Below, piece by piece: positions 1 to 64,000 of a stretch of DNA of 64,000 nt. Made by a program: the position numbers and the translations under genes. The notes under the pieces were generated by a model. The model saw only the letters and a list, made by a program, of their open reading frames with translations. It ran no database searches and was not told the origin of the DNA. The stretch is from NCBI GenBank assembly GCA_024742875.1, contig JANSXP010000034.1:1-64000 (forward strand), in the 5' to 3' direction. Position 1 is the stretch's first letter. Every line of letters starts with the position of its first letter. This DNA is from Planctomycetaceae bacterium (GTDB taxonomy: Bacteria; Planctomycetota; Planctomycetia; Planctomycetales; Planctomycetaceae).

Positions 1-1200
1 CATCACAACCACTTCGCTGGTGCCGTCACCGTCCGTGTCGGCTACACAGATATTGCTGGCGCCCAGCAGGCCCGGATAGGCTTCCACGGTGTCCAGACCA
101 TCCACACCATTTTGCCGGTACACCAGCACCTGAGCATTCTGTGGGTCCGTTACCAGCACGTCGTTCAGCTTGTCACCGTCGATGTCACCAACGGCCACCG
201 CCCGCCCTTTGGCCCCGGAGGCATCACCCACGCCAAACTGCAGCATGCGTGAAGGGACAGAAGACTCGGATTTTTCTGTGGTGGTCAGCTGCGAGATCAG
301 CACTCGACCGGTGCGGCTGTTGACCGTCAGAATTTCGCTGCCCGGCTGCTGATCAACATCGTACAGCGTGACAGAGCGCGGCTGCTGCAGGTCAAAGCGG
401 ACTTCCGGCCCCAACCGACCGTCTTCGGTCTGCAGGCGGGCACACAGACCGCGTTCCTGGCCTTCGGTCGCCTGATAGCTCAGGTCCATTCGTTTATCGC
501 CGTTCAGGTCAGCGATCTGCAGCAGAGACAACTGCTGAGACGTATTGATCAGGGGGACCGGCGTTTGCATTTCGCCATCCATGCCCTGATAAATGATGTA
601 AGTCACATTCTTGCCGAGCACGGCGATGTCAGCCTTGAGGTCACCGTTCAGATCCCCGGTCGCAATCATCCAGGCGGCCGGCGCCAGTTCGGGCAGTCGC
701 ACAGACCACCGCTCTGACCAGTCTGATTTGCCTTTCTCAGGCTGATACCGCACGACCAGGCGATCAGGCGTGCCGATATACGCCACGTCAGTGCGGTCGT
801 CCTGATTGAAGTCGGCGGTGACCATGCCGGCGATTTGCTTATCCACCGAAATCTGCTGCACATCAAAGCGCCAGTCAGATCGCAAATCGTTGACATACTG
901 CCCGGATTCCTTCCTGCGACTGTCAGGATCGGCCACCTGTGCGAACAGTCGCAGACAGCTGGCACGGTTGTCCACCGTCATCAAGTCCGTCAGGCCGTCT
1001 GCATTGAAGTCCCCGGAAGCCAGCGAGAAGCTGCGTTTGTCCAGCTTATACAGTTCCACGCCACTGAAACCGTAAAACTGAGCGTAATGATTCTGCTCCC
1101 CTTCATCGGCGGCAGTCGCCTCAAACCGGGATGCAGACAGAATCAGGACAGATGCCAGAGCGGCATAAACCAGGGAGCGAATCACGTCGACGGCCTTCAC
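1..1200 (-). CDS. FG-GAP/VCBS repeat exported protein (3' end outside window)
   Basis: This is the first 400 codons of a secreted protein that runs off the left edge without a stop. A GTG start at 1200 gives a short basic N-terminus, then a hydrophobic stretch (LVYAALASVLILSASRF) that fits a signal peptide. The rest is a series of FG-GAP/VCBS-type calcium-loop repeats with the D-x-N/D-x-D-x-x-x-D pattern: DFNADGLTD, DFNQDDRTD, DLNGDLKAD, DLNGDKRMD, DIDGDKLND and DTDGDGTSE. Such repeats fold as integrin-like beta-propeller blades. Proteins of this kind are abundant and exported in planctomycetes, usually without a known substrate. No neighbour explains its role. The start is inferred from the signal peptide, since no clear Shine-Dalgarno site is visible. 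Confidence 0.8.
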   Translation of the reverse strand, partial: MKAVDVIRSLVYAALASVLILSASRFEATAADEGEQNHYAQFYGFSGVELYKLDKRSFSLASGDFNADGLTDLMTVDNRASCLRLFAQVADPDSRRKESGQYVNDLRSDWRFDVQQISVDKQIAGMVTADFNQDDRTDVAYIGTPDRLVVRYQPEKGKSDWSERWSVRLPELAPAAWMIATGDLNGDLKADIAVLGKNVTYIIYQGMDGEMQTPVPLINTSQQLSLLQIADLNGDKRMDLSYQATEGQERGLCARLQTEDGRLGPEVRFDLQQPRSVTLYDVDQQPGSEILTVNSRTGRVLISQLTTTEKSESSVPSRMLQFGVGDASGAKGRAVAVGDIDGDKLNDVLVTDPQNAQVLVYRQNGVDGLDTVEAYPGLLGASNICVADTDGDGTSEVVVM

Positions 1201-1744
1201 GAAGAGAAAGGGAATTCTTCTCGTATTCTTGGTGTGATTCGCAGCAGTTGCAAGGAGCCCGCGGCAGCCCCTGTGGGGGAATCTGACAATGGCGCCTGAC
1301 GCCCTGCACGATTCCGCCGTTGTGTTCCGCCTCGCGTAGAAATCCTGCCCTGCCGGCAGAACGGGAAACCGGGGCAGCGAAAGAGGCCAGGTACGGGGCA
1401 CCGACCTGGCCCCCTCGCCTCCTTCGCAAAGGAAGGATCCAACGTCTCATTGGCTCACCGGTCATGATGACCGAGGTCCGGGGGGCGCACCACATGTGTG
1501 GCGTCTACCCTAGTATCGTCTCTGTATTTACGAGATTGCGTCTTTCGAGGGGCGTGTGCGGGACATCTCTACGCCCTGGTCGTCATGGTTCGAACGACTG
1601 AGACGGGTAGGACGGTCGGCCGTCTCCGAAAAGACTCTCCGAAGCGGTCAAAATTCATCGCTCTTGTGGCGTGCTGGCCACGTCGCTGTCCTGGGTTGGC
1701 AACACACCCAGCAGCCACGCGATGCTCAAACGCGACGTCAACAG
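1201..1744. other. Intergenic region with hairpins
   Basis: No convincing gene is seen in these 544 bases. Open frames here lack a domain, signal peptide or plausible composition. There are GC-rich inverted repeats: GGCCAGGT/ACCTGGCC with an 11-base loop near 1387-1414, and GACGG-TCGG-CCGTC near 1611-1625. Neither is followed by a T-run, so they do not look like standard terminators. A structured leader for the minus-strand FG-GAP gene is possible but unproven. Confidence 0.4.
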
Positions 1745-2656
1745 TTACTCTGCCGTTTCATGGACGTGAACAGCTGCATGCATGGTGTACAGCCGGAAGC
1801 CCGCCGCCGTTTGAACCAGGACACCGCTGGATTTGTTGTCTGCGACGGGCAGGACGGGACCCTCCGCACACTTTTTCCACGTTCGCAGGTCATCCGACAC
1901 ACAGAAGTAAGTACACCAGTCTCGCGGCTTTGTGGTTGTGCCCGTGCCGTGCATCACCGCGTAATAGCGGTTGCCGATTTTCACGATCTGGTTCATGGCA
2001 ATCATTAGCGCATCGTAGCTGTCCGGGCCCGGGACGATCAGCGGTCGATCAGACACGTTGGTCCAGACGCGGGCATCGGTTGATGTCGCCAGCCAGATGC
2101 CCTGATCACGGCGTTCGTAAAACAGGTACCACGTGCCATCTTCCACCCAGACCGTTGGAGTTCCATACGGACCAGCCGAAATCGGGGAACCATTCTGCAG
2201 GCGAACATCCAGCGACCCCACCCGAGTCCACTTCAGACCATCGGAGGAAGTCAGCAACTGCGCCTGATCGCCGGCCCCTTCGGCAAACATATACAGCAGG
2301 TCTCCGTGGCGGATCACAATCATGTCTTCCACCCAGACATCGTCGTGGATGGGGCCATCCGTTTGCCGCGTCCAGTCGAGTCCATCGGCCGACGTGGCGT
2401 ATCCCAGTTTCATGTCATAAGGCTGAACCGACTTGTTGTAGCCGGTGTACCACATGCGCCACGTGTCGCCGTCCTTCATCACCCAGCCGCGTTCGCGAAT
2501 TAACTCGTCCCATTGTCCCGGACGGCCGGTGAATACAGGCTTGTCCGTCACGGACCGAAAGCCTGACAGTGCCGCCGGCAAATCGCCGGCCAGCGCAATG
2601 CCGCAGGTGAGCCCCGCGCTGATCGCCAACATCATCACACCGCGAAACACGCTCAT
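1745..2656 (-). CDS. Exported five-bladed beta-propeller (GH43/GH32-like) protein
   Basis: A 303-residue protein with a cleavable signal peptide (residues 1-23, ending near GIALA). The body has repeated W/Y-rich blades such as WRMWYTGY, GLDWTRQTDGP, LLYMFAEG, GTWYLFYERR and YFCVSDDLRTWKKC. This pattern is typical of glycoside hydrolases with the five-bladed propeller fold (GH43/GH32/GH62/GH68 superfamily) and related domains that act on or bind polysaccharides outside the cytoplasm. I cannot assign a substrate or confirm catalytic acids. Its ATG overlaps the stop of the upstream moeA gene (ATGA at 2653-2656), so the two are probably translationally coupled although their functions look unrelated. 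Confidence 0.7.
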   Translation of the reverse strand: MSVFRGVMMLAISAGLTCGIALAGDLPAALSGFRSVTDKPVFTGRPGQWDELIRERGWVMKDGDTWRMWYTGYNKSVQPYDMKLGYATSADGLDWTRQTDGPIHDDVWVEDMIVIRHGDLLYMFAEGAGDQAQLLTSSDGLKWTRVGSLDVRLQNGSPISAGPYGTPTVWVEDGTWYLFYERRDQGIWLATSTDARVWTNVSDRPLIVPGPDSYDALMIAMNQIVKIGNRYYAVMHGTGTTTKPRDWCTYFCVSDDLRTWKKCAEGPVLPVADNKSSGVLVQTAAGFRLYTMHAAVHVHETAE

Positions 2657-3867
2657 GACCAGCTCCAGATCACGGCGGGGACTGTCTGTCCTGCCTGATA
2701 TTCAGAATATTCGGGAGACAGGCGACACAGACCGTGCGCTGTGGCCGTTGACCGGAGATCAGCAGAACCTCCCCAGCGGACGGCCGTCGCCCGAATCACG
2801 CCATCAACAACTTCAAACTGACACGGCATGAAGACCTCCCGATCACCGCGGACCGCAATGGGGTCTGCCAGCTGCACAGTCCGGAAGGCTGGCAGCACAG
2901 AAGACTGTCCGCAAAACTGACGAAGGGCTGTGGTGACAAACAAGTCAAAGCACACCATGCTGCTGACGGGATTACCCGGCAGACCAAACACATAGCAGGT
3001 GTGATCGTCAGTCTGCAGTTTTCCAAACCACAGCGGCTTGCCAGGCTTCATGGCGATCTTGTGGAAAACTTCCACCACACCCGCCGCCGCCAGTTCCGCG
3101 GGAACAAGGTCCAGAGTCCCCGCCGACACTCCGCCGGTGAGCACCAGAAAATCATTTTTCAGACCAGCCGCAATGCGTGTTTTCAAGTCCCCCACATTGT
3201 CCCGCGCGATCCCCAAAGGATCCGGCACTGCGCCGGCCTGCTTAATCTGACTGATGAGCATCGGCTCATTGGAGTTTCGAATCCGACCGGGTGTGAGCGG
3301 CTGATCAAATGTCAGCAGCTCATCGCCGGTCGCCAGCACGCCCACTTTGGGAATCGGGCGGACGGGGATCTCAGCAATTCCAAATTCGGCCAGGGCGGCA
3401 ATGTGCTGAGGAGCCAGCCGAGTGCCGCACGCCAGCAGCGGTTCTCCGACCTGCGCGGAGGCGCCCTTTCTCAGCACGTGCTTTTCGGCCAGCAGTTGTT
3501 CGCCGCTGACGTGCACCGTGGTGGGGTCATTTTCGTTGAATGTGACCTTCTCGATCGGCACGACGCAGTCGGCCCCCGCGGGCATCGGCGCTCCGGTCAT
3601 GATGCGACAGGCCGTGCCCGGTCTCACGACTGACTGCGGAACCGTCCCCGCCGTAATCGTCTCCAGCACCTGCAGCGTATCCGATTGCGGCCCCGCCACC
3701 AGAGCGAATCCGTCCATCATGGATTTGTCAAACGGCGGAGAGTCGTGAGGGGTTGTCAGATCCTCGGCCAGACACCGATCAGATGCCTGGGAAAGCGAAA
3801 CCCGCGCAACAGTCGCCGCAGTGACGGTGGACAAAATTGACTCAAACGCCTGATCAACAGAAAGCAT
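2653..3867 (-). CDS. moeA: Molybdopterin molybdenumtransferase MoeA
   Basis: A 404-residue MoeA that inserts molybdate into adenylylated molybdopterin in the last step of molybdenum cofactor synthesis in the cytoplasm. Family landmarks are PPFDKSMMDGFAL near residue 45 (the S-x-M-D-G-[FY]-A region), TGAPMPAGADCVVPIE, ATGDELLTF, the GGVSAG loop and GLPGNPVSSMVCFDLF, followed by the C-terminal domain IV. Length matches the family (about 400). I chose the ATG at 3867 (MLSVDQAFESIL) because homologous MoeA proteins begin close to this helix; the frame also stays open to 3894. No other cofactor genes lie nearby. It overlaps the downstream beta-propeller gene by four bases. Confidence 0.93.
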   Translation of the reverse strand: MLSVDQAFESILSTVTAATVARVSLSQASDRCLAEDLTTPHDSPPFDKSMMDGFALVAGPQSDTLQVLETITAGTVPQSVVRPGTACRIMTGAPMPAGADCVVPIEKVTFNENDPTTVHVSGEQLLAEKHVLRKGASAQVGEPLLACGTRLAPQHIAALAEFGIAEIPVRPIPKVGVLATGDELLTFDQPLTPGRIRNSNEPMLISQIKQAGAVPDPLGIARDNVGDLKTRIAAGLKNDFLVLTGGVSAGTLDLVPAELAAAGVVEVFHKIAMKPGKPLWFGKLQTDDHTCYVFGLPGNPVSSMVCFDLFVTTALRQFCGQSSVLPAFRTVQLADPIAVRGDREVFMPCQFEVVDGVIRATAVRWGGSADLRSTATAHGLCRLSPEYSEYQAGQTVPAVIWSWS

Positions 3868-4200
3868 GGGGCCAGAGCAAAGAAAACAGGGCAAAAAGGC
3901 AGTGGGACCGCAATAGACCAGATTGCCCCGCGGTCACGCAACCATCGCACGCCCTCTTTTGCGGCGGCGGCGAGATTCCCAACAGCGACGCGGCGAACGA
4001 TACCTGACGCCCCCAAACACAACCGCCCACTGTGAGACAGCAGACCGAGCTGGCGATGAGAAGTTGCCCACATGCTGCGACAGCCGCGGTGGCCGCGGTG
4101 GCCTGCAAGCCGCGACATTCCGCTGCGCGATGTTCGCTCAGCAGCGGTTGCTGTCCGCTGCCTCATGAACCGGATCGCCACGCATCCGGACAAACACAGG
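3868..4200. other. Intergenic region upstream of moeA
   Basis: This stretch of 333 bases has no supported gene. It contains a short GC-rich direct repeat (GCCGCGGTG at 4083-4091 and 4092-4100). It should carry the promoter of moeA, but no -35/-10 pair stands out. Confidence 0.4.
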
Positions 4201-5334
4201 TTAGCGCGTGCCGGCATCGGGCCGGCGGGCAAAACGTCGTTCAAAGGCCGAGCTGTCCTCCTGCGTTGTGACCCACAGAAACACCTTGCCAGTTTCGTCC
4301 GTGCGAATCGTCATGCCCAGCTTCTGAGAGCTTCCCATAATGCTCATCAGTCGAAAGGGCGAAATGCGATCACGGCGGCGACTGTAGCGAATGCGCGAGA
4401 CGTCTCGACCGCCGGTTATCAGTGCGTGGCCCGAATAGACCAGCGGCACCTGCAGTCGCTGGGCGATGATCTTCATCAATCCATCCAGGGGTTCATCTTC
4501 CAGTTCCACAGTGATGGTTTTGCTGATTGCGGGCACCAGCGTCGTGATGGGCGCTTTGTCTTTCCAGCCCACCGGGTAGAGATTGTCGCGCTCACTGCCC
4601 ACGTCAATCTGCAGAAAATAGCCGCCCGCTGGATTCACGATCGGGCGAAAGCCCAGGCCGAACTGCGACAGCGCCACGGCCAGCGCCGTCCCCCGACTAA
4701 ACGCCCGCACATCCGGCGTCTTCTCACCGATCGTTTCCGGCGCGTTGTAAGCGAGTTTGGCAGCGGCCACCGTGAACTTCACCTCAAAATCGCTTTGCAC
4801 ATCCAGCGATGCGATCGCCTTCATGGGGTTGGACAGGTCCGGCTCAGCGTCAACCGGTTTACGCAGTCGTTTCAGCACGTCCTCATACTGCTGCTCATCC
4901 AGCCCCCAAGTGGGATGCTCGTGCGGTGGCCCTTTGGCACCATACTTTTGCAGTTTTTCAAACCACGCCGTGAGTTCCACATCGTCTTTGGGACCAAACT
5001 TCTGACCGCGGAACACAATGGAGCCATCGCGTTCCAGCAGGCCCACCACCTTCACGCCCTGTTCGCCCCGCAGTTCAAAGTCCTCCAGCGTAGTGGCTTC
5101 ACCGGACCGCCCCTGTCGAAAGGTGGGGCTGTGGCCGACCTGCTGAAACACGGCCGCCCAGTCGCGCGCCAGTAACTGCGATGAGGGGCCGGGGGGAATC
5201 AGCACTTCAATCTGCAGATAGCGATCTTTGGCCACGGCCGCCGGAGTGGCGGCAGCCGACTGAACGACAACAGCCGTGAGCGAAACAAGACAACTGGCGG
5301 CAAACGCGCGGACAGGACAGGTGGAACGAAACAT
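4201..5334 (-). CDS. Exported protein of unknown function with secretin/TonB short N-terminal-like end
   Basis: A 377-residue exported protein. From the ATG at 5334 a signal peptide (MFRSTCPVRAFAASCLVSLTAVV, cleavage after SAAA) is preceded by GAGGG at good spacing; an in-frame ATG at 5346 is the alternative. The middle includes a charged region around EVKFTVAAAKLAYNAPETIGEKTPDVRAF. The C-terminal part (ITVELEDEPLDGLMKIIAQRLQVPLVYSG) resembles the small beta-alpha domain used by secretins and TonB-dependent receptors, as seen in many planctomycete exported proteins. No enzyme motif is recognised. It lies 198 bases downstream of the ABC permease gene on the same strand, so a shared transcript is possible. 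Confidence 0.65.
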   Translation of the reverse strand: MFRSTCPVRAFAASCLVSLTAVVVQSAAATPAAVAKDRYLQIEVLIPPGPSSQLLARDWAAVFQQVGHSPTFRQGRSGEATTLEDFELRGEQGVKVVGLLERDGSIVFRGQKFGPKDDVELTAWFEKLQKYGAKGPPHEHPTWGLDEQQYEDVLKRLRKPVDAEPDLSNPMKAIASLDVQSDFEVKFTVAAAKLAYNAPETIGEKTPDVRAFSRGTALAVALSQFGLGFRPIVNPAGGYFLQIDVGSERDNLYPVGWKDKAPITTLVPAISKTITVELEDEPLDGLMKIIAQRLQVPLVYSGHALITGGRDVSRIRYSRRRDRISPFRLMSIMGSSQKLGMTIRTDETGKVFLWVTTQEDSSAFERRFARRPDAGTR

Positions 5335-5532
5335 GACGGCCCTCATCGAGACTGCAGGTCGGCAAAAGGGAAGCCCGGGTATTGTGACCGCCCCAGCCAA
5401 TATCTACCAGATCGGTCTGCTGACTGGCCGCACGCCAGTCAACTCGCCTGTCTGTCAACCTGCCCGTCTTTGTGCTTTGCCGGAACGGCGAGAAACGCCG
5501 AGCTGTCTTCACCCGCCCTGGGCGAACAGCAG

Positions 5533-6894
5533 TCAGCCCTGCAGCGCATCGGCCACGTTGGTGCGGTAGGCGGTCATTGCCGGCAGGAAGCCGACCAGCA
5601 CGCCAAGCACAAGCAGAACCGGGAACAGCACAAATTCGTACGGATTGACGTACCACGGATTCAGCAGCAGTCCGGTCCAGGCACTGATCCAGGGAGACGC
5701 GACCACGGCAACCGTGTGACCGGCGATCCAGCCCAGCAAACCGCCGCCCACGCACAGCACGGAAGATTCTGCCAGAATGATGGCAAACACGCTGTTCCGC
5801 TGCGCTCCGAGCGCTCGCATGATGCCAATCTCCTTTTTGCGGTCCGACATGCTGTTGTAGATACTGACAAAAATGCTCACGCCGGACACCAGGATGATCA
5901 TGGCGATCAGCACCATCAGCAGGTCCTTGGTGGGGCCAACAAACTGCGTCATCAGCTGTTTGATGGGGCGAATGGGATTGACGGCCATCGCCTTGGACGT
6001 GCTCTTCAGCTGCGACTGAAACCGGACCGCGTCGAAATCGGAACGCATGTTGACCAGCACGGCTGTGACTTCCTTCATCGCCTCCGGTGTGTCGATGCCG
6101 TACCCCCGTTCGGGGTCACCCTCTGCTTCGCCAGCGGCACGCTCTTTGCGCAGCTGATCCAGCTGCCACAGTCCACGCGTCAGGCGATCCGCATCGTCGC
6201 CGTAGAAATCCCGCAGGCGTGTTTCCACCTCATCAATGGGTTTCTGATGGCCATCCAGAATGTAGACGGCCTCCAGATTCAAAAAGACACTGCGGTCATT
6301 GGGCGTTCCCGTCTGCTGCAGCACGGCCACAATCTCAAACGTCTCGTCGTGGATTTTGTCGCTGTCTGCACTGCCGTGCACAATGCTGAAGGTGTCGCCC
6401 ACCTGCCAGTCGTTCTTGATGGCCACCTGAGACCCGATGACCGCATCGTACAGTTTGGTCAGCTGCCGTGAGCCCGGTTGATCCTCAATCTGAAACGTCT
6501 TTTTGGGGGCATATTCATTCAGGAAGTACTCGGTTGTGGTGCCCACGATCGGAAACGATCCGTGTTCCGGCTTCGTGTAGTCTCCAAACGCCATCGGGAT
6601 GGCGACTTCCACACGCGGATCTTCCCGCAACTGCTCCAGATACATCAGCGGCAAATTGGCGATTGGAGGCTGAATACGATACACGGTGCTCATGACCAGC
6701 TGCAGGGCACTGCCTTTGGCCCCCACGATCAGGTTGTAGCCAATGGCCTGCTGATTGAAGACGCCATCCACGGCACCGGCCAGCACAATCACGGCCACCA
6801 TCAGCATCGTGCCCAGAGCAATACTGAAGGCCGTCAGTGCAGAGGCCAGCTTGCGTTGTTTCAGCCCCTTCCGGGCGATCGTCAGGATATTCAA
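5533..6894 (-). CDS. ABC transporter permease, FtsX/MacB/LolC type
   Basis: A 453-residue permease of the type VII ABC family. One N-terminal membrane helix (KLASALTAFSIALGTMLMVAVIVLAG) precedes a periplasmic MacB-PCD-like domain of about 270 residues. Three C-terminal helices form the FtsX domain, including the SVFVSIYNSMSDRKKEIGIMRALG-like coupling region (here FVSIYNSMSDRKKEIGIMRA). These systems extrude lipoproteins, peptides or drugs, or do mechanical work, using an adjacent ATPase. The start is TTG at 6894, embedded in TTGA so that it overlaps the ATPase stop by four bases; this coupling supports the rare start. The cargo is unknown; a lipoprotein or envelope role is likely by family. 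Confidence 0.88.
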   Translation of the reverse strand: MNILTIARKGLKQRKLASALTAFSIALGTMLMVAVIVLAGAVDGVFNQQAIGYNLIVGAKGSALQLVMSTVYRIQPPIANLPLMYLEQLREDPRVEVAIPMAFGDYTKPEHGSFPIVGTTTEYFLNEYAPKKTFQIEDQPGSRQLTKLYDAVIGSQVAIKNDWQVGDTFSIVHGSADSDKIHDETFEIVAVLQQTGTPNDRSVFLNLEAVYILDGHQKPIDEVETRLRDFYGDDADRLTRGLWQLDQLRKERAAGEAEGDPERGYGIDTPEAMKEVTAVLVNMRSDFDAVRFQSQLKSTSKAMAVNPIRPIKQLMTQFVGPTKDLLMVLIAMIILVSGVSIFVSIYNSMSDRKKEIGIMRALGAQRNSVFAIILAESSVLCVGGGLLGWIAGHTVAVVASPWISAWTGLLLNPWYVNPYEFVLFPVLLVLGVLVGFLPAMTAYRTNVADALQG

Positions 6895-7580
6895 GAGCCT
6901 GCCTCCTGCGGCTTTGGCGCCAGTCGATTGAAATCGTGCAGCCGGTCGATGCGATCAAACGCATTGGCTACTTCCATCGCGTGAGTGACCATCAGCAGCG
7001 TCACATTGTTCTCGCGGCACGTATCACGAATCAAATTCAGGATCAGCTCCTGATTGGCCGGATCCACGTTGGCCGTGGGTTCGTCGGCCAGCAGCAGCAC
7101 GGGCTTGTTGGCCAGCGACCGAGCCACGGAAACGCGCTGCTGTTCGCCGACCGACATTCGCTGTGGCAGGTGATCCAGCCGATGCTGCAGCCCGACGCGT
7201 TCCAGCAGAAAGACGGCAAACTCTTTGTCCACTTTCCGTCCCGAAAACGACATGCCGAGCAGGACGTTTTCCAGCGCCGTAAACGCGGGCAGTAAATTGA
7301 ACGTCTGGAACACAAAGCCGATCCGCGACGCACGAAACCGATCGCGGACCACCTCGTGCAGTTTGGCGATGTCGCGTCCGTCAATCACCACTTCGCCGGA
7401 GTCCGGCGCCAGAATTCCGGACACCACGTTCAGCAGCGTGGTCTTGCCGCCGCCGCTGGAGCCGACGAGCGCTGCCTGCTGCCCCTGGGGCAGTTCATAA
7501 CGCTCAATGTCCAGAACCGGCAGGCGACTGCCCGACGGTTCCAGATACGATTTCTGTACGTTTTGCAGCAGCAGTGACAT
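6891..7580 (-). CDS. ABC transporter ATP-binding protein (LolD/MacB type)
   Basis: A 229-residue cytoplasmic ATPase that pairs with the permease encoded next. It has the Walker A motif GSSGGGKTT near residue 40, the Q-loop VFQTFNLLPAFTALENV, the signature MSVGEQQRVSVARSL, Walker B VLLLADEPT and the H-loop LLMVTHAME. Length and motifs fit the LolD/MacB/FtsE branch. The signature is SVGEQQR, where LSGGQ(Q)R is usual, a common variant in this branch. AAAGGTC lies just upstream of the ATG at 7580 and may serve as the ribosome site. It forms a two-gene operon with the permease. Confidence 0.93.
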   Translation of the reverse strand: MSLLLQNVQKSYLEPSGSRLPVLDIERYELPQGQQAALVGSSGGGKTTLLNVVSGILAPDSGEVVIDGRDIAKLHEVVRDRFRASRIGFVFQTFNLLPAFTALENVLLGMSFSGRKVDKEFAVFLLERVGLQHRLDHLPQRMSVGEQQRVSVARSLANKPVLLLADEPTANVDPANQELILNLIRDTCRENNVTLLMVTHAMEVANAFDRIDRLHDFNRLAPKPQEAGS

Positions 7581-7621
7581 AAGACCTTTCCATTGCTCTG
7601 CCGGGCCGGCAGCGGCGGAAA

Positions 7622-8851
7622 TTATTCTGACTCAAATGTCCACAGCTGACCAAACGGCGTGGTGAAGTAGATCTCGCCCGCTTCGTCCTCACCAAAGCTC
7701 ATGATGGGCTGTGTGTCGCCCGCCGGGCCGGTCAGTGAGTAGTTGGCCACCGTTTGGGAACCATCGTGCTCCAGCGCCCAGATCAGGCCGCTGACGTAAT
7801 CGCCATACACATATTTGCCCGTCAGCTGCGGAACCGCCTTGCCACGGTACACGAGTCCGCCGGTGATCGACTTGCCAATATCGTGGTGATACTCCCACAC
7901 GGGGTCGATCAGGTCGTCACTTTGCTCATCGTTGCCGTCAGGACGAAACCAGTGCCTGGCTTCGCGCCTGTTCCACCCATAGTTGCCGCCTTTGGTGACG
8001 ATATTGATTTCTTCCCACAGGTTCTGGCCGACATCAGCCACCCAGAAATCGCCCGTTTCGCGGTCGAATGCCATGCGCCACACGTTCCGCAGTCCGTAGG
8101 CGTAAATTTCCGGGCGAGCGGGCACCTTGCGGCCGCGTCGCATCACCACCTGATGATCAATAAACGGGTTGTCAGCCGGGATGCTGTAAGCACGACCGCC
8201 GTCTGCTTTGTCCACATTGATGCGAAGAATAGAACCCAGCAGAGTCGTCAGATTCTGCCCGTTGCCGTTGGGATCGTTGCCGCTGCCGCCATCGCCCAGG
8301 CCCACGTACAGCATGCCATCCGGGCCAAATGCGATGGTGCCGCCATTGTGATTCCAAAACGGCTGCGGGATCTTCATGATCACTTCCTCCGAATCCGGAT
8401 CCGCCGTCTGACGATCTTTGGACGTGAACCGTGAGATCACCGACGTGTGATCCTCAGAGGCTGTGGTGTAATACACAAACAGCTGGCCGTTGTTCCTGAA
8501 ATCCGGATGAAACGCGAGACCCAGCAGGCCCTCTTCGTTCTGGTTGCTGCGGTAGCGACAGCGCTTGTCGATATCCAGAAACACGTCCGCCTCTTCCACG
8601 GCCGGATCGTTGGGCATGACCTTCACGATGCCTTCCTGCTCGGCCACAAAAATGCGGTTGGTGCCGTCTCCGGCGTGCGTCACAACAATCGGACGGTCAA
8701 AGATGACATCCTCGAAAGCTCGAACGGCCTTCACCGGCAGGCGACCTTCTTTGACCGGTTCGCCAGCATGGGCACCGGTCGTGGGAATCGTGGCGGCCAG
8801 AGCGACCAGGAACATCCAGCCAGTCGATAATCCAGACGAAAAGCGTGTCAT
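7622..8851 (-). CDS. PQQ-dependent sugar dehydrogenase (glucose/sorbosone dehydrogenase family)
   Basis: A 409-residue exported enzyme of the soluble glucose/sorbosone dehydrogenase (GSDH) family, which oxidises sugars in the periplasm with PQQ. The ATG at 8851 gives a good signal peptide (residues 1-28, ending near GAHAG); the frame stays open further upstream but that extension looks non-coding. Family features include VVTHAGDGTNRIFVAEQEG, EGLLGLAFHPDF, WNHNGGTIAFGPDGMLYVGLGDGG (split here over two blades), IYAYGLRNVWRMAFDRETGD and NYGWNRREARHW. It sits 41 bases upstream of the ABC ATPase on the same strand. No PQQ synthesis genes are in the window. Substrate cannot be told from sequence. 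Confidence 0.85.
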   Translation of the reverse strand: MTRFSSGLSTGWMFLVALAATIPTTGAHAGEPVKEGRLPVKAVRAFEDVIFDRPIVVTHAGDGTNRIFVAEQEGIVKVMPNDPAVEEADVFLDIDKRCRYRSNQNEEGLLGLAFHPDFRNNGQLFVYYTTASEDHTSVISRFTSKDRQTADPDSEEVIMKIPQPFWNHNGGTIAFGPDGMLYVGLGDGGSGNDPNGNGQNLTTLLGSILRINVDKADGGRAYSIPADNPFIDHQVVMRRGRKVPARPEIYAYGLRNVWRMAFDRETGDFWVADVGQNLWEEINIVTKGGNYGWNRREARHWFRPDGNDEQSDDLIDPVWEYHHDIGKSITGGLVYRGKAVPQLTGKYVYGDYVSGLIWALEHDGSQTVANYSLTGPAGDTQPIMSFGEDEAGEIYFTTPFGQLWTFESE

Positions 8852-9021
8852 GGTGGGTCTTTCTGCTTGCGGCGGGCGAACGCATGTGCGTACGTGAGAT
8901 TCGTCTGAATGACGAAACAAATCACAGGAATCCCGGCATTTGGCAGCGAACCTGCCGACCGGGGCAGGGGAGCGTAATCCGCCCACCGCCGGAACGCAAC
9001 GATCAGGCGACGAGGGCTCGT

Positions 9022-9990
9022 TCAGCCCAAACGCCGATACCATGGGCGACACGACCGCAGCCGCACGAATCCCACCTGCCGATAAAAGTTCTGAGCCGAT
9101 TCATTGTCGCCCATCACGAATGCCTCCAGACTGGCGGCGACTAACATCCCGTTTTGGCACAATTCCGCCAGCAAACGTGTGCCAAGGCCCTGTCTGCGAT
9201 AAGCCGGACGCAACCCGAGATACTGAACCGTGACCGACGCCTTCCGGCCCTTCGCATTCTGTCCGGAAGTCACCAGCAGCCCCAACAGTCTGTCTCCGCA
9301 CGCGGCAACAGAGATCCTGACCGGCGGCAACAGCCACAGCCATAGAGAAAGCAGATCACCGGCCCTGGGCACAAAATCGCCGATGCCTGCCGCCGCCTGC
9401 TGCATCGTGCTGTCGATCAGCCGGCACACCGCCGCGCGGGAAACCGTCCAGCGGCGTGATCCGCAGTCCACATCAAACTGCGTGCCTTCGCGGTTGGCCG
9501 TCACTTGTCCGATTTCCACCTGTGATGAGGCTGTTCGCAGAGAAGCTGCCATCTGTGCGAGTGCAGCAGACGTCGTTGTTGCAGCGGGCGAGCCGTCCAG
9601 CCGCCAATGCTCAACATGCTCTGCACGTGCAAAACCAAGGTCCGGCAGCAGGGTTTCGCAACGGCCCGTTTCACGGAACACGGCGGAATGCAGCAGCCGC
9701 ACGTTATGTCGGGCCGCGTGGTGCAGTACGGCCTTCCACACACACTCCGCTGCCCGAGGCGCTAGTGGCTGTCCGACAGCAAACCACGCACTGCCGTCCG
9801 GCTGCCGATGCAGATCCAGATAGCCAGACTCCAGCCGATGCGCGTCGGTACCGCTGGTCGCTCCTGAAAGAGAGAAGCGGTGGGAAGGCGACTCGTCGCA
9901 CCATGGCGACTGCCAGTGAGCACTGACGTCCAGCTGGGCAGTCTGCACGCCGCCGTCAACCGGGAAATCGTCGGGACGAGGCACGCTCAC
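9022..9990 (-). CDS. GNAT-family N-acetyltransferase
   Basis: A protein of about 322 residues with a C-terminal GNAT fold. The acetyl-CoA site is YLGLRPAYRRQGLGTRLLAEL (Q/R-x-x-G-x-G/A pattern), followed by SLEAFVMGDNESAQNFYRQVGF, typical of the last strand and helix. The first two thirds resemble a degenerate second acyltransferase-like half (AVLHHAARHNVRLLHSAV...LLPDLGFARAEHVEHWRL), suggesting a tandem GNAT protein with one active half. The start is uncertain: a GTG at 9990, ten bases after the FmdB stop, is chosen; the frame stays open to 10098, overlapping FmdB. Substrate unknown. Probably co-transcribed with the zinc-ribbon gene. Confidence 0.75.
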   Translation of the reverse strand: MSVPRPDDFPVDGGVQTAQLDVSAHWQSPWCDESPSHRFSLSGATSGTDAHRLESGYLDLHRQPDGSAWFAVGQPLAPRAAECVWKAVLHHAARHNVRLLHSAVFRETGRCETLLPDLGFARAEHVEHWRLDGSPAATTTSAALAQMAASLRTASSQVEIGQVTANREGTQFDVDCGSRRWTVSRAAVCRLIDSTMQQAAAGIGDFVPRAGDLLSLWLWLLPPVRISVAACGDRLLGLLVTSGQNAKGRKASVTVQYLGLRPAYRRQGLGTRLLAELCQNGMLVAASLEAFVMGDNESAQNFYRQVGFVRLRSCRPWYRRLG

Positions 9991-10000
9991 AGGAGATCCG

Positions 10001-10225
10001 CTACTGAGGCAAACGGCAGCACGAAGGACTGCAGGGGCCGGCTTCCGGAGGAGGGCAGTCGCCTGCGATCGGCAGCGAGGAACTGGCCACCCTGCCATTC
10101 GCAGCGCTCATCAGCTTCTCCAGCTCTGCTGACTCGCACTGAGGGCAGACTGGCTGTTCGCGAACTCCCACCAGTAGCTCAAACTCTGACTCACACGACT
10201 TACATTGATATTCAAACAGTGGCAT
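10001..10225 (-). CDS. FmdB-family zinc ribbon protein
   Basis: A 74-residue protein that begins MPLFEYQCKSCESEFELL, the hallmark of the FmdB/CxxC-CxxC regulatory protein family. Two cysteine pairs (CKSC and CPQC) should bind one zinc. The C-terminal tail is rich in Pro, Cys and Ser (PPPEAGPCSPSCCRLPQ), as in many homologues. Family members are often called putative regulators, but direct function is poorly known. It lies just upstream of the GNAT gene on the same strand. Confidence 0.85.
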   Translation of the reverse strand: MPLFEYQCKSCESEFELLVGVREQPVCPQCESAELEKLMSAANGRVASSSLPIAGDCPPPEAGPCSPSCCRLPQ

Positions 10226-10557
10226 TTTGCGATCCAAAAATTTCAGGCCTGGCGATCAGGTCGGCAACCAGGCTGACAGGCAACCAGGCTGACTGCATTC
10301 CTGCGGGCACGCAGCCGACGTTCCACTCTGGTGCAACGTCGCACTTTGGTGCACCCAATTCGGTGCGTCCCGCCGCCTCGGCGACTATCGGTCACTATTG
10401 TAACCACCAATGGTCGGGTCTCAACGGCAGCTGACGGCTGTCTGCCAGATGTGGCCCCACTTTCCGTGGTCTGAAGGCGGCAGGCCTGTCCGCTTCCTTT
10501 TGAGCCCAGTCTGGCAGTACGATTGGCGGGTTAAGAACCATGCAGCGGGAGCAGGGC
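10226..10557. other. Divergent intergenic region with 16-bp tandem repeat
   Basis: A 332-base gap between divergent genes. It contains two tandem copies of GGCAACCAGGCTGAC(A/T) at 10263-10278 and 10279-10294, followed by three loosely similar GGTGCA-type boxes to about 10365. No gene is supported. The region should hold promoters for both flanking genes; a GGGAG site lies 7-8 bases before the ATG at 10558. Confidence 0.45.
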
Positions 10558-11499
10558 ATGCAACACAAATTCCATCGAAGACGTTTTCTGCAAACGGCCG
10601 CCGCGGCCACTTTCGCGGCGGCTGAAGAACGGCCAGCGGCGGCCTCCTGTCGCACGGCTGCCGAGCCGACGGACGAATTTCGTTTTCGTTACCTGCTGGG
10701 CAGCTGTATGTACGGCTACATCTATCTGGACGATGTGCTGGCAGAAGTCTCCAAAACAGGCGCCCGTCACATCGACATCTGGCCCAAACGACACGGCAAC
10801 CAGCGCGAGCAATGGGAGGATCTGGGGAACGAACGTTTCCGTGGCCTGCTGGAACGTCATTCCGTCAAGCTGGGCTGCATCACTCAGTACAAGCTGGGGC
10901 CATTTGGCCTGCAGGACGAACTGCGGCTGGCGGGACAATTCGATTGCCAGACCATGGTGACCGGCGGCAGCGGCCCGAAGAACCTGAAAGGCGCCGCGCT
11001 AAAAAAAGCGGTGGCTGACTTCGTCGAAAAGATGAAGCCCCACGTGGCGGTCGCCGAAGAGCAGGGCGTTACCATCGCGATCGAAAATCACGCCAACAAC
11101 CTGATCGACAGTCCAGATTCCCTGCGGTATCTGGCCGAACTGCGAAACTCGGACCATCTGGCGATCGCGCTGGCGCCGTACCATCTGCCGCAGGATTCCG
11201 CCGCCCTGGCCGCTTTGATCCGGGAACTGGGCGACGCGATCGAGGTGTTCTATGCGTGGGAGCATGGCGACGGCTGCATGGTGAAACTTCCCAAAGAGCG
11301 GGAGCTCAAACAGCTGCCGGGTCGCGGCCCGCTGGATTTCCGCCCGCTCGTTAGTGCACTGGTGGACATCCAGTTTCAGGGCTGGACGGAAATCTTCATG
11401 CATCCGGTTCCCCGTGGCGTTCCCATTTTGGAAACACCGTCGGACGTCACCGCTGCCATCAACACGTCTCGCAGGTATCTGGAAGATTTGCTGCCGTAG
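10558..11499 (+). CDS. Tat-exported sugar phosphate isomerase/epimerase-like TIM-barrel protein
   Basis: A 313-residue protein of the xylose isomerase-like TIM-barrel superfamily (AP endonuclease 2 fold). The N-terminus MQHKFHRRRFLQTAAAATFAAA is a twin-arginine signal (RRRFLQ), so the protein is probably folded before export. The barrel includes ARHIDIWPKRHG, CQTMVTGGSGP, GVTIAIENHANNLIDSP (the IENH strand carries a metal-binding Glu in the family) and WTEIFMHPVPRG. The ATG at 10558 is preferred over 10540 because it has a GGGAG site and begins right before the Tat motif. Planctomycetes carry many such exported epimerase-like proteins; the sugar is unknown. Confidence 0.82.
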   Translation: MQHKFHRRRFLQTAAAATFAAAEERPAAASCRTAAEPTDEFRFRYLLGSCMYGYIYLDDVLAEVSKTGARHIDIWPKRHGNQREQWEDLGNERFRGLLERHSVKLGCITQYKLGPFGLQDELRLAGQFDCQTMVTGGSGPKNLKGAALKKAVADFVEKMKPHVAVAEEQGVTIAIENHANNLIDSPDSLRYLAELRNSDHLAIALAPYHLPQDSAALAALIRELGDAIEVFYAWEHGDGCMVKLPKERELKQLPGRGPLDFRPLVSALVDIQFQGWTEIFMHPVPRGVPILETPSDVTAAINTSRRYLEDLLP

Positions 11500-11528
11500 G
11501 CGGCCTGCTGCCGGCCCGAGCGAATCCG

Positions 11529-12677
11529 CTATGCGGCCGCTGCGGCAGGCGCAACTTTGGGCTCGGGACGGCCCATCCGCTTCAGCCAGTTAAAGTGCGA
11601 GCGAATGGCCGACATCACGGTTGGATGCGCGTGATATTCGATGCCGAACTCCTCCGATGTTTGCCGCACGATCTTCGCGATGGCCGGATAGTGGATGTGA
11701 CAGATATTGGGGAACAGATGGTGTTCAATCTGAAAGTTGAGCCCCCCGGTAAACCACGTGGCCAGCGCGCCGTTCTGCGAAAAGTCGACCGTTGTTTCGA
11801 CCTGATGCACGGCCCACGCATTCTCAATGCGGGCGTTGTCGCCTTCGGGCAGAGGAAATTCGGCTTCTTCCACACAGTGAGCCAGTTGAAACACAACGCT
11901 CAGCAGGACTCCCTGAACGAAGGATGCCAAAAAGAACATGGCGGCCACGTGCGTCCAGTGGTGGTACATCAGCGGAACGACAAACGCGAGGGTCAGAAAC
12001 GAAGTCTTGCCCACAATGGTGATGGCAATGTCCAGTAGTTTGGGCCGCGGAATCCTGGTTTCTCCCAGTTTGCCGGTCAGCAGCGCCTGTGTGTCGTCTT
12101 TGAACTGCCACTTGAATGTGATGAATCCGTACAGGAACCACAGGTACAGATGCTGAAAACGGTGAAAGCCCCGGCGCGGCTGATGCGGTGACAGTCGTCC
12201 CAGAATCCCCAGGTCAATATCGCCATCGACGCCCGTGATGTTGGTGTAGGAGTGATGGACGATGTTGTGCGTCCGTTTCCAGACGAACGAGCTGCCACCC
12301 AGAATATCGAGTGTGAAAGCCATCGCCCGGTTCACCCAGCCATATCGCGAATAGGCACCGTGGCCACCGTCATGCTGGATATTGAATCCCACCGCTGCCA
12401 TCACCACGCCCAGGGAGATGGCACACGCACACGCCTGCCACACATTGGCCGACCAGAACACAAGCCCAACATAAGAGGCCACCAGCCATGCCAGAATGAT
12501 GGCCGTTTTCAGGTACATGCGGGGCTGGTCTTTGGGAGACAACTGCGTGGTGCGGAAGTAATCGTCGACACGCTCTTTCAGCGTTGCCATGTAACCTTCG
12601 CAGCGGGCGAATTTGACGTTCTGTGATTCTGTCTTCGTATCCGTTGAGACAGTGGGGATCACAAGTGTTTCGGACAT
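11529..12677 (-). CDS. Front-end acyl-lipid fatty acid desaturase
   Basis: A 382-residue integral membrane di-iron desaturase. The three histidine boxes are HDGGH (102-106), HNIVHH (137-142) and QIEHH (316-320). A Gln as first residue of the third box is the signature of front-end (delta-5/6-type) desaturases, which insert a double bond between an existing one and the carboxyl end. Hydrophobic segments flank the boxes (for example TAIILAWLVASYVGLVFW). There is no fused cytochrome b5 domain, so an external electron donor such as ferredoxin is needed. It converges with the epimerase gene (29 bases apart). No other polyunsaturated lipid genes are nearby. The exact regiospecificity is not visible. 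Confidence 0.88.
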   Translation of the reverse strand: MSETLVIPTVSTDTKTESQNVKFARCEGYMATLKERVDDYFRTTQLSPKDQPRMYLKTAIILAWLVASYVGLVFWSANVWQACACAISLGVVMAAVGFNIQHDGGHGAYSRYGWVNRAMAFTLDILGGSSFVWKRTHNIVHHSYTNITGVDGDIDLGILGRLSPHQPRRGFHRFQHLYLWFLYGFITFKWQFKDDTQALLTGKLGETRIPRPKLLDIAITIVGKTSFLTLAFVVPLMYHHWTHVAAMFFLASFVQGVLLSVVFQLAHCVEEAEFPLPEGDNARIENAWAVHQVETTVDFSQNGALATWFTGGLNFQIEHHLFPNICHIHYPAIAKIVRQTSEEFGIEYHAHPTVMSAIRSHFNWLKRMGRPEPKVAPAAAAA

Positions 12678-12988
12678 CGTCAGGTCAGATCCTGTTGGTA
12701 CTTACGTTGGCGGTGCACGCAGAATGGCCTGACCGGGCACAAGCCCTGGTCGGACGCGACTCCCGCCGCATGAAGCTCTTTTCTGACAGTCTGACTGGCG
12801 TCAGTCGTTCGCCTGACCGACTGTCTCCTCGGCAGGCGTTGTACCAGACTGTCACGCCAACTTCACACGCGGGACCCCATTGTTTACAAACCAGTGACGT
12901 TCGTGACAGTACCGTGACACAACGTTGGTAGAATCCACGGCAGAACATTCATCCTTGTCAATTTTGCAAAGATTCTCGCTCAAAAATC
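12678..12988. other. Divergent promoter region with spaced GTGAC boxes
   Basis: A 311-base gap between divergently transcribed genes. Near its right end are three GTGAC boxes at 12894-12898, 12903-12907 and 12914-12918, about one helical turn apart, and then a -10-like TAGAAT at 12929-12934, some 55 bases before the plus-strand ATG. This may be a regulator site for the plus-strand operon; no regulator can be named. Confidence 0.35.
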
Positions 12989-13642
12989 ATGGCGAACGTC
13001 GTCCCCACCAGCCTCCTGTTCGATTTTCGCCCCCGGCTGTGCCACTGCGGCAGGCCCTCCAAAAAGAAGTCCGGCAGCCTGCTTTCGCTGCCGGATGCAG
13101 CCATCATCTTCCAGCCCTCCCGCGTGAACGAAACGGTGCAGTTTGCGATGCTCAAACTGGGCTGGAACGAAGACGGGCTGGGCGGCGAGCTGACCGTTTC
13201 AGGCAAAACTGCACCACCACGTGGTGATGTCACCAAACTGGACACCACAGACAGTCTTTCTGTATGGCTGGACACACGTCCCAGCGGCAGCGTGCATCGC
13301 GCCACCGAATACTGCCACAGTTTTGGCTTTGTGCCCGCCACAGATTCGAGTGGCCCCCAGGCGACGGTGCTGCCCATCGCCCAGCAGCGGGCCTCGCGGG
13401 TGGAATCCAACGTCCGTCTGTTCGGACTGCGAACCCAGTCCACCTCGACCGGGTACACGCTGGAGTTCTGGATCCCCGGCACTCAACTGCACGGTTTTCG
13501 TGAGATCACTGAGTTTGGCCGACTCGGATTCCACGCGGTGGTCCACGACTCCGAACTGGGCGAACAGTCGTTTTCCCTGGCCGACGATTTCCCCACCAGC
13601 TACGACCCCTCCACCTGGACCCAACTGGAACTGCAGACATGA
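12989..13642 (+). CDS. CBM9-like (carbohydrate-binding) domain protein
   Basis: A 217-residue protein without a clear signal peptide. The pattern of strands, with FQPSRVNETVQFAMLKLGWNEDGLGGELTVSG, DSLSVWLDTRPSG, HRATEYCHSFGFVP and GYTLEFWIPGTQLHGF, resembles the carbohydrate-binding module 9-like sandwich found in many planctomycete proteins. The E-x-x-I-P near the end is the best match. No enzyme motif is seen. Its stop overlaps the start of the glycerophosphodiesterase (ATGA at 13639), so both are probably made together. Confidence 0.55.
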   Translation: MANVVPTSLLFDFRPRLCHCGRPSKKKSGSLLSLPDAAIIFQPSRVNETVQFAMLKLGWNEDGLGGELTVSGKTAPPRGDVTKLDTTDSLSVWLDTRPSGSVHRATEYCHSFGFVPATDSSGPQATVLPIAQQRASRVESNVRLFGLRTQSTSTGYTLEFWIPGTQLHGFREITEFGRLGFHAVVHDSELGEQSFSLADDFPTSYDPSTWTQLELQT

Positions 13643-14790
13643 GACGGCACTTGTCGGCACGCGTTTGCGTGATCATCCTGCTCATCGCCCTGACGGCTGT
13701 TCCCCGGGTTGTGGCGGCGCAGACGCTTGTCACGTCACAAACGAAGGGGAGCGGACAGCATGCTGTCGCAAAAGTCAGTGACGACCGTCCCCCCGCACCT
13801 GACTACCGCCGATCGGAAAATCGCATCCGACTCATCGGACAGACTCTGTCTGATGAACATCCACTGGTGATCGCTCACCGAGGAGCGTCCGGTTACCTGC
13901 CTGAACACACCACCGAAGCGGCGGCCTTCGCCCACGCTCTGGGAGCCGACTTCATCGAACAGGACGTTGTGCTGTCCCAGGACGGCGTCGCCGTTGTGCT
14001 GCACGATGTCACGCTCGATGACATCACCAACGTGGCCACCGTTTTTCCCGACCGTCGTCGTGATGGCCACTTCTACGTATTCGATTTCACTCTTTCAGAA
14101 CTGCGGCAGCTGAACGTGCGCGAACGCAGCGAGGAACGGTTTCCCCAAAACAGCGGGCGATTTGTCATTCGCACCCTTGAAGAACATCTGCAGCTCATTG
14201 CCGGACTCAATCAGAGTCGCGGCCACAGCACGGGCGTTTACGTCGAGATCAAACAACCGGCCCTGCACCACAAACATCAGCTGGACGTGGCGACCGAAGT
14301 GCTGCGAATTCTCAGGCAGTACGGCTACCATGCTCCGGAACATCGCGCGTATGTTCAGTGCTTTGATGCGACCGAGGTCCTCCGTCTGAGAACCGAACTG
14401 AAGTGTCAGTTGAAGGTGATTCAACTGCTCTCCGAAACACCGTCCCACGACACCATTGTCGCCACGTCACGAGTGGCCGACGGCATTGGCATCCCGCTCA
14501 CTTCCGTGGTCAGCGGCGTGACGGATGGCAAGCCGCAGCTCACGGAAGTTGTCCGCACTGCCCACGATCACGCGCTGCTGGTGCACGTTTGGACGCTGCG
14601 AGACGACCGTCTGCCCCGTTGGGCCACCACCACCGACGATCTGATTAGCTGGCTGGTGCGCGACGGCATGGTGGACGGAATCTTCACAGATTTCCCGGAC
14701 ACACTGCTGCAGTGGCGCAGGCAGGCCCGCGACGCGGGTCCGCAGCGTGGCCCGTTCCACCTGCTTCGCGGTCAGGCCGACAAGCCGTAA
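13639..14790 (+). CDS. Glycerophosphodiester phosphodiesterase, exported
   Basis: A 383-residue GDPD enzyme that hydrolyses glycerophosphodiesters to sn-glycerol 3-phosphate and an alcohol. A signal peptide covers residues 1-27 (MRRHLSARVCVIILLIALTA, cleavage near AAQ), placing it in the periplasm. The catalytic set is visible: HRGASGYLPEHT (His80, Arg81), FIEQDVVLSQDG (Glu107, Asp109 for metal) and LHDVTLD (His122). The later YVEIKQP and VWTLR segments fit the GlpQ branch. Start overlaps the upstream CBM9-like gene by four bases. It may recycle phospholipid head groups; substrate range is not visible. Confidence 0.9.
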   Translation: MRRHLSARVCVIILLIALTAVPRVVAAQTLVTSQTKGSGQHAVAKVSDDRPPAPDYRRSENRIRLIGQTLSDEHPLVIAHRGASGYLPEHTTEAAAFAHALGADFIEQDVVLSQDGVAVVLHDVTLDDITNVATVFPDRRRDGHFYVFDFTLSELRQLNVRERSEERFPQNSGRFVIRTLEEHLQLIAGLNQSRGHSTGVYVEIKQPALHHKHQLDVATEVLRILRQYGYHAPEHRAYVQCFDATEVLRLRTELKCQLKVIQLLSETPSHDTIVATSRVADGIGIPLTSVVSGVTDGKPQLTEVVRTAHDHALLVHVWTLRDDRLPRWATTTDDLISWLVRDGMVDGIFTDFPDTLLQWRRQARDAGPQRGPFHLLRGQADKP

Positions 14791-14824
14791 CGCACCGGAC
14801 TTCTGCCAGGAAGACGGCAGACAA

Positions 14825-15607
14825 TTACTGCCTGCCATCTTCCCGGTTAGACCACCAGGGCAGTCCCACGCCGCCGTCCATGGTCATCGTGCTGCCCGTC
14901 ATGTAGGCCGCGTCGTCGCTCAGTGTGAAGCACACGCCTTTGGCCATTTCTTCGGGGGTGCCCATCCGGCCCATTGGCAGCGATCTGGCGCCCGCATCAA
15001 TCTGCTCTTCACTGAAGAACTTGCGTTCCCCGGGCGTGTCGATCCATCCCGGGTGAAAGACGTTGACACGAATACCGTACCGCACCAGTTCAATGGCGGC
15101 CGTGCGGGCCATGTGATCAATGGCCGCTTTGGACATGTTGTAGGCCATCGCCGTGGGAATCGCGAGATTGGCGTGAGGGGAACTGACGACAGTGATCGCG
15201 CCGCCCTGGCCCTGTTTGACCATCTGCTGCGAAGCCGCACGCACGCCAAAAAACGCGCCCCACATGCTCACATCAATGGTGCGTTTGAAGCCCTCCATAT
15301 CTGCGGAGATCATCAGCTCGCGGTCGGAATACACGGCATTGCTGACAAACAGATCCAGACTGCCAAAGGACTCGACAACCTGAGCCACCATCCCCTCAAC
15401 GGCCGCCTGATCCGAAACATCGGCGGCAATCACGATGGCCTGGCCGCCGGCGGCGCGGATTTCTTCCGCCACCGCTTCGGCCTGATCCACACCGGAATGA
15501 CAGTTGACGGCGACATTCGCCCCCTGACGCCCCAGTTCCAGGGCGATGCCCGCCCCGATTCCTTTGGAGGAACCGGTCACCAGCGCGTTCTTTCCTGAAA
15601 ACTTCAT
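14825..15607 (-). CDS. SDR-family NAD(P)-dependent oxidoreductase
   Basis: A 260-residue classical short-chain dehydrogenase. It has the cofactor motif TGSSKGIG (11-18), the VSNA strand in place of NNAG around residue 90, and a catalytic set with Ser142/143, Tyr156 and Lys160 (AYNMSKAA). The end DGGVGLPW is usual for glucose 1-dehydrogenase-like members. Rossmann residues NCHSG after strand 2 suggest NADP preference, but this is weak. The substrate is unknown. It stands alone on the minus strand, convergent with the glycerophosphodiesterase and divergent from the histidine kinase. An imperfect inverted repeat (GGAAGA...TCTTCC) at about 14811-14842 spans its 3' end and could help termination. 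Confidence 0.87.
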   Translation of the reverse strand: MKFSGKNALVTGSSKGIGAGIALELGRQGANVAVNCHSGVDQAEAVAEEIRAAGGQAIVIAADVSDQAAVEGMVAQVVESFGSLDLFVSNAVYSDRELMISADMEGFKRTIDVSMWGAFFGVRAASQQMVKQGQGGAITVVSSPHANLAIPTAMAYNMSKAAIDHMARTAAIELVRYGIRVNVFHPGWIDTPGERKFFSEEQIDAGARSLPMGRMGTPEEMAKGVCFTLSDDAAYMTGSTMTMDGGVGLPWWSNREDGRQ

Positions 15608-15880
15608 AACTGCACACCTGTCACCTGGACATTCCCAATATTTACCACCGTGCGGCGACCTGCAGGGAAGACGAAGCGTCTCCCGGAGTCAGACGCTCCG
15701 CTGCGGCGGCAGTTTAACACCAGAAAACGCAGACGGAAGCCACACCCGCCCCAACCGCCATGCTGTTGTCCTTCGCCGCGAGGATCCGGGCAGCTGGTCT
15801 CTGTTTTGGACAGTTTGGGCTGTTAGAATAAGACCGTCCCACAACTCCCCCCGATTCCTTCACAGCTCCCATTCACGGTC

Positions 15881-16984
15881 ATGGCCGACTTTCGTCGCAA
15901 ACGATCTCACCTGAAGCTGCCCATCTGGACCAGCGTGGTTTTGGCGTCGCTGAACATCACGCTGATGGTCGTGCTTATCATCCAGCTGGTTCAGGAAGGC
16001 TTCTGGCTGGCTTTGATTCTCGGAACCATCGCGCTGGGGATCAGCCTGTTTGGCATCACGTTCTATTCGTTTCTGACAATCAAGGAAATTCAGCTGAACC
16101 GTCGGCAGGCCAACTTTGTCGACAGCGTCACACACGAACTGAAAACACCAATCGCCGCCCTGCGACTTTACCTGGACACTCTGCTGATGAGGGATCTGGA
16201 TCCGGCCAATCGTCAGGAGTTTTATACCACGATGGACGCGGAACTGCAGCGGCTGGATCAACTGATCAATCAGCTGCTGGAGGTCGGACGACTGGACGCC
16301 CTCGGCAGCCAGTCCGAGCCGGAACACGTCGACCTGCAGGCACTGCTGCAGTCCTGTGCCGAGTTGGTCTGCCAGCAGCACAAGGTGGAGATGGAAGAAG
16401 TGTGCCATTTCGACCTGCCGCAGATTGGCGTCAACGCGCGGCGCATGCTGCTGGAAATGATCTTTCGCAACCTGCTCGACAACGCCATCAAGTACGGCAG
16501 CGATCCGCCGCGTGTGGACGTGATGGCACTGGCCCGAGGACGTGATCGTGTCGTGGTGCGAATTCGCGACTACGGCAAGGGCGTGCCCACAGAACAGCGG
16601 CAGTCTGTGTTCCAGATGTTCTTTCGGGGCAACGATGAACTGCAGCGGACCCGCAAGGGAACCGGGCTGGGGCTGTATATTGTCAAAACGCTGGTTGGGA
16701 TCATGAAGGGCCGCATTCATATCGTGGACGCCACCGACGGACCGGGCAGCGTCTTTGAAGTCGTCCTGCCCGGCCGCATGGTGGGCGAGTCCACAAAACC
16801 GACAAACCTCACGGACAGAAAACCGGCGGAGAATTCGGCCGCTGATTCGCCTTCCCGCAGCACCCCACCCAACGCCGAAATCGACAGCCACAGGTCAAAC
16901 GTCCCGTCTGCTCCCGGTGACGGCGACGTTTCGCCGCCCGCCAGTCCTCCGCAGCCCACAAAAGAAGCAGGAGCCTCCGCATGA
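15881..16984 (+). CDS. Membrane sensor histidine kinase
   Basis: A 367-residue kinase with two membrane helices (about residues 14-37 and 41-65) and almost no periplasmic loop, so it probably senses within the membrane or cytoplasm. The HisKA motif FVDSVTHELKTPIAALRLYL carries phospho-acceptor His85. The ATPase domain shows NLLDNAIKYG, IRDYGKGVP, MFFRGNDE and GTGLGLYIVKTLV. A proline/serine-rich tail of about 60 residues follows the catalytic domain. The gene overlaps the response regulator by ATGA (16981-16984). A TTAGAAT -10-like element lies at 15823-15829. Confidence 0.92.
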   Translation: MADFRRKRSHLKLPIWTSVVLASLNITLMVVLIIQLVQEGFWLALILGTIALGISLFGITFYSFLTIKEIQLNRRQANFVDSVTHELKTPIAALRLYLDTLLMRDLDPANRQEFYTTMDAELQRLDQLINQLLEVGRLDALGSQSEPEHVDLQALLQSCAELVCQQHKVEMEEVCHFDLPQIGVNARRMLLEMIFRNLLDNAIKYGSDPPRVDVMALARGRDRVVVRIRDYGKGVPTEQRQSVFQMFFRGNDELQRTRKGTGLGLYIVKTLVGIMKGRIHIVDATDGPGSVFEVVLPGRMVGESTKPTNLTDRKPAENSAADSPSRSTPPNAEIDSHRSNVPSAPGDGDVSPPASPPQPTKEAGASA

Positions 16985-17712
16985 TGAAAATTCTGGTCGT
17001 CGAAGACGAAGAGAACATTGCCAAGGGCCTGCGTTTCAACTTTGAACAGGAAGGCTACCAGGTGTCACTGGCCGAAGACGGCAATACGGCGCTGAGCCTG
17101 CACAGCGACGCCTCACCGCCGTTTGACCTGATTGTACTGGACCTGATGCTGCCGGAAATGAGCGGCTACGAAACGTGCCGACAACTGCGCCGCGTCGACA
17201 CGGATATTCCTGTGCTCGCGCTGACGGCCCGCACCCTGGCAGAAGATAAGGCACAGGCGTTTGACTGCGGCGTAGATCAGTATATGACCAAGCCGTTTGC
17301 CCTTCCGGAACTGCTCAGCCGAGTTCGCAATCTGGTGGACAGACGCCGCCGCACGCTGGAACAGGGGCACGCCACGCGTCCGGTCGAAGACTCGGAGAGT
17401 TTCGGCAGCGTGCGTGTGGACTTTGGGCGTTTCGAGCTGCACAACGGCGACCAGGTGCATTCACTCACCACCAAAGAGAAGGAACTGCTGCGGTATTTTC
17501 TGCAGTACGATGATGTGGTCCTTTCCCGCAGTCGGCTGCAGTCCGACGTTTGGCGGGATTCCACAGAAATTACGAGTCGCTCGATCGACAACTTCGTCAT
17601 GCGGCTTCGTAAAATGATCGAAGTGGACCCGGGCAATCCTCAGCATTTGGTTTCCATCAGAGGAACGGGTTATCGCTTCATTCGCGATCCGGACAAGAAC
17701 AACAGAAACTGA
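16981..17712 (+). CDS. OmpR/PhoB-family response regulator
   Basis: A 243-residue transcription factor, partner of the preceding kinase. The receiver domain holds the acidic pair in VVEDEE, the phosphorylated Asp54 in IVLDLMLPEMSG, and the conserved Thr (LALTART) and Lys (YMTKPF). A winged-helix DNA-binding domain follows (residues 140-240), ending with NFVMRLRKMIEVDPGNPQHL and VSIRGTGYRFI. Linker length is normal. The gene is translationally coupled to the kinase and only ten bases upstream of the MfnF-like gene, so all three may form one transcript. Target genes are unknown. Confidence 0.94.
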   Translation: MMKILVVEDEENIAKGLRFNFEQEGYQVSLAEDGNTALSLHSDASPPFDLIVLDLMLPEMSGYETCRQLRRVDTDIPVLALTARTLAEDKAQAFDCGVDQYMTKPFALPELLSRVRNLVDRRRRTLEQGHATRPVEDSESFGSVRVDFGRFELHNGDQVHSLTTKEKELLRYFLQYDDVVLSRSRLQSDVWRDSTEITSRSIDNFVMRLRKMIEVDPGNPQHLVSIRGTGYRFIRDPDKNNRN

Positions 17713-17722
17713 CGGACAGATT

Positions 17723-18787
17723 ATGGGCATTCGAGTGCTGGGCTTTGATATCGGTGGTGCCAATATCAAAGCGTCGGACGCTGACGGCAGCACGCATACC
17801 GTCGCGTTTCCCATGTGGACCGACTATTCGCAGCTGTCGTCTACCCTGGCCGGGATCGCTCGTGATCACTTCGCGCCGCCCGACATGATCGCCGTCACTA
17901 TGACGGCCGAACTGGCTGACTGTTTTCCCACCAAAGCTCAGGGCGTGTCGTTTGTGGTGGACGCGGTTTGCACGGCATTCCCGCAAGCCCCCTCCCGGTT
18001 CTGGCTGACTACCGGCGAATTCGCCACGGCGGATGACGCCTGCGAACTGCCAACGCTGGTGGCAGCGGCCAACTGGCACGCCCTGGCCACATGGGTGGGA
18101 CGCGGTGTCCCGACGGGCCCCGCCATTTTGCTGGATGTCGGTTCCACCACAACAGACATCATTCCTTTGTTTGATGGTCGACCAGTGTCCACTGGGCTGT
18201 CGGACGTGGAACGTCTGCTGGCCGGAGAACTGGTATATTGCGGCGTGGGCCGAACGCCCGTGAGCTCAATTGTCAGAACGGTGCCCCTGCGTCAGCAACT
18301 GTGCCCGGTCGCCGCCGAACATTTCGCCACCATCGCCGATGCATTTTTGGTGGCCGGCGTATTCGAGGAAGATGACACGGCCTGTGACACGGCGGACGGA
18401 CGTGCGTTTACCGTCAGCAACAGTCGCAATCGACTGGCCCATATGGTTTGCTGTGACCAGACAGAGCTGACCGTGGAGGAACTCGACCAGATGGCAGATG
18501 CCATCGTCGAGCAGGCTGTTGCCCTGGCGGTCAATGCGCTGCATCAGGTTCGCAGGACCCTGGCGAGTGAGTACGGCGACACACCGCCTGCCGTCATCTG
18601 CAGCGGCAGCGGTGCGTTTTTTGCCGAACGTGTGGTGCAGGCATTCGCCGATGCAGAATTTGGTGATCGCCTGCTGCTGCCCCAGATGGCTCCTGATGGC
18701 GTCGCGGAGTCTGCCTGTGCATTCGCCGTGGCACGACTGGCCCATGACCGCTGCCGCGACGATCTGCTGGACGTCACCGCATTCTAA
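17723..18787 (+). CDS. MfnF-like protein (H4MPT-linked C1 transfer/methanofuran synthesis; hydantoinase-oxoprolinase fold)
   Basis: A 354-residue protein of the hydantoinase A/oxoprolinase family, closest in layout to the H4MPT-linked C1 transfer pathway protein (archaeal MfnF), which condenses building blocks of the methanofuran cofactor. It has the sugar kinase-like phosphate loop GFDIGGANIKASD (8-20), the internal ALAVGG-equivalent LLDVGSTTTDIIPL near residue 135, and a C-terminal CSGSGAFF loop. Planctomycetes are known to carry tetrahydromethanopterin/methanofuran-dependent formaldehyde oxidation genes, which supports the call. No other C1 genes are in the window. It follows the response regulator by ten bases. 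Confidence 0.75.
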   Translation: MGIRVLGFDIGGANIKASDADGSTHTVAFPMWTDYSQLSSTLAGIARDHFAPPDMIAVTMTAELADCFPTKAQGVSFVVDAVCTAFPQAPSRFWLTTGEFATADDACELPTLVAAANWHALATWVGRGVPTGPAILLDVGSTTTDIIPLFDGRPVSTGLSDVERLLAGELVYCGVGRTPVSSIVRTVPLRQQLCPVAAEHFATIADAFLVAGVFEEDDTACDTADGRAFTVSNSRNRLAHMVCCDQTELTVEELDQMADAIVEQAVALAVNALHQVRRTLASEYGDTPPAVICSGSGAFFAERVVQAFADAEFGDRLLLPQMAPDGVAESACAFAVARLAHDRCRDDLLDVTAF

Positions 18788-19607
18788 GAGAGTCGCCTCC
18801 CCAGGCAGTCCTGTGCCGGGCCACCAAAGGTCGTGCGAACGCCTGCGACGACGTCAGGCTCCACCTCCTCACCGCCCGCGTGAGCCTTTCGTGGCACTAC
18901 GACCGCACACCAGGGCGGCCCGACCGCCGCGTCCCGTTCCCCCCGGAATCGGACGGTTACGGTCACCACAACAGCTCTCCGAAGTCTCCACCGGCACCTG
19001 CTCGATGCGTCTCTCCGCAGTGCAAGGGAATTTGCCCTGAGTCCATCCACGGGGTGTTCTTTCCTGTCGTGGGCACTTCCGGGGGTCAAAAATCCCGTCC
19101 GATTAAACCCTCGCAGTGGACGGAAAAACGTGTCATGCCACGTGGCCTGACGGCCACGTCGAAGGGATCGCACCGGTTATGACCGCCGAAAAGCCAGCAC
19201 TGTCAGCCTGTTCACATTTCTGCACTTCGTCGTACGGGTGACCCTGCGTTTAGTAGGGGTTTCCTTATTCTGAAAGCGGTTCCACAGCCGCTTCCTTTCC
19301 GTGTCGCATAATCACAACTGCGGGCATGCCCGCAACGAGTGTGCATTTGTGGAGACGCCCATCTGGGTATTCCAACCCCCCCTTTATGATCTGCGCCCCA
19401 CTGTCTGAGTGCTGCAACGACCGTGGCGGAACTGGTAACACGAACTGTTCAGTAGTGAGAGCTGTGACAACAACCAGACGTGATACAACTGGCGCCGGCG
19501 TGTTGGAGACACGCAGCGCACGGACGCAGGGGCCCCATCATACGCCCCACAAGAGCGATGCCAGACTCCTGCTGCCGTCAAACAACTGCGATCAGTGGCC
19601 GGAAACA
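18788..19607. other. Long intergenic region with inverted repeats
   Basis: About 820 bases without a supported gene. It contains a perfect stem ACGTGGCC-TGAC-GGCCACGT at 19140-19159, a stem AAGCGG/CCGCTT at about 19274-19293, and a perfect 16-base palindrome TGCGGGCATGCCCGCA at 19319-19334. None has a T-run. Open frames here, including a possible N-terminal extension of the next gene up to 19326, do not look protein-like. A non-coding RNA or operator region is possible. Confidence 0.4.
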
Positions 19608-20891
19608 ATGTGCCGGTTCGTGGAATCCACATTGCGCGAGCTGAACCAGATTTATGAACGCGGCGTGACAGTCGAAGTCCTCACGGCGCTGCGCAGTCGC
19701 CTTGCCAGCGCCGTCTCAGAATACGCCACTGAGTGCGGCGCCTCATTGACGCACGTGGAAGTCGCCATCGAGCTGGCGCTGCTGCGGGCTTGCGGCATTT
19801 ACGCGGTCAGTCCACCGGGAACACGCGATCGAGACCTCCTGTTCTCCATCGCGGCCGACCTGCCGCGCCTTGCGATCAGTCTGAACAGGGGGCACCATCA
19901 CCTGGGACTGTCTCTGCAGACCCTCCGACACGAAGTGGCCACCGTCTTTCACGCGGACACACTGCCGCCGCTGCGACAACTGGCTCGTCAGCGACGCATC
20001 ATGGGACCGGTCAGCGGCTGTCTGCCCATCGAACCCGACCTGCTCGCCCTGCTGCGGGATGAGACTCAGGACGTCACTCAGATTGCGCGACCTTTGGGAA
20101 GGCTCCTGGCTGGCGTGCTGTTTGAGACTTCGGATGCCTGCACGTTTCCCGCAGTCTGCTGCCTGGTGGAGCGGCTGGAAACCAGTCCCACGGAACTGCT
20201 TCGGGACGTGCTGGACGTCTACCGTCGTTTCTGGCAGGCCTGGACCGGCAGTGACGGGCAGGAGGCGCGTCCGTCGGAATGTCTCGCGAAATCAGAACTC
20301 GCCATGAAATCATGGCTGTGGCATGATGGCGGCACCGCCAGTGACGTCGAGGATGCCGACGAACAGCAATCCGGTTCTCCTGCTGGTGAAGCTGAAATGG
20401 AATCTGTCCGCGGAAGCGGCAGCATCGTGGGTGTACTGGTCGCCGAACCCAATCTCAGCCTGGAGCCCGGTGCGGAACTGGAGGAATCCAGCAGAATTCA
20501 GTCTCTGCTGGACGAGCTGCGAACTGTCGTACGTCGAGCGGACACCGTTGGGCGGTTTGGCTACCACCATATCTACGCGATCTGCCGCCTGCACGCTCCG
20601 CAGGATCTGGAAATCATTGCCGAGCGGCTGCATCGTAATGTTCGACGACGAACGGACGGCGCTGACAGTCATGACGTCTTCATCGGCGGGATCGCTTTTC
20701 CCTCGCAGGAGTCCTTTGATTCTGACCACATGCTGCAGATGGCGCTGCTCCGACTGGATGCCGCACGACGTTCGAACAGCGGCATCGATATCCTGGGCTG
20801 TGACGGATCCGATGAACAGGTTCGTCGCTATCACGAGGCTCATGTCGGCCAGCGTGTTCCCTCCACACCGCACCTCCGGGACGCCCGCTGA
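19608..20891 (+). CDS. Protein of unknown function with degenerate GGDEF-like C-terminus
   Basis: A protein of about 427 residues from the ATG at 19608; the frame is open to 19326, and an upstream GTG at 19464 cannot be excluded. The N-terminal 230 residues are helical with a repeated LLRDETQD / LARQRRIMG style and no known motif. After an acidic linker, the last 140 residues look like a worn diguanylate cyclase fold: VRRADTVGRFGYHHIYAICR aligns with the segment that normally reads R-x-D-x-x-x-R-x-GGDEF, followed by an I-G-G-I-A-F strand and a LLRLDAARRSNSG helix in place of the A-D-x-A-x-Y-x-A-K helix. The GGDEF motif is replaced by GYHHI, so cyclase activity is not expected. Could be a c-di-GMP or GTP binder. 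Confidence 0.6.
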   Translation: MCRFVESTLRELNQIYERGVTVEVLTALRSRLASAVSEYATECGASLTHVEVAIELALLRACGIYAVSPPGTRDRDLLFSIAADLPRLAISLNRGHHHLGLSLQTLRHEVATVFHADTLPPLRQLARQRRIMGPVSGCLPIEPDLLALLRDETQDVTQIARPLGRLLAGVLFETSDACTFPAVCCLVERLETSPTELLRDVLDVYRRFWQAWTGSDGQEARPSECLAKSELAMKSWLWHDGGTASDVEDADEQQSGSPAGEAEMESVRGSGSIVGVLVAEPNLSLEPGAELEESSRIQSLLDELRTVVRRADTVGRFGYHHIYAICRLHAPQDLEIIAERLHRNVRRRTDGADSHDVFIGGIAFPSQESFDSDHMLQMALLRLDAARRSNSGIDILGCDGSDEQVRRYHEAHVGQRVPSTPHLRDAR

Positions 20892-20937
20892 CATTCGCAC
20901 TTACGCCGTGCCGCCGTACCAGGCGAGAAAATTCCTG

Positions 20938-23900
20938 TTAGCGGAGTTTGTCGAGCAGACGATTCAGCCCCTTGTCCAGCTGCCGATTCAGTTCACCATC
21001 CAGACGTGACCTGAGTTCCTGCTGGCCCAGATTCTGCAGCAGGCCATCCATGGCCGGTACGGGACGCCGGATTGTGCCGCGAACCGGGATCTGCACCCGG
21101 CGACTGTTAGCTCCCTTCTCCAGAGGCACACTCAGCGTCAGGTCGACTCGTTCGTCGAGACCAATCCGCCCTGAGGTGGCAATCTGATAGTCATTCAGGT
21201 CCATCTGCAGCTGATCGTGCTCAACGATGCCTTGCGCGACATGAATCCGCACATCCTGCGAGGGGAAGACCAGCTGCCGGCCGGCCAGGTCCTGTCTGCC
21301 AACCAGTTCCAGCACTCGGATGACCGGATCCAGTGACGGACCAGCTGCCGCGCTGGCCTGCTGAATCGACAGCACGCCGTCCACCAGACTGTGCCGGGGT
21401 GTGTCGAGGAACCACGCGAACTGCTGCAGCCGCGCACTGACCACGCCCTGCACGGCCGCACTCTCGGCGAGCATCGGAGAGACATAGCCCAGCCACGTGG
21501 ACGCAAGTTCGGTGGTGAGCGGCAGGCCGCTGACCCGCGCTCCGCTGGCCAGCTCAATCACATTTTCCTGCAATCGCCACCGGGGCATCACATTCAACTG
21601 CCCGCCGCTGAGCGCACACTGAATGGGAGAGGATGTCAGCACGCCGTCCACCAGCTGCAGGTCCACCTGCCCGCCGCCCATCTGCGTGCCATAGAGTCGC
21701 CCACCGTCCCACGCCAGGCCACCACGGATCGTCAGCAGTTCGGCGGGCTCCTGTGCGCTGGTCTGCAGTCGCTGATGGGCGAGCAGATCGTCGGGTGTCA
21801 GCAGGCTGGGCGCTCCGGTGAGTTCAAAAGTCTGCCGCCCCTGACCGGTCAACATCAGGCTGCCGTCTACTGACAGGAACTGTCGGCTCAGTGACGACAG
21901 GTCGTACTGTGTATCGGCCGTCAGATGGGCGTGCAGCAGCTCCTCGCGGATGCCCAGTGTCCCGCGAATTTCCGCCCTCAGGCCCGGGATCTCCAGCGTG
22001 CCCTGTTCCACGTGCAGACTTCCCGTCTGCTGATCGGCAATCAGTCTTCCTTCGAATCGTCCTGACGAAATCATGGCGTTCGGATCTGCCACACCGGAAG
22101 GGCCCCCTTTCACAACGGCCACGGCGTCAATCTGTCGGCCACTGCTGGCGGTCAGACGCGCGGCGATTGTGGACGCATCCGACAGCCAGGACGCATCGTG
22201 CCAGGGGGCGATGAGCATTTTGATGGCGGCCGCGTATCCGCGCACCTCGACGGCGCCGTCCAGCATTTCCGTCACCGGGCGGAGGGTATTGATGCTCAGT
22301 TGGCGGGCCACAATTTCCAGTTCATCAGCCGCGATCTTGACGTCTCGCAGCTCAACAGTGGCGCCTCCGGCAAGCACGTCCCCCACGATGTCCACGTCAC
22401 CCCGCAGCCCAGGCGGGGGTAAATCGAGAATCGCCTGAAAGTCACTCCACAGTCGCGCCGGTGACAGGCGACCTGCCACGTGAAAGCCCTCGTCCCGCGG
22501 GGCAATCTTCAGTTCTCCGGCCGGACTTTGCACCGCCGCACGGTCGAGTTTGATATCGTTGCGTCGCAACCGCCCATGCGCATCAAACGCGAATACCGAA
22601 TCGATCTTCACTTCGCGGTTGTCAATGCGTCCGGTCACCGGAGACGAGCGGACGTCCAGGTGCCACTGAAAGTCGCCGGCCGTGTGGCGTGGATCCAGCT
22701 GCGTGTCGGCTTCCCGCTCGTCGCTGAGCACTCGCACGGCAAAGTCGATGTCCGCCTCGGAGAGTTTCACCCCCGGGCGGATGCCCAGAGTTTCCGGCAG
22801 CATCCACGAAAGGGCGGCCACATCCAGCTTTCCGTTCAGGCGCGCGACTCCGTGACTGGCGGCCTCGGCCGCACGCTCCGCAGGCTCAGCCCGTTGACTT
22901 CTGGCGATGGCCACCGCAGGGTCCGGCGCCACATAACGCACCTGCCCGTCTCCCTGAAGTGTGAGCACGTCCGAATCCAGACGTACGCCCTCCAGCAAAA
23001 TGCCGTCTTCGGCGATGGCCACGATGCCCTCGGCGGCCAGTTGGTCCAGACGCAGCATTTCACCGGCCACCCAACCCGTACGCCGCCAGCGAAGGTTTTC
23101 GGCCAGCAGCTGCAGGCGTCCCGCCAGACCGCCGCGGACATCCGCATCGACGAGGCGCGTCTGCAGACGCAGAGACAGACGGCCGCTGCACACAACGTCG
23201 GGAAAGAATCGCTGCAGAAATGGCTGCAGTCGCTCACACGAAACCTGCCGCACAGACAGCTCCATCTTCTGAGCGTTCTTTTCATCCGGAGCCGCGATCT
23301 GCAGCTCCAGGGGGTGGGAGTCCGAGTGAGGCTCTGTCGCCAGAGAAGGCAGCGGCTCACTGGCGAAATCCGCCCGCACGTCTTCCAGGCGAGCCGCCAC
23401 GCGAGTTCGCTGTTCGGCGTCGACCAGTCGCCCTCGCGGCTGGCCGTCGTCCAGACTGGCTGTCAGTGACACGACGGGAAGCGATCCCCCGCTGAGCGTG
23501 GACACTGCAGCCTGCACGTCGAACAGCAACGGTTGAGCATCGCTGTGCCCTGACCGACCGTTGGAAACATGGACAGCGCCGTCCGTCACTCGAACTTCGT
23601 AGCGCAGCGAACTGCCCCCCTGTGATTCCTCGGGGAACATTCGTCGCAGCGTCTCTTCCAGATTGGTCTGGCCGTCCGCCAGTTTCAGATTCAACTGCGG
23701 ATTGACCACGTCAACCGTCACACGATCTCCACCGGACAGTGCCAGTCGCCACAGGGGCTGCTTTGTCCGCACGCTGGCAATCGTCAGCAAAGTCTGACGA
23801 TCATCCGTTTGAGCGGCCGCAGAAACAGAGAGATCACGGACACTCACCTCCGTGAATTCCACGGGAGACCACCAGTGCAGCGACACGCTGCGGTATTTGA

Positions 23901-24108
23901 CCGCTTTGGCAAACTCGGGGCCAATCCATTGCATCACCAGCGTGTGTTTGCCGGAGACAGTCAGCAGGGAGGGAGCCAGGACCAGCAGCAGCAGGCCCCA
24001 GAAGACGATACGCCCCCAGCGTCCACGCGGCTGCTCCACGCTTTGGTCTTCCGTTTCCGAAGAGTCGGGTTTCGGGGAATCGACAGACTGAGCTGACTTA
24101 ACAGACAT
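20938..24108 (-). CDS. AsmA-like/DUF748-type large envelope protein
   Basis: A 1056-residue protein with a 32-residue cytoplasmic tail rich in Ser, Asp and Glu, one membrane helix (RIVFWGLLLLVLAPSLLTVS, about 34-53) and a very long periplasmic part of repeating amphipathic beta-strands. The last 200 residues contain ASAAAGPSLDPVIRVLELVGRQDL and LQMDLNDYQIATSGRIGLDERVDLTLSVPL, matching the AsmA C-terminal domain pattern. Proteins of the AsmA/TamB group form long grooves that carry phospholipids between membranes. Planctomycetes have an outer membrane, so this is plausible here. The end (LDGELNRQLDKGLNRLLDKLR) is a charged amphipathic helix. It is a single-gene unit. Confidence 0.75.
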   Translation of the reverse strand: MSVKSAQSVDSPKPDSSETEDQSVEQPRGRWGRIVFWGLLLLVLAPSLLTVSGKHTLVMQWIGPEFAKAVKYRSVSLHWWSPVEFTEVSVRDLSVSAAAQTDDRQTLLTIASVRTKQPLWRLALSGGDRVTVDVVNPQLNLKLADGQTNLEETLRRMFPEESQGGSSLRYEVRVTDGAVHVSNGRSGHSDAQPLLFDVQAAVSTLSGGSLPVVSLTASLDDGQPRGRLVDAEQRTRVAARLEDVRADFASEPLPSLATEPHSDSHPLELQIAAPDEKNAQKMELSVRQVSCERLQPFLQRFFPDVVCSGRLSLRLQTRLVDADVRGGLAGRLQLLAENLRWRRTGWVAGEMLRLDQLAAEGIVAIAEDGILLEGVRLDSDVLTLQGDGQVRYVAPDPAVAIARSQRAEPAERAAEAASHGVARLNGKLDVAALSWMLPETLGIRPGVKLSEADIDFAVRVLSDEREADTQLDPRHTAGDFQWHLDVRSSPVTGRIDNREVKIDSVFAFDAHGRLRRNDIKLDRAAVQSPAGELKIAPRDEGFHVAGRLSPARLWSDFQAILDLPPPGLRGDVDIVGDVLAGGATVELRDVKIAADELEIVARQLSINTLRPVTEMLDGAVEVRGYAAAIKMLIAPWHDASWLSDASTIAARLTASSGRQIDAVAVVKGGPSGVADPNAMISSGRFEGRLIADQQTGSLHVEQGTLEIPGLRAEIRGTLGIREELLHAHLTADTQYDLSSLSRQFLSVDGSLMLTGQGRQTFELTGAPSLLTPDDLLAHQRLQTSAQEPAELLTIRGGLAWDGGRLYGTQMGGGQVDLQLVDGVLTSSPIQCALSGGQLNVMPRWRLQENVIELASGARVSGLPLTTELASTWLGYVSPMLAESAAVQGVVSARLQQFAWFLDTPRHSLVDGVLSIQQASAAAGPSLDPVIRVLELVGRQDLAGRQLVFPSQDVRIHVAQGIVEHDQLQMDLNDYQIATSGRIGLDERVDLTLSVPLEKGANSRRVQIPVRGTIRRPVPAMDGLLQNLGQQELRSRLDGELNRQLDKGLNRLLDKLR

Positions 24109-24498
24109 AGCGCACCACTGGCTGACAGGCGGTTCGACGGCAATTCAGCGCCGACAGACATGCCCATCGCGCTGACCTTATGTTTATCGGCGCAGGACGC
24201 AGGCAGGCTTTTCGCTGATCGCGTGAGTCGGGTTGGGCAGACTATGCAACGCTGTCACGGATCCCGAGTGCGGGAGTTTTCTGATTAGGCAGCCTGGGCA
24301 GCCCATGCGCAAGCTGTGGGCGCACAGAGGGCCGCCGCTGCCGAGCGGGTGACGAGCAGGTGGTCAGACAAGCCCAAACCGATATTCGGTGCCCGGTCGA
24401 CCGCTCGCAATCGTCCACAAAGACACGGTCGTCCAACGCGTCTGTACGGCCACCGTGTTTCGCGCTCGTCTCAGCAGCCTCAGTCACCTGCCCGCTGT
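24109..24498. other. Intergenic region
   Basis: In these 390 bases between the AsmA-like gene and the sulfatase I see no gene, RNA or clear repeat. It should contain the promoter of the AsmA-like gene on the minus strand. Confidence 0.35.
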
Positions 24499-26094
24499 TT
24501 ATGGCATCATCCGCTGCCCGGACGCCCTGGCGATGCCCTGCATGCGTGCCTTCAGCCGCCGTGCAATCTTCGGTTCGGAAGCGACAAGGTTGTTGGTTTC
24601 GCCAGGATCATCGGCCAGATTATACAACTGGCCGTCCGGCTGGCCGGGATCAGGCGATTCCCGACGCGGCTTGCTGAATCCTCCCGACCCCAATCGATCG
24701 ATGTATTTCCAGTCTCCGGATCGAATGGCCATATGTCCGCCGCCTGATTTCAGGACCAGATCTTTGCGGACCGGCACGCTCTCTGGCTGCTGACCGGTGA
24801 GCACATTGAAGAAACTGTAACTGTCGGGCCCGGCCCCTTCCGGCAGTCCGCTACCCAGCAGATCGCCCATAGTGGCCATCACATCCACAAAACTAATGGT
24901 CTGATCGGAGCGCGACCCGGCTTTCACAAACCCCGGCCACCTCACCAGAAACGGCATGCGATGCCCCCCTTCCCAGGCATCCGATTTCATGCCCCGCAGC
25001 CCCCCGGAACTGTCGTGCTGAAATCGCGCGGTGTCCTCGTCATACCACACCGGGCCGTTGTCAGAACTGAAAATCACCAGTGTGTTATCAGCCATCTTTG
25101 CCTCCTGCAGTGCCGTGAGAACCTGCCCGACATTGTGATCAACCATCATGGCGAAATCGCCGTACATGCTGGCCCCGCTTTTGCCACGAAACTGTTCTGA
25201 TGGCAGCCACGGCGTGTGAGGGGCCGGATAGGCCAGATACATCATGAGGGGACTCTGACGATCAGAGGCCGCATGGTCAGCAATCACGTCGCAGGCTTCG
25301 GCCGTGAACCGCGGCAAAACATCGTGTAGTTTCAGATCTGCCGCGATCAGCCCTTTCCGCCAGAATTCTCCCTGAATGGGCGACCAGCCCTCGGTCGTGC
25401 GGGCGGGGATTTCCACGGTGGGCGGCTGCACGGCCCGATCGCCGCGAATGTAGAAATACGGCGGGATATCTGTGGAGGCGCGAATTCCAAAATACGATGC
25501 AAACCCGCGATCGACCGGACCGCCAGGCAACGGGTTGTCGTAGCCATTTTCGGCAAAGCCCAGGTGCCACTTGCCCACCATCGCCGTCCGGTAACCGCCT
25601 GCCTGCATGAGTCCCGGCAGCGTGACACGGTCAGCTGCAATCGACGGCCGTTTGGCCCATCCGCCCAGTTGTGTGCGAAAAGGATAGCGCCCTGTCATCA
25701 GTCCGTAGCGTGACAGATGACACAAAGGGCCGGACGCGTGAGCATCAGTAAACAGCATGCCGTCCCGCGCCAGAGAGTCGATATGCGGCGTCGGGATTTT
25801 GGAGTCGCTGTTGTAGCACCCGGCATCGCCGTATCCCATGTCGTCCACCAGAATGATGACAACATTGGGCAGCCGAGCGGCCCCGCGAAGGGCGGCAATG
25901 CGACTAGCGGCCCCGCCACTGGCGGCCCCGCCACTGGCGGCCGTCGACATGGTGACGGGCAGGAGCAGGGCGGCGATGACGGCAAGACATCGACCGAGCA
26001 AACTCGTCACGGCTGGCAGGGTGATTGAAGATTTGCGAGCACGTCTGACCGCATCCGCCCGCCTCACACTGGTTGCTGTTTCCGTTTGCTGCAT
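24499..26094 (-). CDS. Exported sulfatase with altered maturation motif
   Basis: A sulfatase of about 531 residues. From the ATG at 26094 there is a long basic N-terminus, a hydrophobic signal segment (LLGRCLAVIAALLLPVTMSTA) and an Ala-Gly-Ser linker encoded by a 15-bp DNA repeat; an ATG at 26178 is an alternative start. Type I sulfatase features are NVVIILVDDMGYGDAGCY (metal-binding Asp pair), MVGKWHLG, and VIFSSDNGP. The formylglycine site reads CHLSRYGLMTGR (Cys125), where the norm is C-x-P-S-R; Leu replaces Pro. Substrate would be a sulfated polysaccharide or ester in the periplasm. All other residues of the family seem present, so it may still be active. Confidence 0.88.
   Translation of the reverse strand: MQQTETATSVRRADAVRRARKSSITLPAVTSLLGRCLAVIAALLLPVTMSTAASGGAASGGAASRIAALRGAARLPNVVIILVDDMGYGDAGCYNSDSKIPTPHIDSLARDGMLFTDAHASGPLCHLSRYGLMTGRYPFRTQLGGWAKRPSIAADRVTLPGLMQAGGYRTAMVGKWHLGFAENGYDNPLPGGPVDRGFASYFGIRASTDIPPYFYIRGDRAVQPPTVEIPARTTEGWSPIQGEFWRKGLIAADLKLHDVLPRFTAEACDVIADHAASDRQSPLMMYLAYPAPHTPWLPSEQFRGKSGASMYGDFAMMVDHNVGQVLTALQEAKMADNTLVIFSSDNGPVWYDEDTARFQHDSSGGLRGMKSDAWEGGHRMPFLVRWPGFVKAGSRSDQTISFVDVMATMGDLLGSGLPEGAGPDSYSFFNVLTGQQPESVPVRKDLVLKSGGGHMAIRSGDWKYIDRLGSGGFSKPRRESPDPGQPDGQLYNLADDPGETNNLVASEPKIARRLKARMQGIARASGQRMMP
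25907..25942. repeat. 15-bp tandem repeat inside sulfatase gene
   Basis: Two exact copies of GCGGCCCCGCCACTG (25907-25921, 25922-25936) plus a partial third. On the coding strand it yields the ASGGA-type linker after the signal peptide. The length is a multiple of three, so copy number change keeps the frame. Confidence 0.8.
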
Positions 26095-26210
26095 CCCGAA
26101 TTTACCCCTGTGCTGGTTTTCTGCAACGACTTCTGATCGATCCTGCCTGGGGGCGATCATAGCGGTTGTAAAACGCATGGTAAATTCAGTGCCGATATCC
26201 GGCGGATCGA

Positions 26211-26900
26211 TCAGTCTCGACCTCCGACAGACGCGTCCCCGTCATTCTGACCACTGACCTGAAAGTTGCTGTGGCGCTGACGCCGGCGCCTCCAGCCGAT
26301 GGCCGCCAGCACCAGCCCCCCCAGCGCCGCCACCTGAGAGGGTTCGGGCACAACGGTAATGGTGGCCAGGCCATCGGAGATCAGCGAATCCAGAAAGAGA
26401 CCGTTGCCGGTCAGCGTGTCCTCAAAGGCCACATCCAGATCAGTGGCCCGCAGACTGGTGACTTCATCCTGAATGGAGCCCACCGTGAAACGAAAGGTTC
26501 CCAGATGAATGCGATCCTGATTGGCAAAGACCTCCGGTGAGGTGATGTCGATCACTCCCAGCATGCCGGCGCTGGTGCCGGGATCCAGAACGGGCATGCT
26601 GAGAAACGGATCATCAAACTGAGGATTGATGGTGATATCTGCGGTGCTGAGCACCTCGGCCGGCTCTGTTGGCCCGGGTGCCTCGTTGAACAGAATCTGC
26701 CCGGAGACACTGATCAGTCCAAAATCCGACAGCACGGTCTCCCCTCCCGTCTGTCGCAGGTACAGATCCACATCCACGGTGCCGTTGGGTGTGGCGGTAT
26801 ACTCAGACTGACCAAATTCGTAGATCAGTTCGGCGCTGGCAGCATGGGAAAACAGCAACGTCAGCAGGGCGAAGACTGGTTTTCCGGACATGGTTCTCAT
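26211..26900 (-). CDS. PEP-CTERM sorting domain protein
   Basis: A 229-residue exported protein. It has a signal peptide (residues 1-24, ending SHAASA) from the ATG at 26900, a body resembling a cohesin-like beta-sandwich (TVDVDLYLRQTGGETVLSDFGLISVSGQI, LGTFRFTVG), and a PEP-CTERM tail: VPEPSQVAALGGLVLAAIGWRRRRQ, that is the PEP box, a hydrophobic helix and an Arg cluster. The tail is recognised by an exosortase and marks proteins for processing at the cell surface. About 25 residues follow the Arg cluster, longer than usual. A TTG at 26912 could add four residues. No exosortase gene is in the window. Confidence 0.85.
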   Translation of the reverse strand: MRTMSGKPVFALLTLLFSHAASAELIYEFGQSEYTATPNGTVDVDLYLRQTGGETVLSDFGLISVSGQILFNEAPGPTEPAEVLSTADITINPQFDDPFLSMPVLDPGTSAGMLGVIDITSPEVFANQDRIHLGTFRFTVGSIQDEVTSLRATDLDVAFEDTLTGNGLFLDSLISDGLATITVVPEPSQVAALGGLVLAAIGWRRRRQRHSNFQVSGQNDGDASVGGRD

Positions 26901-26960
26901 CAGATCAGACAATCATTCAGAAGCCGGGAGGCGGGGTTCAAAAAACGGGCGGTTGGCGCC

Positions 26961-29900
26961 TTAACGCAGCGGACGGTTGAAACGCCTCCGAATCGCAAAC
27001 AGGTCAGCCGCATCCACATCTCGATCACCGTCATGATCAAAAATGAAGTTGAATCGAGGATGACCGGCGCGTGTGCGATAGGAGGCCCGGAACACCGCGT
27101 AGTCGTCGTAGTCCACAACAGGATCTTTGCCGTCGACAGGACCGCCAGCGTCTCCGAACAGCCGATAGAACGGTTCCGTAAAATCGGAGGCTGCACAGCC
27201 ACTTTGTTCACCATCCAGTGGTGTTCCCTGTGTGTCCGTAACCAGAGCCCCCACAATGGTCAGTTGGTACCAGCCATCCCGCAGCGAATTTGACGCTTCC
27301 ACGTGAGAGCCGGAGAACGTCAGGGTGACCTGCTTCCGACCGCTTTCCTGGTCGGGCTGTGCGTGCGAGGTCACGACATTGCCATCCGCATCGGTGACGA
27401 CAAACGCGTCTGCGTCGTACCGAACTTCCGTGGAGAACGTCACTGTCACGCTCGACACGTGACTTCGCTGCGCAGCACCGTCGTTGATCTGCAGTGACTC
27501 AACCTGTGGCAGCGCAGGATCGGCGATGAAGGCGTCCAGAACCTTCCATTCCGACCACGATCTGTCTGAGGCATTCGCGGTCTCCCAGTCGCCGTCGTCA
27601 TCCAGAGCTCGCACCTGCAGTCGGTAGTCACCGCAGCCGTGATTCAGCACGAATTCGTCGATATTCAGTGAGAGCGTGGCGATCTCGTCACCGACTGCCA
27701 CTGGCTCCGGCCAGACGATGGGATCCGCGCTGACCAGCTCGCCGTCCTTATAAAGACGCGCTTCGACACGGCGAACGCCGCTGCCTCCCTGACCCTGATC
27801 TGTGACGGTGATGTGAAACGCGCTGGTCGCCGGGACGGTCCCGCCACTGAACGAGAGACTGACCGTGGGAGCAGCCACATCGTCGTCCACAATGTTGGTT
27901 TCTTCCTGTGCCCACTCACTCCACAGGCGATCGGCGGTCTCATCATCCAGCCCCGGACCGCCCCCTCCGTCGAGGCCGCCACCGCCCGTTGGCAGACTGC
28001 TCCAGTCGTCGTCATTGTCGAGCGCCCGAGCACGCAGTCGATAGGTGCCCAGGCCCATGGTCGCCACAATGGGATCCAGATCGAGGGTGCGAATCACCTC
28101 GCCATCACCGGTCGCCAGTCCCGGGCCCCACTCATCGCTGTCAAGCGCGACGCGAACATTGTCCTTGTAGAGCTCCACCTGAATTTGTTCGATCCCACTG
28201 CCACCGCGTTCTGCGTCGGTGGCAGTGATCGTGAAGAAATTTGCCTGTCCATCGAGGGCGAACCCCTCGGTGATGGTCACGGACGGCGGCAGCAGATCGT
28301 CGTCGCTGATCGTAAACTCCTCACTGACCTCACTGCCTGCGGCGTGGTCGGACGGATTGCTGTCCACAGTCCCCCAGTCACTGTCGTCATCGCGTGCCCA
28401 GGCGGACAGGCGAAACGTGCCCAGCCCAGGTGGGTCCAGATCGAATTCACCAGCGTCAGAGTCGGTGTCCTGATACCCAGGCACATCCTGCCAATCACCG
28501 TCCACCAGCTGCTGCAGACGCACATCGCGACTTTCCACGCCGGAAGCATCGGAGATCGTCCACCCCGCACGGTTAGCCTGACCGTCATTCTGATCCATCA
28601 CATCGAAGAGGATTTCCGGAGGTGCCACATCATCGTCTGTGATGCAGAAGACGTCCGTGACAACGCTGGTCTCGAGACTGTCCGTGGGATTGCCACCAAT
28701 GGTTCCCCAGTCGTTGTCGGCATCACGAGCGTGTATAGACAGGCGAAATTTGCCAACACCCACCGGATCCAGATCAAACGCCCCAGCGTCGGAGGCAGTA
28801 TCACGATACCCAGGCACCTCCTGCCAAACGCCGTCCACCAGCTGCTGCAATCGCACATCGCGACTGTGAATACCGGAGAAATCCGAGATCGTCCACGAGA
28901 CACGGTTCTGCTGACCGTCGTTCTGGTTTGGCTGATCAACAATCACCATCGGAGCAAGGGTGTCGTCATCGGAGATGGTAAACGCACGACTGTCAAAGGA
29001 GTCCGACAGACGGTCGGCGGCGCCCCGGGCGCTATCGTTGTCTGTCGCACTGCCGGACAGGCGATAGACTCCCGGCGGAAGGGAATCGATAGAGAACGAT
29101 CCCGCGTCGTCTGTCGTGTTCTGAAAATCCGGGGTGCCATCTCCGTTGCGATCCACATCCTGCCACACACTGCCAACCATTTGCTGCAGCGTCATGGTGC
29201 GAGAGAAGATGCCGGATTTGTCGTCCCGAATATCCCAGCTAACCTTATTCACTTCACCATCTGACTGATCCGGGACGCCAAAAACGGCTGTTGGTGGATG
29301 AGTGTCGTTGTCGAAAATTTTCAGATCGTCCACGCCAATCTGAACGCGAAAGTTCGAGTTACGGTGACGCTCCTTCCGGGCGATCACACCAAACCGATAC
29401 TCCCGAGTTTCAGGAGCCGTAAACTCCTTTGTTCTCCAGCCCGTAAAGCCGTTTGCCGGGAGGAAGAACTCATGTTCCACAGCATTGGGATCGTTCAGCA
29501 GGACCATCTGGCTGCCGGTGCCGGGACTGTCCGTCGCCACATATGCTCCTCCCACTCCGTCTCGAATGTATGCCGCCACGCTGTTCTTCGCGCCGGCCTG
29601 GCCATCGTTGCCTACAAATCCAAACCACGAGAACTCAAACCTCTCCCCCTCGTAGAGCATGATTGATCTGGCCATGCGCGAAAAGTTGGGCGCATTTCCG
29701 GCGGGCGGATTCGCAGAGCCTTTGACGAACGTTCTCCCCAGGCGGACGCCCTGGACGGGGTTGACCGTGATTGGCCCCGGCTCAAACACGGGGATCGAGT
29801 CATACTCGCCAGAGCTGGCGTCCGTCGAATGTGACCATTGTTCGGGCGGATCCCTGGGATCCTCAAAGCCGAGGTTATTGCCAACCGTCGGAGTAACATC

Positions 29901-30050
29901 ACCGCCTGTCAGCAGTGTTCGGGCTTCCAGAGACTCAGTCACATGCCTGGTGTCTCGTCGACGCCGTCGACGCCGTCGGCGCCGACGGCAAAACAGCGAT
30001 TCAGTCGCAAACAGTCGACACATGGCGTCGCGGAAACGGTGGCTCTTCAT
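26961..30050 (-). CDS. Giant exported surface protein: LEPR-XLL-like N-terminus, five Ig-like tandem repeats, dockerin-like C-terminus
   Basis: A protein of 1029 residues from the ATG at 30050 (MKSHRFRDAMCRLF). Near residue 21 it has eleven arginines in a row, then ESLEARTLLTG, a variant of the LEPR-XLL motif typical of planctomycete surface proteins. Residues about 55-250 look like a jelly-roll domain. Residues 252-846 hold five tandem units of about 110-140 residues, each with a DNDxDWGT-like core and ending in an acidic DDD linker before Pro-Pro. The end has FYRLFGDAGG...VDYDDYAVFRASYR and FDHDGDRDVDAADLFAIRRRF, two calcium-binding dockerin-like loops. The frame stays open to 30182. Likely a cell-surface or adhesion protein; partner unknown. 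Confidence 0.85.
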   Translation of the reverse strand: MKSHRFRDAMCRLFATESLFCRRRRRRRRRRRDTRHVTESLEARTLLTGGDVTPTVGNNLGFEDPRDPPEQWSHSTDASSGEYDSIPVFEPGPITVNPVQGVRLGRTFVKGSANPPAGNAPNFSRMARSIMLYEGERFEFSWFGFVGNDGQAGAKNSVAAYIRDGVGGAYVATDSPGTGSQMVLLNDPNAVEHEFFLPANGFTGWRTKEFTAPETREYRFGVIARKERHRNSNFRVQIGVDDLKIFDNDTHPPTAVFGVPDQSDGEVNKVSWDIRDDKSGIFSRTMTLQQMVGSVWQDVDRNGDGTPDFQNTTDDAGSFSIDSLPPGVYRLSGSATDNDSARGAADRLSDSFDSRAFTISDDDTLAPMVIVDQPNQNDGQQNRVSWTISDFSGIHSRDVRLQQLVDGVWQEVPGYRDTASDAGAFDLDPVGVGKFRLSIHARDADNDWGTIGGNPTDSLETSVVTDVFCITDDDVAPPEILFDVMDQNDGQANRAGWTISDASGVESRDVRLQQLVDGDWQDVPGYQDTDSDAGEFDLDPPGLGTFRLSAWARDDDSDWGTVDSNPSDHAAGSEVSEEFTISDDDLLPPSVTITEGFALDGQANFFTITATDAERGGSGIEQIQVELYKDNVRVALDSDEWGPGLATGDGEVIRTLDLDPIVATMGLGTYRLRARALDNDDDWSSLPTGGGGLDGGGGPGLDDETADRLWSEWAQEETNIVDDDVAAPTVSLSFSGGTVPATSAFHITVTDQGQGGSGVRRVEARLYKDGELVSADPIVWPEPVAVGDEIATLSLNIDEFVLNHGCGDYRLQVRALDDDGDWETANASDRSWSEWKVLDAFIADPALPQVESLQINDGAAQRSHVSSVTVTFSTEVRYDADAFVVTDADGNVVTSHAQPDQESGRKQVTLTFSGSHVEASNSLRDGWYQLTIVGALVTDTQGTPLDGEQSGCAASDFTEPFYRLFGDAGGPVDGKDPVVDYDDYAVFRASYRTRAGHPRFNFIFDHDGDRDVDAADLFAIRRRFNRPLR
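27513..29297 (-). repeat. Tandem protein repeats encoded in the surface protein gene
   Basis: Five head-to-tail units with a common core (QNDGQANRxxWTISDxSG, RDVRLQQLVDGxWQxVPGY, DAGxFDLDP, FRLSxxARDxDxDWG) and a DDD linker before the next Pro-Pro. Units two and three are the most similar, suggesting recent duplication. The other units, especially four and five, are more diverged and use an RLYKDGE variant. Confidence 0.75.
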
Positions 30051-30333
30051 AGCAGATTGATCGGTCGTGAAGGTCATTTCAAGGGGAGCAAAGTGCGGCG
30101 GCAGTTCATCGAAAGAACGCGGTCTGCTGCCGCAACAGGGCAGTGAACATAGGGATGTCCTCTCAGGCAGACTAAGGCCCACTGACGATTCCCACTAAAA
30201 CTGGCAGCTTGTCTGCAGATTGCCTTGCGTTCGATTCACAACAAGCACACGCTGGCCTCTCTCCCTGAACCTCCCGCGTCGATTCGCTTCGCGAAATCTC
30301 CGGAGTTTTCGGGATTAAAGAAAATTTGAATCA

Positions 30334-30915
30334 GTGACCAGATTGCGGGAGCAACCACCTGTGGCGGGCCACGTCTTTGACACTCAGGATTACATCCATC
30401 GATTCGGGGATGCACTCAAGACACAAGTTGAGCAGGTTTGCCACCGGGCACGCAGTCGCCATGGTGCCCTGCGGGCAGCAGAACAGACGTGTGACCTTGC
30501 CAGTCGCGTCTGGATCTCCTTTCTGGAGGCGGTGGCCAAAGGCCGAGTGGTCCCGGAATCACCTCAGCATCTCAGACAACTCCTGAAACTCCACGCGAAG
30601 TGGGCCGTTCTGTATGTGCGACGGCAACTGAGACAGCGACGCCTCGTTGACGCCGACATCAATGCGTGGCCGCTGGCAGACGGTCAAACGCCTGTGGATT
30701 CCGGCTTTGACTGGGCCGGTTTTCATGCGGCCGTGGCCGCCCTGTCCGATCAGAAGCAGCTTCGCGCGGTCTTCGAGTGCATGTGGTACGACGGTTTGAG
30801 TCGTGCGGAAACGGCGACCATCACGGGACTTTCCGTGCCGCAGGTCCAGCGACGTTACACCGAGGCACGCGACCAGCTGATCGGCCTGTTCCCCAGCCTG
30901 CTCAGTTCTGTGTGA
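30334..30915 (+). CDS. ECF-type RNA polymerase sigma factor
   Basis: A 193-residue sigma-70 family factor of the extracytoplasmic function type. A GTG at 30334 is the start in the available frame. The C-terminal region 4 has a good helix-turn-helix: LSRAETATITGLSVPQVQRRYTEARDQLIG. Region 2 is more diverged (TCDLASRVWISFLEAVAKGRV, then LHAKWAVLYVRRQLRQRR). It would direct RNA polymerase to a small set of promoters. The following gene, 48 bases downstream, encodes a Ser/Thr kinase-WD40 protein; this sigma-kinase pairing recurs in planctomycetes and suggests control by phosphorylation rather than by an anti-sigma factor. None is encoded beside it. Confidence 0.85.
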   Translation: MTRLREQPPVAGHVFDTQDYIHRFGDALKTQVEQVCHRARSRHGALRAAEQTCDLASRVWISFLEAVAKGRVVPESPQHLRQLLKLHAKWAVLYVRRQLRQRRLVDADINAWPLADGQTPVDSGFDWAGFHAAVAALSDQKQLRAVFECMWYDGLSRAETATITGLSVPQVQRRYTEARDQLIGLFPSLLSSV

Positions 30916-30963
30916 TGCATTCCCGCGGCACAAGCCTTCGTGCCCCGCCACTTCAACGGTCCT

Positions 30964-33900
30964 ATGAGTTCACACACCCCGAACCGATCTTCCGCCTCAC
31001 CCGTCCGCGGTGAGGTCTTTTCGTCGGAAGATGCGCTTCGCGTCACCGAACTGTTTGATGAGTACGAGATTGCGCTGGACAGCGGACAGCCGGTCACGTG
31101 CGAGGAACTTTGTCAGGAGGCTCCGCATCTGTTGCCGCTGCTGCTGCAACGCATTCGCAGCTACGGCCGACTGGAGTATCTCAGGCACTCTGAAGGCAAT
31201 GCGCAGCCCCCCACTCCCGATCTGCCCAATCATGAGTTCGTCCGCGAAATTGATCGTGGCGGGCTGGGGGTCGTGAGCCTGCTTCGACACCAAACGCTCG
31301 ACCGACACATCGCCGTGAAGGTGATTCCTCTTTCCCCCTTTGATGCGAGTGCCAGAAAACACTTTGAGCGGCAGATCGCTGTCGTCAGGAGATTTCAGCA
31401 CGCGTCCGTCTGTGATGTCACGGACTGCGACACCTTTGAACACAGCGGCAGCCCATTCGGGTGGATCGCCATGGAATTTCTTTCCGGCGGTCCCATCGAC
31501 CACTTTGCACGAAAAACGCAACCATCCATCGCTCGGATGCTGAACTGGTTCCTGCAAATTGTCCAGGCACTGGACGCGGCGGCATCCGCTCAGATCCTGC
31601 ACTGTGACATTAAGCCGGCCAACATTCTGATGACCCGCGGTAACGCGCCCAAAGTCACCGACTTTGGGCTGGCCAGCATTGCCGACGAGCAGACACCACC
31701 GGGAGAAGCTGGAAGATCTCGCGGCACTGTGCGATTTCTCGCTCCGGAACTGATCGAAAGTCGGGAGCAGCTGCCGGCGGTGACCTCGGAAATCTACAGT
31801 CTGGGCATCACCTTTCAGGACGTGCTCGCCGCCCGGTTTGAAAATGGTCCCACAGAAGAAGGTCTGCCCGAGGCGACCGGAAGCTGGAAACATGTGTCAG
31901 AGGCCGGCCGCGATCTGCACAGCGTCATTGCCCGCATGACGGCAACCGAAGTCGCACACAGGTATCCCAGCTACTACCCACTGCTGCGCGATCTTCACAA
32001 CCTTTGTCAGGGCAGGCCGGTTTCGGCGCGCCCGGTCAGCGTTGGGAATCGGCTGGTCCGCACGACCCGCAGAAATCCGTCGCTCACGCTGGCCTGTGTG
32101 GCCGTACTGCTGCTGGTGATCTTTCAGGTCAGGCAGTACGTGTCGTCTCACAGAACACTGTCTGCGATGAACACTCAGCTGCAGGAACAAAACACGCGAC
32201 TGCACGAAACATCGACCGTTCTCAAACGAGCGTTCGCCAGCTCCCGACTGCGCGATACACAGCGGACCATGCAGACCAGTCCGCAGCTGGCCTTTGATCG
32301 CCTGTCAGATGCGGAACGCTTCCCCCAGGAGTATCGCACGTTTGCCTGGCGGTGGCTGCAGCAGCGAGGCGATACGGGAACCATTGACCACTCGGCCCTG
32401 GGTTTCGGCCCGATGACGCGGTTGCAGTTCAGCCCGGATGAAGAATATCTGCTCGTGATGAGTCGTCCCAGCCGGTTGTCCATTGTCCAGCTGGAGACAT
32501 CAACCAAAATCGATGTTCCGGCAGAGGTGGCGATCGCCGCTGGTGTGGCATTTTTCAAAGACGCAAAGCGTTGCCTGGTGCCCTCCACGGATGAGCGACT
32601 GCTGGAAGTGGAGCTGAGTACAGGCCGCGTTCTTCGCGCTGATCCTGTGCCGGAACTCATCCAGGCAATGATCTGCCTGTCGGACGATGAACAAAGCGTC
32701 TATGGGATCTCGCGCACGGGAGAGATCTTCCGCCGGTTCCAGGGGCAGCGGATCCTGTCTCCGCTGGCGCTGCCACGCAAAGCCGCCGGACTGTGGTTGT
32801 CACCGCAGGGAACAGTGAATGTGGTCGATCGCGGCGGACAGTGGGTTCAGCTTTCCCCCGAGTCACTGGAGCCGGTCGCTCGCCCGCGAAACGTGATCCG
32901 CGAATTCATCGACGCCGACAGTCCCCCGACGAGCCTGCTTCGCTCCGCCTGCTGTGTGCGGCATCCCACGCTGGGCGCCTGCCTGGGCCTGATCTGCCGC
33001 AACGGGACCTTCTGTCTGGTGAATCTGCAGGAGAACCGGGTCATTTTGAAGCTGCCGACGTCGCCGTGGGCCACCCATGTGGACACCACAGACACGTCAC
33101 TCATCATTCCGGACCACGAACGGGGGCAGGTCGTCTCCCTGGCTTCGCCCCACCAACAGAACGCACTCGTGCGGCCACCCGGTTCCGTGTCGGCCGTGGC
33201 CTGGTCACACACACGCGAGCGAGTCGCCGTAGGCACGAAAGCCGGCCTGCTGCTGACCATGAGACCTTCCGTGGCCCTGCAGGGCGTCGCACGCGTACGG
33301 CCCACACACCACTGGCCGGACCTGGGTTTTGGTCCGGTGTTTCGCACGTTTCTGATTGACGACGGGAATCGTCAGGTGTTCTGTTTTCGCGAAGGCTGGA
33401 TGGCAACGGTGGACTGCAGCACGGGCGAGACACTCGAAATGTGCCAGATCCGCAACGCGCCAGTGGGTGACGCGGCGGTTGCCCCGGACAATCATCTGCT
33501 GGCATTCGGGTTTCGCACGCCTCAGGCCGGCGTGAGTGTCCTGCGGTGTCTGCCGCAGCAGCGCGTCAGCCGACCGTTGATCGACCAGACAGAATATCCG
33601 CTCGGCGAGCCCCCCGCCTGTCTGTGGTCCAGTGCTCTGGACAGCAATGTCGTGGCATTGTGCTTTGACGATGCTCAGTCGACGCTGTTTGTGGCGGAGC
33701 GAAATGGGGGCGTCATGGCCCTGGAATCGACCACCGGACAGCCTAAGTGGCGGCGCAGCGCTGAGGCGTCGACCGCCAGAGGCAATGCGATGGCCGCCGC
33801 GGATCAGCAGCTGTGGGTCGGACAATCAGATGGAATGGTCAAAGTCCTGGACGTGAAGACCGGCCAGGAACTTCAACAGTTCCGTTGCGGTTCATCGCGG

Positions 33901-34248
33901 ATCACGGCCATTGCCATTGATCCTGATCGCAACCTGATTGGGCTGGCAAGCCGAGATGGCAATCTGTCCTTTCGCCGACGCGATGGAGCGCTGATCCGCA
34001 CCGTGCCCGCCCACGATGACGCCGCTCTTTCACTGGCCATACACGCGGACGGCACCGTTGCTTCCGGCGGAGCAGACAGCAAAGTCGTACTTTCCGATTA
34101 CCTCACCGGGGAAATTCAACTTCAGTTCTCTGATCACGCCGCTCCGGTCACAGACGTACACTTTGACGGCGACCGGCTGTTTACGACGTCCCTGGAAGGG
34201 CCAACAATCATCTATCATGCCCGACCGCCTGCTGCCGACAACCGTTGA
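30964..34248 (+). CDS. Membrane Ser/Thr protein kinase with WD40/beta-propeller domain
   Basis: A 1094-residue protein from the ATG at 30964 (30940 is also possible). Residues about 90-340 form a Hanks-type kinase: glycine loop IDRGGLGVVS, lysine in HIAVKVI, catalytic loop HCDIKPANIL, DFGLAS and FLAPEL. The usual HRD is HCD, so it is a non-RD kinase. One membrane helix (LTLACVAVLLLVIFQV, about 374-389) and a short coiled coil (MNTQLQEQNTRLHETSTVL) follow. The remaining 650 residues are WD40-like blades (for example GMVKVLDVKTGQELQQF, GDRLFTTSLEGPTI). The N-terminal 85 residues, ending before the kinase, include a cysteine-containing CEELCQEAPHLL helix seen in this family. Paired with the sigma factor upstream. 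Confidence 0.9.
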   Translation: MSSHTPNRSSASPVRGEVFSSEDALRVTELFDEYEIALDSGQPVTCEELCQEAPHLLPLLLQRIRSYGRLEYLRHSEGNAQPPTPDLPNHEFVREIDRGGLGVVSLLRHQTLDRHIAVKVIPLSPFDASARKHFERQIAVVRRFQHASVCDVTDCDTFEHSGSPFGWIAMEFLSGGPIDHFARKTQPSIARMLNWFLQIVQALDAAASAQILHCDIKPANILMTRGNAPKVTDFGLASIADEQTPPGEAGRSRGTVRFLAPELIESREQLPAVTSEIYSLGITFQDVLAARFENGPTEEGLPEATGSWKHVSEAGRDLHSVIARMTATEVAHRYPSYYPLLRDLHNLCQGRPVSARPVSVGNRLVRTTRRNPSLTLACVAVLLLVIFQVRQYVSSHRTLSAMNTQLQEQNTRLHETSTVLKRAFASSRLRDTQRTMQTSPQLAFDRLSDAERFPQEYRTFAWRWLQQRGDTGTIDHSALGFGPMTRLQFSPDEEYLLVMSRPSRLSIVQLETSTKIDVPAEVAIAAGVAFFKDAKRCLVPSTDERLLEVELSTGRVLRADPVPELIQAMICLSDDEQSVYGISRTGEIFRRFQGQRILSPLALPRKAAGLWLSPQGTVNVVDRGGQWVQLSPESLEPVARPRNVIREFIDADSPPTSLLRSACCVRHPTLGACLGLICRNGTFCLVNLQENRVILKLPTSPWATHVDTTDTSLIIPDHERGQVVSLASPHQQNALVRPPGSVSAVAWSHTRERVAVGTKAGLLLTMRPSVALQGVARVRPTHHWPDLGFGPVFRTFLIDDGNRQVFCFREGWMATVDCSTGETLEMCQIRNAPVGDAAVAPDNHLLAFGFRTPQAGVSVLRCLPQQRVSRPLIDQTEYPLGEPPACLWSSALDSNVVALCFDDAQSTLFVAERNGGVMALESTTGQPKWRRSAEASTARGNAMAAADQQLWVGQSDGMVKVLDVKTGQELQQFRCGSSRITAIAIDPDRNLIGLASRDGNLSFRRRDGALIRTVPAHDDAALSLAIHADGTVASGGADSKVVLSDYLTGEIQLQFSDHAAPVTDVHFDGDRLFTTSLEGPTIIYHARPPAADNR

Positions 34249-34291
34249 CTCCGGACGAGCGGATCCTGGCGTATGTTCCACGGCCGCCGTA

Positions 34292-35191
34292 TCAGGCGGC
34301 GCGTGTGATGCTGCCCAGCGAACGCAGCAGGTCCCGGACGAGCCCTTTCCAGTGTCCCGCCTTCCACGGGGAGGTCGCGGACGCCTTCAGGTACAGCCAG
34401 GCAGCGGAAGACGGAGACGAGGGAGAGGTGAACCACGCTGACGTGGCCGTGGCGTTCGCTCGGGCTTCGCGGCGCGCCTTCCATCGCAGTTGACGTCCGC
34501 GCGATGAGCAGAGTGCTTTTTCCACGGTGATCGATCGCATGCGTGTCATTCTCTCGTTGTTCTTCGAGAACGAATCATCCAGCCAGCGATACAACACGAG
34601 CGGTTCGGCAAGCGGCTCAAATGTCACGCCGTCCGCTGCGAGCCGCAGCCACAGGTCCCAGTCTTCTGCGCCCGTCATTTCCGGCAGAAACCCGTCTGCT
34701 GCCTGCAGTGCCTCTCGGCGGATCATCACCGTGGAGAGCGTGAGAAAGTTGTCAAGCAGCAGGTCTTCAAAGATATCGCCCGACGGCATCGGCGGGTGGC
34801 TGCGGAACTCGGCCACTCGAGCTATGTCCCCAAAGTTGCGGCAGTTGGTGTAAACGGCCTGAGCGCCCGAATTCCCAGCCACATCCAGTTGCGTGCTGAG
34901 CTTCTCAGGCAACCACAGGTCGTCCGCGTCCAGAAACGCGACCCACGGGAATCGACTCATCCGGATGCCGCAGTTTCTCGCGACGGCAGGACCCGCGTTT
35001 TCCTGTCGGTGATAGCGCACAGCCTCCCCAAAGCCACGCACAATAGCCGCCGTGTCGTCGTGGGATCCGTCGTCAATGACAATCAGTTCCCACCGCTGAT
35101 GCGTCTGATCAAGGACGGATTGAATGGCTTGCTGAATGGTCTGTCCCGCATTAAAGGCGGGCATTACAATGGAAACGCCTTCGTCAGTCAC
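34292..35191 (-). CDS. Family 2 glycosyltransferase
   Basis: A 299-residue GT-A fold glycosyltransferase. GTG at 35191 is chosen because GGAGA lies eight bases upstream and the N-terminus starts with the expected strand: VSIVMPAFNAGQTIQQAIQS. Further features are WELIVIDDGSHDDTAAIV, ENAGPAVARNCGI, the DxD-like FLDADDLWLPEKL and the acceptor-side MTGAEDWDLWLRLA with the catalytic ED pair. The C-terminal 70 residues have a hydrophobic stretch but no clear membrane helix. It would transfer a sugar from a nucleotide donor to a surface glycan. The frame remains open 570 bases upstream, but that part looks non-coding. Convergent with the kinase gene (43 bases apart). Confidence 0.88.
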   Translation of the reverse strand: MTDEGVSIVMPAFNAGQTIQQAIQSVLDQTHQRWELIVIDDGSHDDTAAIVRGFGEAVRYHRQENAGPAVARNCGIRMSRFPWVAFLDADDLWLPEKLSTQLDVAGNSGAQAVYTNCRNFGDIARVAEFRSHPPMPSGDIFEDLLLDNFLTLSTVMIRREALQAADGFLPEMTGAEDWDLWLRLAADGVTFEPLAEPLVLYRWLDDSFSKNNERMTRMRSITVEKALCSSRGRQLRWKARREARANATATSAWFTSPSSPSSAAWLYLKASATSPWKAGHWKGLVRDLLRSLGSITRAA

Positions 35192-35630
35192 TGTTCTTTC
35201 TCCGTTGTGCAGTCTGCTAACGGAAGCAATGTGCAAAACAGAGGGCCGATACTGACGCGCTATCTGCGGGATTCTGCTGCGTCGCAGAATCCCCCGCCAT
35301 CGAGGTTGCCTTTGGGAGCAGATGATGCCGGCAGACAACATCCGGTGTTGCCGTTTCACCACATGAGACGTGGCCACATCAGATCGGCAGATGTGTGAAT
35401 CATCTGCTGGCTGTGTGCGATGGAACACCTGGCACAGCAGCCGGGCAGCCAGCCAACTGTCCTGACGAATCAGCACCAACTGGCCGCACCGGCTCGGAAC
35501 TGCCAAGGGGACCGTGCCACTGGCAATGCCACCGCCTGACCGGGGGCGGAGGAAAAAAATAGACACGTTTCGACACCTGCCGTATCTGTCAGGCAGACAT
35601 CTGAACAACCAAAGCGTCGTTGGGCAGAAC
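35192..35630. other. Intergenic region with strong hairpin
   Basis: A 439-base gap between divergent genes. It holds a perfect 10-bp stem GGGATTCTGC/GCAGAATCCC with a six-base loop at 35268-35293, located 77 bases before the GTG of the glycosyltransferase on the minus strand. No T-run follows on either strand. The rest shows no gene. Confidence 0.4.
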
Positions 35631-35912
35631 ATGAACTGGGATCCTTTTACGACTCCCGTCAATTTGCCGGCTGATGAATCAGTGCACGTGGTTCGACGGT
35701 TACTGCGACTGCTCTGCCACGCAGTCACGGGGGCAGCGGCCGTGTGCCTGCTGCTGGCCACGGCGGGCGTGATGGCTGGCTGGCTGAATCACTCCTCAGT
35801 CATCACAACATTCATTACAGATCTGTTTCGCTGCGGGGCGTTTCTACTGTTGCTGCGCGGCGTATTGGTCAGCGTCTTTTTGCATCACCCGGCACTGACG
35901 ACGGACGAATAG
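35631..35912 (+). CDS. Small membrane protein
   Basis: A 93-residue protein from the ATG at 35631 (MNWDPFTTPVNLPADES). Two hydrophobic segments are visible: HAVTGAAAVCLLLATAGVMAG and FRCGAFLLLLRGVLVSVFL. No known domain is recognised. It is followed after four bases by another small membrane protein gene on the same strand, so these are likely an operon. It reads as an authentic but lineage-specific protein because the segments are well spaced and codon use matches neighbours. Confidence 0.55.
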   Translation: MNWDPFTTPVNLPADESVHVVRRLLRLLCHAVTGAAAVCLLLATAGVMAGWLNHSSVITTFITDLFRCGAFLLLLRGVLVSVFLHHPALTTDE

Positions 35913-35916
35913 AATC

Positions 35917-36336
35917 ATGCACGGACATCAGCAAAACAGAATCTGGCGACTCTGGACGCATTCTTCCACGGCCGTCATGCTGATGGCGGGATTCGGCCTG
36001 CTGATCGGCAGCGTGATGGCGTCTCTGGGCGGTGGCAGATACCAGACACACGTCAGCATGTTTCACCCGCACTCTCCCGTCTATCACAAGGTGGCGGCGA
36101 TGTTTGGCTATCTGCTTCCCTTTGCGCCTGCGGTCGCATTGCTGACGCCCGTGTATTTCTGTGTCCGGGTAGGTCGCCATTTCGATTACATTCTGCTGCT
36201 TGGCCTGCTGGGCTGGCTGGCGGCTGTGCCGGTGGCAAACGGCAGCGGATATCTTCCGGCGACATTTGGCTGTAGCATGGGGGCGTTCGCCGGCGTGCTT
36301 GTGCAGAAATTCCGCGATCATCCACGTGACGGCTGA
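35917..36336 (+). CDS. Small multi-pass membrane protein
   Basis: A 139-residue protein with about four membrane helices: TAVMLMAGFGLLIGSVMASLG, AAMFGYLLPFAPAVALLTPVYF, YILLLGLLGWLAAVPVANG and the FGCSMGAFAGVLV segment. No family is recognised. Start ATG at 35917 lies four bases after the preceding stop, in an operon-like run of small membrane protein genes. Confidence 0.6.
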   Translation: MHGHQQNRIWRLWTHSSTAVMLMAGFGLLIGSVMASLGGGRYQTHVSMFHPHSPVYHKVAAMFGYLLPFAPAVALLTPVYFCVRVGRHFDYILLLGLLGWLAAVPVANGSGYLPATFGCSMGAFAGVLVQKFRDHPRDG

Positions 36337-36380
36337 AACCACTGACAACTGGAGCGTGCTCCATAAGACCAGCCCCCTGC

Positions 36381-36644
36381 ATGGATAACCCCTTTGAGCC
36401 ACCGTCCGACGAGAACAGCCACAGACCGCAGCCGATTCTCGATCGCATTGAGCGGACGCTGCTATATGTGGGCCTCACTCTGTTTCTTGCCACGGGCGGG
36501 ACAGCGATTGTCTACATCGTCACCCAGTCGAAGCTGGCTGAGGGTGTGACGGCGGTGCTGCTGCCGAGCACAATCGTCACCGGACTGTGCCGCGGCTTTG
36601 TGCTGCGAGTATTGGATAAAACCGCCGATGACAGCATTCTCTGA
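36381..36644 (+). CDS. Small membrane protein with N-terminal DNPFEPP motif
   Basis: An 87-residue protein starting MDNPFEPPSDENSHRPQP. Two hydrophobic segments follow: TLLYVGLTLFLATGGTAIVYIV and LAEGVTAVLLPSTIVTGLCRGFVL. The N-terminal Asn-Pro-aromatic-x-Pro-Pro motif recurs in another gene of this window (38325). Its 3' end overlaps the first codons of the ADP-ribosylglycohydrolase gene by 17 bases, so the two are probably co-translated. Confidence 0.65.
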   Translation: MDNPFEPPSDENSHRPQPILDRIERTLLYVGLTLFLATGGTAIVYIVTQSKLAEGVTAVLLPSTIVTGLCRGFVLRVLDKTADDSIL

Positions 36645-37827
36645 TGAGCGTGTCACCCCAAAGACCAGCCGAACAGCCGACACTGAAAACGAACGACAGC
36701 GATCGATCGTCGGCTGCCTGCTGGGGACCGCCGTGGGCGATGCTCTGGGCCTGCCGTATGAAGGTTTGTCACGACGACGTGGCGTTCGCCTGCTGGGGCC
36801 GCCGGATCGTTACCGCTTTTTCTTCGGTCGCGGCATGGTGTCCGACGACACAGAACACACGTGCCTTGTCGCCCAGGCCTTGATCAGCGCCGGCGACGAT
36901 CTCGACATGTTTGAGCGATCCCTGGCAGGCGGATTTCGCTGGTGGCTGCTGGGTGTTCCCGCGGGCGTCGGTCTGGCGACGCTGCGAGCAATTCTCAAAT
37001 TATGGCTGGGCTTCTCGCCACGAAACAGTGGCGTGTTCTCGGCGGGCAATGGCCCCGCGATGCGGGCAGCGATCCTTGGAGCGGCCGGCAGCAATGACGC
37101 GGCACTGCGTGAAACTGTCCGCATCAGCAGTCGCATCACTCACACGGATCCCAAAGCAGAGCAGGGCGCCTTTGCCATTGCGGTGGCCGCACAACTGGCC
37201 GCCAAAACGCCCGCACTTTCGGGCGCGGCCCTGCGGGAATCATTCTGCCACGCTCTTTACCGGGAACTGAGTGATGAGCCGCAGGCGGAGGAATTCCTCG
37301 GTCTCGTGCAGCGTGCCGTCGACTCCGTCGCATCCGGACAGCCGACCGAGGAATTCGCTCAGGATCTGGGACTGGCCAACGGGGTCTCGGGCTACACGCT
37401 GCACTCTGTGCCGGTGGCCTTGCACGCCTGGCTGAGTCATCCTCGGGATTTCGCGGCAGCCGTGCAGTCCGTGATCGTGTGCGGCGGAGACGCCGATACC
37501 ACAGCCGCGATGGTGGGTGGCATTGTGGGTACGGCCGTCGGACTTGACGGGATACCGCAAGACTGGCTCGACACACTGTGCGAATGGCCACGGAGTGTGT
37601 CGTGGATGAAGTCGCTGGGCGCGCAGCTGGCGGCACGCAGGCCGTCAGAGGAGTCGCCACACCCGGAACGCCGCGCGGAAAGTCGTCCTCCAACGGCCAC
37701 ACGGCAGCGAATTCTTCAGGCGTTGCCGCGGCGAGTGCTGTGGTGTGCGGCCATCCTGCTGCGAAATCTGTTCTTCGTGACGGCCGTCCTGTACCATGGG
37801 TTTCGCCGGCTGCTTCCGCCATGGTGA
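36628..37827 (+). CDS. ADP-ribosylglycohydrolase family protein
   Basis: A 399-residue member of the ADP-ribosyl-[dinitrogen reductase]/ADP-ribosylglycohydrolase (DraG/ARH) family, which removes ADP-ribose from proteins or small molecules with two metal ions. Seen are GCLLGTAVGDALGLPYEG, MVSDDTEHT (metal-binding Thr/Asp set), SRITHTDPKAEQGAFAIA and CGGDADTTAAMVGGIVGTAVG, the last supplying further metal ligands. A C-terminal hydrophobic tail (VLWCAAILLRNLFFVTAVLY) is not part of the standard fold and may anchor the protein to the membrane. I chose the ATG at 36628 (MTAFSDERVTPK). Nitrogenase-linked partners are not present, so the target is unknown. Confidence 0.87.
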   Translation: MTAFSDERVTPKTSRTADTENERQRSIVGCLLGTAVGDALGLPYEGLSRRRGVRLLGPPDRYRFFFGRGMVSDDTEHTCLVAQALISAGDDLDMFERSLAGGFRWWLLGVPAGVGLATLRAILKLWLGFSPRNSGVFSAGNGPAMRAAILGAAGSNDAALRETVRISSRITHTDPKAEQGAFAIAVAAQLAAKTPALSGAALRESFCHALYRELSDEPQAEEFLGLVQRAVDSVASGQPTEEFAQDLGLANGVSGYTLHSVPVALHAWLSHPRDFAAAVQSVIVCGGDADTTAAMVGGIVGTAVGLDGIPQDWLDTLCEWPRSVSWMKSLGAQLAARRPSEESPHPERRAESRPPTATRQRILQALPRRVLWCAAILLRNLFFVTAVLYHGFRRLLPPW

Positions 37828-37873
37828 GCGGCCTGCCATTTTGCGTCACGATCCTCCTCGGAAGCCAGCTCTG

Positions 37874-38308
37874 ATGTCCCAGCCGGAACAAACCATCCTC
37901 CCCCTGTCCGCAGAAGATCGCCAGCAGCTCAGCCAGCAACGACTGGTGGCAGAGAGGTTTCTGGACGGTGACGAAGCGCACCAGCAGTATCAGACACCAG
38001 CGGGCAAACTGGGACTTGTCCAGGCAATTCTGGATCACAACGTCTTCAGCGCGGAGCAGCCGTACGAACTGCAGTGCCTGGGCGTCATTCTGGGAGACGC
38101 GTTTGTGCAGCATCTGGGCATGGAGTGGATGGCAGTGGACGACGAAGACGGCCACTCGCCAGCCGTGCAGATGCCCAGAACTTCCATCCTGTTGTTTCCC
38201 GTGACGATGATTCATCGCCGCGTCATAGAAGGACAGGACGTGAATGTGTTTGGGCTGTTCAACAATGCGGTCGAGCAGGTGAATGACCTGGTGGAAAACG
38301 GCGTCTAG
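37874..38308 (+). CDS. DUF3806-like protein
   Basis: A 144-residue cytoplasmic protein from the ATG at 37874 (MSQPEQTILPLS). The segment LGVILGDAFVQHLGMEWMAVDDEDG and then SILLFPVTMIHRRVIEGQDVNVFGLF fits the DUF3806 pattern (G-x-x-x-G-D, E-W, then L-F-P-x-x-M/I-x-x-R). Function of this domain is unknown. It lies between an ADP-ribosylglycohydrolase and a small membrane protein on the same strand. The fit is by eye, so moderately sure. Confidence 0.6.
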   Translation: MSQPEQTILPLSAEDRQQLSQQRLVAERFLDGDEAHQQYQTPAGKLGLVQAILDHNVFSAEQPYELQCLGVILGDAFVQHLGMEWMAVDDEDGHSPAVQMPRTSILLFPVTMIHRRVIEGQDVNVFGLFNNAVEQVNDLVENGV

Positions 38309-38324
38309 GGGCACAGTCGGAGCT

Positions 38325-38654
38325 GTGGAAGACAATCCCTATCAACCGCCGGCGGTCGACGTGCAAGACGACCTTCCCACGGACACGCAGGAACCTCCCG
38401 TGCGGTCACGGGGATGTCTGGCTGTCATAGCGCCTCCCGTGCTGACCCTGCTGGCGTGTAATTACGTGGTGCTCGCGGGAAACTTCATGACCAAAAGCAA
38501 CTGGCTGGCGAGCGGCTGCATGCTGATATTCGCGGGGCTGTTTGTTTACATGGCGTGGAATCAGTGGCAGAAAAACCGAACGGCCGTCCGCAAAGGCAGT
38601 TTTCGCGACCCGGCCCGCAGGTCGAACGCGTCTTCCCCGAACAACAGGAAGTGA
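38325..38654 (+). CDS. Small membrane protein with N-terminal DNPYQPP motif
   Basis: A 109-residue protein. I chose the GTG at 38325, giving VEDNPYQPPAVDVQDD at the N-terminus; the frame opens at 38283 but overlaps the previous gene. Two hydrophobic segments follow an acidic stretch: CLAVIAPPVLTLLACNYVVLAG and ASGCMLIFAGLFVYMAW. The tail is basic (RTAVRKGSFRDPARRSN). The stop is three bases before the deacetylase start. Function unknown. Confidence 0.6.
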   Translation: MEDNPYQPPAVDVQDDLPTDTQEPPVRSRGCLAVIAPPVLTLLACNYVVLAGNFMTKSNWLASGCMLIFAGLFVYMAWNQWQKNRTAVRKGSFRDPARRSNASSPNNRK

Positions 38655-38657
38655 AGC

Positions 38658-39602
38658 GTGGGAAAAGTCGTCTACTCACCAAAATACAACATTGGATTCT
38701 TTGGCCTGGAACGGCTGCACCCCTTCGACTCCCGCAAGTACGCCCGGGCCTGGAAAATGCTGCGTGAGGAATTTGGCGGGCAGCTCACAGCCATGCACGT
38801 GAAAACCGATCGCGATGCGACGCCGCAGGAATTGTCGTGGATCCACACACAGGATTATCTGCGTGTGCTGCGGGTACCAAAATATCTGGCTCGCGCGCTG
38901 GAAGTTCGGCAGGTCGGTCTGCTGCCACACTGGCTCATTGATCGTCAGGTCCTGCGGCCGATGCGGTGGGCGACCCGCGGCACCGTGCTGGCGGCCGAAG
39001 CTGCGTTTTCCGAAGGCTTCGCCGTCAACCTGGGCGGCGGCTACCACCATGCAAAACGCGATCGGGGGGAAGGGTTCTGCATTTACTCCGACATCGGTCT
39101 GTGTGTGGAGTCCGCGCGTCGCAGTGGACGACTGAGTGAATCGGACGAGGTCCTGTATATCGATACAGACGCCCATCATGGCAATGGCGTGTGCCAGGTA
39201 TTTGCCGACGATGACAGAGTCCGCATTTTCGATGTCTTCAACGACCGCATCTACCCGGCCCACGAACAGGAAACGCTGGCACGCATCAACTGCCCGCTGT
39301 CTATCGATGGCCGCGTCAACGATGAACAGTACCTGAAACTGCTGCGTGAGCATCCGCCAGGCTTCCTTGATGAACGCCCGGCTCAACTGGCCATCTACAA
39401 CGCCGGCACCGACGTCTTCTGTGAAGACCCACTGGGGCAGCTGAGTCTGTCAGCATCCGCCGTTCGGCAACGCGACCTGCTCGTGGTGGAGGAACTGCGT
39501 CGGCGGAACATCCCCACGGTGATGGTCCTGAGCGGAGGCTACACACGGCAGAGCTACCAGTTGGTGGCCGACTCCGTCATTCCCCTGCTGAAGGCCTGGT
39601 AA
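38658..39602 (+). CDS. Histone deacetylase-like (class IV/HDAC11-type) zinc hydrolase
   Basis: A 314-residue protein of the arginase/deacetylase superfamily, closest in motifs to class IV HDACs. Catalytic features are GGGYHHA (His130, His131), DTDAHHGNG with zinc ligands Asp171 and His173, and NAGTDVFCEDPLG with ligand Asp252, then VLSGGY. Bacterial members remove acetyl groups from proteins or small amines in the cytoplasm; a substrate cannot be named. The start is GTG at 38658. It follows the DNPYQPP membrane protein with three bases between and could be part of the same transcript. Confidence 0.9.
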   Translation: MGKVVYSPKYNIGFFGLERLHPFDSRKYARAWKMLREEFGGQLTAMHVKTDRDATPQELSWIHTQDYLRVLRVPKYLARALEVRQVGLLPHWLIDRQVLRPMRWATRGTVLAAEAAFSEGFAVNLGGGYHHAKRDRGEGFCIYSDIGLCVESARRSGRLSESDEVLYIDTDAHHGNGVCQVFADDDRVRIFDVFNDRIYPAHEQETLARINCPLSIDGRVNDEQYLKLLREHPPGFLDERPAQLAIYNAGTDVFCEDPLGQLSLSASAVRQRDLLVVEELRRRNIPTVMVLSGGYTRQSYQLVADSVIPLLKAW

Positions 39603-39725
39603 CGGCCGCCGTGGCCAAGCCTGCCGCCGGCGAACTTTTCCAAGCCACTGGTGTCCTGGGAAAACCTGTGCGAATGCTGCACAGGCTGAGGCTGTTGCCT
39701 GTTCTGCCAAACCGCAGGTGCTCTG

Positions 39726-40517
39726 ATGGACGCCATTGACCCCAAAATCCGCTGCGAGATTGACCGAGAGCTGAACGCCATTGAACAGACCAGTGACGTC
39801 ACCGTGCTGTACGCCTGCGAGTCCGGCAGTCGGTCCTGGGGCTTTGCCTCTGCCGACAGTGACTACGATGTGCGCTTTGTGTACGTGCGACCGCGGGAGT
39901 GGTATTTGAGCATCAACGTCGAGCATCGCCGTGACGTGATTGAGCGTCCCATTGATGATGTGCTGGACATCAGCGGCTGGGACCTCCGCAAAGCGCTGCA
40001 GCTGTTTCGCAAGTCCAACCCGCCGCTGCACGAATGGCTGCAGTCACCGCACGTCTATCGACAGCGGGGTGACGCCATCAGGCAACTGCAGCAACTGGCG
40101 GTTGATGCGTACAACCCGGTGGCCGCCCATTACCACTATCTGAGCATGGCGACCTCAACATATCGCGCCATGACGGGTGACCTGGTGCGTCGCAAGAAGT
40201 ACCTGTACGCACTGCGATGCCTGCTGGCTGTCAGCTGGATCGAACAGGGTCGGGGTGTGGTGCCGATGGAATTTGATGTGCTGGTCGAGGCTCTTGTGAA
40301 TGACGCAACAGTGAGTGCCGCCATCGCGAACCTGCTGGTGATAAAGCGCGGCAGCGCGGAAATTCAGAAAGGCGTGCGACTGCCTGTCCTCGATGCGTTC
40401 ATCCAGGCAGAACTTGACCGACACGCCAACGCGACGCCGCTGCAGCCCGCACCCAAAGTGGACATCGAGCGGCTCAATGCGTTGTTTCGTGACACACTGG
40501 CGGCTGACGCGCGATAA
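39726..40517 (+). CDS. RlaP-like nucleotidyltransferase
   Basis: A 263-residue protein of the DNA polymerase beta-like nucleotidyltransferase superfamily, RlaP (RNA repair-associated) branch. The active-site motif is GSRSWGFASADSDYDVRFVYV, where GS and the D-x-D pair bind metal and nucleotide, followed by ISGWDLRKALQLFRKSNPPLHEWLQSP, a hallmark of this branch. RlaP proteins are linked to RNA ligase-based repair in some genomes and are otherwise uncharacterised. No RNA ligase is encoded nearby. Length is normal for the family. It follows the deacetylase by 123 bases. Confidence 0.8.
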   Translation: MDAIDPKIRCEIDRELNAIEQTSDVTVLYACESGSRSWGFASADSDYDVRFVYVRPREWYLSINVEHRRDVIERPIDDVLDISGWDLRKALQLFRKSNPPLHEWLQSPHVYRQRGDAIRQLQQLAVDAYNPVAAHYHYLSMATSTYRAMTGDLVRRKKYLYALRCLLAVSWIEQGRGVVPMEFDVLVEALVNDATVSAAIANLLVIKRGSAEIQKGVRLPVLDAFIQAELDRHANATPLQPAPKVDIERLNALFRDTLAADAR

Positions 40518-40522
40518 GGGGT

Positions 40523-41278
40523 GTGGTTGATCACGCGTGGGTCTGGGTTGGCGTGGCAGCACCTGGCTTTGAAATGTGGGAGACCACCGTAGAATTCTGG
40601 CAGGGAACGCACAATGTGGAGGTCAATCTCCAGGCCGGACAGGTTGTCTCCGGGCGTGTCGATGTGGCCCGCGAACTCAGAAACGGACTGACGGCCACGC
40701 TGCTGCCAGTCAGGCGCGTGTCTAATGAGTTATTCGGTGACAAGGTCAGCACGCGCCAGTCCATGATGCGTCAGAACGTCACACTCGACCAGGGACAGCG
40801 ATTCGAGTTTTCCCATGTGCGGCCCGGCGACTACGTGCTCGCCGTTCATGGCCCGGAAGTCTCACCTGTCAGCCAGAACGTGACGGTCGGTAGCGAGCCG
40901 TGTATTGTCAAGCCCATGCGCCTGGGGCCCCGCGGTATCGTCATGGGCGTCATTAAGGATTCCCGCGAAGATGACGGCGTCTGGGCGTTCGCCGATGGTT
41001 CCATCCGCTTCTCTGATTCGGCAGAGCGTCACGACGAAAACGACTTCCCGCATCTGCGAAGCCTGTCATTTCGCACGGATGAACAGGGCCGCTTTCGCGT
41101 GCCCCGTGTTCCCGTCGGACGTGTCACCGTGGAACTCCGCTACCACATGACGGCTGACATCATCGGCAGACACCAGAAAGAGGCAGTCGTCCGCGGCCGT
41201 GAAATTTCCGAAGTGATTTTTGAAGACGTGTCGCCGCCCAACAAGCCGGCCCCACAGGGCGGTGTCATTCTGCGATGA
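40523..41278 (+). pseudogene. Carboxypeptidase regulatory-like repeat protein, apparent 5'-truncated remnant
   Basis: A 251-codon open frame beginning at a GTG five bases after the RlaP stop. The encoded protein starts in the middle of a domain (VWVGVAAPGFEMWETTVEFWQG), then shows carboxypeptidase regulatory-like strands: VEVNLQAGQVVSGRVDVA, GLTATLLPV, FEFSHVRPGDYVLAVHG, FRTDEQGRFRVPRVPVGRVTVEL. Homologous proteins in planctomycetes are usually long and membrane- or secretion-targeted, but this one has no signal peptide. It is probably the 3' portion of a lost larger gene; a short functional protein cannot be excluded. Confidence 0.55.
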
Positions 41279-41309
41279 TCCGTTTCCCGGTGAGATCGGC
41301 CCCAGAGCC

Positions 41310-43043
41310 CTACGTCAGCGTGTTGTAAACGCCCCAGCATCCGGCGATCAACAGGCCGATGCAGGACACCGCCAGGAACACATCCCACAGCAATCCGGGC
41401 CGCAGGCGGTTGTCCGTTTCTTTGTAGCGGAAGTACATCGAGCTGAAGCCAATCACAGGCAGCATGACGGCCTGTGTGACACCGGCAATGGCCACCAGCA
41501 GCACGGGTTTCTGCACAAACAGATAAACGACCACGCAGGCCAATGGCAGCACGACCGACCAAATGGTCACGGCCTTGCGACGCGCGTCAGAATCTGCATC
41601 GGCGGATCCCACGCCAATCACACCGAAGAAGTCGGCCACCATGCGGGCGTTACTGGCGTTGGCCACCAGATACGTCGAATACAGCACGGCAATCGCCCCG
41701 CCTAAAAACAGCCAGCGGGCATAGCTGCCGAAGATCGGCACGTAGCTTTGAGCCAGCGTGCTGACCAGTCGCGTGCCTTCCGGATCACGACCTTCCGTAT
41801 GCAGAACGGCCACGCCCATCAGATAGAAAGCGGCCGTCGCGATGGTGTAGATGATCATGGAGGCGAACGCGTCATACTTCATAACGCGAAACCAGCCTTT
41901 GGCGCGAGACAGCCATTCCGAGGAGTCATCACGCGGTCCGGTGTTGCGGGCGTAACCTTTTTCCAGACACCAATACGGATAGCTGATCAGTTCTGTGGCC
42001 CCCACGCCAATGATGCCAAACGTGGCGAAGGCGGTGATGAGTGCCGCTTTCAGATCCAGATCCGGAAAACCAAAACTCAGACCGCGAATCAGTTCCTCGG
42101 TGGACACCGAATAGTTGTCCGTCATCTGCAGGGCGATCACATTGCCCATCGTGATGATCGAAAAGGACACCACGAGCGTGACAGAGAACCGCTCAATCAG
42201 TTTGTAGCGGCCCACAAACAGCACGACCGCCGTCAACAGGCCAATGATGGTGACCCAGATGCGATCGTCGGATGTGGAGAACGTCACCAGGCTGTTGCCG
42301 TTTTCATCTTCCAGCGGCTGCCCTGCACGGGCCAGAGCCATGATGGCGGTGCCATCTTCGCCGAGGGCCTCAATGTCTTTGGAAACCCATTCCATGCGAC
42401 GTTCGAAGCGCGTGCGGTCAGTCTCACGCATGTCGTTCAGACGCTGTCCAAAGTCCGCATCGTTGGTTGGCTCGCCCGCCTGCAGTTGCTGCCAGTTGGC
42501 GTAGTCGGCAATGTTGCTTTCTGTTGGGAAGCTGACCGCTTTCTGCACGTCACCGCTGATGGGGAAGGTCAGTGCCATGGCCTGCCCAACTCCGCCCACG
42601 ATGCCACCCAGCTGTGCGATGGTCGTGAGCATCATGAAACCCCACAGCAGCACGACCCAGTTGACGCCCGCCGCTTTGGGGCCAGGCACCCGGTTCAGTG
42701 ACGACAGCGTCGTTTCACCGTGGCTGATGGTGAAACGCCCCAGTTCCAGCTGCACGAAAATCTTGACCACGCAGCCCAGCAGAATCAGCCACAGCAGAGC
42801 AATGCCCGCCTGGGCTCCGGTGCGGGTCGTCATAATCAGTTCGCCGGAACCCACGATATTGGCGGCGATGATCAGCCCGGGGCCAATTTGCTTCAGAATG
42901 CTGACAAAGTTCGTCGGCGGCTGTTCAATATGCTTCGCCTGCCGTCGGTCAACGGGAGCATTCGCTGAAGCATCTGCTTCCGTCTTGGCGGGTGCAGCAT
43001 TCGTTGCCGCGGAGTTGGTTTCGGCGGCCTCTTTTTCCGTCAT
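41310..43043 (-). CDS. Nramp-related divalent cation transporter lacking canonical metal motifs
   Basis: A 577-residue transporter with about eleven membrane helices of the Nramp (LeuT-fold) family. Helix 1 reads GPGLIIAANIVGSGELIMT (residues 54-72); the metal-binding DPGN is replaced by GSGE. Helix 6 has VGATELISYPYW (347-358), where MPH is expected. An unusually large hydrophilic insertion lies between helices (about 168-258). These changes are like those in Nramp-related proteins that do not move manganese or iron by the classical route (for example magnesium transporters), so the ion is uncertain. The N-terminus is an Ala/Thr/Glu-rich cytoplasmic tail. It is third in a likely transcript after the SPFH and ribbon-helix-helix genes. 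Confidence 0.75.
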   Translation of the reverse strand: MTEKEAAETNSAATNAAPAKTEADASANAPVDRRQAKHIEQPPTNFVSILKQIGPGLIIAANIVGSGELIMTTRTGAQAGIALLWLILLGCVVKIFVQLELGRFTISHGETTLSSLNRVPGPKAAGVNWVVLLWGFMMLTTIAQLGGIVGGVGQAMALTFPISGDVQKAVSFPTESNIADYANWQQLQAGEPTNDADFGQRLNDMRETDRTRFERRMEWVSKDIEALGEDGTAIMALARAGQPLEDENGNSLVTFSTSDDRIWVTIIGLLTAVVLFVGRYKLIERFSVTLVVSFSIITMGNVIALQMTDNYSVSTEELIRGLSFGFPDLDLKAALITAFATFGIIGVGATELISYPYWCLEKGYARNTGPRDDSSEWLSRAKGWFRVMKYDAFASMIIYTIATAAFYLMGVAVLHTEGRDPEGTRLVSTLAQSYVPIFGSYARWLFLGGAIAVLYSTYLVANASNARMVADFFGVIGVGSADADSDARRKAVTIWSVVLPLACVVVYLFVQKPVLLVAIAGVTQAVMLPVIGFSSMYFRYKETDNRLRPGLLWDVFLAVSCIGLLIAGCWGVYNTLT

Positions 43044-43182
43044 GGATCACTGTGCCTGCAGGAAGGGAAATGTCTGGTGGGTGATCCAGCGACGATAACC
43101 GTTCGAAAGGCTGTTTACCAGTAAATGCCAGCCGCAGTCATGCGTGACGAGCTTCGCCATTCGGCGTCTGGCCGAGCCTGAG

Positions 43183-43392
43183 TCAGTCGTCTTCCTTCGA
43201 CGGAGCTGTGTTCGAGCTGTCGTCGGCAGTCGGCTCCGCACCCTTTTTGGGCAGGCGGCCCGCTTCTTTGAGGGCGCGACGCAGCACGAAGTCGAGCTGA
43301 GCGTTGGAGCTGCGCAGTTCGTCTTCGGCCCAGCGACGCAAAGCGTCGAGGATTTTGGGATCTGTTCGCAGTAAGAAGGATTCTCGGGCCAT
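43183..43392 (-). CDS. Arc-like ribbon-helix-helix protein
   Basis: A 69-residue protein. The ATG at 43392 is supported by AGGAG upstream. MARESFLLRTDPKILDALRRWAEDELRSSNAQLDFVLRRALKEAGR has the strand plus two helices of the Arc/MetJ fold (residues 3-46): the beta-strand ESFLLRTD for DNA contact, helix KILDALRRWAEDELRS, turn and helix NAQLDFVLRRALKEAG. An acidic disordered tail follows. Such proteins are found next to SPFH genes in many genomes. It could autoregulate the operon through the inverted repeat upstream of the SPFH gene. No toxin gene is adjacent. Confidence 0.8.
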   Translation of the reverse strand: MARESFLLRTDPKILDALRRWAEDELRSSNAQLDFVLRRALKEAGRLPKKGAEPTADDSSNTAPSKEDD

Positions 43393-43503
43393 CCCGATTC
43401 GCTCCTGACAATCACACAAACCGACGTCATCGCACAAACGATGACGTCGGCCCTGGTTACGGCCTTACCGAAACACGTTCGGCCAGGCACGGATTCCTCG
43501 CGG

Positions 43504-44439
43504 TTAGTACAGCGAGCCGGCGTTGACCACCGGCTGGGTGTGGCGATCACTGCACAGCACCACCAGCAGGTTGGACACCATGGTGGCTTTGCGTTCTTCG
43601 TCCAGGTCCACAATGCCATCCCGCTTCAGATGGTCAAGTGCCATGTCGACCATGCCAACGGCACCTTCCACGATCTTATGACGGGCAGAAACCACAGCCT
43701 GAGCCTGCTGACGCTGCAGCATGGCGGCGGCGATTTCCGGAGAATAGGCCAGATGACTGATGCGGGCTTCGATGACATCCACGCCCGCCTTGTCCAGACG
43801 CGCTTTGATGTCCGCTTTCAGCTGCTCGCACACTTCATCCGGATTGCCTCGCAGCGAAACGGTTTCGTCGTCGCTGTCATAGGGATGACGACTGGCCAGC
43901 ACACGCAGCGCGGCTTCGCTCTGCACTTCCACAAAGTGCTCGTAGTCATCCACTTCAAACATGGCTTCGGCCGTGTCGACGACTTTCCAAACCACCACCG
44001 CGGAAATATCCACGGGGTTGCCTTCGCTGTCGTTGACCTTGGAAGGCTTGCTCTGCGTTCGCAGACCGGATTTGACGACCTGGCCGACTTCGTTCTTTTC
44101 ATCCGGCAGTGACGAAGAGCCGGTTTCGAAGTTGCGGATACGCAGCGACAGTTTCTTTTTGGAGTAGAACGGGTTCACCCAGAAGAAGCCGGATTCCCGC
44201 ACGCTGCCTTTGTAATCACCAAACAGCAGCAGCACGCGTGACTCATTGGGAGCCACCGCCATGAAGCCGAACAGGCAGATAAAGGCCGCGATCATCGTGG
44301 GCACGCCCAGAATGATGAACACCGGGCTTGAGTTCGCCGCTCCGTAGGCCAATGACGCCAAACCGGCGGCTCCGGCGATCGGAATCCCCAGCAGGGCCGT
44401 CCAGCCGGTCATGGGACGATAGGGCTTCTCAGTGTTCAT
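43504..44439 (-). CDS. SPFH/Band 7 domain membrane protein
   Basis: A 311-residue protein of the stomatin/prohibitin/flotillin group. The ATG at 44439 has AAGGAA ten bases upstream. Two membrane helices (about 10-33 and 37-58) precede the SPFH domain: [62 protein letters not shown] and a C-terminal helical region ([38 protein letters not shown]). SPFH proteins form oligomers that organise membrane microdomains or control proteases. It precedes an RHH gene (111 bases) and a divergent Nramp-related transporter gene on the same strand. Confidence 0.85.
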
Positions 44440-44484
44440 GGCAGTGTTTTCCTTGGTCAAAAGGGGTGATTGCTCAGTGATTTC

Positions 44485-44504
44485 GATATGATATCACTTT
44501 GATA
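44485..44504. promoter_or_regulatory. Candidate operator upstream of SPFH gene
   Basis: GATATGATATCACTTTGATA, 46-65 bases before the SPFH ATG. It contains TGATATCA (44489-44496, a perfect palindrome) and TATCA-CTT-TGATA (44492-44504). The GATA cores at 44490 and 44501 are 11 bases apart, one helical turn. A DNA element of this kind suits a ribbon-helix-helix repressor such as the one encoded in the operon. Binding has not been shown. Confidence 0.45.
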
Positions 44505-44730
44505 GGTGGGGTCAACGCTCCCCGTTTGTAGACGGATCACGCAATTCGGCCCAAATTTGCGAAATTCGACGGTGGAAGCTCTCGACCAACCGCCGCGGAT
44601 TCTCATCTGCTCCCCGAACCGGCTGGATTTGGCCGGGTCTGAAGCCCGAAGTCGTGTACCTGTTGACCATTACGTCTGCGTGCTGTCCAATTCGCGCCTG
44701 CCGCAGTCTTCGGCCTTAACAATCTCCGCC

Positions 44731-44737
44731 TTAGAAT
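44731..44737 (+). promoter_or_regulatory. -10-like element just before metG
   Basis: TTAGAAT ends six bases before the metG ATG at 44744. Were it a -10 box, transcription would begin at or next to the start codon, giving a leaderless or nearly leaderless message. The same TTAGAAT is seen at 15823-15829 and, as TAGAAT, at 12929-12934 upstream of other genes. No strong -35 is visible. Confidence 0.3.
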
Positions 44738-44743
44738 CTGACC

Positions 44744-46831
44744 ATGTCACGGAACATCCTCGTCACCTCCGCCCTGCCGTATGCGAATGGCCACATTCAC
44801 ATTGGGCATCTGGTGGAATACATCCAGACGGACATCTGGGTCCGCTTTCAAAAACTCCGCGGCCATCGCTGCGTTTATGTGTGTGCCGACGACACCCACG
44901 GCACCGCCATCATGCTCCGGGCTCAGCGGGAAGGCCGCTCGGAAGAGCAGGTCATCGCCGACATGCAGGAAGCCCACGTGCGGGATTTTGCAGCGTTCGA
45001 CATCGAGTTTGATAATTATGGCAGCACCAACAGCGACGAAAACCGTCAGCTGTGTGGTGAGATCTGGCAGTCCATCCGAGACAGCGGGCTGGTCAAACAA
45101 AAAGACGTCGAACAGTTATTCGATCCCGTGGCCGGCACATTCCTGGCCGATCGCTTCGTCCGCGGCACCTGTCCCAAATGCGGCGCAGCAGACCAGCCAG
45201 GTGACAACTGCAGCAAATGCGGAGCCGCCTACACGCCCGCCGATCTGATCAATCCCTTCAGTGTGCACACCAAAGCCACGCCGGAAGTTCGCACGGCCGC
45301 GCACCTGTTTATCGAACTGGAGCAACTGCACGAGTTCCTGAACGAATGGACGCAGTCCGGCGACCATCTGCAGCCGGAAGTGGCCAACTATCTCAAGGGG
45401 CATTTCCTGGGCGAAGAGTTGCGAGACTGGGACATCAGTCGACCCGCGCCGTATTTCGGTTTTGAGATCCCCGACAGCCCCGGCGACTACTGGTATGTGT
45501 GGTTCGATGCGCCCATCGGCTACATGGCTTCCACGAAACAGTGGTGTGACGCCAACGGTGAGAACTTCGACGACTGGTGGAAGAACGAGCAGACCGAGAT
45601 TCACCACTTCATCGGCAAAGACATCACCTACTTCCACACGCTCTTTTGGCCCGGGATGCTGAAGACCGCCGGCTTCAACCTGCCGGAGAAGGTACACATC
45701 CACGGTTTCCTCACGGTCGGCGGCAGAAAGATGGCCAAGTCCGACGGCACATTCATCATGGCGTCGACCTATGCCAAACATCTGCCCTCCGGCGTACTGC
45801 GGTATTACTACGCCACCAAACTGGGCACAGCGCTGGATGACATTGATCTGAATCTGGAGGAATTCGTTTCCAAAGTGAATTCTGACCTGGTCAACAAGGT
45901 CGTCAACCTGGCGTCACGTTCTGCCAAATTCGTGGCCGAGCAGCACTTGTCGGAAACCTATCCGGACGACGGAGGCCTGTTTGCCGCGGCGGCCGCCAAA
46001 GCCGATCACATCGCCGAGTTGTACGAAGACTGTCGTTACAACGCGGCCATGAGAGAGATCATGGCGCTGGCGGACGAGGGCAATCGCTATATCGAGGACA
46101 AAGCTCCGTGGGTCCTGCGGAAGGCCCCCGACAAAGCCGACGAAGTACGAGACGTGTGTACGGTGGCCCTCAATCTGTTCCGGCAGATTGTCGTCTACCT
46201 GTCACCCGTGCTGCCACAGCTGAAGCAGCAGACAGAAGAACTGCTCAATCAGCCGATCGCCCACTGGGACGAAATTCAAACACCGCTGACGGGCACGCCG
46301 GTCAGCAAGTTTAAACACCTTATGAAACGTATTGAGGACAAACAGGTAACAGCCATGATTGAAGACAGCAAAGAAGACAACGCCGCAGACGCCAACGCAC
46401 AGGCCGCCGACGCCGCCGCGGAAGAAACGGCAGAGCCCACCTTTCACGAAGCCGACACGTGGAAAGACTCCGGCGACGCGCTGGAGAAGGAACCCATGGC
46501 TGACGAGTGCACGATCGACGACTTCATGAAAGTTGACCTGCGCGTTGCCCGCATCATTGAAGCCGGTCACGTGGAAGGCGCCGACAAACTGCTGCAACTG
46601 ACGCTGTCACTCGGTGGCGGCGAAACACGCAACGTGTTTGCCGGCATCAAAGCGGCCTATGAGCCAGAGAAGCTCGTCGGACGACTGGTCGTGTGTGTCG
46701 CCAACCTCAAGCCACGCAAGATGAAGTTTGGCCTGAGCGAAGGCATGGTGTGTGCCAGCGGCACCGGTGGGCCCAACGTCTTTCTGCTGAGCCCGGACGA
46801 TGGCTCCGTGCCTGGACAGCGGGTGCACTAA
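44744..46831 (+). CDS. metG: Methionyl-tRNA synthetase
   Basis: A 695-residue class I synthetase that charges tRNA-Met. The ATP site motif is HIGH (19-22) and the KMSKS loop is KMAKS in [13 protein letters not shown]. The zinc knuckle CPKCG...CSKCG lies in the connective peptide (about 145-165). The anticodon-binding helix bundle and a C-terminal tRNA-binding OB fold ([19 protein letters not shown] ... [10 protein letters not shown]) follow; between them is a charged linker of about 50 residues. It has no visible Shine-Dalgarno site. A strong terminator lies just after the gene. Confidence 0.97.
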
Positions 46832-46914
46832 GCCGTGCCAAAAACGGCATCGCTGCGCTGCAAGATTGCCACAGCCTGCGGCGCCCTGACGCCACGAAAC
46901 GAGCCGTAATGACA

Positions 46915-46946
46915 CGAGCCCCGTAAGCATTCACTTACGGGGCTCG
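46915..46946. terminator. Bidirectional terminator between metG and the S41 protease
   Basis: A 13-bp perfect stem CGAGCCCCGTAAG/CTTACGGGGCTCG with a six-base loop. It is followed on the plus strand by GCTGCGTTTTCC. The two genes converge, so the site should serve both. Confidence 0.8.
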
Positions 46947-46975
46947 CTGCGTTTTCCACTTTACTTTGCGGCAGA

Positions 46976-48736
<1,761 letters not shown>

Positions 48737-49613
48737 AACGATGTTCCCCCTCAAGCCATTCTGCCGTGCAGCAAACAAAGCAGTGATAGCCTGCGCTGGC
48801 GGAGCCAACCGAGCATCGCGTCATGCGGTTTGTAAATTGTCTTCCGTGATATTGCTCAGTGGATTGCCAGACGCATCCCCTGATTACCGTCTGCAGCAGA
48901 TGCAGCAGGCGGCGTTAGTAAGTGTCTCGAATGTTGACTGGAAAACACGTCGTGTTGTGTTTTCCCGTCAGGACAGCAGAAGAAGCCATTCTTCCGTTCG
49001 ACAGGTTGCAAAGGGGCAGCATCCCAGGTCGAATTGCGTTGGCCCACATCCGAAACGCCGATCTCACACTACTGTTGTGAGTTGAGTGCGAAACCGACAA
49101 ATCGACTATATGGCGGGTTTTGCGTTCGGTCAAACAGTTGTTTCCGACAGCCTTTCGCTAACGCGTTCACTTTTCGTAAACCGCATGACCAGAACAGTTT
49201 AACATTTGAAAAACAGTCCCCAGATTCCCCTCTCGCCCCTCCCAGACGGCCACTTGCAGCGAGTGGTCAAATCGATGGCAGCATCCCTGCCGAACATGCC
49301 GCCTGAGCCGCCGGATCGGATCAAACGAGCACGACCGGTCATGCCGGGTGTTGACACAGCAAAACATCGTAACCACATCGCCTGGGGCAGAAACAAGGCA
49401 AGTCCGCGATTCCGGGTTTCCACCACGGGTGTTCACAGAGATCCGGGTTCGCGCTTTTCTGTCCTGATCCAGAATGAGAGGCCCGCTTGCTGGATGTGGT
49501 AAAACACACAGCCGGAATCCGGCCGTCTTGTGTTCCAGCGTTTCAGGCCCTAAAACACGGCCGAACAAGCAGGAACTGACTCCCCTGGGGGTCCCCACAA
49601 AGGCGAACGAAAC
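48737..49613. other. Long divergent intergenic region with inverted repeats
   Basis: 877 bases without a supported gene. Perfect inverted repeats are GGAAAACAC/GTGTTTTCC with an eight-base loop (48940-48965) and CTCACA/TGTGAG (49063-49081). A TTGACA lies at 49351-49356 upstream of serA but has no good -10 at standard spacing. The length is far above the local norm, so an RNA gene or long leader for serA is possible. Confidence 0.4.
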
Positions 49614-51242
49614 GTGTACCGAGTGCTCATTACCGACGGGCTGCATGCCACAGGACTTCAGATTCTCAAAGACACCGAAGGCGTCGAGCCGGTCGTCAAC
49701 GGAGATCTGTCGCCTGAGCAGCTGAAGGAAGAGCTGCAGAACTTCGACGGCATCATTGTTCGCGGCAAAACCAAACTGCGTGAGGACATTCTGGACGGTC
49801 AGAAACGCCTGAAAGTCATCGTCCGGGCTGGCGTGGGCACCGACAACATCGATTCCAACGCGGCCACACAGGCCGGCATTCTGGTGATGAACACGCCCAC
49901 CGGAAACACGACCAGCACGGCCGAGCACGCCTTCGCCATGATGATGGCCCTGTCACGCAACATCGCCCCGGCCGCCGCGAGTATGAAAGACGGCAAATGG
50001 GACAAAAAGCTGTTTCAGGGCAGCCAGCTGTCCGGCAAAACGCTGGCCGTGATTGGTCTGGGCCGCATCGGCATGACGGTCGCCCAGCGGGGTCTGGCCT
50101 TCGAGATGCGGGTCCTCGGTTATGATCCGTTCTTCTCGGCAGAAAAAGCGGCGGAACACGGCATTGAATACTTCGACAACGTGGATGACCTGGTCAAAGA
50201 GTGTGACTATGTCACCGTCCACACTCCGCTGATTGATGCGACCCGCGGTATTATCAACGCGGAACGCCTGGCCAGCATGAAACCCGGCGCCCGGGTGATT
50301 AACTGTGCTCGCGGCGGAATCGTCGATGAAACGGCGCTGGCCGACGCGATTGAATCCGGCCATATTGCCGGCGCCGCCCTGGACGTGTTCACGAAAGAGC
50401 CGCCCGAGGATCGTCGTCTGGTCGATATGCCACAGGTTCTCACCACTCCCCACCTGGGCGCATCCACCGATGAAGCCCAGGAAAACGTGGCTGTGGAAGC
50501 CGCGGAGATCATCAGCGACTACCTCATCAACAACGAGATTCGCTACGCCATCAACATGGCGCCCGTCTCCGGCGCGGAGATGCAGGATCTGACCCTGTAT
50601 CTGGACATGACCTATCGCCTGGGCATGCTGGCCTCGCAGATGCTCAAGGGCTCTTTGCAGTCCGCTGAGATCGATTACCGCGGCGAAGCGGCAGACAAAA
50701 AAACCAAGCTGATGACGTCTGCCTTTGCCGTGGGCCTTTTGGGTTCCGCCCTGGATGCCAACGTGAACATTATCAATGCCACGTCGGTGGCTCGCAGCCG
50801 CGGCATCAAACTGACGGAAACGGCCAGCGGCAACGTCGAGAACTTCTCTTCCATGATCTCCATCAAGGTCACGACCGATCAGGGAGAATTTGAAGCCGCG
50901 GGAACCATCTTCGGCAAGCAGTTCCTGCGTCTGGTCCGCATCGGACAGTTCTGCATGGAAGCCTTCCTGGACGGCCACCTTTTGATCTACCGCCACCGCG
51001 ACGTGCCCGGCCTGATCGGGAACATCGGCACCATTTTTGGCAAGCACAATGTGAACATTGCCAGCATGGCGCTGGGCCGCACGACCGACAAACCGGGCGG
51101 AGACTCCGTGGCCGTGCTGAATGTCGACAGCAAACCCTCCGCGGAAGCGCTGGCCGAAGTTCAGGCGCACCCCGAAGTCAGCGGCGTCGACCTGGTGGAA
51201 TTGCCAGCGGCCGGGGCCGGTCTCCCATGGATGGGCAACTAG
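49614..51242 (+). CDS. serA: D-3-phosphoglycerate dehydrogenase
   Basis: A 542-residue enzyme that oxidises 3-phosphoglycerate in the first step of serine synthesis. The start is GTG at 49614 (MYRVLITDGLHATGLQIL). The NAD site is VIGLGRIGMTVAQRGLAFEMRVLGYDP, with catalytic residues in NCARGGIVDE (Arg), the Glu of TKEPPEDRRLVD and TTPHLGAST (His). It is the long form, with an intervening allosteric domain (about 320-450) and a C-terminal ACT domain (YRHRDVPGLIGNIGTIFGKHNVNIASMALGR) that could bind serine. It precedes ilvB by 354 bases on the same strand. Confidence 0.96.
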   Translation: MYRVLITDGLHATGLQILKDTEGVEPVVNGDLSPEQLKEELQNFDGIIVRGKTKLREDILDGQKRLKVIVRAGVGTDNIDSNAATQAGILVMNTPTGNTTSTAEHAFAMMMALSRNIAPAAASMKDGKWDKKLFQGSQLSGKTLAVIGLGRIGMTVAQRGLAFEMRVLGYDPFFSAEKAAEHGIEYFDNVDDLVKECDYVTVHTPLIDATRGIINAERLASMKPGARVINCARGGIVDETALADAIESGHIAGAALDVFTKEPPEDRRLVDMPQVLTTPHLGASTDEAQENVAVEAAEIISDYLINNEIRYAINMAPVSGAEMQDLTLYLDMTYRLGMLASQMLKGSLQSAEIDYRGEAADKKTKLMTSAFAVGLLGSALDANVNIINATSVARSRGIKLTETASGNVENFSSMISIKVTTDQGEFEAAGTIFGKQFLRLVRIGQFCMEAFLDGHLLIYRHRDVPGLIGNIGTIFGKHNVNIASMALGRTTDKPGGDSVAVLNVDSKPSAEALAEVQAHPEVSGVDLVELPAAGAGLPWMGN

Positions 51243-51596
51243 CCTCAGGAAGACGCGGCCACAGCCACGCCTCACGCGGCTGACCGGTTTTGCCTGGATT
51301 TTTGCGAACATTCCCCGCCATCCGCGGTGTCGAGCGCGTCAGCGGGTAACTTCCCATTCGCCGATACTCCTCGTTTCCCGGCCCGTATTTGCAGCGTTTT
51401 CCGAATGCACGGGTGGGGATTGACGCGGAAAAACACTTTCAGAGAACCACGCTTTGAATTGCGGGATTCGTGCGATTCGGGCGGAATCCGGGGTCGATCA
51501 CAGCCCTGGTCGATCGTACTATTTGGATTCGATTCCGCTCTCCGCCGCCTTTTTTTGTGACGATGCCGGCGTGAGACAAAAGAAATCACAGGATAG
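51243..51596. other. Intergenic region upstream of ilvB
   Basis: 354 bases without a gene. A direct repeat GGTCGATC occurs at 51492-51499 and 51508-51515 (one and a half helical turns apart), followed by an AT-rich stretch (TACTATTTGGATTCG). No attenuator-like leader peptide with branched-chain codons is seen. Confidence 0.35.
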
Positions 51597-53408
51597 GTGA
51601 CTCCATTGTCAACAGTCGAAAAAGATCCCAATCAGGACCAAAGCCAGAACGCGGTTGAAGAAATCACGGGCGCAGAAATCCTCACCGAAATGCTCATTCG
51701 CATGGGCGCGGAGCACGTCTTCGCCTATCCGGGCGGTGCCAGCATGCCCCTGCACCAGGCCCTCCGCAAATACCGCGATCGCATTCGCACCATCCTGCCA
51801 CGCCACGAACAGGGCGGCAGCTTTGCCGCACAGGGTGTGGCGCGAACCACAGGCAAGCCGGGTGTCTGCATGGCCACCAGCGGTCCGGGAGCCACCAATC
51901 TGATCACCGGAATCGCGGATGCCAAGCTCGACAGCGTCCCCATGATTGCCATCACAGGTCAGGTGCCTCAGGCGGCCATCGGTACTGACGCGTTCCAGGA
52001 AACGCCCATGGTCGATGTGTGTCGTGCGATCACCAAACATCACTACATGATCACGGACATCAAGGATGTGGCTCGCATCGCCAAAGAAGCGTTCTACATC
52101 GCCAGCACGGGCCGACCAGGCCCCGTCCTGATTGACTTCCCCAAAGACGTGCAGGTTGCCAAACTGCCCGTCAAAGACGTCGACTTCGACCCCAACTTCG
52201 AGCTGCCCGGCTATCGTCCGGAAATCCGCAAAGCCGCGCCGGAGCAGATCAGCCAGGTCGTGGCCGCCATCCGACGCTCCAAACGTCCCGTCATGTACGT
52301 GGGCGGTGGCTGCATCCTCAGCGAGTCCACGGAAGAGTTGCGGGAGTTCGCCCTCAAGACCGGCATTCCTGTCACCATGACCATCATGGGACTCGGCTCC
52401 TTCCCCGGTGATCACGAGCAGTCACTGCACTTCCTTGGGATGCACGGCACAGCCTACGCCAACTACGCCGTGGAAGAGGCCGACCTGCTGCTGGCCTTTG
52501 GCGTTCGCTTTGACGACCGCGTCACGGGCAAGCTGGAAGAATTCGCCAAGCACGGAAAGATCGTGCATGTGGATATCGACCCTTCCGAAATCCACAAGAA
52601 CAAAGAGGCCCATATCCCCATCAACGCGGACCTCAAAGAAGCGCTGATCGCCCTGAATGCCACGATCACAGACGACGATGTCCCCGACATCGCCGACTGG
52701 AAACAGAAGATCGCCGGCTGGAAAGAGAAACACCCGCTCACCTACCGCGATTCGGACACCGACATCCTCCAGCAGTGGGCCATCGAGGAACTCTACCGAC
52801 AAACCAAAGAACAGGACCCCTACATCACCGTCGGCGTCGGCCAGCACCAGATGTGGGCCGCCCAGTTCTACAAATTCAACAAACCTCGTCGCTGGCTCAG
52901 CAGCTCTGGCCTGGGAACCATGGGCTTTGGTCTGCCCGCCGCCATGGGCGTTCAGGCCGCTTACCCGGACTCGCTCGTCGTCAACATCGACGGTGACGGC
53001 TCATTCCAGATGAACATTCAGGAACTCGCCACCCTCTACTGCGAAGGTCTGCCCGTCAAAACCCTGCTGCTCAACAATCAGCACCTGGGAATGGTCACCC
53101 AATGGGAAGACCGCTTCATGCAGGGTCGCCGTGCTCACACCTACCTCGGCCCGGTCGACAAGCCCGAAGCCCTCGGCGACGGTGACGGCTCTCAGCCGGC
53201 CGAAACCTTCCCCAACTTCGTGCAAATTGCCGAAGCCTACGGTGTCAAAGCCCGTCAGGTCCGCAACAAAGCCGACTTCCCGGCCGCTCTGGAAGAAATG
53301 ATCAACCACGACGGCCCCTACCTGCTCGACGTCATCTGCGTCTACCAGGAACACGTCCTCCCCATGATCCCCAGCGGACACACCGTTCGCGACATGATCC
53401 TCGAATAG
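51597..53408 (+). CDS. ilvB: Acetolactate synthase, large subunit
   Basis: A 603-residue thiamine diphosphate enzyme, first common step of branched-chain amino acid synthesis. Visible are the N-terminal [18 protein letters not shown], catalytic Glu in [12 protein letters not shown], and the C-terminal cofactor motif [15 protein letters not shown] ... NNQHLGMV. The start is GTG at 51597 or TTG at 51606; AGGATAG lies directly before the GTG, so the TTG may be the real one. The regulatory small subunit (ilvN) does not follow: a repeat island begins right at the stop codon. Confidence 0.96.
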
Positions 53409-54309
53409 GCCGGGGGGCCCCGGCCGGGGCGGTGGCGTGGGGAAGTCGACTCGTTGTGGCACGCCGCTGCGCCGAGTCGCTCGCGTTGCTCGCTACGACG
53501 TTTGAGGTCGCACCGCGCGTGGGAGTGCAGCCCGGCCTAACCGGGCCTACGCGATGGCGTGGGCCGCTGCGGTTGCAGCGGGAGTCGATTCTGTGTGTCA
53601 GGTCTCTGTGCCGAGTCGCTCGCGTTGCTCCCTACGACGCCTGGGTTAGCACCGCGTGTGGGAGTGCAGGCTGAGCGAATTACGCCCGGGGCGGTGGCGA
53701 ATGTCGTTGCGTTCGCAGCTGGGAACGATTCCGCGTGGCAGCACCCGATGTGCGACAAGGCAAGACGCCACTCCGATGGTCCATGCAATCGTGGTGCCAG
53801 CCCTGATCGTCACGCCTCCCGGACGAAAACAGTCCGGCTGACCAAACGCCAACGAGCGGCTCACAATCCCACCGATACTCACTGCGCTCACCCCGGTCTG
53901 CGCGCCCGTGCGAAGCGCGGAGCGATGTGCGTCGTTCACAGCGAGCAACGCGAGCGACTCGGCGCAGCGATGAGCCACAATGAATGGACTCCAGCCCGCC
54001 ATTGCCCGCCGGGGCATCCCGGCCGAACAACGAGAGCGACTCGGCGCGACGATGAGCCACAACGAATGGACTCCAGCTGCGTTAGCAGCGTCCCACGCCA
54101 TCGCCCGCCGGGGCAACCCGGCAGAACATCGCCTGCCGGGGCATCACCGCCGAGCCAGGAGCGGGGCGATCTGTGTTGTCGTAGCGAACAACGCGAGCGA
54201 CTCGGCGCAGAGGCGTTCCACAAAGAATCGAACGACCCACGCCATCGCCCGCCGGGGCGTCCCGGCCGCCATCGCCCGCCGGGGCATCCCGGCCCGTCCC
54301 GGCCCGGGT
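53409..54309. repeat. Island of a structured, multi-copy repeat between convergent genes
   Basis: No credible gene lies here. Five copies share the core CAACGCGAGCGACTCGGCGC or close variants: reverse orientation near 53469-53500 and 53610-53639 (141 bp apart), forward orientation near 53941-53970, 54025-54060 and 54181-54210. After each core comes GAATCGACT/GAATGGACTCC, then CCACGCCATCGCC or similar, then a GC hairpin. Perfect hairpins GCCGGG-N4-CCCGGC occur at 54008-54023, 54107-54122, 54251-54266 and 54278-54293 with loops GCAT, GCAA, GCGT, GCAT. Left-hand copies have differing stems (GCCCGG/CCGGGC at 53530-53546; GCCCCGGCCGGGGC at 53417-53430). The island begins at the ilvB stop and ends at the hydrolase stop. 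Frames without stops here are by-products of the repeat. Confidence 0.85.
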
Positions 54310-55365
54310 TTATTGTTCGAGAGGCGTGGGTTCGTCGTTGCGAATGGGGGCAGGCGGTACGTTGGGATTGAAGCGGCCTGTTTTGAGGAAGTGGAGTGTT
54401 TTTTCGATGGCTCGTTCATCAGACATCAGGACCGTGTGGATTACGGGCAGGAGCACGAAGTCTGCAGCGCCGGGCAATCGCGTGCTGGCGACCAGCACGG
54501 TCATGTCGTTGTCCCCTTTGAGGATTGGGTTGTAACCTTTGGCTTTGCCGCGACCACCGGCCACGACTCCAAATTCGAAGGTTGGCACAGGTAGCTTGTC
54601 GATGAATTTCTGATCGTTGGTGGAGGCCAGTTGCTGACCGGCCGGTCCCAGCGCCAGCTTGAAAAGCGGGTTGCTTTTGAGCATATCGGCGAGCTTCGCT
54701 CCTTTGTTGGGCACACCCAGCATCACCGCGCGGCGGACGCGAGGGTCAGTGTGCTTGATGAGCCAGGCCCGCAGCACGAGGCCTCCCATCGAGTGGCAGG
54801 CAAAGTCAATATCCGTGATGCCCTCCAGCGACTGCAGGACACTTTGCAAATACTCGGCGGCGGCCTCAATGGAGATCTGCGTGCTGGGATAGTCAAAGCC
54901 CACGACCGTATAGCCCTGCTGCTGCAGCGTTTTTTTCATCGGCGCAAATGACTGGTGTGACCGACCAATGCCGTGCACCAGTACGACGGCCCTGCCGTTC
55001 ATGGGGGGCAGTCGGTGTTCCTGGCGAATGGCATCCAGAGCCACCTGGCACTCTTTCAGCGATCCGGAAAAGTGACGTTTCTGATCGGGGTCCAGCAGGC
55101 GACAGTGCCCATCAAACACGTTCCGCTGAATCCGCCATTCCTGGAAAAAGACAAGATCGCCCCAGAACTGTCGTCCGCCGAATGTCTGAATCCCGCCTGG
55201 CACTTTCGTTTCTCCGTGTTGCGGCGGCCGCGTGGAAGCAGCCCCCTGAGCCAGCAGAACGTCGCCCGTGAGGGCAGCGAAGACAACTGCCAACAGTACG
55301 TTCCGGCGCGTGTGAGCGGCAGGCTGCTGCCACCACGTCTGTACGCTGATCTTCCTGGTAAACAT
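54310..55365 (-). CDS. Exported alpha/beta-hydrolase (lipase/esterase-like)
   Basis: A 351-residue hydrolase. A basic N-terminus and hydrophobic segment (NVLLAVVFAALTGDVLLAQG, about 22-41) fit an export signal. The oxyanion region VVLVHGIGRSHQSF and the nucleophile elbow FACHSMGG (G/C-H-S-x-G) are clear; the Asp and His of the triad are likely in the DNDMTVLVAS and VIHTVLMSD segments. This branch includes triacylglycerol lipase- and PGAP1-like enzymes. It lies 59 bases downstream of the heme/HEAT dehydrogenase gene on the same strand. Confidence 0.82.
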   Translation of the reverse strand: MFTRKISVQTWWQQPAAHTRRNVLLAVVFAALTGDVLLAQGAASTRPPQHGETKVPGGIQTFGGRQFWGDLVFFQEWRIQRNVFDGHCRLLDPDQKRHFSGSLKECQVALDAIRQEHRLPPMNGRAVVLVHGIGRSHQSFAPMKKTLQQQGYTVVGFDYPSTQISIEAAAEYLQSVLQSLEGITDIDFACHSMGGLVLRAWLIKHTDPRVRRAVMLGVPNKGAKLADMLKSNPLFKLALGPAGQQLASTNDQKFIDKLPVPTFEFGVVAGGRGKAKGYNPILKGDNDMTVLVASTRLPGAADFVLLPVIHTVLMSDERAIEKTLHFLKTGRFNPNVPPAPIRNDEPTPLEQ

Positions 55366-55424
55366 GGACGACTCGCTGAATTAACCGAAGGCACACCAGC
55401 CTGACCTGTGCGGCTGTTCGCCCG

Positions 55425-58400
55425 TTAGTTCATAAACCTGGCCACAGAAGTGGTTCCCTGTGTCAGAATTTCCACTTCCAGCGGCGTCGTGCGCTGCGAC
55501 TGATCCACTGTGAACGTCAGGCGATGCTCGCCCACGGGAACATTCAGCTGCATCTGTGGGGCGATGTCGACCGGCTTGTCGTTCAGTCGCAGCTCGAGGC
55601 CGCTGGCATCATTGATGGACAACATCACCGTGCCCCGGGTTTCGGCCTGCAGCCGACAGCGTGCAAAGCCCACACCCTGGCTTCCCGCCGCGACGCGATT
55701 GCGAACGGTGACCGACGGAATGTCAGACAGCGGGAGGCTTCCACCAACCACACTCCATGCACGCGACCAGGTGAAGGCTGGATCGTCCGTGGCGGCCATG
55801 GCGTAACTTGTGCGTCGCAACCGGAAGGCGGCCTGCTGCGTCGGCTGCATGGTTTCCCAGGTGCGGGCCAGCTGTCGCCGCGACATGGTGTATTCCGGCG
55901 TGCGTCCCAGTTCGGATAAGAAGCGTACCAGAGCGGCAATCTCACGATCGGTCAGCGAATCCACCAGGCCTTCCGGCATGAGTGATACACCGTCGGCCGT
56001 CTCGTCGATGTCGGCCGTCGGGATGGAGACCAGTTTGTCTTCCGCGTTTCGCAGCACCAGTTCCTGTTTCGACTGTTTCGTTTTGACGCCCGAATACATC
56101 TTGCCGGCCGTGGTGACGACCACGGTCGTGTTGTAATTTTCTTTGACTTTCGCGTTGGGGTTCAGCAGCGATTCCAGCAGGTAATCCGGCTGGGCACTGC
56201 CGCCGAGGCTAATCATATCGGGCCCCACTTTGCCGCCAGCCCCGCCCACGGCATGGCACTTCAGACATCCCAGCTGTGGGTTGCGAAAGATGGCCTCACC
56301 GTCGGCCGCCGTGACATCCGTTTTGGACATCGCCAGCAAAGCGTCCCGCTGCTCCGCCGTCAGGGACTTGCGACTTTTCAGGTTGGCCGCCGCTTTCAGG
56401 GCAGCTTCCAGCCCGGGGGCCGGGCGTCCTGATTCTCGTGTGACACTCAGTAGTTCCCGCGCGACGGACTCCGAAAGCGTGCGATTGCTCAGGGCGTCGG
56501 CCAGCAGTTTGTCTCCGTTTTTTACACTCAGCACGCTGCGAGCCAGATCAGCGGGACGATCTTTCGCCTCCAGCGTTGTCAGCAGCATCGCACTGGCGCG
56601 GACACCCTGTTGCGGGGCCAGCTGTGTCAGCAGAGCCGCGCTGTGAATCCGCAGCGTTGCCGCCTCGTTTTTGTCCTGAATGCGTGTTGCCAGCAGTTGT
56701 GCGGCTTTGGCGTTGCCGTAGAGAAAGACGCCATCCAGTACAGCGCGTCGTTCTGCCACCGACAGTTCGCCGTCGTTTAGCAGTTTCTCCAGTCGGTTGA
56801 CAGCATCCGGCAGCTTCCACTGACCCAGCATGCGGAAGGCCAGCTGGCGGGCGGGTGACTCCGACTTCAGATAGTCCTGCAGAGTGGATTCTTCGATGGG
56901 GACACGAAGATTGCCGCGACGACGACTGGACGCCAGCGCGATTTGCACGGGAGATGTGTCTGCGCCCGCCTGACCGGCAGCCGCTATCATGCGGGCGATC
57001 TGTCGGCCATCACCGGAATCCGCAATCAGCTGTACGAGTCTCGTTCGCTGCGGCCCGGAGATCGAGTCGTCATACAGTCGGCCGAGCAAAGCATCTACCG
57101 GAGCGCCCCTGCCGACGACTGCAAACGCCGAGATCAGATGATCCACCCGATTGCCAAACGTGACTTCCCCCGCCTGAAACTTCGGCACCCAGTCGCCCGC
57201 CAGTTCAAACGTGGACAGCCAGATGGCGTAGTCCAGAAATCGATCGGTGGGATGGTCGGTGGCCTGCAATACGGCTTCGACAGGCTGTACGCCGTCGGCG
57301 AAAACTTTGGCTGGGCGGGGATTGGGAGAGAACGCCAGTGCTCGAACGGCTTCCAGACGCACTCGCGGATGATCGTCATTGACTAGTTTCGTCAGCCTCT
57401 GTCCGGCTTCTTCACCCAGCAGATGTCGCCACTGACTGAGCACACGAACGGCGGCCGCCCGCACTCGACCATCTTCCGCCTGCAGCAGTTGCCGCAGCAG
57501 ATCCAGATCCGGTCGCCGTGTCGCCTGAGCGGTCCACAGCAGTTCCAGCTGCTCATGTTCGTTGAGATCGGCGTTTCTGCGCGTGGCCAGCTCTTCTGCC
57601 GTCAGTCCTTCTCGCTCACGCAGCACCTGTTTGGCCATTTGACGGCGGTATCCGTCCGGATCACTCAGCAGATTCAGCAATTCATCGTTTTGCAGCGCCG
57701 CAATGTCCAGATGTTCCCGCTGCGGTGCGCCCTTCCACGTCACGCGCCAGATGCGACCGTGCGTGTGGTCACGACGGGGGTCACGGAAGTCAACTTCCCC
57801 GTGCTGAATGATGGGGTTGTACCAGTCGGCAATGTAGATGGCTCCATCCGGCCCCAGTTTCACGTCGATTGGCCGGAACGCCACATGGTCCGAGCGAATC
57901 ACCTCCTGCTGTTCTTTGGACTGATACCCGGACCGATCTTCGCTCAGGTTGAAGCGACACACGCGGTGTCCCCGGAAGTCGTTGGTGATGGCGCTGCCCT
58001 GCCAGTCAGGTGGCAGCATGGGCGTTTCCACAATTTCCAGACCGCAGTGTTTGGGACTGCCGGGGTTGAGTCCCCGCAGCAGCTTAGGCGGATTGGCGGC
58101 CGTCACGTAATAGCCGCCGGGCACGATATAGTTGATGCCGTCTCCGCCCGCCCCGTCGGTCGCGAACGACTGACCGTAGCGATCGAAATGATGCCCCCAC
58201 GAATTCACCAGCCCTTTCATGAACACGCCCAGTTCCAGCGTCTCCGGACGAAACTGCCAGATGCCGCCGGCGTTGAGCCGACGCACGCCCCACGGTGTTT
58301 CGATGTGACTGTGGATGTAGATGGACTGATTGAAGTACAGATAGCCGTCCGGCCCCCACCGCAGCGTGTGCAGAATGTGGTGCGTGTCTTCGGTGCCAAA

Positions 58401-58874
58401 ACCGGACAGCACGACCCGACGCTGGTCGGCCACCAGATCCCCATCGGTGTCGGCAAAGTGCAAAAGTTCCGTACTGTTGGCCACGTAGACGCCGCCATCG
58501 CCGGGCGCAATGCCAGTGGGAATCAACAGGCCGGTCGCAAATTCGTGCGTGGCATCGCTGACTCCGTCATGGTCTTTGTCTTCCAGCACCAGCACACGGT
58601 CTTTGGCCTCCGCGCCGGGCTCGATATGCGGATACACCTCGGAACTGACGATCCACAGTCGGCCGGACGGGTCGAAGTTCATCTGAATGGGCTTGGCTAT
58701 CCGCGGGTCGGCAGCGAAAAGATTCACTTCAAAGCCGTCGGGAAGCACAAACGTGGCCTGCTCCTGGGCGGCATCCGGCACGGGGATATCTTGCAGATCC
58801 CGCTGAGCAAAGGCCGATCCGCTCAACAGCAGCGGCAACAGCCAGGCGGCAAGTCGATGATCAAACAGTGTCAT
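55425..58874 (-). CDS. PVC-type membrane-bound dehydrogenase with HEAT repeats and CxxCH heme site
   Basis: A 1149-residue exported protein from the ATG at 58874 (MTLFDHRLAAWLLPLLLSGSAFAQ, a clear signal peptide). Residues about 30-420 form the beta-propeller of PVC dehydrogenases (FEVNLFAADPRIAKPIQMNFDP, GIAPGDGGVYVANS, KLGPDGAIYIADWYNPIIQHGE). Helical HEAT-like repeats cover about 450-830. A cytochrome c domain has GCLKCHAVGG (codons 56253-56267), the distal methionine probably in SLMPEGLVDSL. A last beta domain (LELRLNDKPVDIAPQMQL) follows. It likely oxidises a sugar-like compound in the periplasm. The ATG overlaps the GDSL-like gene stop. Confidence 0.9.
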   Translation of the reverse strand: MTLFDHRLAAWLLPLLLSGSAFAQRDLQDIPVPDAAQEQATFVLPDGFEVNLFAADPRIAKPIQMNFDPSGRLWIVSSEVYPHIEPGAEAKDRVLVLEDKDHDGVSDATHEFATGLLIPTGIAPGDGGVYVANSTELLHFADTDGDLVADQRRVVLSGFGTEDTHHILHTLRWGPDGYLYFNQSIYIHSHIETPWGVRRLNAGGIWQFRPETLELGVFMKGLVNSWGHHFDRYGQSFATDGAGGDGINYIVPGGYYVTAANPPKLLRGLNPGSPKHCGLEIVETPMLPPDWQGSAITNDFRGHRVCRFNLSEDRSGYQSKEQQEVIRSDHVAFRPIDVKLGPDGAIYIADWYNPIIQHGEVDFRDPRRDHTHGRIWRVTWKGAPQREHLDIAALQNDELLNLLSDPDGYRRQMAKQVLREREGLTAEELATRRNADLNEHEQLELLWTAQATRRPDLDLLRQLLQAEDGRVRAAAVRVLSQWRHLLGEEAGQRLTKLVNDDHPRVRLEAVRALAFSPNPRPAKVFADGVQPVEAVLQATDHPTDRFLDYAIWLSTFELAGDWVPKFQAGEVTFGNRVDHLISAFAVVGRGAPVDALLGRLYDDSISGPQRTRLVQLIADSGDGRQIARMIAAAGQAGADTSPVQIALASSRRRGNLRVPIEESTLQDYLKSESPARQLAFRMLGQWKLPDAVNRLEKLLNDGELSVAERRAVLDGVFLYGNAKAAQLLATRIQDKNEAATLRIHSAALLTQLAPQQGVRASAMLLTTLEAKDRPADLARSVLSVKNGDKLLADALSNRTLSESVARELLSVTRESGRPAPGLEAALKAAANLKSRKSLTAEQRDALLAMSKTDVTAADGEAIFRNPQLGCLKCHAVGGAGGKVGPDMISLGGSAQPDYLLESLLNPNAKVKENYNTTVVVTTAGKMYSGVKTKQSKQELVLRNAEDKLVSIPTADIDETADGVSLMPEGLVDSLTDREIAALVRFLSELGRTPEYTMSRRQLARTWETMQPTQQAAFRLRRTSYAMAATDDPAFTWSRAWSVVGGSLPLSDIPSVTVRNRVAAGSQGVGFARCRLQAETRGTVMLSINDASGLELRLNDKPVDIAPQMQLNVPVGEHRLTFTVDQSQRTTPLEVEILTQGTTSVARFMN

Positions 58875-60571
58875 TCGATGTCTCCTTCTTCGCTGGCCGG
58901 GCGAACCGAAATCGTCAGCGTGTACGGGCGGCACAGTTCGTCGATCTTTACTTCCAGTTCTTCCACGAGTGGATCGAACTGCGCAATTTCGCGGGCGTTG
59001 TTTCCCTGCTCGTGTTTGCGGAAGCCAAACAGGTAGGTGATGTTTTGTGGACGCCAGCGATGAAAATACAATTCGTTCTTGCGAATAATCAGCTCGCGTA
59101 CCTGGTCTGCCGCCGGATTCACACGTCCGGTTGCTATCAGCCTGCCATCACGCGATGAAAGCTCAAGCGGAACAGACACCGTTCGCCCGGTCGATGATTC
59201 CGCCGTGACAGCGGGCAGCTGCTCTGACGTCAGCGCTATCTCCACTTCCACCGGCTCCAGCAACAGCGGCATATCCTTCGCCGGAACGCTGAGCGATGGG
59301 GAGATCGCCTCCCCGTCAAGGGCCGCCTTCACGTCAATGTCTTCACCGGGTCCAAACAGCCGATCAGACAGCACACACGCGGCGCGGCGATAGCCTTCCG
59401 CCGTCCAGTGCATGCCGTTGTCGGACCACTCGTCCAGCTGCACCGATTCCAGATCCGGATGATCGGCGTAGTCGGCCAGCAGCCGACTGCCGACCGGAGC
59501 CACGGATTTCATGTCGGCCACAAAATCTTCAAACAGATCCACGAACAGCAGTTGCCGTCGCCTGGCCAGAGACTTTTCAAGCGACACCACGCTTTCGAGT
59601 CGGTCGTTCCAGCGATCCGGACTGGGATAGGGGCGTTCCACGCTCAAGAAAGGATGGGGAGAAATCAACACGACCTCGGCGCCTGTGGTCTGCAGGTCTG
59701 TCACCAGCCGGTCCAGTTGAGAGGCCAGCCGAGCCAGACCGCCCTGATCGCCGGCAAACGACATCGCCTCGTTCTGTCCGTAGCAAACCAGAATTACGTC
59801 CGGCTCTTCTGCGCGGACGTGCTCTATCATTCGTTCATAACCTTTCTCCACCGGGTCAAAGATCCCGCGAGAATCTGCAAAGACCGTATCGCCACTCCAG
59901 CCGAGGTTGCGGAAGGTGGTGCCCTGCGGCGATCTGATTTTCAGCGCCAGTTCCAGATAACCAAACGCCTGTGCCCGTTCCACAAACGTGCCGCCCAGCA
60001 TCACCACGTGATCGTCGGGCTGCAGCTGCAGGCGCCCATCCACGCGGCGAGCGACCGCCTGTGCCGAACGCCATTCGCGGTCTTTCATGTCTGCCCCGGA
60101 AAAACGGTCTCCGCCGGAAGTCACCAGCTTCGTGTCCGGTTTCCAGTCACGGTCATTGAAGTCCGTGGTCTGCCAGCCAACCGGTGGCGCCTCAGGGGCC
60201 CGTTTCCACGACGGCGGCACGGTGACCCACTGCCCCTGGGACTGCAGCGCCACCTGAGTCGCAGACTCGTCCGTCGCCTGCAGCTGCAGGGCGATACAGT
60301 TGCGCTGACCGCGCAGCAGGGGCGAGACATCCCACGCGACAGGTGTGTCGACGTTCACGTCTCGCGCCAGCTTCTGGCCGTTGAAGTAGACGTCCGCCGT
60401 TCCCCGGCCAACCATCATCAGTCGACAGTCTCCGCTGACCTGACGCAGGTCAATTACCTGCCGCAGCCAGACGCCCGCGGACTGTGTTTCGTCCGCCCGC
60501 ACCACAGGTCGCCCCAAACACGGTAAGAAAGTCGCGACCAGCAGCACAGCTCCCGTCAGACTGAGCCTCAT
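58871..60571 (-). CDS. SGNH/GDSL-like hydrolase with altered active-site Ser
   Basis: A 566-residue exported protein, signal peptide about 1-24 (AVLLVATFLPCLGRP). Residues 30-190 look like a galactose-binding jelly-roll (VYFNGQKLARDVNVDTPVAWDVS). An SGNH domain follows: block I reads MLGGTFVERAQAFGYLE instead of GDS, block III CYGQNEA supplies the Gly/Asn, and block V DNGMHWTAEGY supplies D-x-x-H. Lack of the Ser suggests a changed or absent hydrolase activity, but this variant seems shared in planctomycete homologues next to PVC heme proteins. The stop overlaps the dehydrogenase ATG (ATGA at 58871-58874), so the two act together. Confidence 0.82.
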   Translation of the reverse strand: MRLSLTGAVLLVATFLPCLGRPVVRADETQSAGVWLRQVIDLRQVSGDCRLMMVGRGTADVYFNGQKLARDVNVDTPVAWDVSPLLRGQRNCIALQLQATDESATQVALQSQGQWVTVPPSWKRAPEAPPVGWQTTDFNDRDWKPDTKLVTSGGDRFSGADMKDREWRSAQAVARRVDGRLQLQPDDHVVMLGGTFVERAQAFGYLELALKIRSPQGTTFRNLGWSGDTVFADSRGIFDPVEKGYERMIEHVRAEEPDVILVCYGQNEAMSFAGDQGGLARLASQLDRLVTDLQTTGAEVVLISPHPFLSVERPYPSPDRWNDRLESVVSLEKSLARRRQLLFVDLFEDFVADMKSVAPVGSRLLADYADHPDLESVQLDEWSDNGMHWTAEGYRRAACVLSDRLFGPGEDIDVKAALDGEAISPSLSVPAKDMPLLLEPVEVEIALTSEQLPAVTAESSTGRTVSVPLELSSRDGRLIATGRVNPAADQVRELIIRKNELYFHRWRPQNITYLFGFRKHEQGNNAREIAQFDPLVEELEVKIDELCRPYTLTISVRPASEEGDIE

Positions 60572-60772
60572 AGGAATCTTTCAGACAAACCGATGAATAA
60601 ATGATCACTGAAACACGCCCCCATCATAAATCCCCGCACAGAGATCTCACAGTCAGTTCGTCGCACAGTCAGACGCAAAACGTGGGAATTCGCAATTCCA
60701 GACTTTTCGATCTGCCGGCCACCAACGAGGATACAGGACATTGTGTCCCGCCGGATTCCTCAGGCTTTCTTC

Positions 60773-62497
60773 ATGTCCGAACATTCCCACGAACAGTCTC
60801 CTGGCCTGGGCGCGGACGACCTGAGCGCTGCACTGCGGCGGCGAGCCAACAGTGCCGTTCGAAGAATGGGGACGGTTCGTGCACAGCGACACCGCAAAGA
60901 AATTGACCGCCTCACGGCAAAACTCGGTGATGCCCTGAATGCCACCGCCGTCCAGCTGTTTCAGGTGTGCCTGCCACGCGGCAAAACGCCCACCGCTGTC
61001 CTGCGACACAGCGCGAAGCAGACCGGAAAAAGCGTTGTCCCTCGTGAGGCTACAAAGCTCCGTCTGCCACTGCGACTTTTGCCCACGCAGATTCGGTCCC
61101 CCCTGAACTCAGACAAAATCGTTTCCCTCCACGCATCAGGCGCCGGCAGCGGACGCATCACCTCAGAGATCTTCGAAGGAACACAGGCCGACAGTTACCT
61201 GCTGTGCCCGCTGCATCAGGGCCGGCACCTGCGCGGCCTGCTGGGAATTGCACTGGCCGGCACGCATACATTCACCCGACCGGAGCTGGAGCTGATTCGA
61301 CTGAACGGATCCATCCTGCTCAATCATGTCATCCGCTATCGCAGAGATCGCAAACGCAAACGACGCCTTCGACAGTGGCGGAAGGTCGTACGACAGGCGT
61401 GCGACTTTGCGGTGACCATTGATGCGCGGCAGCAGATTCTCCGCACCACGCCGTTTCGTGGCCGATCCGTCACAGGAAAGCTGGAAAGCCTGAGACTCAT
61501 CGACATTGTCACGCGCAACTTTCGTCGGGATCTGCGTGACCTGATCGAAAGCTCGGTGGAAAATCGTCAACCCCGATCATGCGATCTGCAGTTGAGCTTC
61601 GGACATGAAGGCCCCCGCTGGCATCATGTCCACATTGAACCGGGCGAACCAGACAGCCGCGTCTACGCCACCCTGTACTTCACAGACAACACGCCCGACA
61701 AGCTGCTGGAAGAACGTGTTCGCGAACTGAGCGACTCACTGACCAAAGCCGCCCGTCTGAGTCTGCTGGGCCAGATGAGCACCGAATTCGCCCATCAGCT
61801 GAATCAGCCCCTGCAGGTGATACTGATGTACTGCACGACGGCGCAAAAACGGCTCAACAGACAGGAAACAGATCCCCGCAAAATTCTCGACGCTCTGGGG
61901 CACATTGAATCCTCCGTGACGCACGCCACCGAGATTATTCAGCGAATTCGCGAGTTCGTGAAGTTTCGCTCCCTGCGCAAAGAAGAAGTCCCATTGAATG
62001 AACTGCTTCATCATGCGGTCATGATGGTGCTGCCCTCAGCGCGTGATCGCAACGCCGATCTGGAAGCCCCGGCCGAGATCCCCGACTTGATCGTCCAGAT
62101 CGACCGTCCGCAAACCACTCAGGTCCTCGTCAACCTGATGGTCAATGCTCTGGAAGCCTGCTGCGACAGCGGCCTGGAACGTCCCCGCGTCGCTGTCTAT
62201 GTCCGTGAGGACCCCAAAAAACGCGCGGTCAATGTCTTCGTGAAGGACAACGGGCCCGGACTGCCCGACGATCCGAACCTTGTCTTTAAGAAGTTTTACA
62301 CCAGCAAAGAAGAGGGGCTGGGATTGGGGCTGGCCATCAGTCGCGACATCTGCGAATCACAGGGAGGCAGCCTGCGGGCCTTCAACAATACGTCAGGAAC
62401 AGGCTGCACGTTTGTGGCCCGCCTGCCTTTGCTTGGCGCAAGCGGTCATGACACAGACGAACTGGACATCATCCGGGACGTTGATCTGGACGATTGA
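60773..62497 (+). CDS. Soluble sensor histidine kinase with GAF/PAS-like input
   Basis: A 574-residue kinase from the ATG at 60773; a GTG at 60743 is possible. There is no membrane helix. The input part (residues 80-220) reads like a GAF domain (DSYLLCPLHQGRHLRGLLGIALAGTHTFTRPELELI), followed by a PAS-like segment. The HisKA motif is LLGQMSTEFAHQLNQPLQVILMY with the phospho-acceptor His in the FAHQLNQP sequence. The catalytic domain has NLMVNALEAC, VKDNGPGLPDD and GLGLGLAISRDI. No response regulator is adjacent. The C-terminus is acidic (DELDIIRDVDLDD). Confidence 0.88.
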   Translation: MSEHSHEQSPGLGADDLSAALRRRANSAVRRMGTVRAQRHRKEIDRLTAKLGDALNATAVQLFQVCLPRGKTPTAVLRHSAKQTGKSVVPREATKLRLPLRLLPTQIRSPLNSDKIVSLHASGAGSGRITSEIFEGTQADSYLLCPLHQGRHLRGLLGIALAGTHTFTRPELELIRLNGSILLNHVIRYRRDRKRKRRLRQWRKVVRQACDFAVTIDARQQILRTTPFRGRSVTGKLESLRLIDIVTRNFRRDLRDLIESSVENRQPRSCDLQLSFGHEGPRWHHVHIEPGEPDSRVYATLYFTDNTPDKLLEERVRELSDSLTKAARLSLLGQMSTEFAHQLNQPLQVILMYCTTAQKRLNRQETDPRKILDALGHIESSVTHATEIIQRIREFVKFRSLRKEEVPLNELLHHAVMMVLPSARDRNADLEAPAEIPDLIVQIDRPQTTQVLVNLMVNALEACCDSGLERPRVAVYVREDPKKRAVNVFVKDNGPGLPDDPNLVFKKFYTSKEEGLGLGLAISRDICESQGGSLRAFNNTSGTGCTFVARLPLLGASGHDTDELDIIRDVDLDD

Positions 62498-62542
62498 TCG
62501 CAATCCGCCGTGGGCGTCGTGTTACGCCCGCCCGGTCGGACG

Positions 62543-62575
62543 ACTCGCTTCACGCCCACAACTCGCTTCACGCCC
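62543..62575. repeat. 18-bp tandem duplication
   Basis: ACTCGCTTCACGCCCACA at 62543-62560 followed by ACTCGCTTCACGCCC at 62561-62575. It lies just after the histidine kinase gene. Confidence 0.7.
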
Positions 62576-62594
62576 GTCGGGGCACACAAAAAGC

Positions 62595-62646
62595 ACACAG
62601 GCGAAGCCGCACACCCGTCTGGTGGCACTCCGCCTGTGTTCGTTTT
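62595..62646 (+). terminator. Rho-independent terminator after histidine kinase gene
   Basis: Stem ACACAGGCG (62595-62603) pairs with CGCCTGTGT (62631-62639), and CGTTTTT follows. The loop of 27 bases is long for a classical terminator, but the T-run is present. Confidence 0.55.
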
Positions 62647-62695
62647 TCAGATTTTCGCGCAGCCTGTCCGCAGGGCGACTGGCTGCTGACTAACG

Positions 62696-63265
62696 TTACC
62701 CGTCTGTCCCGTCGTCCTTCTTGGTCTTCTCTGACTTCTTTTTGCGTTTCGGCTGCTCGGTTTTGTCTGCGCCGGGCTTGCCTTTCTCACCACGAGCGCC
62801 GCGCTGGCGCGGCAGCTTCTTCAGCTGTTCGGGTGTCAGCACAGATTTCAAAGCAGCCATGACTTCCCTGCTGAGCGTTTGCTGTTTGGCCGTCAGCTCC
62901 TTCATTTTTGCCTGCTGCTCATCAGTCATTTTGACTGCAGCCGCCACGTCTTTGCGTGCCTCGGCCGGCTTTTTCCCCGCCTCTTTGGCGGCTTTTTGCG
63001 CATCCCGCTGAGCGGTACGCTGTTCCTGAGTCATCACGCCGGCCCGCTCTTTGCGGAGCGAAGCGGCCCGCTCAGCAAACTTCTTATCAATCTGCTGAAC
63101 CTGCTCCTTCTGGGCGTCCGTCAGTTCCAGCTTGCCCACGAACCTTGCCGTCACCCCAGGTGTCCGCTGTTTGCGCTCCCGAGTTTTCTTCTTCTCGTCT
63201 GCCGACGCGCTGGCAGCCAGGGCAATAATCAGACACAGGCACAGAATGTTTTTCACAGATCTCAT
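62696..63265 (-). CDS. Spy/CpxP-like periplasmic LTxxQ-motif protein
   Basis: A 189-residue exported protein. Signal peptide 1-22 (NILCLCLIIALAASASA). Two LTxxQ motifs are present: LTDAQKEQVQQIDKKF (about 48) and LTPEQLKKLP (about 143), separated by a helical, charged stretch. These are the marks of the Spy/CpxP family of small periplasmic chaperones. The tail is extremely Lys/Glu/Gly-rich (KGKPGADKTEQPKRKKKSE), more basic than in Spy. No envelope stress regulator is next to it. It converges with the histidine kinase gene. Confidence 0.72.
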   Translation of the reverse strand: MRSVKNILCLCLIIALAASASADEKKKTRERKQRTPGVTARFVGKLELTDAQKEQVQQIDKKFAERAASLRKERAGVMTQEQRTAQRDAQKAAKEAGKKPAEARKDVAAAVKMTDEQQAKMKELTAKQQTLSREVMAALKSVLTPEQLKKLPRQRGARGEKGKPGADKTEQPKRKKKSEKTKKDDGTDG

Positions 63266-63623
63266 TGAGGAGTCTCCGTATCGCGTTCGTCAGACACGAA
63301 CCGTTTCAGAAAAGTGCAGGCCGGTTTTTCAGCTAATCCAGACAACGACGGCCGCGGTGAAACTGTTATTTCAGAAACCTGAGCAGAATTACGATTCCTC
63401 GACCGATCCGGCTGTCCGCCTGCATCTCACGCCTTTTCCCTGACGATCTCTGCGGGCCTTTGTCCCGGCAGCAGCCGTCATTTCCGTTCTGGCGGTCCAC
63501 GTTTGCCCGGTTTTCTCCGAATCGCGGGCTCAGGCGTTGCGACGGTGATCTGGCGGGCAAAAATGCGGATCTCTCGATGAGTTCACCAATTCGTCGACGT
63601 CACCGCATCAATCGGAAGCTCGC
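63266..63623. other. Divergent intergenic region
   Basis: 358 bases between divergent genes, with no gene or RNA seen. It should contain promoters for the Spy-like gene (minus) and nadE (plus). GGAAG lies five bases before the nadE ATG. Confidence 0.35.
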
Positions 63624-64000
63624 ATGAAAACACTTCGCCTCGGGGCCGGGATTCTCAACCAGACACCGCTGGACTGGGAGAACAACACGGCTCACATCCT
63701 CGAAGCGATTGAGCAGGCCCGCGCCCGGCAGGTCAACGTTCTGTGCCTGCCCGAACTTTGCATCACCGGCTACGGCTGCGAAGACATGTTCCTGTCCCCC
63801 CATACATGGGAGACCGCGTGGCAACAACTGGAACGCATTGCCCCGGCCACCACGGGTATGCTGGTGGCCGTCGGCCTGCCCCTGTTTATCACCAACGGTG
63901 TCTATAACGTGGCGTGTGTTCTGTCCGATGGACGCATCACGGGCTTCGTCCCCAAACAGCACCTCGCCGGGGACGGGCTGCATTATGAACCGCGGTGGTT
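63624..64000 (+). CDS. nadE: NAD+ synthetase, glutamine-dependent (N-terminal part, truncated by window)
   Basis: The first 125 codons of a protein starting MKTLRLGAGILNQTPLDWENN. It is the nitrilase-like glutaminase domain: the catalytic Glu is in LCLPELCITGYGCEDMF and the catalytic Lys in GFVPKQHLAGDGLHYEPRW; the catalytic Cys lies beyond the edge. LxGYxxxDxF and PKxxLxxxxxxYExRxF patterns are typical of the glutamine-dependent NAD+ synthetases, which amidate nicotinate adenine dinucleotide in the last step of NAD synthesis. The C-terminal synthetase domain is not in the window, so a stand-alone nitrilase cannot be fully excluded. Confidence 0.85.
   Translation, partial: MKTLRLGAGILNQTPLDWENNTAHILEAIEQARARQVNVLCLPELCITGYGCEDMFLSPHTWETAWQQLERIAPATTGMLVAVGLPLFITNGVYNVACVLSDGRITGFVPKQHLAGDGLHYEPRW

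What the first reader, a model, noticed from the sequence alone, without database searches (positions are those of the whole stretch)
53409..54309. Island of an inverted, structured multi-copy repeat between two convergent genes
Five copies of one unit (core CAACGCGAGCGACTCGGCGC) occur in 0.9 kb; two face one way on the left and three the other way on the right, around a centre of about 300 bases with weak repeat similarity. Each unit ends in a GC hairpin. Across copies the stem is kept while the loop varies (GCAT, GCAA, GCGT), and in one left copy the stem sequence itself changed to GCCCGG/CCGGGC. A second hairpin GCTGC/GCAGC occurs in two units with unrelated loops (53566-53579 and 54076-54089). 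Kept pairing with changed sequence suggests selection on structure. The island starts exactly at the ilvB stop and ends at the hydrolase stop. It does not match an insertion sequence, CRISPR or REP family that I know.
Basis: partly seen in the sequence, partly recalled or inferred. Interest (0 to 1): 0.75.

Follow-up and report, generated by a model that had tools for sequence, protein, structure and literature searches.

The report
Stop-codon-anchored hairpin repeats in Fuerstiella
A group of marine bacteria carries a repeated DNA element that starts with a hairpin sitting directly behind the stop codons of many ordinary genes, and the hairpin has been preserved by matching base changes, which suggests it does a job at the ends of gene messages.

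Summary
The island at 53409-54309 is one of 57 clusters (151 units) of a dispersed repeat found in 46 fetched stretches of this genome, a Fuerstiella-like planctomycete. Each unit begins with a 16-nt GC hairpin plus GGGCGGTGGCGTGG (the head); a 75-125-nt body follows. Opposed arms have heads outward. Most array-end heads lie at a gene's 3' end, often directly at the stop codon.

The head is clear in six of seven congeners and marginal in one. The rest of the family shows only scattered near-matches (27 against 11 for the control). In a closed 8.9-Mb congener, 68 units follow the same rule. Its stem covariation is strong (0.376 against 0.114 shuffled; double changes at four of six pairs). Behind asnS the head is kept at 28-29 of 29 bases in three species whose third codon positions agree at only 55-65%.

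It works like a REP element, but lacks the GTAG tag, and no Y1 transposase was found in this genome. Best reading: a REP-like element kept as an RNA 3'-end hairpin (terminator or exonuclease block). Covariation and anchoring are shown; function is inferred.

The parts
51597..53408 (+). ilvB (acetolactate synthase large subunit) CDS, stop TAG 53406-53408; left neighbour of the island
Evidence: ORF; 82-84% identical best matches in 7 congeners; C-terminus ends DMILE* in the three congeners whose end was read.
53408..53425 (+). head hairpin of left unit 1, GGCCGGG-GGGC-CCCGGCC; its first base is the G of the TAG stop codon
   Evidence: fold; covariance-model hit 53409-53440, 22.6 bits
53409..53529 (+). 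left unit 1 (head plus body)
   Evidence: nhmmer 53417-53518, E 1.7e-19
53530..53546 (+). head hairpin of left unit 2 with a different stem: GCCCGG-CCTAA-CCGGGC
   Evidence: sequence; the covariance model gives only 12.0 bits nearby, at 53551-53562
53530..53669 (+). left unit 2
   Evidence: nhmmer 53551-53656, E 1.2e-13
53566..53579 (+). optional second hairpin GCTGC-GGTT-GCAGC
   Evidence: sequence; the same module with other loops in other units, by eye
53670..53914 (.). centre between the arms, no unit found
   Evidence: no nhmmer hit
53915..54023 (-). right unit 1; head 54023-53994
   Evidence: nhmmer 54018-53915, E 6.9e-17; head 40.3 bits
54026..54122 (-). right unit 2, shortened at its 3' end; head 54122-54093; contains the second hairpin 54076-54089
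   Evidence: nhmmer 54116-54026, model 3-77; head 45.9 bits
54127..54150 (-). possible degenerate head
   Evidence: covariance model 12.8 bits, E 0.02
54161..54266 (-). right unit 3; head 54266-54237
   Evidence: nhmmer 54261-54161, E 1.4e-22; head 52.1 bits
54267..54293 (-). head without body, directly in front of right unit 3
   Evidence: covariance model 37.8 bits
54294..54309 (-). partial head duplicates (ACCCGGGCCGGGACGG) between the stop codon and the last full head
   Evidence: sequence
54310..55365 (-). hydrolase CDS, stop TAA; right neighbour of the island
Evidence: ORF; 57-62% identical best matches in 7 congeners.

Best explanation
The island is a convergent array of a genus-specific, REP-like palindromic repeat. 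The core (head) is a GC hairpin with a conserved 14-nt tail. It sits mostly at gene 3' ends, very often directly against the stop codon, with the head towards the gene and the body pointing away. Inferred mechanism: the head is transcribed and folds as soon as the terminating ribosome clears the stop codon. It marks the 3' end of the mRNA, either by stopping RNA polymerase without a U-tract or by blocking 3'-5' exonucleases. Between convergent genes, two opposed arms would do this for both transcripts. Tandem copies arise by local duplication; the opposite arm probably arises by local inverted duplication or is homogenised with the first. Shown: dispersed family, stem covariation, orientation bias, stop-codon anchoring, and conservation at asnS. 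Inferred: transcription, termination or stabilisation, and the mode of spread.
For: Family: 151 units in 46 loci of the own genome. Covariance-model matches: own 143 and G004 135 (at most 150 candidates scored per genome), G003 35, G005 22, G001 16, G007 15, G002 9, G006 1.

Structure: 97 distinct heads from seven genomes score 0.131 against 0.042 +/- 0.007, reached by 0 of 500 shuffles; this rests mainly on one pair, GC 74 / CG 11 / AU 7. G004's 39 heads score 0.376 against 0.114 +/- 0.019, 0 of 500, at most 0.091 when slid, double changes at 4 of 6 pairs, 97.4% of cells paired.

Anchoring: own genome, 76 array-end units, 49 within 60 nt of a sense gene 3' end. Of 71 outermost heads, 48 have a sense gene end in reach; 17 of these 48 are in direct contact (offset -2 or -3). 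G004: 30 of 43 array-end units have a sense gene end; in 26 of the 30 the stop lies 4-11 nt before model position 1, and 15 of them abut.

Control: stop-adjacent stems are not general in this genome, 13 of 303 genes against 12.6 in shuffles; the 303 include the window's own array gene.

Selection: behind asnS the head is identical at 29, 28 and 28 of 29 bases while third codon positions agree at 64, 55 and 65% and the next 60 nt at 62, 63 and 45%.

Replacement of terminators: hairpin plus T-run in 3 of 57 array clusters against 10 of 47 background convergent gaps, p = 0.018; one of the 47 itself holds units.

Arms: bodies of opposite arms of one array are 0.85 identical, against 0.80 between arrays and 0.88 within an arm.
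Against: No expression data were available. Fifteen of 67 array-end units with a called neighbour face a gene's 5' end, and three both-arm arrays (L032, L037, L056) lie in co-directional or divergent settings, so heads-outward geometry is not set by gene direction alone. In G004, 13 of 43 array-end units have no called sense gene end. The strand test for RNA, G-U over A-C, is only 14 to 7 (p = 0.19). asnS lacks the element in five of eight species, so it is dispensable there. No U-tract follows the head. The 167-bp units of one G004 array carry an extra terminator-like hairpin, which would be redundant if the head terminated well. Conservation was measured at one gene only.
Confidence: 0.55

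Rival explanations
1. A purely selfish REP/REPIN-like miniature mobile element, moved by a Y1 transposase since lost or missing from this assembly. It is tolerated at gene ends, and the hairpin is kept because the transposase needs it as single-stranded DNA.
For: REPs are known to sit at 3' ends and between convergent ORFs, and their termini often supply TAG stop codons (PMC3733652 section 15). Heads-outward inverted pairs match the commonest REP dimer type reported there. Y1 matches exist in the other congeners: 7 of 8 genus genomes at E <= 0.1, 6 of 8 over the cut-off. Several contigs of this genome end inside arrays, so a transposase gene could be missing.
Against: No Y1 match in the own genome. 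Of 20 fetched Y1 loci (of 43 matches listed), none holds a unit by profile search; the covariance model gives one weak hit (L305, 16.3 bits) that does not read as a head. GTAG precedes 2 of 121 own heads. Tandem same-orientation arrays are common here (75 of 151 own, 25 of 68 G004 units) but rare in REPs. At asnS the head is conserved between distant species, which a dead selfish copy would not be.
Confidence: 0.27
2. A DNA-level feature: the opposed arms form cruciforms or bind a protein (supercoiling, nucleoid or replication function), and transcription is irrelevant.
For: Arms are 76-82% complementary over 49-96 nt. The G-U/A-C asymmetry is not significant. Some arrays lie beside gene 5' ends.
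Against: In the closed congener 2 of 40 sites with units have both orientations facing each other (706691, 5768000). Stop-codon adjacency and sense bias, 52 to 15 in the own genome (p = 6e-6), are not expected of a transcription-independent function.
Confidence: 0.1
3. Simple local tandem-repeat growth (slippage) with no function; the pattern reflects GC-rich low-complexity sequence or misassembly.
For: Tandem copies within an arm are more alike (0.88) than units of different arrays (0.80). Many contigs of the own assembly end in arrays.
Against: Dispersed copies share one head; the same rule holds in a single-contig congener; covariation at four pairs; single copies conserved at orthologous sites; 0 of 100 shuffles match.
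Confidence: 0.03
4. An element that inserts actively and precisely behind stop codons by a targeted mechanism (RNA-level or translation-linked targeting), unlike known REPs.
For: Direct or near-direct contact with the stop in two well-sampled species. TAG is over-represented at abutting heads: 22 of 31 (own and relatives pooled) against 76 of 303 own genes. Protein C-termini are unchanged between occupied and empty sites at asnS and ilvB.
Against: The TAG excess is not significant in G004, 13 of 27 against 19 of 57, p = 0.23. Selection, or supply of the stop by the element, could also give adjacency: in 12 of 48 own and 4 of 30 G004 cases the stop lies inside the unit. No insertion event was seen within a species.
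Confidence: 0.05

Closest known systems
GTAG-tagged REP elements / REPINs / BIMEs (PMC3733652, section 15 and passages; PMC3116915, passages)
   Same: Hairpin core of 20-40 bp, high copy, intergenic, close to gene 3' ends, between convergent ORFs, inverted pairs with the tagged ends outward, some termini supplying the TAG stop codon; members reported in Planctomycetes (abstract).
   Different: No GTAG/GTGG tag as a rule; no Y1/RAYT found in the genome, and 20 checked Y1 loci of relatives hold no unit; same-orientation arrays of units 69-167 bp long with a body are common; 14-nt conserved tail on the far side of the hairpin; hairpin often directly at the stop codon.
CGTC-tagged REP elements (PMC3733652, passages)
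   Same: Hairpin repeats without a dedicated transposase.
   Different: CGTC or TGTC before 2 of 121 own heads only; stem 6 rather than 8-9 bp; tail GGGCGGTGGCGTGG rather than CCA.
Intrinsic terminators, including U-tract-free hairpin clusters (PMC8355165, abstract and section 13)
   Same: GC hairpin or hairpins close behind the stop codon; that paper reports that a poly-U is not a necessary trait in all bacteria.
   Different: A dispersed homologous repeat with a conserved non-hairpin tail and body; termination not shown.

Membership tests
GTAG REP / REPIN | short palindromic hairpin core in many dispersed copies | tested here: met
   151 units in 46 loci; covariation
GTAG REP / REPIN | unpaired GTAG (or GTGG) tetranucleotide 0-2 nt 5' of the stem | tested here: not met
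   in the 7 nt up to the first stem base, 121 own heads: GTAG 2, GTGG 6; relatives GTAG 2 of 52; G004 GTAG 1-2 of 62, depending on register
GTAG REP / REPIN | RAYT (Y1 transposase) in the genome | tested here: not met
   PF01797: 0 matches in the own genome, control rings in 5 of 14; 0 again at E <= 0.1. The assembly is 98.1% complete with breaks in arrays, so a missed gene is possible
GTAG REP / REPIN | RAYT gene flanked by the element in some relative | tested here: not met
   20 fetched Y1 loci of 43 matches listed: no unit with the own or the G004 profile, one weak covariance hit that does not read as a head; 23 matches not looked at
GTAG REP / REPIN | location mainly at gene 3' ends and between convergent genes | tested here: met
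   52 of 67 array-end units with a called neighbour face a sense 3' end; G004 30 of 43 have a sense gene end
GTAG REP / REPIN | inverted pair (doublet) as the mobile unit | tested here: inconclusive
   14 of 44 clusters of full units have both arms in the own genome; 2 of 40 sites in G004
GTAG REP / REPIN | demonstrated excision or insertion | not testable with these tools
   only occupied and empty orthologous sites seen
CGTC REP | CGTC (TGTC/CCTC) tag and 8-9-bp stem | tested here: not met
   CGTC 1, TGTC 1, CCTC 0 of 121 own heads; 6-bp stem
Canonical intrinsic terminator | GC hairpin followed by a U-tract | tested here: not met
   3 of 57 array clusters against 10 of 47 background convergent gaps
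Known Rfam RNA families | match to a curated covariance model | tested here: not met
   0 matches at E <= 1 over 7 sources, 46,989 bases
CRISPR | short near-identical repeats with unique spacers, cas genes | not tested
   cas genes were not searched; the units are diverged and 111-156 nt long in the set, unlike CRISPR repeats

The most novel reading that the evidence does not exclude
A mobile element family that targets translation stop codons: it lands in one orientation directly behind the stop, leaves the protein unchanged, and hands the gene a ready-made RNA 3' end. It is thus a domesticated, portable transcript-end module that replaces ordinary terminators across a bacterial genus, moved by an enzyme other than a RAYT.
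Probability: 0.13. Interest if true: 0.85.

Novelty: new variant of a known kind. Interest (0 to 1): 0.6.

Why it matters
How planctomycetes end their transcripts is, as far as I know, little studied. Here is a dispersed element that sits directly at stop codons, whose hairpin is kept by compensatory change, and which is present in a closed congener genome. That makes a direct test possible: map RNA 3' ends at the 40 sites with units in that genome, with matched orthologous sites that lack the element. It would also help decide whether REP-like repeats are parasites or working 3'-end parts, an old question.

Tried and rejected
Rejected. (1) RAYT-borne REP family: no Y1 match in the genome and no unit in 20 fetched Y1 loci. 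The first check of those loci used patterns that would have missed G004-type heads, so it was repeated with the covariance model and both profiles. (2) Known RNA family: no Rfam match. (3) Element in viruses: 0 stretches in viral contigs for one exact head pattern. (4) A general terminator style of this genome: stop-adjacent stems are at shuffle level in 303 genes. (5) Structure of the whole unit: folding z-scores of six units not significant. (6) A second conserved stem between the 14-nt tail and the CGCCGAG motif: looked at by eye, not consistent, not pursued. (7) A strand test for RNA by wobble pairs: 14 to 7, not significant. (8) TAG preference: significant in the own genome (25 of 48 against 76 of 303, p = 2.6e-4) and at abutting heads, not in G004.

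Limits. Gene ends come from a home-made ORF and codon-score caller, not an annotation; the codon scores were trained on the own genome and reused for G004. The covariance search scored at most 150 candidates per genome, so 143 and 135 are lower bounds. For one search, 2 of 41 distinct G004 heads were left out (one weak, one with a shifted tail). A2 kept all 97 selected heads although some are out of register; most heads with 3-nt loops were left out by the selection rule. Related copies inflate covariation scores. Body-identity pairs are not independent. Hydrolase orthologue ends were not recovered. ilvB ends were read in 3 of 7 congeners. Non-planctomycete contigs (9 of 21 stretches) were treated as chance or coding sequence except as noted in passing.

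Full report
1. What is there. Between the ilvB stop (TAG, 53406-53408, +) and the hydrolase stop (TAA, 54312-54310, -) lie two repeat units on + and three on -, plus one head without body. In units of the own genome the body can take in an optional second hairpin (GCTGC...GCAGC) and other insertions. A 26-nt head pattern with 3 mismatches has 4 matches in the window and none in 100 shuffles.

2. How widespread. In the own genome (8.18 Mb, 168 contigs) the island has 168 blastn matches at E <= 0.001. A profile finds 151 units in 46 fetched stretches, forming 57 clusters. The genus is Fuerstiella, inferred from record titles of hits whose contig lengths equal those of handles G001, G002, G003 and G007 (G003's title says only uncultured Planctomycetaceae). 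G004, a single 8.92-Mb contig, is probably F. marisgermanici NH11 by size (inferred; the abstract of PMC5177795, read, gives almost 9 Mb). The head pattern with 3 mismatches is found in 7 of 8 genus genomes: own 127, others 14, 7, 9, 8, 0, 32, 19, with backward controls of 0-5. Outside the genus, 18 of 162 family genomes show 27 matches at 2 mismatches, against 11 in 8 genomes for the backward control: a small excess, mostly single places, no exact match, and not followed up. A two-unit blastn query matched only genus members, 5 of 58 genomes with the own one counted. A covariance model of the head gives at least 135 matches in G004 and one marginal match in G006. An exact head pattern: 12 of 21 stretches in genome contigs are from the genus; none in viral contigs.

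3. The rule of placement. Of 151 own units, 75 follow a unit of the same orientation within 250 nt and none follows one of opposite orientation, so opposed arms have heads outward. Of the 76 array-end units, 49 lie within 60 nt of a gene 3' end on the same strand, 3 more are sense but farther, 15 face a gene 5' end, and 9 have no called gene. In a second count, 48 of 71 outermost heads have a sense gene end in reach. Offsets peak at direct contact (17 of 48, 19 within one or two bases of it). In 12 of 48 the stop lies 16-47 nt inside the unit. Among the rest, several have a partial head (TAGCCGGG...) between the stop and the full head (offsets recounted). In G004, fetched independently: 68 units at 40 sites, 25 preceded by the same orientation, 0 by the opposite; 43 array-end units, 30 with a sense gene end, of which 15 abut directly, 11 lie a few bases away, and 4 use a TGA supplied by the unit at +37; 13 have none. 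Background genes show no such stems: 13 of 303 against 12.6 expected.

4. Structure is under selection. In 97 distinct heads from seven genomes the covariation score is 0.131 against 0.042 +/- 0.007 (0 of 500 shuffles; slid versions at most 0.065), but it rests mainly on pair 5 (GC 74, CG 11, AU 7); the counts of pairs with double changes (20 of 500 shuffles reach it) and of pair types (57 of 500) are less striking there. In G004 the evidence is much broader: 39 heads, 97.4% of cells paired against 82.4% shuffled, score 0.376 against 0.114 +/- 0.019, slid at most 0.091, and double changes at pairs 2, 3, 5 and 6; further pair types 9 against 4.4 (0 of 500), pairs with double changes 4 against 2.2 (8 of 500). 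Related copies inflate such scores, as the tool warns. The six units folded whole show no significant folding.

5. Age and conservation. Behind asnS the head stands directly after TAG in G001, G007 and G002. It is absent in G000, G003, G004, G005 and G006, whose proteins end at the same residues (HAEF*) (the gene name asnS is my reading of the protein, no family search was run). In the three carriers the 29-nt head is identical at 29, 28 and 28 positions, while third codon positions of the last 100 codons agree at 64, 55 and 65% and the following 60 nt at 62, 63 and 45%. Behind ilvB the element is present in G000 and absent in G003, G004 and G005, again with an unchanged protein end. Hence the site can be occupied or empty without touching the protein, and an occupied head can be kept for a long time.

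6. What it replaces. Hairpins with a T-run occur in 10 of 47 background convergent gaps but in 3 of 57 array clusters (p = 0.018). One of the 47 itself holds units and has no terminator by this test. By eye, empty ilvB sites in G004 and G005 show an ordinary hairpin with a T-rich tail downstream. Against this, one G004 array carries a terminator-like hairpin inside its 167-bp units.

7. How arrays grow. Bodies are 0.88 identical within an arm, 0.85 between opposite arms of the same array (14 arrays), and 0.80 between arrays. The two arms of an array therefore share local history, by inverted duplication or conversion.

8. Comparison. REP elements are the closest kind. They sit close to 3' ends and between convergent ORFs, and their GTAG termini often supply the TAG stop (PMC3733652, section 15 read, other passages). 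Tests of membership: hairpin core, met; placement, met; GTAG tag, not met; Y1 transposase in the genome, not met; Y1 genes of relatives flanked by the element, not met in 20 of 43 loci looked at. Y1 proteins of a class found mainly in Planctomycetes, Acidobacteria and Proteobacteria have atypical flanking structures with a CnGA foot (PMC6006769, passages); this was not tested separately. The element works like a REP but is not filed as a GTAG or CGTC REP. U-tract-free hairpin clusters as terminators have been proposed for many bacteria (PMC8355165, abstract and section 13).

9. Is it in print? The listings of nine searches of the held library showed no paper on this repeat. The F. marisgermanici genome paper has the words repeat and palindromic only in its reference list (find). 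Only the open-licence library was searched.

10. Verdict. Placement and covariation are shown. The RNA 3'-end function is the best reading at about 0.55; a purely selfish REP-like element is the main rival at about 0.27. Novelty: a new variant of a known kind.

Noticed in passing
L331:1345-1772 (G004): A 167-bp unit repeated 2.6 times directly behind a TAG stop; each full unit also carries a terminator-like hairpin AAGCCCGGCTT...AAGCCGGGCTT with a short T-rich tail.
   Followed up: partly
L198, L200, L201 (G004): Three places in the closed genome have the same roughly 90-codon ORF end followed by an identical head and downstream sequence (as far as shown), as if another mobile sequence carries the head with it.
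   Followed up: no
own genome G000, PF01797 searches: This is the only one of eight genus genomes without any Y1 transposase match at E <= 0.1, yet it is one of the two richest in the repeat.
   Followed up: partly
contig ends C6, C40, C41, C104, C105, C120, C141, C147, C166 of G000: Repeat units lie at or near these contig ends, so the repeat probably breaks the assembly and the copy number is underestimated.
   Followed up: no
L139:1445-1500 (Oscillospiraceae MAG contig): An exact head-like match next to a second GGCGGACAATGGCG motif in an unrelated bacterium; chance, contamination or convergence.
   Followed up: partly
L133, L140 (Phenylobacterium MAGs): GGAATAGGCCGGGATGCCCCGGCGGGCGATGGCG (one base pair of differences between the two contigs) in two related contigs, possibly coding sequence on the other strand.
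   Followed up: no
L382 about 1945-2557 and L383 about 1931-2389 (G004): Long single-orientation arrays (7 and 6 units, about 89-bp period), whereas most G004 sites hold a single unit.
   Followed up: partly
family genomes outside the genus, e.g. G014 (6 matches) and G105 (3): Near-matches to the head pattern slightly exceed the backward control (27 against 11); they may be GC-rich coding sequence or distant relatives.
   Followed up: no
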